DNA of 23,194 nucleotides, from IMG/VR virus record IMGVR_UViG_3300031626_000019, positions 1 to 23,194 of that record. The stretch is one strand, 5' to 3'. Source of the stretch: a virus. The notes under the pieces were generated by a model that was given only the letters and a program-made list of their open reading frames with translations, had not been told where the DNA came from and searched no databases. This document shows positions 1-23,194 of this stretch, piece by piece (position 1 is the stretch's first letter; every line of letters starts with the position of its first letter). Position numbers and translations under genes: made by a program.

Positions 1-123
1 GTTCGCAGCTTTTTAGGCGTTAAGGAAGACCCTAAGCAGCAGGTTTTAAGTGGCAAGCATTACTCCCTTTTAAAGAAGGTTGAGAAGTTGGAAGCTAGGA
101 TGATCAAAGAGGGGAACAAGTAA
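1..123 (+). CDS. C-terminal end of an unidentified protein (partial)
   Basis: The window opens inside a reading frame that stays open from base 1 to a TAA at 121-123, giving 40 residues. The tail is charged and probably helical, with alternating lysines and leucines (LLKKVEKLEARM) as in a short coiled coil. I do not recognise the family. The stop overlaps the ATG of the next gene (TAATG), so this gene probably belongs to the same transcript as the small genes after it. Only the C-terminus is visible, so no function is proposed. Confidence 0.6.
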   Translation, partial: VRSFLGVKEDPKQQVLSGKHYSLLKKVEKLEARMIKEGNK

Positions 124-521
124 TGTGTATGGGCGCAAGCAGCAGTAAGAGCGATGGCGGTATGACGGACTCTGCCAAGCAGATGCACCGCCAGAACAGT
201 CCCTCTACTGATGATGTAGGTTATGTTTTAGGCAAGCAGGCCGAGAGGCGTGAAGGCACATCTTCGGCCCCTGCTGGGAAAAGTCTCTTTAGCCGCAGCC
301 GTGAGATGATAGCTCCTGTTGCTGCATCTGAGAAAGTTCAGATGAATAAAGAGCGTCTTATAAGAAATAGATCTCAGATTAGGTCTGCAACATCTACGTC
401 ATTGACCCCAAAGAAACGTCCAAAGATGCTAAAGGCAGGAAACACAATCTCTTCTCTTCTCAGCTTTAGCCCGACAGTTAGAATGTTTAGAGCCTTCGGC
501 TCTCGCAATGACGGCATATAG
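123..521 (+). CDS. Small basic unknown phage protein, MCxG start
   Basis: This 132-residue protein starts MCMGASSS and is rich in Ser, Arg and Lys, with no membrane segment and little predicted order. The start is supported by a GAGGGG ribosome site at 110-115 and a TAATG overlap with the gene before it. It shares the MCxG opening with the proteins at 543 and 2757, and has an internal KSLF-S-R patch reminiscent of the RRSLF patch of the 2757 protein, but the full alignment is weak. It lies in a run of small genes before the large terminase. I do not recognise a function. A minor virion or morphogenesis protein is the simplest guess from position, not from sequence. Confidence 0.65.
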   Translation: MCMGASSSKSDGGMTDSAKQMHRQNSPSTDDVGYVLGKQAERREGTSSAPAGKSLFSRSREMIAPVAASEKVQMNKERLIRNRSQIRSATSTSLTPKKRPKMLKAGNTISSLLSFSPTVRMFRAFGSRNDGI

Positions 522-542
522 AAAACACCAAGGAGCTACCAG

Positions 543-746
543 ATGTGTTTAGGTAAAAAATCAACTGGTCCTAGCGCGGAACAACTGTACCAAGCTCAGA
601 AGGTAAGTTACTCACTGCCTTCTCTCAGCATGGAAGACGGCGATCCAGATAGGACTTCTGTTCTAAAGGACGTTACGACACCTGATGCTGGTCGAATGGG
701 AACGCAGCGCAGAACATTCTTTACTCCATACGGGACGGGAAGCTAA
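543..746 (+). CDS. Small unknown phage protein, MCxG/GPSxE family
   Basis: This is a 67-residue protein. An AGGAG ribosome site sits about 7 bases before the ATG (within 531-542). The N-terminus reads MCLG, four small or basic residues, then GPSAE. The C-terminus reads GTQRRTFF and ends in YGTGS. Both blocks line up without gaps against the two ends of the Gly-rich protein at 2757 (MCFG, GPSVE; GKGRRSLF, GGSG), so the two look like paralogues flanking the terminase gene. No enzyme motif or membrane segment is visible. Small proteins of this type with RR[ST][LF]-type tails are common beside podovirus packaging and portal genes, but I know of no assigned role. The stop overlaps the next start (TAATG). 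Confidence 0.7.
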   Translation: MCLGKKSTGPSAEQLYQAQKVSYSLPSLSMEDGDPDRTSVLKDVTTPDAGRMGTQRRTFFTPYGTGS

Positions 747-976
747 TGGCTTGGTATCTGAAGAACACAAAAGAGCTTTGGATGGGCGCAGTACATACCC
801 TTCATGGCTTTACTTGGACGGGCGCAACTCACATGAGCCATTCCGTTAAGGTCGAGGAGGGCGATGCCCCCGTTAGCGCACGGACCGAGGGCGGCAAGTT
901 CAAGTCCGACGATCCTTCTACGCCTCTTGTGAATGAATCTAAGAAAAAACCAGCTAAAAAGAAGAAGGCTAAATGA
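746..976 (+). CDS. Small unknown protein with lysine-rich tail
   Basis: This is a 76-residue protein. The N-terminal 35 residues are rich in aromatic residues and histidine (MAWYLKNTKELW, then WTGATHMSHSV), suggesting a small folded or surface strand region. The last 14 residues are almost all Lys, Ala and Pro (KKKPAKKKKAK), a disordered basic tail that could touch nucleic acid. The start forms TAATG with the preceding stop, and the stop forms ATGA with the next start. I do not recognise the family. A role near DNA packaging is only inferred from the basic tail and the terminase two genes downstream. Confidence 0.65.
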   Translation: MAWYLKNTKELWMGAVHTLHGFTWTGATHMSHSVKVEEGDAPVSARTEGGKFKSDDPSTPLVNESKKKPAKKKKAK

Positions 977-1173
977 GTTTTCTAAGCACCTTAAAGCCAA
1001 TGGAACTGTCCATGCTGCGCGGTATCGTGCGTAAGACTGAGTTTGCCTACGTTGAAGCAAAGCACGGTAAAGCCTTTGTCACAGACTACGAGGTTGACAA
1101 GTTGATTGATAGCATCGGGCCTGAGATTATAGAACGCATGATTAAGTTCGGTGTGGATAAAGGTCTGCGGTAG
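973..1173 (+). CDS. Small unknown protein directly before the large terminase
   Basis: This is a 66-residue, apparently all-helical protein with no clear motif. It starts in an ATGA overlap with the previous gene and ends in TAGTG, where its stop overlaps the GTG start of the large terminase, so the two are probably translated together. A small terminase subunit often sits at this spot, but 66 residues is short for that family and I see no convincing helix-turn-helix. That role is therefore only a possibility. Confidence 0.65.
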   Translation: MSFLSTLKPMELSMLRGIVRKTEFAYVEAKHGKAFVTDYEVDKLIDSIGPEIIERMIKFGVDKGLR

Positions 1174-2696
1174 TGGTTGACTTTAAGTACAAGCCTGACG
1201 GGGATATCCTTAAAGGCTTTATGAAAGACAATACCTTCTTTCGTGGAATTAGAGGCCCCGTTGGCTCTGGTAAATCCGTTGCTTGCTGCGTAGAAGTATT
1301 CCGCCGCGCCTTAGAACAAGAGAAATCTCCCGATGGAGTACGAAAAAGCCGTTGGGCTATCATCCGAAATACAAACCCACAGCTTAGAACCACGACAATC
1401 AAGACTTGGTTGGACTGGTTTCCTGAGTCTGACTGGGGTAAATTCACTTGGTCAGTCCCATACACTCACAACATTAAGAAAGGTGATGTGGAACTTGAGG
1501 TACTCTTTCTTGCTTTGGACAGACCAGAAGATGTCAAGAAACTCCTATCTTTGGAGCTTACTGGCATCTGGATCAATGAGGCTAGGGAAATACCTAAGAG
1601 TATTATTGATGCCTGTACTATGCGTGTGGGTCGTTACCCTTCTATGCGTGATGGTGGTCCTTCTTGGACTGGCGTTATTGCCGATACCAATGCTCCTGAG
1701 GAGGATCACTGGTGGCCTATTATGTCCGGTGAGGTTCCAATCCCAGATCATATTCCGCGTGAGCAAGCTAAGATGCTGGTCAAACCGACTAACTGGCGTT
1801 TCTATACCCAGCCCTCTGGGATGGTCGAGACGAAAGACGAGCAAGGAGAGATACAAGGGTACGTTCCTAGCAAAGGTGCTGAGAATCAGAAGAACATGAT
1901 GAAGAGTTACTACCCTAACCTAGTTCAGGGTAAGACTAAATCATGGATTGATGTCTATGTAATGAACAGATTAGGCCATATTCAGGAAGGAAAGCCCGTG
2001 TATCCTATGTTTGCTACCGAAGTTCACGTTGCAAAAGAGGAAATACCTATAGCCGCTAACGTCCCACTGTACGTTGGGGTGGACTTTGGGCTTACTCCTG
2101 CCGCTGTTATTGGGCAAAAAGTCCGTGGTAGGTGGTTCTTACAGGCAGAGATTGTGGCAATAGACATGGGAATCGTTAGGTTCTCCGAAGTTTTACGACA
2201 AGAATTGGCAACAAGGTTTGCCGCTGCGGGTGAAGTCATAATCTATGGCGATCCTTCAGGAGATTTCCGCGCACAAACTGATGAGTCAACTCCCTTTCAC
2301 ATCATGCGCGGAGCTGGCTTGAGGGCGTTCCCAGCGCCTTCCAACTCTGTTGACCTTCGACTTGAGGCTGTCTCTTCCCAGCTAACCAAGATGACTGAAG
2401 GGAAGCCAGCACTATTGATTGACAGAAGGTGTACTCAACTCATCAAAGGGTTCGAGGGTGGCTATGCCTACAAGCGTATGCAGGTATCGGGTGAGCGCTT
2501 CGACGATAAACCTGATAAGAATATGTTTTCTCACGTCCACGATGCAGCACAATACTTGTTCCTTGGTGCTGGCGAAGGCCGCGCTCTGATGAATAGCCAG
2601 AAACCAGCCACTCCTACAGTGGCTAAACGTGACTTTGATGTGTTTAGCAGGGGGCCAGCGCGGCGTAAAAAACCGGGATTGTGGTCAAGATTGTAA
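1173..2696 (+). CDS. terL: Terminase large subunit (packaging ATPase and nuclease)
   Basis: This 507-residue motor protein pumps phage DNA into the prohead through the portal and cuts concatemers. The Walker A loop GPVGSGKS is at residues 28-35. A Walker B-like stretch GIWINEA is at 131-137 with the catalytic glutamate at 136. A coupling-type segment DTNAPEEDHW is at 171-180. The C-terminal RNase H-like nuclease shows its acidic residues in VGVDFG (D304), YGDPSGD (D360 and D364) and SHVHDAAQY (D457). The length is normal for the family. The start is GTG, overlapping the previous TAG. The tail is basic (RRKKPGLWSRL). Unlike T7, where the terminase ends the late region, here it opens the structural block. 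No clear small subunit is visible. Confidence 0.95.
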   Translation: MVDFKYKPDGDILKGFMKDNTFFRGIRGPVGSGKSVACCVEVFRRALEQEKSPDGVRKSRWAIIRNTNPQLRTTTIKTWLDWFPESDWGKFTWSVPYTHNIKKGDVELEVLFLALDRPEDVKKLLSLELTGIWINEAREIPKSIIDACTMRVGRYPSMRDGGPSWTGVIADTNAPEEDHWWPIMSGEVPIPDHIPREQAKMLVKPTNWRFYTQPSGMVETKDEQGEIQGYVPSKGAENQKNMMKSYYPNLVQGKTKSWIDVYVMNRLGHIQEGKPVYPMFATEVHVAKEEIPIAANVPLYVGVDFGLTPAAVIGQKVRGRWFLQAEIVAIDMGIVRFSEVLRQELATRFAAAGEVIIYGDPSGDFRAQTDESTPFHIMRGAGLRAFPAPSNSVDLRLEAVSSQLTKMTEGKPALLIDRRCTQLIKGFEGGYAYKRMQVSGERFDDKPDKNMFSHVHDAAQYLFLGAGEGRALMNSQKPATPTVAKRDFDVFSRGPARRKKPGLWSRL

Positions 2697-2707
2697 TTTG
2701 TGCGTTG
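2695..2707 (+). promoter_or_regulatory. Candidate late promoter or regulatory word, copy 1
   Basis: The 13 bases AATTTGTGCGTTG overlap the terminase stop codon. All 13 recur at 5998-6010, and the core TTTGTGCGTTG recurs at 17833-17843. The first T of the core is exactly 60 bases before the ATG at 2757, the same distance as in copy 3 before the fibre gene. Function is inferred from repetition and position only. It could be part of a promoter for a phage or phage-modified polymerase. Confidence 0.4.
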
Positions 2708-2719
2708 AGTTTGCACCGC

Positions 2720-2735
2720 TTTCGTGCTTACGAAG
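2720..2735 (+). other. Small hairpin in the leader of the portal operon
   Basis: TTTCGT and ACGAAG can pair around a GCTT loop (six pairs, one of them G-T). It sits in the 60-base gap between the terminase and the next gene, ahead of the ribosome site. No T-run follows, so it is not a standard terminator. It could be a leader structure or chance. Confidence 0.25.
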
Positions 2736-2756
2736 TGTAAAGCAAAGGAGAATATT

Positions 2757-3014
2757 ATGTGTTTTGGTGGTGGTGGCGGTGGCCCTTCAGTAGAAGAGAA
2801 ACAAGTATCTGTAGATGCTTCACTTGAAGCAGACGCAGCAAAGCGTGCAGCGGCAGAAGATAAAGCTTCTGAAAAGCGCGACGATATAAGCGAAGCTCTT
2901 GAAGCTAGGTCAGCAGGCGAAGGTCGAGGCGGCGCTGGTAGAGGGAAGGGTAGACGATCCTTATTCAGAAGCGGCGGCTCAGGCGAAGGATTTATTGGTA
3001 GGTTTAATAGGTAA
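2757..3014 (+). CDS. Small Gly-rich unknown protein, MCxG/GPSxE family
   Basis: This is an 85-residue protein. I chose the ATG at 2757 because AAAGGAG (2744-2750) lies about 6 bases before it; an earlier in-frame start at 2724 has no comparable site and would overlap the leader. The protein opens MCFG, five glycines, then PSVEE, continues with a charged Ala/Glu/Lys helix (about residues 20-55), and ends in a Gly/Arg-rich tail with GRRSLF and IGRFNR. It appears to be a paralogue of the 67-residue protein at 543. Its stop overlaps the portal start (TAATG). Proteins of this style are frequent just before podovirus portal genes; the function is unknown. Confidence 0.75.
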   Translation: MCFGGGGGGPSVEEKQVSVDASLEADAAKRAAAEDKASEKRDDISEALEARSAGEGRGGAGRGKGRRSLFRSGGSGEGFIGRFNR

Positions 3015-4555
3015 TGGACAAGATTGCAAAGACGTACATCCAGCGCTATCAGAAGTCGAAAGCCTTCCGTGAGCGTTGGGTTCCGTTGTTTGAAGAATGT
3101 TATGAGTATGCTCTTCCGCAACGTGAATCCTTTTATTCAGAAACTCCCGGTGAGCGCAGAGATGATAAAATCTTTGACGAAACGGCAGTCGTGGGTGTGC
3201 AGGAGTTTGCAAGCCGACTTCAATCTGGCATTGTTCCTAACTTTGCTAGATGGGCTGACCTCATGTCAGGCAGCGAAGTTCCCAAAGATCAGCGTGAAGC
3301 CATTGATAATGAGCTTGATGAGGTAACAGATTACGTCTTCGAGGTACTTCAGAACTCTAACTTTAGCCAAGAGGTGCATGAATCGTTCATGGACTTGGCT
3401 GTCGGCACTGGCATTTTGTGTGTAGAAGAAGGCGATGCTATTAATCCTGTTAATTTTAGCGCCATCCCACTGCCTCATGTTGTTCTGGACACTGGCCCTG
3501 ATGATAAGATTGACCACGTTTATCGTGAGCGGAAGAATATAAAGTACGATCAGCTTAGTGAGTTGTACCCTAATGCAACATTTGACCCTAAAGTTATGGC
3601 GCAAATGGGGAAAGAAGCTGAGACAACCGTTCTTGAGTTGGTATGTAAGGACTATTCTCGTAAGAACGAGGATGCTTACTTCCACTATGCTATCTGTATG
3701 AACACTGAAACACTGCTATATTCAAATGAGATTTCTGGACTGGGCGCAAACCCATTCATTTGTTTCCGTTGGTCTAAGTGTGCTGGTGAAATATATGGTC
3801 GCGGCCCACTAATTAACGCGCTGTCTGCTATCAAGACGTGTAACCTAACTATCGAACTTATTCTTGAGAACGCTCAAATGGCTATCTCAGGTGTCTATCA
3901 AATTGATGATGATGGCGTCATTAACCCTGATACTATTCAACTTGTACCGGGATCAATCATTCCTAAAGCTATGGGTTCCGCTGGATTGCAGCCGATTCAA
4001 GCCGCTGGTAACTTTGATGTGGCCCAATTGGTACTAAGCGATATGCGTTTAAATATTAAACGTGCGCTTTACAACGATATGTTGGGCAATCCTGACCGTA
4101 CACCAGCTACAGCTACGGAAGTTGCTGAGCGTATGGCTGACTTATCGCGCCGTATGGGTTCTGCTTTTGGCAGATTGCAGGCTGAGTTAGTACAACCGTT
4201 ATTACAGCGTGTAATCTACATCCTTAAGAAGCAAGGGCGTATCGAAGTCCCTACTGTCAATGGTCGTGAAGTTAAGATTAGGTCTGTATCTCCACTTGCT
4301 CAAGCTCAAGCCAACCAAGACATCTCAAGTATCGCTAGATTCCTAGAGCTAGTTGGCGGTGTGTTCGGCCCAGAGATGTTGCAGCTTCTTATTGATGGCG
4401 AAGAAACAGCGGCTCACCTTGCTAAAAAGTTTGGTGTACCGGAAAGCTTGATTCGTGATGCAGATCAACGTAAACAATTAGCTGCAATGGCGCAGCAAAT
4501 GGCGCAACAGCAACAGATGCAACAGCAACCACAGCAAGAGGCTCCTATTGGCTAA
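3014..4555 (+). CDS. Portal (head-tail connector) protein, T7 type
   Basis: This 513-residue protein would form the dodecameric ring at the head vertex through which DNA enters and leaves, and to which the tail tube attaches. The sequence matches the T7-type head-tail connector family in layout: an N-terminal block with RYQKSKAFRERWVPLFEECY and LPQRESF, a conserved FASRLQSGIVPNFARW segment (about residues 63-78), and a late SPLAQAQANQDISSIARFLE segment (starting near residue 426). The length is typical of the family. The last 25 residues are Gln-rich and probably disordered. The start overlaps the preceding stop (TAATG), and a TTG start for the next gene lies inside its last codons. Scaffold and capsid genes follow, as expected. 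Confidence 0.93.
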   Translation: MDKIAKTYIQRYQKSKAFRERWVPLFEECYEYALPQRESFYSETPGERRDDKIFDETAVVGVQEFASRLQSGIVPNFARWADLMSGSEVPKDQREAIDNELDEVTDYVFEVLQNSNFSQEVHESFMDLAVGTGILCVEEGDAINPVNFSAIPLPHVVLDTGPDDKIDHVYRERKNIKYDQLSELYPNATFDPKVMAQMGKEAETTVLELVCKDYSRKNEDAYFHYAICMNTETLLYSNEISGLGANPFICFRWSKCAGEIYGRGPLINALSAIKTCNLTIELILENAQMAISGVYQIDDDGVINPDTIQLVPGSIIPKAMGSAGLQPIQAAGNFDVAQLVLSDMRLNIKRALYNDMLGNPDRTPATATEVAERMADLSRRMGSAFGRLQAELVQPLLQRVIYILKKQGRIEVPTVNGREVKIRSVSPLAQAQANQDISSIARFLELVGGVFGPEMLQLLIDGEETAAHLAKKFGVPESLIRDADQRKQLAAMAQQMAQQQQMQQQPQQEAPIG

Positions 4556-4808
4556 CAAGATTAATATCGGAATAGATGGTTATCAACGTAACTCAGAGAG
4601 AGACGCGGAGATAAGCAAGAATATTGCCAGTATATTTGAATCGCCTACTGGGAAGGAAGTCTTAAAGTACCTACGATCCATAACCATTGAAATGGTTCAT
4701 GGGCCTAACGTGACAACGGAAGAGTTGAGACACGTTGAGGGCCAGCGTTATATCGTTGGCCTAATGGAACGGCGTATCTCACATGCACATAGGAGCAAAA
4801 ATAGATGA
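4548..4808 (+). CDS. Bbp19-like small phage protein
   Basis: This 86-residue protein starts at a TTG that overlaps the portal stop, with AAGAGG about 7 bases upstream. The central part reads IFESPTGKEVLKYL, then a short variable segment, then VEGQRYIVGLMERRI. This layout (F-x-[ST]PxGxxVL followed later by EGQR) recalls the Bbp19-like family of short proteins found next to podovirus portal genes. That assignment is from memory of the pattern. The role in the virion is not established; the position between portal and scaffold suggests a morphogenesis or connector-associated role. The stop overlaps the scaffold start (ATGA). Confidence 0.7.
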   Translation: MANKINIGIDGYQRNSERDAEISKNIASIFESPTGKEVLKYLRSITIEMVHGPNVTTEELRHVEGQRYIVGLMERRISHAHRSKNR

Positions 4809-5557
4809 GCGAAACACTTATGGAAGGTGGCACAGAATCCCCAGTTGAAAGTGACGTAACGTCACGGGACTATGTTATCGAAAGTGACGTAACGTCACAA
4901 ACGGATAGACCGGAGTGGTTACCTGAGAAATACAGCACGGGCGAAGACTTGGCTAAGGCGTATAAAGAACTTGAGTCTAAGCTTGGCAACAAAGAAGATG
5001 ACATCAAGTCTAAGCTTATGGAAGAGATACAGACGGAAGCGTTCAGCAGCCGTCCAGAAAGCGCTGGTGATTACGAGTTGCCAGAGATCATTGACGCAGA
5101 AGCATCTGTAGATAATGAGCTTTTGAAGTGGTGGTCCGATCACGCCTATGAAAATGGCTTCTCTCAAGAAGAATTCCAGCAGGGGATTGAGATGTATGCT
5201 GCGTCTGTACCCGGCAATGAAGGCCCCGATCTTGAGGCAGAGGCTCAAAAGCTAGGTGAGAATGCGGATACTCGTATTCAAGCAGCTTCTATGTTTGCCA
5301 CTAAGTTCTTTCCGCCTAACGCATTGCCAGCAATTGAGCGCATGTGTGAAAGCCACGAAGGTATTTTAGCCCTAGAGTCTATACAAGAGGCGCTAAAAGG
5401 TGGATCATTCTCTGGAAATACTCAGCCCACCGCAGGTTTGACTGAGGCTAAACTCAGGGAGATGATGAGTGATCCAAGATACCACAACCCAAGGGACCGT
5501 GACCCAAACTTCGTTCGGGAAGTCGAAGCTGGTTTCAAGCAGGTCTACAGAAGTTAA
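4805..5557 (+). CDS. Capsid scaffold protein, T7 gp9-like
   Basis: This 250-residue, strongly acidic protein should guide capsid shell assembly and then leave the prohead. The segment RPEWLPEKYSTGEDLAKAYKELESKLG (about residues 36-62) is the conserved element of podovirus scaffolds: a WLP-x-K[FY] turn, then EDLAKAYKELE. A Pro/Asn-rich C-terminus ends in a basic, probably helical stretch (NFVREVEAGFKQVY), the usual capsid-binding end. An AGGAG site at 4791-4795 precedes the ATG. Residues 16-31 contain ESDVTS twice, encoded by a 19-base exact repeat that holds a palindrome (see separate entries). The next gene's reading frame begins inside the 3' end of this one. Confidence 0.9.
   Translation: MSETLMEGGTESPVESDVTSRDYVIESDVTSQTDRPEWLPEKYSTGEDLAKAYKELESKLGNKEDDIKSKLMEEIQTEAFSSRPESAGDYELPEIIDAEASVDNELLKWWSDHAYENGFSQEEFQQGIEMYAASVPGNEGPDLEAEAQKLGENADTRIQAASMFATKFFPPNALPAIERMCESHEGILALESIQEALKGGSFSGNTQPTAGLTEAKLREMMSDPRYHNPRDRDPNFVREVEAGFKQVYRS
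4847..4898 (+). repeat. Two exact 19-base repeats, each with a 15-bp palindrome
   Basis: The sequence GAAAGTGACGTAACGTCAC occurs at 4847-4865 and again at 4880-4898, 33 bases apart. Inside each copy GTGACGT and ACGTCAC form a perfect 7-bp inverted repeat around one A (4851-4865 and 4884-4898). Together they encode ESDVTS twice in the scaffold N-terminus. The 33-base offset is 11 codons and about three DNA turns, so both copies would face the same side of the helix. The arrangement looks like a dimeric operator or other protein-binding site, but a simple in-frame duplication explains it too. Confidence 0.8.
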
Positions 5558-6065
5558 GATTATTCAGCGGGGTGATTACTATCTCACCCCGTTTACCCTC
5601 GGTCACATAGACGAGGTGGCGGAGAATTTAAGCTCGGAAAATAAAAGAGAGCTAATTTTAATGGGCCACACTGACATAAGGCAGTCTTTATACGAGATGC
5701 ACGAATGCTCAGAATCCTATATAGCAAGACGAAATGAAGAAACCTTTTTAATGGTTGGTGGCCTTTGGTACGATGATGCTAAAGATGCTCAGATGTTTGC
5801 TATGTTTTCCAGTGGGTTGAAGCAAAACTTTCACGCACTGGCACGTGGCTCTAAGCTTTTAGTAAACTTTTTTGATCAAACAGAAGAGATGATGACTATG
5901 ACAATCTTGGCTGAATATGAGCCAATTTTAAACTGGGCATCTTGGCTTGGCTTCGAGGCTGTCGGCGTAAGTCGGCGCGATTCAAACGAGTATGTTGAAT
6001 TTGTGCGTTGCAATCCAAACGAAAAACTTGTTTACAATAACTCACTACGGCCCGTAAAGCACTGA
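5469..6065 (+). CDS. GNAT-like protein resembling T7 gp13 (start uncertain)
   Basis: From the GTG at 5469 this is 198 residues, but the first 28 overlap the scaffold gene and look like a by-product of its other frame. The recognisable fold begins around 5553 (VKIIQRGDYYLTPFTLGHIDEVA). GTG at 5469 has AGGGAG upstream; GTG 5499, CTG 5529 or ATT near 5559 are alternatives. The middle has the strand pair SYIARRNEETFLMVGGLWYDD and the end has LNWASWLGFEAVGV, the layout of an N-acetyltransferase-like fold (W-x-x-x-LGFE). T7 gp13 is a small GNAT-like protein needed for virion maturation, and this may be its counterpart. It sits before the capsid gene rather than with the ejection proteins as in T7. 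Enzyme activity is doubtful: I do not see a clear acetyl-CoA binding Q/RxxGxG/A motif. Confidence 0.7.
   Translation: MIQDTTTQGTVTQTSFGKSKLVSSRSTEVKIIQRGDYYLTPFTLGHIDEVAENLSSENKRELILMGHTDIRQSLYEMHECSESYIARRNEETFLMVGGLWYDDAKDAQMFAMFSSGLKQNFHALARGSKLLVNFFDQTEEMMTMTILAEYEPILNWASWLGFEAVGVSRRDSNEYVEFVRCNPNEKLVYNNSLRPVKH
5998..6010 (+). promoter_or_regulatory. Candidate late promoter or regulatory word, copy 2
   Basis: AATTTGTGCGTTG is identical over 13 bases to the word at 2695-2707. Here it lies inside the 3' end of the GNAT-like gene, 145 bases (from its TTT) before the capsid gene ATG. It encodes part of EFVRCN, so chance from codon use cannot be ruled out. Position before the most highly expressed virion gene makes a promoter role plausible. 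Confidence 0.3.
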
Positions 6066-6144
6066 AAGGCCCGAAAGGATACCCTTGCTGAGGTGAAAGA
6101 GCGGACACCCGTTGACACTGTAACTTCATAATAGGACTGAAAAA
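6066..6144 (+). other. Leader before the major capsid gene
   Basis: This 79-base untranslated stretch holds GAAAGG repeated at 6064-6069 and 6073-6078, and an imperfect direct repeat (GGATACCC at 6077-6084, GGACACCC at 6103-6110, 26 bases apart). AAGG and CCTT could pair across ATAC at 6075-6086. The ribosome site is a modest AGGACT (6133-6138) before the ATG at 6145. I see no terminator. A leader that tunes capsid expression is possible but unproven. Confidence 0.35.
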
Positions 6145-6954
6145 ATGGCTAATACTATTGACCAAGCCTTTATCAAGCAGTTCGAGACAGAAGTACATTT
6201 GGCGTATCAACGTATGGGGTCTAAGCTCCGTAACACAGTACGGTCTACAAATGTTTCTGCTTCGGTTGCTCGTTTCCAAGTAATTGGCAAAGGCGTCGCA
6301 ACTACTAAATCCCGCAACGGTAACGTAACACCAATGGAACTTGCTCACACTAACGTGGAAGCAACCATGGCTGATTACTATGCACCAGAGTACATCGACA
6401 AACTTGACGAGTTGAAGACTAACATCAACGAGCGCCAAGCTGTTGCACAATCTGCTGCTGGAGCCTTGGGCCGCAAGACTGATGAAATCCTCATCGCTGC
6501 TATGGACGCTGGTGCTAACAGCACTCAAATCCATGACGCAAGTTCTGCGCTTGAAAAGGCTGACTTGCTCTCATTGTTCCAAACATTTGGTACAGCAGAC
6601 GTTCCAGAAGACGGACAGCGCTATCTTGCTATGTCGCCTGCTGGGTTTGCTGACTTGTTTGCAATCACTGAGTTTGCTTCTTCGGACTTCGTTGGTCCAC
6701 AGAACCTTCCGTTTGCTGGCGGTATGACAATGAAAGAATTCTTGGGCTTCAAGATTTTCTCAACGTCTGCTGTAGCTGGTGGCAAGAACTTCGCATACCA
6801 CACTTCTTCAATTGGCCTCGGCATAAACGCTGACGTTTCAACTGAGGTAAACTATGTGGCCGAAAAAGTCTCACACCTCGCAACATCTATGATGTCCATG
6901 GGCGCTGTCGTTATTGACGATGATGGCATCTATGAAGTCTTAGACAACAACTAA
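6145..6954 (+). CDS. Major capsid protein
   Basis: This 269-residue protein builds the icosahedral head. It follows the scaffold in the usual order, opens with MANTIDQAFIKQFETEVHLAY, and has a long helix around residues 90-130 (DKLDELKTNINERQAVAQSAA). The end is a strand-rich block with EFLGFKIFSTSAV, GLGINADVSTEV and a terminal VVIDDDGIYEVLDNN. This pattern fits podovirus capsid proteins with the HK97 fold. It is short compared with T7 gp10A (345 residues). Codon choice is markedly regular (GCT, CGT, AAC, GAC), consistent with high expression. The gene ends with two stops in the same frame before the next gene, so there is no readthrough form of the T7 10B kind. Confidence 0.9.
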   Translation: MANTIDQAFIKQFETEVHLAYQRMGSKLRNTVRSTNVSASVARFQVIGKGVATTKSRNGNVTPMELAHTNVEATMADYYAPEYIDKLDELKTNINERQAVAQSAAGALGRKTDEILIAAMDAGANSTQIHDASSALEKADLLSLFQTFGTADVPEDGQRYLAMSPAGFADLFAITEFASSDFVGPQNLPFAGGMTMKEFLGFKIFSTSAVAGGKNFAYHTSSIGLGINADVSTEVNYVAEKVSHLATSMMSMGAVVIDDDGIYEVLDNN

Positions 6955-6966
6955 GGAGACTGAATA

Positions 6967-7236
6967 ATGGCTTATACAGCATCTAGCCTCATCCGTATTG
7001 GCGGTGGTTCGGGTCAAGCATTTTGGTACTACACCAGTGCAGACTCAATCGCAGACGCAAATACTGCTGGGTACTTCAACGCTGCCGCAGGCATGTTGAA
7101 TGTAAATGATGTAATCATGACAGTGACATCTACTGGCGGTACGCCAGTTATCACCCATGCTTACGTTAATGCAAATAGTGGTACAGTTGTTGATATTACT
7201 AACGGCGTTGTCGTTACTAATACTGACAGCGACTAA
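6967..7236 (+). CDS. Small probable capsid decoration or head-fibre protein
   Basis: This 89-residue protein starts 12 bases after the capsid stop, with a strong AAGGAG site at 6953-6958. It is Thr/Val/Gly/Asn-rich and looks entirely made of strands: an opening IRIGGGSGQAFWYYTSAD, a turn with AGYFNAAAGMLNVNDVIMTV, then alternating Val/Thr segments to the end. Proteins of this size and composition right behind podovirus capsid genes are usually head decoration or fibre proteins. The assignment rests on position and composition; I cannot name the family with certainty. A GC-rich hairpin follows its stop by 6 bases. Confidence 0.75.
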   Translation: MAYTASSLIRIGGGSGQAFWYYTSADSIADANTAGYFNAAAGMLNVNDVIMTVTSTGGTPVITHAYVNANSGTVVDITNGVVVTNTDSD

Positions 7237-7242
7237 ATAGGA

Positions 7243-7262
7243 CGGGGGGTTTCGGCCCCCCG
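7243..7262 (+). terminator. GC-rich hairpin, probable (weak) terminator after the capsid genes
   Basis: CGGGGGG pairs with CCCCCCG around a six-base loop (TTTCGG), a perfect 7-bp stem. It lies between the decoration gene stop at 7236 and the tail gene start at 7271. The following bases (ACTTTCAT) are only weakly T-rich, so termination is probably partial. That fits a need for much capsid and less tail protein. The hairpin also covers the only ribosome-site-like purines for the next gene. Confidence 0.75.
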
Positions 7263-7270
7263 ACTTTCAT

Positions 7271-7855
7271 ATGCCAGATGTAGCAAACACACCCGTCAAG
7301 ATTTGTTCTCGCGCTTCATTGCTTATCGGCGGTGAGGCGATTCAATCATTTGACGATGGCACTGCGGAAGCAACAATTTGTGACGCAATGTATGAAGACA
7401 TGGCAAGATCAGCTTTGACCAACTCTCGTTGGCGCTTTGCTACCGATCAGGCTGTGTTAAACCAATTGTCCGAAGCCCCTACTGGGCGTTGGAAACTTGC
7501 TCACCAACTACCCTCTGAATCAATTATGCTAATGGCAGTCACTATGAATGACTTTAACATTAAGTATGACACCTATGGTTCCAAAGTATTTAGCGACTCA
7601 AGCACTTCTGATGTTTTAATTGCTGACTATGTGTTCCGTGCTAATGAAGTTGATTGGCCTCCATACTTTGTCACTGCTGTTCAATACATGATGGCTGGTG
7701 TGCTTGCCATATCTGCTGCGCGTGACTCTCAACTCGCCTCGCTCATGGAGCAGAAGGCTAACTATCAAATGACTCAGGCTCGTCGTCTGCACTCTCAAAC
7801 ACAGACAACACGCAAACTTGACACATCAAGGTTTATTGCTGAAAGGCGAAGTTAA
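7271..7855 (+). CDS. Tail tubular protein A (T7 gp11-like adaptor)
   Basis: This 194-residue protein would form the dodecameric adaptor between the portal and the nozzle. The conserved opening is present (PVKICSRASLLIGGEAIQSFDDGTAEATIC), followed by MYEDMARSALTNSRWRFAT near residues 37-56 and LPSESIMLMAV near 79-89. The C-terminal half is helical, ending in SQLASLMEQKANYQMTQARRLHSQTQTT, as in other members. The length matches T7 gp11 (196 residues). There is no ordinary Shine-Dalgarno site within 10 bases of the ATG because the terminator-like hairpin ends 9 bases upstream. Its stop overlaps the start of tubular protein B (TAATG). Confidence 0.9.
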   Translation: MPDVANTPVKICSRASLLIGGEAIQSFDDGTAEATICDAMYEDMARSALTNSRWRFATDQAVLNQLSEAPTGRWKLAHQLPSESIMLMAVTMNDFNIKYDTYGSKVFSDSSTSDVLIADYVFRANEVDWPPYFVTAVQYMMAGVLAISAARDSQLASLMEQKANYQMTQARRLHSQTQTTRKLDTSRFIAERRS

Positions 7856-10416
7856 TGCAGAAAGTTAGAGTACCAATAAACAGCTTTCAGTTTGGCGAAG
7901 TCAGCGATTCCCTTATTAGCCGTAACGACACACCAATTCTCAACTCCTCTGCACAGCGGGTTGAGAATTTTCTTGTAATGTCTGAGGGTTCTTTAAAGAA
8001 GCGTCATGGCTTAAAGCATATTTATGACTACAGCCTGACGTATGACGCAAGTAATCCCAATAAATCTTTCCTTGCATCCTTTTTGTTTGACGATAATGAG
8101 CAGTACATCCTTTCGATTGAGCATCAAAAACTCAGGGCATTTCGTTTATTAGACGATGGGTCTGTTTCTCTTGTGGATACCGTAACGGCAGATGTGAACT
8201 CAGCCGCACTTCCGTTCGATCAAGATTATGTGACTCAATATACAGTTGCTCAATACGGTGACGTAATGTTTGTCTGTCACCCATTGTTTGCGCCGCGCTT
8301 AGTGAGCCGTACTAGCCTTACAAACTTTGATATTAGCACATTTTCTTTCGACTCAAGGCCCGACAACCACAAGATTTATCAACCTTACTATGACTTCCAA
8401 GCTCAAGGTGTATTGCTTGACCCTAGGGCAACAACTGGAGATTCAATTCTTGTAAAGGCATACACAAGCACTGGGACTACCGATGCAAGCAGTGTTGCTG
8501 TATCTCAAACTGTAAGCGCTAGTGGCAGCTTTACGCTCCTTAATAGCAGTCCTATTGTTTTTGATAAACCAAGACAAATTACTTTTACCTCGACTAGCAC
8601 GAACACAAGTAAGTACATTCAAATTGCTGGAAAAGACATTGACGGCGTTACTATTAGTGTCAGTGTCACTGCTCCCAGCAACGCAACAGTCGATACAATA
8701 AGGTTTTTTAAAGAGATAACTTATATTGCGACAAGCACTGGCGCAGCTGATGTTTCCGTTGGGTTCAACTCTAAAGAAGGAGTTTCCTATTTCAACACAG
8801 ACGGTAGCCAGACTGGCGGCAACTATCTAAGCTCAGCCCATGTCGGAACAGTATTACGTTATCACGAGTCTGAAATGACTATTACTGAGGTTCAGTCTTC
8901 TTGCGAAGCTATAGTTGATATTGTTGACGAACTTAAAATTAGACTAGCTGTTCTTAACCCTCTGAGAACAATTGAAGGTTCTGCATCGGTAGAGGTTACA
9001 CATCTTAGCCACGGCTTTTCTGGCGGTGAAGCGATTACTGTTGAAGAAGCTGCTGCAACTGGTGGTATTAACACTGGAAACCTTAATGGCTCTAGGACTG
9101 TCGGCAATATTATTAATGAAAACACATACACCTTTACGGCTGGCGGCTCTGCTAGTTCATCAGAAGATGGTGGCGGTTACGTTAAAATTGTAACTCATGC
9201 TGCTACAGCAGACTGGTATGAACAAGCTTTCTCAGCTGTTCGAGGATACCCTGCTTCCGTTTGTTTCCACGAAAATAGGCTTGTTTTTGGAGGGACCATT
9301 GCTCAGCCGGATACAATTTGGATGAGCAAGATTGGTCAGTTTTTTAACTTCGATGTGGGCGAGGCTGAAGACTCAGACTCAATTGATTTAACAGCAGCCA
9401 CAGGTCAGGTTAATGAAATTAGATACATGGTTTCCAACAGAGACCTTCAGGTGTTCACAGCATCTGGTGAGCTTTACATTCCCACTTACTTGAATCAAGC
9501 CATCACGCCGACTAACGCACAGATCAGAAAGCAGACACCTTATGGTACTGAGTTTGTGCTTCCCGCGTCCATAGACGGCGCTACAGTCTTTGTTCAGCAT
9601 GACGGGCATACAGTGAGGGAATATCTCTATACCGACTCTGAGGACGCCTACACGGCTTCCTCTATATCAACACTGTCTGGACACTTAATACAGTCGCCTC
9701 AGTCTATGGCAGTTGTGCATTCTGGATTTGACCTGTCTGACTCATATGCTTTTATTGTACTTGGCGACGGTGAGGGCACTCTATTCTCCTCAAACCGCGC
9801 AGAGAAAAGAGCCTCTTGGACTAGGGTAACAACATCTGGTAGGTTTGCTGGAACGATTGCAATACATAACAGGCTGTTTGTTAATGTTTACGATAAAAGC
9901 AATAAGCTTCATTTGTGTGAGTTTACTGGTGATGTTGGATTAGACTTGTATCTTTACGAAGCTGTCTCAACAAATGTTGTAGACGTAAGCGGTCTGTATA
10001 ATAACAATGACGTTGTTGACGTTATCGGAGTCAAGGCTGGCAAGCAGTCTTATCTTGGTCAGCTTACCGTAAACTCAAGCGAAGAGATTAATCTGAGCGC
10101 CTACAGCGAACATGGGTTCACTCATGCTTATGTTGGGAAAGCATTTACAGCTAAGATCGTAACTAATCCAATTGACGTTACGGCATCTAATGGTCCGGTT
10201 ACTGGTACTATTCGCGGGATTAGTAATGTTGTTTTAGATTTGAAGGCAACTCGCTCAGTTAAAGTAAATAATAGAAACTTCTCAATGGATGACGACTTTT
10301 CTGGGAAAAAAGAAATTAGGATTTTGGGCCATAGCCGCGATCCTCAGATTACCATTGAGCAAAATGATCCACTTCAACTTCAGCTTAACGGCTTAATAGC
10401 GGAGCTTGTACTCTAA
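7855..10416 (+). CDS. Tail tubular protein B (T7 gp12-like nozzle)
   Basis: This 853-residue protein would form the hexameric tail nozzle through which DNA and ejection proteins leave. The N-terminus carries the family hallmark: SFQFGEVSDSLISRNDTPILNSSAQRVENFLVMSEGSLKKRHG (about residues 10-52). A central region holds Ser/Thr-rich strand segments. The block YPASVCFHENRLVFGGTIAQPDTIWMSKIGQFFNF (about residues 465-500), followed by a propeller-like stretch, is also typical. The length is close to T7 gp12 (794), with the extra residues in the Thr/Ser-rich domain around 190-330. It is linked to its neighbours by TAATG overlaps at both ends. Confidence 0.88.
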   Translation: MQKVRVPINSFQFGEVSDSLISRNDTPILNSSAQRVENFLVMSEGSLKKRHGLKHIYDYSLTYDASNPNKSFLASFLFDDNEQYILSIEHQKLRAFRLLDDGSVSLVDTVTADVNSAALPFDQDYVTQYTVAQYGDVMFVCHPLFAPRLVSRTSLTNFDISTFSFDSRPDNHKIYQPYYDFQAQGVLLDPRATTGDSILVKAYTSTGTTDASSVAVSQTVSASGSFTLLNSSPIVFDKPRQITFTSTSTNTSKYIQIAGKDIDGVTISVSVTAPSNATVDTIRFFKEITYIATSTGAADVSVGFNSKEGVSYFNTDGSQTGGNYLSSAHVGTVLRYHESEMTITEVQSSCEAIVDIVDELKIRLAVLNPLRTIEGSASVEVTHLSHGFSGGEAITVEEAAATGGINTGNLNGSRTVGNIINENTYTFTAGGSASSSEDGGGYVKIVTHAATADWYEQAFSAVRGYPASVCFHENRLVFGGTIAQPDTIWMSKIGQFFNFDVGEAEDSDSIDLTAATGQVNEIRYMVSNRDLQVFTASGELYIPTYLNQAITPTNAQIRKQTPYGTEFVLPASIDGATVFVQHDGHTVREYLYTDSEDAYTASSISTLSGHLIQSPQSMAVVHSGFDLSDSYAFIVLGDGEGTLFSSNRAEKRASWTRVTTSGRFAGTIAIHNRLFVNVYDKSNKLHLCEFTGDVGLDLYLYEAVSTNVVDVSGLYNNNDVVDVIGVKAGKQSYLGQLTVNSSEEINLSAYSEHGFTHAYVGKAFTAKIVTNPIDVTASNGPVTGTIRGISNVVLDLKATRSVKVNNRNFSMDDDFSGKKEIRILGHSRDPQITIEQNDPLQLQLNGLIAELVL

Positions 10417-10865
10417 TGGCACTCGAGACACTAATATTTGCTGCTATTGCTGCGGCTGGTCAAATTCAAGCAGGTAAAGCTGAGAAGCAAGAAGCTGACC
10501 TTAACGCTTTCAACATAGAAACTGACAAAAAGTTAAATAAAGTTGCGGCAGATCAAATGGCTCTTGAGCGGAAAAAGGAATTTGACTTTGCAATGTCTGC
10601 AAATATTGCACAACTTGCCGCTACTGGCAGGGACGTTGGTTCCAGCATGACAATTAAAGCATTCTTACAGTCGCAAAAAGAAACTGCATACACAGACATT
10701 AGTCGAATACAAACTCAAAACCATTGGGCTGGTCTTCAAAAAGATATGCAAAGACTTGCTGAAGGTCGTAGGGGGCGCAACGCAAAGACCGCATCTCTAT
10801 ACAGGGCAACTGCTACTTTAGCTAACGGTTGGGAAAGTTACTCAAGCGCTAAATCAACACCATAG
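10416..10865 (+). CDS. Internal virion protein B-like (T7 gp14-like ejection protein)
   Basis: This 149-residue protein starts with a hydrophobic Ala-rich helix (LETLIFAAIAAAGQIQAG), then a long charged helix (KAEKQEADLNAFNIETDKKLN) and a conserved-looking AANIAQLAATGRDVGSS-type segment near residues 60-80. In T7, gp14 is ejected first and sits in the outer membrane; the hydrophobic N-terminus and the position right after tubular protein B fit that role. The assignment rests on size, layout and order. It starts by TAATG overlap, and the next gene follows after 15 bases. Confidence 0.8.
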   Translation: MALETLIFAAIAAAGQIQAGKAEKQEADLNAFNIETDKKLNKVAADQMALERKKEFDFAMSANIAQLAATGRDVGSSMTIKAFLQSQKETAYTDISRIQTQNHWAGLQKDMQRLAEGRRGRNAKTASLYRATATLANGWESYSSAKSTP

Positions 10866-10880
10866 AAGGCATAACAAACA

Positions 10881-13800
10881 ATGGCTATAATTCGTCAACA
10901 AACACAAGTCTTCAATAAGCCAATTGGTGTTGTCCGTGCAGACGCAGGCGGTGCTAGGGTTGGCGAGGCGATTGCAAATGCAGCCGATACTATGGGGCAA
11001 ATTGCTTTTAAAAATGCTGCAAGGGTGGCTGAGAAGCGAGGTGTAGAACTTGCTAAAGGACTTGAGGATAGCAAGCTTACAACCTTTAACCCTGAGACTG
11101 GCAAGCCGGAAGCCTTTAAAGCGCCAATGGGTTTTGGAAAAATTGCGGCTGACGCTTACCAACGGGTGGTAGACGCAAGGTTTGAAGAGTCCGTTGATAC
11201 TGAGCTTAGGCTAAAGGCTCGAGAAATTGCGCTTAAATATGAGTATGATGCTGACGGATATGCTAATGTATTTAGCGATTACATAGCTGAAATGAGTGAG
11301 AATGCCGAAGGGCATTACAAGGTATTTATCCAAAGTAATGGCGCTAAGTATCTTGCGTCAACATCTCTCAACATTAAAGAAAAATCTATCCTTAGATCAA
11401 GGCAGCAACTTAGCGAAAGGCTGGCAAGCAAGCTAGGTAAAGATGTAGACAAAGCAAGGGAAGCTGCTGCGGCTGGTAACTTTATGCCCGTTCCAGACGG
11501 AGATTTAAGCGAAGCTGAAGTTATTGCTCAAAGATCAGTAGGCAACGCTTCAGATGGTGAAAAAAGTTTTCTGCTAAAGGGTGGCGCTTCAACATCCCAC
11601 AGCGATGAGGTCAACTTTGGAATAGCTAAGGGTGGCTTGGAATACATCATAAGCAATACTGCAAACCCAGCGGAGCGAGTGGCGCTTGACTTAGCGATTA
11701 GGACTGGCGGCAAGGAAGGAATGTCTCAATTGCCTGCTTCCATTCAAGAGCAGGTTAATGCGCTTTTACCTTACATTAGCGTTGGAACAAAAGATCAGAT
11801 TTTACAGTATAGCTCCGTTGTTGCTGGTGATTACAATGCTCAATGGAAAGTAGAAAAAGACATTGCCAAGGCTCAAGCCGAGCAGGCAGCAATAGAAAGC
11901 CAAATTAACTTCAACTCAAATGTTGATCTGCTTGGAGAATACGCTCAAGGAAAAAGCTTAGAACTCCTTACTATGCTAGAGTATGACGATTTTGGCAATG
12001 AAACAGGTGCTAGACGACAGCCTTCAGCCGTAGAGGTTGCTGGCAGCGTTCAATTTCTTTCTGAAAAGTTTGAGGTAATATCTAGTAATCTCACATCCCT
12101 CCGTAGAAGAGATCAAATTACTCAAGCTGATTATGAGAATGGCTTAAAGGAATCAAGAGAATCAATCCTTCAGAATCTTTTAATTCCAGCCGCAGCTTTA
12201 GGGAATGTTGAAAGCCTAAAGCTTGCGTTAACCATTCCAAACGCAAGGAGCAGTTGGGATGGGTTAACTCAAACTCAGGTTTATTTAGTTAACGAAGTTT
12301 TAGAGTCAGGTTTTTTTACAGGAAAAGACCACGACTTTGTTCAATCGACATTGAACGGAGTTAAGAATACCGCTGCTGAAAAAACTGAAGAGATGAAATT
12401 TAACTATAATTTAACAAAAGCTGTTAATATTGCAGGATCAATGGCTGCAAATAACAGCCTGTCTGAAGACGAATTTAATGATGTTACTCTAAGAGTAGAG
12501 GCTAACATTAAAGATGGAGGCTATACTGATGTTCAAGGAGCTTCACATCTTTCTTCCTTAAGGACGCAAAGAAGTATTGGTTTAGCAAGTGCGTTTGCTG
12601 GTAGTCGCGGCATGAACTCAAGAACATTAAACCAACTGCAAATGTATGTAGACTTAAAGGGAAACGTAGAAAATCCACAAGATTTCCCCAGTCAAGTTGC
12701 CAGCGTTGGAAACGAAATATTAAAAAGTCTTGAGACACGAACCGAGATAGATGCTGTTGTCGGAAAAATATCAGGGCTTAAATCCGTTCTTACTACAGCG
12801 GAAACTAAAGACAAGGAAGCTAAAGAAATTTCCGCTTTAAGAAATTCTATAAGCGGCGGCTCTGCTGATAAGTCTGACCTTAAAACTAGGGAGACTGTTG
12901 ATGGTATGCTTGCTCAAGATGGTCTTGATTTAAGCAGCTTTAATTCTCTTAGCAATGAAGACAAGCAAGTTGCTCTACATTACCTTAGGAATGGCGGTTC
13001 TGAAGTACTGTCAGCTGCATTAAATAATATGGCGGATGGTCAACAAGTAAGAGGTGCTGAGTCATTTATTGCTCTGTACGCACTGTTAAGCACTGATATG
13101 GTTCCCGGGCGCAATGAACCGACTAATCAACTTGAGCCTTATTTTAATGACGATGTAAGTAATGCTCTCCTTAAAGATGCATTCAATGTCTACAAAATAA
13201 GAGGCGGCAACGAGGGAATTGACACAATTATTAATGAGCTTGCTGCAAAAAGGGCTGATCCAAAAGCCATAGCAAACATGAACATAATCCTTGGAACTAA
13301 AGGCGGGACGTCAAACAAACGACAAGTAACTCCGCTTAGCTTTGCGGCTGAGATAACAGGTAACGACCCAAGTATTTACCCTGAGCTTGCATCCGTTGTT
13401 GAATACTTCGCCCTTACGGGCCTTAACAAAAATCAAATAGAAACGCGTGTTAAAGCAATTATAGATCAAAAGTATCCCAAGTCTCTTAATATCATCGACA
13501 CCTCTATGCCCATTGGTAGCGTAACAAGGTCAAGAAAAGCTGTCGTTAAACTTATTCCAGACGATGATATACGTCAGTCATTTTATGACAGGCACAATGA
13601 CAGGCTTGCAAAGTTGTCTAAACATATGGGCATGGAGCTTCGTATTAATGACGGCACTCAGGCCAGTATAGATGATGTTGGTCTTGTACGACCGATTATA
13701 GCAGCCGGAATATCTATGGCGGCATCAGCAATGGGGCTAACTGAAAGAGTAGAAGACGCAAATGTTTACTTGCGACCTGACCCAAGTGGAGCTTCTGACA

Positions 13801-14129
13801 GGTATTACTTCTACTACAAGGATGAAAACAATGAGCTTCAACCGCTGTCTTACCCCGCTGATTCCAAAGGTAATTACCTTAGTGAAAAGAGTGGCGGAAA
13901 ACCATATTGGTATTCAGAAACTCCTGACGAAACAATTGGCGACTTAGTTGCGGCTAAGCTCTCAGAAACTAAAGCCTCTCTCAAGCAGAGCGCAGACGCA
14001 AACGCAGTAGATCAAAATCTTAGAGTAAACTGGTTGACTCAATCAAGTCCATCGGCCTCTGCTGACTTTATGATGCAGCGTTTAATCGAAGGCTTTCCAG
14101 ATGCCGTTAGACCAAGTGGGAGCGAATAA
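10881..14129 (+). CDS. Internal virion protein C-like (T7 gp15-like ejection protein)
   Basis: This 1082-residue protein is mostly alpha-helical and soluble, without membrane segments or a signal peptide. The N-terminus (RQQTQVFNKPIGVVRADAGG, then Ala-rich helices) and the helical body resemble large core-forming ejection proteins. The length exceeds T7 gp15 (747). The C-terminal part (about residues 950-1010) is aromatic and charged (RYYFYYKDENN, KPYWYSETPDE). I see no lytic transglycosylase motif. In T7, gp15 and gp16 form a tube across the periplasm for DNA entry; a similar role is inferred from gene order. The stop overlaps the start of the next ejection protein (TAATG). Confidence 0.82.
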   Translation: MAIIRQQTQVFNKPIGVVRADAGGARVGEAIANAADTMGQIAFKNAARVAEKRGVELAKGLEDSKLTTFNPETGKPEAFKAPMGFGKIAADAYQRVVDARFEESVDTELRLKAREIALKYEYDADGYANVFSDYIAEMSENAEGHYKVFIQSNGAKYLASTSLNIKEKSILRSRQQLSERLASKLGKDVDKAREAAAAGNFMPVPDGDLSEAEVIAQRSVGNASDGEKSFLLKGGASTSHSDEVNFGIAKGGLEYIISNTANPAERVALDLAIRTGGKEGMSQLPASIQEQVNALLPYISVGTKDQILQYSSVVAGDYNAQWKVEKDIAKAQAEQAAIESQINFNSNVDLLGEYAQGKSLELLTMLEYDDFGNETGARRQPSAVEVAGSVQFLSEKFEVISSNLTSLRRRDQITQADYENGLKESRESILQNLLIPAAALGNVESLKLALTIPNARSSWDGLTQTQVYLVNEVLESGFFTGKDHDFVQSTLNGVKNTAAEKTEEMKFNYNLTKAVNIAGSMAANNSLSEDEFNDVTLRVEANIKDGGYTDVQGASHLSSLRTQRSIGLASAFAGSRGMNSRTLNQLQMYVDLKGNVENPQDFPSQVASVGNEILKSLETRTEIDAVVGKISGLKSVLTTAETKDKEAKEISALRNSISGGSADKSDLKTRETVDGMLAQDGLDLSSFNSLSNEDKQVALHYLRNGGSEVLSAALNNMADGQQVRGAESFIALYALLSTDMVPGRNEPTNQLEPYFNDDVSNALLKDAFNVYKIRGGNEGIDTIINELAAKRADPKAIANMNIILGTKGGTSNKRQVTPLSFAAEITGNDPSIYPELASVVEYFALTGLNKNQIETRVKAIIDQKYPKSLNIIDTSMPIGSVTRSRKAVVKLIPDDDIRQSFYDRHNDRLAKLSKHMGMELRINDGTQASIDDVGLVRPIIAAGISMAASAMGLTERVEDANVYLRPDPSGASDRYYFYYKDENNELQPLSYPADSKGNYLSEKSGGKPYWYSETPDETIGDLVAAKLSETKASLKQSADANAVDQNLRVNWLTQSSPSASADFMMQRLIEGFPDAVRPSGSE

Positions 14130-17100
14130 TGCAAAACGGATATAACGCACTTAGAGATGTTACTCCCGGCGCACCTGAAGAAATTTCACCAGACGTTTCC
14201 TTTATGGATACCGCCCAAGCAAGTCTTTCATATAAGTACGGACCGATTGCAGATGCTTGGAACCAAGCTAGAAAGTATCCGATTGCTCCTATTGATGGGT
14301 TTAGCGCAAGGGATAACATACCAGAAGAATACTTAGATTGGAGTTCTACTCTTGTTTCTGCGGTTAACCAAGAACATCTTGATCTAAAGATTTCCCAGAT
14401 TGACGATAGGATTGAGCTTCATAAAACCCTTCAAAACTCTGGAATAATTCCAACTTTTGCAGTGGAACTATTTGACCCAGTAAATTGGATGGGCGTTCCG
14501 TTTATGAAAGCTGGAAGTATTTCCAAGTCATTCCTACGCAGTGGAACGGGGGTAACCTCTATCGTAGGTATGCAGGAAGCTATTAGATATCCATTTGATC
14601 CGCTTGCGACTCCAGCGGAAGTTGGAATGAACCTCTCAATGTCCTTTGTAATGGGTGGGGTATTAGGCGGTGCTGTTTCTATTCCCCAGCAGAGAAGGCT
14701 TAAAGCAGCAGCAGACGCTAAGCCAGAACTTGAAGCGTGGTATCAAGCTATTCAAAAGAGAGATAGCTACACAGAGTTGCAAAGTAAGATTAAAGAACAA
14801 GAAATAACCTTAGGTTCGACTAAGGAGAAACTTGAAGAACTTAAAGCATCTAAATTAGGATCAGACTTAGACAATCCTGAAGGCAGATACCTTTTAAAAA
14901 AGATTGATATTGCAGAGCGAAGCTTAAAAGTATTCAACAGACAGCTAGAGTTAAGTCAGGGTGACGCAAGCATTGCGCCTAACATCTTTACAGACTCATG
15001 GATATTTAAATCAGTTACTACACCCATGAAGCGAGTGCTTCAAAACCCTAAGATTCCAGACTCGGTTAAAGTTAAGACGCTAATGATTGCTAATGATTCC
15101 GGCATTCTTCTTGCGATGAATAGAAACGGAAAGAAGATTGGCAGTTCAGTATGGCAAAACGCCAAACAGTTTGATGGCGAATGGGTTATGCTTCAAGACG
15201 ATCTTCAAGACTTGTGGGGCCAAAGTACAGGTAATGGCACGGTAAGCGCCTTGGATTACACCTACAATCGATCTGGTTTTGAGTCTTGGCTTGAGGGCAT
15301 CGACAAGAAAGCTATTCGTGGCGAGGCTCCTGCAAACGATATTGAAGCCCAAGTTATGAATAAAATAAACAACTTCTATGAGGTTTGGGAAACACGATTA
15401 ACTGATACTGGGGAGATAGGTTCTAAGCCAGCCCTTGAGCGCGTTATTGCTTTGCGTGAGGTTCGTATTGAAAAAGTTAAGAAAAACTTAGAAGCATCTA
15501 TAAGTGCCAACCACCGTGGAAAGTTAGAGGGCCAACTAAAACGCAACCTATCAGAAATACAGGAAGCCAAAGCAAGCTTAGATGCTATTGCTGAAGACTC
15601 TGCCTCTAAAGTGCTGCCTCCTAATGAGACTATATTTAGACCTCGCTACTATGATATTCCTGCTATCTTAAAAAACAGAGAACAGTTTGAACAAATTCTC
15701 GTTGATTGGTTTAAACAGAATCCAATCATTGTAAGGCAGGACGGCGCAAAGTTTCTTAGGAACCGCCTGCCTACAGACGAAGCTTCACTAAGAGCTAGAG
15801 CTAAAGATGCAACCGATCAAATTCTCGGCATAAAAGACATTACTGAGCCAGACATTGCTTTCTATGGCTTGGGTAAATCCAAGCACCTAAGGCACAGAAC
15901 GCTAGACATTCCTAACAAGTTAGTCTTGGACTTCATTCAGACTAATCCAAGAGCCGTCATGCAAGCGTACACTCAAAGGACAGCTAGACGTTATGAGTTC
16001 TCTAGGCAGTTTAACGGATTAAATATTAAAGATGTTTTAGACGATGTGTATGATGATATGAAGACTGCTGGTAGTTCATCAGAAGAAGCTTGGGCGGCAA
16101 TGAAAGAGATGCGCCACTTGCACGAAGCTGTTGTAGGCGGGATGTATAGAAACCCTGATTCCTGGAGCCACAGATATGCGAATACAATAAGAAAGCTTGC
16201 TCAATACAATTATCTTGGTCAGGCATACAAATCAACGATAACTGAGCCATCTAAAATTTTAATGGAGCATGGAATAGGCCCTACAATGAAGGGTTTGTTT
16301 GGCATTCTTCGTGATAACAAATTAAAAATGGGTGCTAAAGAAGCTCGTTTCGGTGGTGAAGCTGTCGATAACATTATGAATAACAATTCATTGCGGCAGA
16401 TAGACGAGCCAGTTAACAACCCATTTAGCGGAGACTTTCTCGATAAAGCTGCTCACCCTTTTTTCCTGCTAAACGGCCTTGGTCCGATCACTAAGATTAT
16501 GAAAGACTTAGACGCAATGCTGCGTTCTCACTCGCTAGTAGATTACTCTATCCGCTGGACACAGGGCAAAGCAAGCAAGATGGAGCAAGAGTATCTGCTT
16601 CGTTACAACATTGATTTAAAGATTGCCACTGAGATTGCCAATGCTCCTTGGGAGCGGTCTAGCGATGGCCTTTATATGGCAAACACAGAGGCTTGGACTA
16701 ACACCATTCAGTTCCCATCAACTACAGCTAAAGTCATTTCTGGTAATACTAATACCTATGTAGGGAAAAGATACAGCCCTGCTTTTTATAATGCTAAAAG
16801 CAACACAATAAGAATAGATGAAGAGTACATAAAAGACGTTATGTATGAATTGCGCGGCTGGGAAAACCCTAGAGTTGAAGGCGTTACTCCAATCAAGGAG
16901 GGTATCATTAACTCTCCCGATGATTATGTTGCCTTCATTAAGATGCACGAAGTTATGCACTCTTTAAATAGCGCTAAGTCTCTTGGGTTTGATAAAAGAA
17001 CGAAGAAGGGCCTTGCCGATTACGAGAATGCAATCAATGATCTTGCTGTAGCTGAGATAGAAAAACAGCCTAGAGTTAGCTCCGACACAGTTAGAGAGTT

Positions 17101-17818
17101 TAGAAGCGCACTTAGCTCTGGCGTTCTTAATACTATCCTAATGGGTACGCCTGCTGATCTTCCTGCAATTAGCAAAGGCGTTGTCTACATACCAATGCGT
17201 GTAGCTAGGCAGTTTGGCATGAAAGAAGACCCTAAATACACGGGCTATGCTAGAATAGAAAACGGATTACTTGGATTGCCGTTCCAATTCTATAGCTACT
17301 CCTTAGCTGCTATGAATAAGATTACTGCTGCTCACGCTCACGGACAGATGAAGAACCAATTCATAGGGATAGCTGCTTCTATGGGGCTAGGCTATATGGC
17401 GCTTCAACTGAAAACACCCGACTGGGTTGAGATGAGCTTTGAGGATCAATTCGCGCGATCTTTTGATTACTCAGGTCAAGCTGCTTTGCTGTCTGACATG
17501 ATGTATACAGCGATGTCTACAAGTCTTGCCCTTGGTGGCCCCAATCTAACTGGTGGATTGCTTGAGCCACGTTTCCCACAAGAGCCAAGTGCAGTTGATG
17601 CTGTTACTGGGCTTGCTGGTGCTGGTGCAAGCACAGTTGCAGATATAACAAGAGGAGTAGTTGACATCCTATCAGGAAACGTAGGCGAAGGCGCTGCTGA
17701 GATTGTTGACGACCTTCCGTTTACTGGGCTTTTCTTTATTGACGGTCTGACAAAGTCATTTCAAAGAATGCTAAGAGACATGGACGAAGACCAAAACGCT
17801 GGGTACAGAAGGTATTAA
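14129..17818 (+). CDS. Internal virion protein D-like (T7 gp16-like) with embedded HExxH metallopeptidase-like domain
   Basis: This 1229-residue ejection protein has hydrophobic, possibly membrane-inserting segments near residues 164-186 (SMSFVMGGVLGGAVS) and 1075-1094 (IGIAASMGLGYMALQL). Residues 210-265 are a likely coiled coil. The late block has NTILMGTPADLP, VYIPMRVARQF and ENGLLGLPFQFYSYSLAAMNKI, which I associate with gp16-like C-termini. Between W856 and V988 lies about 130 residues that look like a separate domain, with HEVMH at 940-944 and a possible third metal ligand, E966, in DYENAINDLAVAEIE. No N-terminal transglycosylase like that of T7 gp16 is visible. The protein probably forms the channel for genome entry; the peptidase role is inferred from motif only. 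Confidence 0.85.
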   Translation: MQNGYNALRDVTPGAPEEISPDVSFMDTAQASLSYKYGPIADAWNQARKYPIAPIDGFSARDNIPEEYLDWSSTLVSAVNQEHLDLKISQIDDRIELHKTLQNSGIIPTFAVELFDPVNWMGVPFMKAGSISKSFLRSGTGVTSIVGMQEAIRYPFDPLATPAEVGMNLSMSFVMGGVLGGAVSIPQQRRLKAAADAKPELEAWYQAIQKRDSYTELQSKIKEQEITLGSTKEKLEELKASKLGSDLDNPEGRYLLKKIDIAERSLKVFNRQLELSQGDASIAPNIFTDSWIFKSVTTPMKRVLQNPKIPDSVKVKTLMIANDSGILLAMNRNGKKIGSSVWQNAKQFDGEWVMLQDDLQDLWGQSTGNGTVSALDYTYNRSGFESWLEGIDKKAIRGEAPANDIEAQVMNKINNFYEVWETRLTDTGEIGSKPALERVIALREVRIEKVKKNLEASISANHRGKLEGQLKRNLSEIQEAKASLDAIAEDSASKVLPPNETIFRPRYYDIPAILKNREQFEQILVDWFKQNPIIVRQDGAKFLRNRLPTDEASLRARAKDATDQILGIKDITEPDIAFYGLGKSKHLRHRTLDIPNKLVLDFIQTNPRAVMQAYTQRTARRYEFSRQFNGLNIKDVLDDVYDDMKTAGSSSEEAWAAMKEMRHLHEAVVGGMYRNPDSWSHRYANTIRKLAQYNYLGQAYKSTITEPSKILMEHGIGPTMKGLFGILRDNKLKMGAKEARFGGEAVDNIMNNNSLRQIDEPVNNPFSGDFLDKAAHPFFLLNGLGPITKIMKDLDAMLRSHSLVDYSIRWTQGKASKMEQEYLLRYNIDLKIATEIANAPWERSSDGLYMANTEAWTNTIQFPSTTAKVISGNTNTYVGKRYSPAFYNAKSNTIRIDEEYIKDVMYELRGWENPRVEGVTPIKEGIINSPDDYVAFIKMHEVMHSLNSAKSLGFDKRTKKGLADYENAINDLAVAEIEKQPRVSSDTVREFRSALSSGVLNTILMGTPADLPAISKGVVYIPMRVARQFGMKEDPKYTGYARIENGLLGLPFQFYSYSLAAMNKITAAHAHGQMKNQFIGIAASMGLGYMALQLKTPDWVEMSFEDQFARSFDYSGQAALLSDMMYTAMSTSLALGGPNLTGGLLEPRFPQEPSAVDAVTGLAGAGASTVADITRGVVDILSGNVGEGAAEIVDDLPFTGLFFIDGLTKSFQRMLRDMDEDQNAGYRRY
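16700..17090 (+). other. Zinc-metallopeptidase-like domain inside the gp16-like protein
   Basis: The region encodes residues about 857-988 of the ejection protein. It contains a strand-type segment with NTIRIDEEYIKDV, then the helix FIKMHEVMHSLNSA with an HExxH zinc motif (H940, E941, H944). After 21 residues a second helix, DYENAINDLAVAEIE, could supply the third ligand (E966), a layout like gluzincins or ImmA/IrrE-type peptidases. It interrupts sequence that I expect to be continuous in relatives (ANTEAW joined to FRSALSSGVLNT). Boundaries are approximate. Confidence 0.65.
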
Positions 17819-17892
17819 CTTGTCCTAGTTGGTTTGTGCGTTGATAACAATTTACTCTCTGTGTGATAACAGGGAAAAGAGGATGGATAAAC
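17819..17892 (+). promoter_or_regulatory. Leader before the tail fibre, with candidate late promoter word (copy 3)
   Basis: This 74-base gap carries TTTGTGCGTTG at 17833-17843, the third copy of the word seen at 2697 and 6000. Its first T is exactly 60 bases before the fibre ATG, matching the 2697-to-2757 spacing. TGATAACA occurs twice (17843-17850 and 17864-17871 within a base). The ribosome site is AGAGGA (17877-17882). I see no good sigma70 -10 box and no terminator hairpin. Confidence 0.4.
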
Positions 17893-20800
17893 ATGACAAT
17901 TGATATCTCAGACAATGCAGCACGGGTCAGTTACACGGTAAGTGCTGGCGCAACGGTAACTTCCTTCTCAGTTTCCTTTGAGTTCTTTGAGGACGGCGAT
18001 CTGAGCGTCTATGTTGACGGAACTCTGAAGACTATCACCACGCACTACACCCTGAGTGGTGGCTCAGGCTCCACAGGAACCGTTACCATGAGCGTAACGG
18101 GTGCTTCAGGTGGTTCTAGTGTCGTAATTGTTAGAGACACTACAATAGAGCGTACATCAGACTTTTCCTCTGGCACTGATATCAACCGGGCAGCGTTAAA
18201 CACGCAGCTAGACACCCTCACGGCTATTGCTGCTGACAATAAAGACCGCGCTGATAGGTCAATCACTGCTCCGGTATCTGAAGTTACCCCTGTTTTGGTT
18301 CTTCCATCTGTTGATAACCGCAAAGGTACTGTTCTTGGTTTCAATGCAACGTCAGGTAACGTGGAAGCTGGGCCGTCCATCACTGCTGTCCAGAGTTTGT
18401 CTGAAGTAACGGCATCTATTAACCTTCTTGGCACTGCCGCTGTTGTTGAAGACATGGGCATCCTTGCTACAACCGCAATTGTAGAAGACATGGGGCTGCT
18501 TGGTACATCTGGCAATGTAGCCGCAATGGCAAAGCTAGGGGTTGATGCTGTTATTGCCGACATGGCAATACTTGGTACTAGCGCTATTGTAGAAGACATG
18601 GCGATCTTGGGTACAGACGATGTTGTAGCTGACATGGCTATACTAGCTACCAGTGACATCGTTACTGATATGAATCTCTTAGCAACTGCTGCTGTCGTAG
18701 AAGATATGGACCTACTTGCAACGTCTGTTGTAATTGAAGACATGGGCTTGCTAGCAACTGCGGCTGTTATTGAAGACATGGGCCTGCTGGCAACTAGCGC
18801 AGTAATTACTGACATGGACTTGCTTGCTACTTCTGGAAATTTATCTGCGATGGCCTTACTTGGAACATCAGATGTAATTACAGATATGGCTTTGCTTGGA
18901 ACTTCTGCTGTAGTAGCTGATTTAGCTATATTAGGTACTACTGATGCAGTAGCCGACATGAACACTTTGGCTACAACTGACATTGTTTCTGATCTAAATA
19001 CTCTTGCTGCTATATCTTCAGATATTACTGCCGCTGCGGATGTTGCATCTTCTATTGCTGCGTCTGGAACAAATGCAACTAATGCTGCCAACTCAGCGAC
19101 AGCTTCTGCAAGCTCTGCAAGTGCAAGCGCTGGATCAGCAACGGCTGCTGCGAACTCGGCTTCGGCTGCGGCAGCAGCGTTTGATTCTTTTGATGACAGA
19201 TATCTAGGGAGCAAATCGTCTGCTCCTACCGTAGACAATGACGGCAATGCGCTTGTTGAAGGCGCTTTGTATTTTGATAGCAGTTCGAATGGTATGAAAG
19301 TTTATGATGGAAGCAACTGGATTGCTGCTTCCTCCGCTGGCACAGCGTCTCTTATCTTGTACGAATACACAGCGACTAATAACCAGACTACATTCTCTGG
19401 TTCTGACGATAACAGTGCTACCTTAGGCTACACTGTTGGCAACATACAGGTAGTTCTGAACGGTGTTATCCTTGATCCTTCTGATTACACTGCGTCTAGC
19501 GGAACAAGCGTGGTTTTAGGGGCAGGCGCAACAACAAACGACTTGTTGAACGTGTATGCGTTTAAGTCTTTTACTGTGTCTGACACGGTGTCTGCATCTG
19601 CTGGTGGTACGTTTGCTGCTAATGTAGCTTTCGGCGCCAATGCTACCTTCGGTGATAACGACAAGGCCATCTTCGGCGCTGGGTCTGACCTACAGATTTA
19701 CCATGATGGGTCAGATAGTTTCATTGATGATGCTGGCACTGGCTCTTTGTATATGCGAAGCAACAGTGTCGTTTTAGGGAAATACACTGGTGAAGTTGGT
19801 TTAGTTGCAACGGCTGATGGTTCAGTTGATTTATATTATAACGATGTTAAAAAACTCGCAACAAGCGCCAGCGGAATTGACCTAACAGGCACTTTAACCG
19901 TCCGCAACGGTAGCTCTTCTACCGAACAGATTATATTAGGTAACACCTCAAACACTGGTGGAAGAGACTGGAGACTAGGCCGAGATAATGCTGCGACAGG
20001 AGATTTTATCATTAAGTCCTCCGATGCGACTAATAACAATGTGCTAACAGAACGTATGCGCATCGACTCGTCAGGCAATGTTGGTATTGGTTCTGCTCCT
20101 TCTTATAATCTGCACATTGAAAAAGCTGGAAACCAGTTTATATTTTTGAATAACGCATCAACAAATGATGGTTTTTACTTTAAGGCTGGTACTGGTGCAT
20201 CCTCTATTCAAACGAATGGTGGTAGCAATGTGATGAACTTTTTCACAAGTGGCAGTGAACGTATGCGTATCGACTCGTCAGGCTCCGTGGGAATTGGGTG
20301 TACCCCAGCCTCTACTGTTTCGCTAGATGTTCAGAACTTGTCTGCGAGTTCTAACAATGTTTTATTGCGTATAAAAAACACAACTAATGGAGAAGATAGT
20401 GGCCTTATTATTGAAGGTCAAAACGGGGGTGCTAGGGAATATAAAATTGGTGTAAATGTTATCGCAAATAGTCCCGATCTTACATTTAGTGGCCCTACGG
20501 GTTACAAGTTTTATACTGCTGGCTCAGAACGTATGTCCATTGACTCGTCAGGCACTGTTGGTGTTAATGGTGGAAGATTTAATGTAATCCGAAATCAAAA
20601 CTCTGACTTTGTAGCTAAGTTTGAAAATGACGCTGGCGGTGGCTACGGCATTTCAAGTGATAACTCCGCTGGAAACCATATATTCTTCTATAGAAGTGGC
20701 TCTGGCGTAGGAACGATTACAGACAATGGTACAACCATTGCTTTCAACACAGTATCAGACTACCGCCTAAAAACTGATGTCCAGCCAATGACAGGCGCAT

Positions 20801-21156
20801 CCGATCGTGTTCAAGCACTTAACCCAGTTAACTTTGAATGGATATCAGCGGGTACTCGTGTCGATGGCTTCCTTGCACATGAAGCACAGGCTGTAGTTCC
20901 TGAGTGTGTCACAGGCACCAAAGACGCCATGCGTGACGAAGAGTATGAAGTCACACCTGCGGTTGAGGCTACCTATGATGACGATGGCAACGAACTAACA
21001 GCCGCAGTTGAAGCAGTCATGGGTACTCGCAGTGTCCCAGATATGCAGGGAATCGACCAATCCAAAATCGTACCTTTGCTGACGGCAGCCTTGCGCGAAG
21101 CACTCACTAAGATTGACGATATGGAAACAAGATTAGCCGCATTGGAGGCAGTGTAA
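17893..21156 (+). CDS. Tail fibre with 12-residue repeats and self-cleaving S74 chaperone
   Basis: The 1087-residue receptor-binding fibre starts at the ATG at 17893, which has AGAGGA upstream; an in-frame GTG at 17863 would add ten unlikely residues. Residues 1-110 match the T7-type fibre attachment domain (VSYTVSAGATVTSFSVSFEFF, then TSDFSSGTDINRAALN). Residues 181-372 are sixteen 12-residue repeats (consensus TSAVVEDMGLLA). An Ala/Ser shaft follows, then DDRYLGSKSSAP and IYHDGSDSFIDD modules and three ERM-x-IDSSG modules. Residues 955-1087 are an S74 intramolecular chaperone opening SDYRLK, with the expected Ser955/Lys960 pair, so the last 133 residues are probably cut off after trimerisation. 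The stop overlaps the next start (TAATG). Confidence 0.92.
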   Translation: MTIDISDNAARVSYTVSAGATVTSFSVSFEFFEDGDLSVYVDGTLKTITTHYTLSGGSGSTGTVTMSVTGASGGSSVVIVRDTTIERTSDFSSGTDINRAALNTQLDTLTAIAADNKDRADRSITAPVSEVTPVLVLPSVDNRKGTVLGFNATSGNVEAGPSITAVQSLSEVTASINLLGTAAVVEDMGILATTAIVEDMGLLGTSGNVAAMAKLGVDAVIADMAILGTSAIVEDMAILGTDDVVADMAILATSDIVTDMNLLATAAVVEDMDLLATSVVIEDMGLLATAAVIEDMGLLATSAVITDMDLLATSGNLSAMALLGTSDVITDMALLGTSAVVADLAILGTTDAVADMNTLATTDIVSDLNTLAAISSDITAAADVASSIAASGTNATNAANSATASASSASASAGSATAAANSASAAAAAFDSFDDRYLGSKSSAPTVDNDGNALVEGALYFDSSSNGMKVYDGSNWIAASSAGTASLILYEYTATNNQTTFSGSDDNSATLGYTVGNIQVVLNGVILDPSDYTASSGTSVVLGAGATTNDLLNVYAFKSFTVSDTVSASAGGTFAANVAFGANATFGDNDKAIFGAGSDLQIYHDGSDSFIDDAGTGSLYMRSNSVVLGKYTGEVGLVATADGSVDLYYNDVKKLATSASGIDLTGTLTVRNGSSSTEQIILGNTSNTGGRDWRLGRDNAATGDFIIKSSDATNNNVLTERMRIDSSGNVGIGSAPSYNLHIEKAGNQFIFLNNASTNDGFYFKAGTGASSIQTNGGSNVMNFFTSGSERMRIDSSGSVGIGCTPASTVSLDVQNLSASSNNVLLRIKNTTNGEDSGLIIEGQNGGAREYKIGVNVIANSPDLTFSGPTGYKFYTAGSERMSIDSSGTVGVNGGRFNVIRNQNSDFVAKFENDAGGGYGISSDNSAGNHIFFYRSGSGVGTITDNGTTIAFNTVSDYRLKTDVQPMTGASDRVQALNPVNFEWISAGTRVDGFLAHEAQAVVPECVTGTKDAMRDEEYEVTPAVEATYDDDGNELTAAVEAVMGTRSVPDMQGIDQSKIVPLLTAALREALTKIDDMETRLAALEAV
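18433..19008 (+). repeat. Sixteen tandem 36-base (12-residue) repeats in the fibre gene
   Basis: Each unit encodes a version of T-S-A-V-V-E-D-M-G-L-L-[AG]; the GACATG core recurs at 36-base steps (for example 18595 and 18631). Third codon positions differ widely between units, so this is an old or fast-diverging array and not a recent expansion. Units 4 and 13 share a variant form (TSGN[VL]xAM), nine units apart. It probably builds a regular trimeric shaft. Confidence 0.9.
20050..20564 (+). repeat. Three dispersed ERM-x-IDSSG-x-VG modules in the fibre gene
   Basis: Copies begin at 20050, 20257 and 20527 and encode ERMRIDSSGNVGIG, ERMRIDSSGSVGIG and ERMSIDSSGTVGVN. The 12 bases GACTCGTCAGGC are identical in all three (20065, 20272, 20542), with in-frame spacings of 207 and 270 bases. 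Such modules separate the exchangeable tip domains of many marine phage fibres. Confidence 0.8.
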
Positions 21157-21998
21157 TGAGTAGATCAAGAGACACAGCGGATCAGATAAACCGTTTAAAT
21201 TCCAGCGCGGCTGACGCCACGGCTATTACGATTGATAGCTCAGAGAATGTCTTGGTGGGTAAGACTGTCCTTGATACAACTTCTGTTGGTGCAGCAATTG
21301 GAACTTACGGTGCTATTCTTACACGAGACGGCGGTGAGCCGTTACTTCTGAATCGTAATACTTCAGACGGTACTATTGCACAGTTCCGCAAAGACAACAC
21401 CACGGTGGGGAGTATTGGGACAACAGGCGGCAAACTTTACATTGGCACCCTAGATGGGTCTGACGCATTTCTACGGTTTGAAAGTAATGAGATTTCCCCT
21501 TGCGCCCACGAAGGAAGTTTTAGGGATAACGTAATTAATCTTGGGAAGTCAGTCTCCCGCTTCAAAGACCTCTACCTCTCAGGCGGTGTCTACCTTGGCG
21601 GCACTGGGTCGGCTAATAAGCTGGATGACTATGAGGAGGGGACTTGGACTCCTACTTTACCTAATGGTGGCACAGTCGGGACAATAAGTAAGGCTGTCTA
21701 TACCAAAGTTGGAAACTTAGTGAACGCTTATTGTAATGTATACTTAAACCCAACTAATAACAGTACTCAATTTAATATTGGCGGTCTTCCTTTTGCTGGT
21801 ACAAGTGACAATCATGGAGGCGGAACGCTTAGCTACACAGGTGGCATAGAAACACGGTATTGGAGTGCGCCTCTGGTTAATACTGGTTCAGAAGTTTATT
21901 TTCACAGACATGATGCAAGCACAGCTACTGTGTTAAACAGTGCCTTTGGCGGGGCCAACAGACAATTTATTATGCAGTTAACTTATAGTTTGAATTAA
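21156..21998 (+). CDS. Second tail fibre or fibre tip protein
   Basis: This is a 280-residue, strand-rich protein without membrane segments. The N-terminus has an ITIDSSENVLVGKT module like the IDSSG modules of the main fibre. The centre reads SRFKDLYLSGGVYLGGTGSANKLDDYEEGTWTPTL (about residues 131-168, in parts), a common marine-phage receptor-binding layout. The C-terminal 115 residues form a probable beta-sandwich tip ending in FIMQLTYSLN. It has no S74 chaperone of its own. It is joined to the main fibre gene by TAATG, so it is probably made with it and may form the outer tip or a side fibre. Confidence 0.8.
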   Translation: MSRSRDTADQINRLNSSAADATAITIDSSENVLVGKTVLDTTSVGAAIGTYGAILTRDGGEPLLLNRNTSDGTIAQFRKDNTTVGSIGTTGGKLYIGTLDGSDAFLRFESNEISPCAHEGSFRDNVINLGKSVSRFKDLYLSGGVYLGGTGSANKLDDYEEGTWTPTLPNGGTVGTISKAVYTKVGNLVNAYCNVYLNPTNNSTQFNIGGLPFAGTSDNHGGGTLSYTGGIETRYWSAPLVNTGSEVYFHRHDASTATVLNSAFGGANRQFIMQLTYSLN

Positions 21999-22052
21999 CC
22001 CCACACCATAGGGGTCGGACAGGTGGCAACAACGCCACGATAAAATAGGAGG
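21998..22052 (+). other. Tandem hairpins and strong ribosome site before the lysis-like genes
   Basis: ACCCC (21998-22002) can pair with GGGGT (22011-22015), and GTGGC (22023-22027) with GCCAC (22034-22038). No T-run follows either stem, so they are not classic terminators; partial termination or mRNA end protection is possible. A perfect AGGAGG at 22047-22052 lies 5 bases before the ATG at 22058. Confidence 0.5.
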
Positions 22053-22057
22053 CCATC

Positions 22058-22309
22058 ATGGCACTAACAGAAGAAACAGTACAAGACAAAATAGAGATTT
22101 GTGGCGACTACAAGCACATCCAAGTGCGAACAGCCACGGTCATCAAACGTGACGATGTTGAAATCAGCCGTGCGTTCAGCCGCCATGTAGTTGCACCAGA
22201 TGCTGACATCACGGGTGAGTCCACTGAGGTACAAGCCATTTGCGCTGCGGTACATACGGATGCTGTCAAAGCTGCCTACGCTGCAATGTTAGAAGCTCAG
22301 GAAGTCTAA
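22058..22309 (+). CDS. Small unknown soluble protein
   Basis: This 83-residue protein has the strongest ribosome site in the window (AGGAGG, 5 bases before ATG), which predicts high expression. The first 45 residues look strand-rich (IQVRTATVIKRDDVEISRAFSRHVVAP) and the last 30 form an Ala-rich helix. There is no membrane segment, signal peptide or enzyme motif. It resembles small proteins that follow fibre genes in marine phage genomes, for which I know of no function. A fibre assembly or accessory role is only a guess from position. Confidence 0.75.
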   Translation: MALTEETVQDKIEICGDYKHIQVRTATVIKRDDVEISRAFSRHVVAPDADITGESTEVQAICAAVHTDAVKAAYAAMLEAQEV

Positions 22310-22314
22310 GAACT

Positions 22315-22506
22315 ATGGATAAAAGAACAGTAGCATCCGCGCATGAGCGCATCGATGGTCTTGAGAAAGAGGTGATCGCTATCAAAACTGAGGTAAAAAT
22401 CCAGTTCAAAGATTTGTTTGGTCGTGTCAAGCGCATGGAAAGTATCATGCTTGCTGCTACTGGGTCTATCATTGCGCTCTTAGTCGCAGTCCTGATGAAG
22501 ATGTAA
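22315..22506 (+). CDS. Small coiled-coil membrane protein, XhlA/holin-like
   Basis: This 63-residue protein starts at the ATG at 22315, 5 bases after the previous stop; an upstream in-frame start would overlap that gene heavily. Residues 8-42 form an amphipathic coiled-coil helix (IDGLEKEVIAIKTEVKIQFKDLFGRVKRME). Residues 43-61 form one membrane segment (SIMLAATGSIIALLVAVLM). A short coiled coil followed by a C-terminal membrane helix is the layout of XhlA-type holin-associated proteins. The assignment rests on layout, and a small holin is equally possible. The next gene starts one base after its stop. Confidence 0.75.
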   Translation: MDKRTVASAHERIDGLEKEVIAIKTEVKIQFKDLFGRVKRMESIMLAATGSIIALLVAVLMKM

Positions 22507-22507
22507 G

Positions 22508-22981
22508 ATGATAGAGGTACTGGCGTTAGCGAGTGCAGTCAGCACAATTGCTGGTGGCATATCTAGTGCCATCCAAGCTGGTAAGGATGCCAACTCAATC
22601 ATGCCTGCCTTTGGCAAGCTGGCTAATCTTGAAGCTGAAATTGCTATTGCTGAGAGCGGTAGACACAAAGGCCCACTGGGTCGCCTGACTTCCACAGAGG
22701 AAGAGGGCTTCGCTATTGCTCAAGCTAAGATGAAACATAAAGAATGCATGGATGAACTCCGCTCTGTGTGCAGGCTGTATGGAGCGCCGGGCATGTGGGA
22801 AAGCGTTGTCCATGAGCAGGCCAAAGCTCGTAAAAGACGCAAGGATGCGCTTGAGGCTGAAGCTGCAAAGCGTGACAGGATTTTCTATCTCATTACCGTT
22901 GTTTTTTCTGTTTTGCTATTCGGTCTAGGCACTGCTGGTTTGTTTTGGGGTGCGGCTATACTGGCGGAGGAGATTAAATAA
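22508..22981 (+). CDS. Small membrane protein, possible lysis protein
   Basis: This is a 157-residue protein. Residues 1-24 are a mildly hydrophobic Ala/Ser/Ile helix (MIEVLALASAVSTIAGGISSAI). The middle is a charged helical region with CMDELRSVCRLYGAPGMWESVV. A strongly basic stretch (KARKRRKDALEAEAAKR) comes before a clear membrane segment at about 127-151 (YLITVVFSVLLFGLGTAGLFWG). The basic flank would keep the middle in the cytoplasm. I recognise the GAPGMWE-type pattern from marine podovirus sequences but know of no proven role. Its place between a holin-like gene and further small genes suggests lysis. Its stop overlaps the next start (TAATG). Confidence 0.75.
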   Translation: MIEVLALASAVSTIAGGISSAIQAGKDANSIMPAFGKLANLEAEIAIAESGRHKGPLGRLTSTEEEGFAIAQAKMKHKECMDELRSVCRLYGAPGMWESVVHEQAKARKRRKDALEAEAAKRDRIFYLITVVFSVLLFGLGTAGLFWGAAILAEEIK

Positions 22982-23148
22982 TGTGGTTTCTTTTTTGGTT
23001 CCAACTCGTCAACAATAATATCACCAGTTATAATCTAGGCCAATTCCCAACTGAGGAGTTGTGCATGGACGAAAAGAAAGACGCTGTTGTTTTAATTACG
23101 GGCAGCACAACTGCTTTGTATTGCTTTGAAGCTAAGTCAAAGGGGTAG
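22981..23148 (+). CDS. Short unknown protein with hydrophobic N-terminus
   Basis: A 55-residue frame runs from the ATG at 22981, which overlaps the previous stop (TAATG), to the TAG at 23146-23148. It begins MWFLFWFQLVNN, a very hydrophobic aromatic segment but too short for a full membrane helix, and continues with a polar region and a VVLITGSTTALYCFEAK strand-like end. The tight overlap, and another start 3 bases after its stop, support it as a real gene. I do not recognise it; in this position a lysis accessory protein is possible. Confidence 0.6.
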   Translation: MWFLFWFQLVNNNITSYNLGQFPTEELCMDEKKDAVVLITGSTTALYCFEAKSKG

Positions 23149-23151
23149 GCA

Positions 23152-23194
23152 ATGCCAAATGAATACGACTTAAACGGCAACGGAGAGATTGATC
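23152..23194 (+). CDS. Start of a protein with an EF-hand-like loop (partial)
   Basis: An ATG at 23152, preceded by GGGGTAGG purines, opens a frame that runs off the window. The 14 visible residues are MPNEYDLNGNGEID. DLNGNGEID matches the start of an EF-hand or dockerin calcium loop (D-x-N-x-N-G-x-I-D). Only the start can be seen, so the family is open. It continues the run of small late genes. Confidence 0.55.
   Translation, partial: MPNEYDLNGNGEID

Follow-up and report, generated by a model that had tools for sequence, protein, structure and literature searches.

The window, by which we mean the whole 23,194-nucleotide stretch of viral DNA analysed here (IMG/VR record IMGVR_UViG_3300031626_000019), carries its structural genes in T7-like order. 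Genes for terminase, portal (PF12236), T7-type scaffold (PF05396), coat (assigned by position) and tail tubular proteins lie upstream of the gene for a large gp16-like protein, which is followed by a tail fibre gene. The features that concern the present analysis are as follows.

7855..10416, + strand: tail tubular protein (gp12-like); phrog_376, E 1.3e-88
10416..10865, + strand: gp14-like internal virion protein; phrog_418, E 1.5e-6
10881..14129, + strand: 1082-aa ORF in the gp15 position, upstream neighbour of the gp16-like gene; ORF and synteny, assigned by position only
14129..17818, + strand: gp16-like internal virion (ejection) protein, 1229 aa, carrying the inserted domain; phrog_342 and colinearity with T7 gp16
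16697..17092, + strand: inserted zincin-like domain, residues 857-988, 132 aa; site empty in nine homologues, independent fold
16859..16882, + strand: WxxPxxxG motif, residues 911-918; constant or almost so among live copies
16946..16960, + strand: HEVMH, residues 940-944; H940 and H944 predicted Zn ligands, E941 predicted general base
17021..17038, + strand: YENAIN, residues 965-970; E966 predicted third Zn ligand, N970 conserved
17863..21156, + strand: tail fibre with LED-like repeats and Peptidase_S74 chaperone; PF20854, PF13884 and phrog tail fibre matches

The 1082-aa ORF in the gp15 position had no match in Pfam or PHROGs. Between the scaffold and coat genes, a 198-aa ORF (5469-6065) may be GNAT-like or gp13-like, and Pfam gave no match for it. 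The tail fibre contains degenerate 'LLATxxVIEDM' repeats (LED_rpt, PF20854, sub-cut-off), with the S74 chaperone at its C terminus.

The 1229-aa protein was matched over residues 14-735 by phrog_342, 'internal virion protein with endolysin domain' (E 4.6e-31), and over residues 443-858 by phrog_16310, whose match stops at the insert. Its relatives share 25-58% identity with it. A profile of 14 relatives found T7 gp16 (E 1.6e-10, one-sequence search) in three colinear segments, T7 residues 296-465, 795-930 and 1100-1143, the latter two being weak taken singly (E 0.001-0.005); hhalign with T7 gp16 gave 95% for the 296-465 segment. A Foldseek search with a model of residues 640-1229 (pLDDT 75, moderate confidence) did not recover T7 gp16 and gave no meaningful match. 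The phrog_342 match, the colinear segments and the hhalign result make the term 'gp16-like' sound by sequence, and on that footing the ORF is a colinear homologue of T7 gp16, both its backbone and its gene order running parallel to those of T7 gp16 and phrog_342.

The window protein is without the N-terminal transglycosylase of T7 gp16 and has the 132-aa zincin-like insert, whereas T7 gp16 has neither HExxH nor insert. Pfam detected no lytic transglycosylase (SLT) in the 1229-aa protein, and the phrog_342 match begins at profile position 214; other gp16 homologues are known to have lost the transglycosylase as well (PMC8954989). No peptidoglycan hydrolase, whether transglycosylase, lysozyme or other, was found in the three ejection-type genes (10416-17818). 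A coiled-coil-like stretch at residues about 185-260 (14683-14910) is largely missing in the close relatives L001 and L002; their protein is 57 aa shorter than that of the window.

The insert and its conservation

The first-pass annotation had described a HExxH metallopeptidase-like segment interrupting a continuous gp16-type backbone. Its motif positions were reproduced: ANTEAW from residue 851, HEVMH at 940, DYENAIND at 964 (E966 being the Glu of YEN) and FRSALSS at 991. The interruption itself was borne out by nine homologues whose flanks align straight across an empty site, the surrounding backbone being intact: Vibrio phage 416E50-1 (L005), Hodr (L004), L154, L140, L172, L160, L221, L180 and L237. 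In full-length alignment, the ...W... end of these proteins runs directly into ...A...N.I.TP..., with 130-150 residues missing. By group, the empty site is a feature of Vibrio phages and of the Pelagibacter-phage Hodr group. The domain is thus, as far as alignment can tell, an insertion at this C-terminal site (the C-site), or else was lost in the empty-site lineages. All close relatives of the window protein carry the C-site insert, and in the comparison with L001 the insert is more conserved than its carrier (about 76% versus 58% identity).

HExxH occurs once in the 1229-aa protein and once among all six-frame ORFs of at least 60 aa in the window. Since 1.0% of 20,000 residue shuffles of the protein also contained a HExxH, the motif alone is weak evidence, and it was its conservation across relatives that led us to take it as real. 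The family was assembled from scans of IMG/VR viral contigs and protein searches of phage records, which yielded 195 domain-bearing proteins and 106 non-redundant pieces; about 100 domains remain once the second halves of five split domains and a single truncated copy are subtracted. HExxH is kept in about 86 of these, a share that is no census because most searches were seeded with the domain. Across the 84 non-redundant rows that cover the motif (one split-domain fragment left out), H940 and H944 are kept in 72 and E941 in all 84, and E966 is present in every row with a filled column except one. The signature [YF]ENxxN is near-invariant family-wide. Among live copies, W911 and G918 are invariant, on a par with the ligands, and P914 is nearly so. 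The absence of HExxH conservation, which the annotation had named as the result that would speak against it, did not arise: the motif is kept in almost all C-site relatives, the sole exception being L236, in which the histidines were lost independently (REITR).

Eight members (L015, L033, L080, L088, L109, L188, L192 and L216) have nested insertions between HExxH and YEN. In L080 (ORF 3289, residues about 1021-1213) some 190 aa are nested there ('YFVHFTRKQNVESLLKNGYDL...'), resembling another globular, perhaps enzymatic domain, with no match in Pfam.

For the domain, Pfam gave nothing above cut-off, PHROGs no significant match and PDB sequences none; sub-cut-off Pfam matches to KN17_SH3 and DUF4660 were taken as chance. 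DUF4344, a 'putative metallopeptidase', matched one family member only (E 0.088). No cellular relatives of the domain were found in 84,980 prokaryote species genomes, and among the other phage records searched Hodr alone carried it. The motif set WxxPxxxGV - HExxH - YENxIN defines a family that is missing from Pfam and unmatched significantly in PHROGs.

Predicted fold and its nearest relatives

AlphaFold2, supplied with 48 sequences (alignment A5), returned a domain model with pLDDT 86.9 and pTM 0.80. In domain numbering, it consists of strands 18-21, 35-38 and 43-46 and helices 48-58, 80-96 (containing HExxH) and 109-128 (containing E966); in protein numbering, HEVMH lies in a predicted helix at 930-946 and E966 in one at 959-978. 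The annotation had looked to a predicted structure to bring its three ligands together and to resemble metallopeptidase folds. The first part was not contradicted, H940/H944 and E966 lying on two consecutive predicted helices. As to the second, zincins made up nearly all of the top-ranked PDB folds (jannalysin/selecase, anthrax lethal factor, PprI, deuterolysin and 3lmc), and none reached significance (lowest E 0.17, highest probability 0.51). In BFVD, four viral proteins matched with probability 1.0, their E values lying at about 0.001 or lower. We place good confidence in the predicted fold. Taken together, alignment, conservation and predicted fold support the earlier description of a HExxH+Glu zincin-like domain inserted in a T7 gp16-type ejection protein.

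M78 (ImmA-IrrE-PprI) minizincins, in which HExxH is presumably followed by a Glu with an Asn four residues on (ExxAN), as here, offer a lead only. The window domain differs from them in having no Pfam match, and its fold matches to PprI 8sln (E 0.95) and to an IrrE-like phage protein are weak.

The nearest known kind is the zincin-like MPTase domain found in the polyvalent proteins of phages and plasmids, such as N4 vRNAP C1 and P1 DdrB (Iyer et al. 2017, PMC5512222). Its core comprises a three-stranded sheet, an extra helix, the HExxH helix and the Glu helix, with inserts that vary between the last two (PMC5512222). Both groups have a short zincin core in which a HExxH helix precedes a Glu helix with variable inserts between them, and both occupy varying positions in giant injected or virion phage proteins. 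The sheet of polyvalent MPTases is flanked by an N-terminal helix; three strands are likewise predicted here, but helix 48-58 comes after the strands in sequence. The window domain is also unlike polyvalent MPTases in lying inside a T7 gp16-type backbone, in its WxxPxxxGV and YENxIN motifs and in having a histidine-less clade. When compared by hhalign with nine N4-type C1 domains, the HExxH stretch alone aligned (probability 2.7%), and a profile link to the N4 vRNAP zincin was rejected because the alignment was limited to HExxH. Anthrax lethal factor, among the top folds above, is the profile match of the N4 zincin according to Iyer et al. (PMC5512222). Kinship with polyvalent MPTases is thus indicated by the anatomy of the model and not by sequence, membership by sequence having been compared with the N4 clade and Pfam alone. 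The clade of the window may already be part of the published polyvalent-protein data set.

Copies at other sites and copies without zinc histidines

Beyond the first reading, the domain recurs at other backbone sites and in unrelated giant phage proteins, and the family includes a histidine-less clade. On a backbone HMM from which the domain had been removed, copies sit at 241-283, 306-406, 482-497, ~640 and 803-886, regions that are approximate because the positions are linear estimates; the window copy lies at coordinate 860. A further 18 copies occur in proteins of 756-3225 aa without detectable gp16 backbone. In a tree of 77 domains, copies at other sites and in other proteins cluster together (support 96/90), with two C-site copies nested inside. 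The spread over about five backbone regions and 18 giant proteins indicates that the domain is mobile, and it would appear to be an injected protease module moved around by phages. One 2718-aa phage protein (L292, ORF 4021) combines a DprA-like domain with the same zincin domain, an architecture of polyvalent type. A 1333-aa protein (L114/L159) was considered as a domain-bearing T7-type RNA polymerase and rejected, since it had no Pfam or PHROG match and no match to N4 vRNAP, and the real RNA polymerase lies elsewhere on the contig.

The gp16-like protein of Pelagibacter phage EXVC031P Hodr (WDQ27578.1, annotated hypothetical) has the same backbone and a domain of the same family (28% identity, E 5e-8). 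It differs from the window protein in that its C-site is empty, its domain lies near the N terminus at about residues 256-371, and KEVYR replaces HExxH. In a backbone-seeded scan (with L259 truncated and L273 belonging to the live group), all Hodr-type proteins long enough carried the domain nearer the N terminus. Their motif has Lys where live copies have the first histidine (KKE, mostly KExxR/K), and YENRLN is mostly kept. These domains form one clade of 11 rows (support 100/99), in which both glutamates are retained and the two histidines have become basic. W911 is replaced by His in 10 of the 12 copies lacking histidines. In Hodr-type proteins the zincin-fold domain is at about the place of the window's coiled-coil-like stretch (residues ~185-260).

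Live copies occupy the same N-terminal site in L299, L314, L332, L335, L344 and L351, which suggests that the Hodr-type domain decayed in place. Judged from its residues, the Hodr-type domain is a pseudo-zincin, and in histidine-less copies salt bridges may replace the metal. Since the Hodr-type clade and L236 keep the domain without its histidines, a non-catalytic role exists at least there, and catalysis is not indispensable everywhere. In one gp16-like protein (L180, ORF 2850, residues 620-820) a degenerate copy (KEIYR) and a live one (HEQMH) stand side by side; L324 may be similar, with degenerate and live copies adjoining.

Possible function at genome entry

In T7, gp16 lies at the top of the internal core, is ejected and spans the inner membrane, and a model places gp16-C (residues 411-1118) in the cytoplasm of the host (PMC8954989). 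On T7 gp16 the insert falls between residues ~930 and ~1100, so that a passenger at this place would reach the cytoplasmic side if the window protein behaves like T7 gp16. We propose that a mobile HExxH...E zincin-like domain was inserted towards the C terminus of a T7 gp16-type ejection protein. In this domain H940, H944 and E966 would hold zinc and E941 would activate water. As infection begins, the domain, until then a passenger in the internal core, would leave the capsid with the gp16-like protein and arrive at the inner membrane or in the cytoplasm of the host. Its substrate would most likely be a host protein, or else the carrier or another ejectosome protein. We consider it somewhat probable that the domain is such a mobile zincin-like peptidase, which binds zinc, is catalytic, is carried in the virion and ejected together with the gp16-like protein, and cuts a protein after ejection. 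For polyvalent-protein MPTases, both the cutting of host proteins and the processing of the ejectosome have been proposed (PMC5512222). We favour a peptidase acting after ejection, with a host target slightly ahead of self-processing.

Under self-processing, the targets would be the zincin's carrier or adjacent ejection proteins, cut while the core matures or following ejection, so that domains fit, unfold or are released. Among published ideas on such domains this one leads; it has been put forward for P1 DdrB and other polyvalent proteins, and DdrB, whose MPTase is C-terminal, is processed before packaging (PMC5512222). The freedom with which the domain is sited in its carrier and in other giant proteins would fit a processing tool. 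However, N4 vRNAP, ArdC and TraC1 travel unprocessed despite their MPTase, N4 vRNAP being packaged whole (PMC5512222), and in the Hodr group a protein of this type manages without the histidines. We regard self-processing as a serious but rather unlikely explanation.

It is less likely still that the zincin fold is kept chiefly as a structural or binding module, serving assembly, membrane or partner binding with zinc and catalysis secondary. Such a role would account for the retention of the domain by the monophyletic Hodr-type clade (KExxR/K) and by L236 (RExxR), where the glutamates stay and the histidines turn basic, as if salt bridges stood in for metal. It sits poorly with the full HExxH+E, which about 86 of some 100 domains have at the various backbone sites and in unrelated proteins alike, and with W911 and G918, which are invariant like the ligands in live copies, W911 being absent too from 10 of the 12 dead ones.

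We think it highly improbable that the domain is a non-peptidase HExxH enzyme (e.g. an alpha-ketoglutarate/HExxH-type hydroxylase, a family cited for the same motif in the N4 paper, PMC12633501), its fold neighbours being peptidases, or a peptidoglycan peptidase replacing the missing transglycosylase, a reading prompted by the failure of Pfam to find a lytic transglycosylase or lysozyme in the phage's ejection proteins or in scanned relatives' upstream neighbours. The stand-in idea was not supported, since Pfam found a lytic domain in no scanned neighbour, with or without zincin, and L237 may have both: it carries the zincin and a weak, sub-threshold N-terminal lysozyme-like match, so that the zincin need not replace a hydrolase. 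The neighbour in L005 is annotated 'putative lytic transglycosylase', with no Pfam match.

Returning to the peptidase acting after ejection, we tentatively suggest, as a possibility short of an expectation, a mobile family of injected zinc proteases that travel as passengers of marine-phage ejection proteins and disable a host protein at genome entry, and that in the Pelagibacter-phage lineage decayed to a zinc-free, salt-bridged pseudo-protease. Which molecules other than DNA a phage injects has long been asked, and within the T7-type ejectosome gp16-C is understood least. The present analysis extends the zincins put forward for polyvalent proteins to the T7-type ejection proteins of abundant marine phages. 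With a domain of 130 residues that occurs naturally live, dead or not at all at known sites, the role of an injected protease and its target become directly testable.
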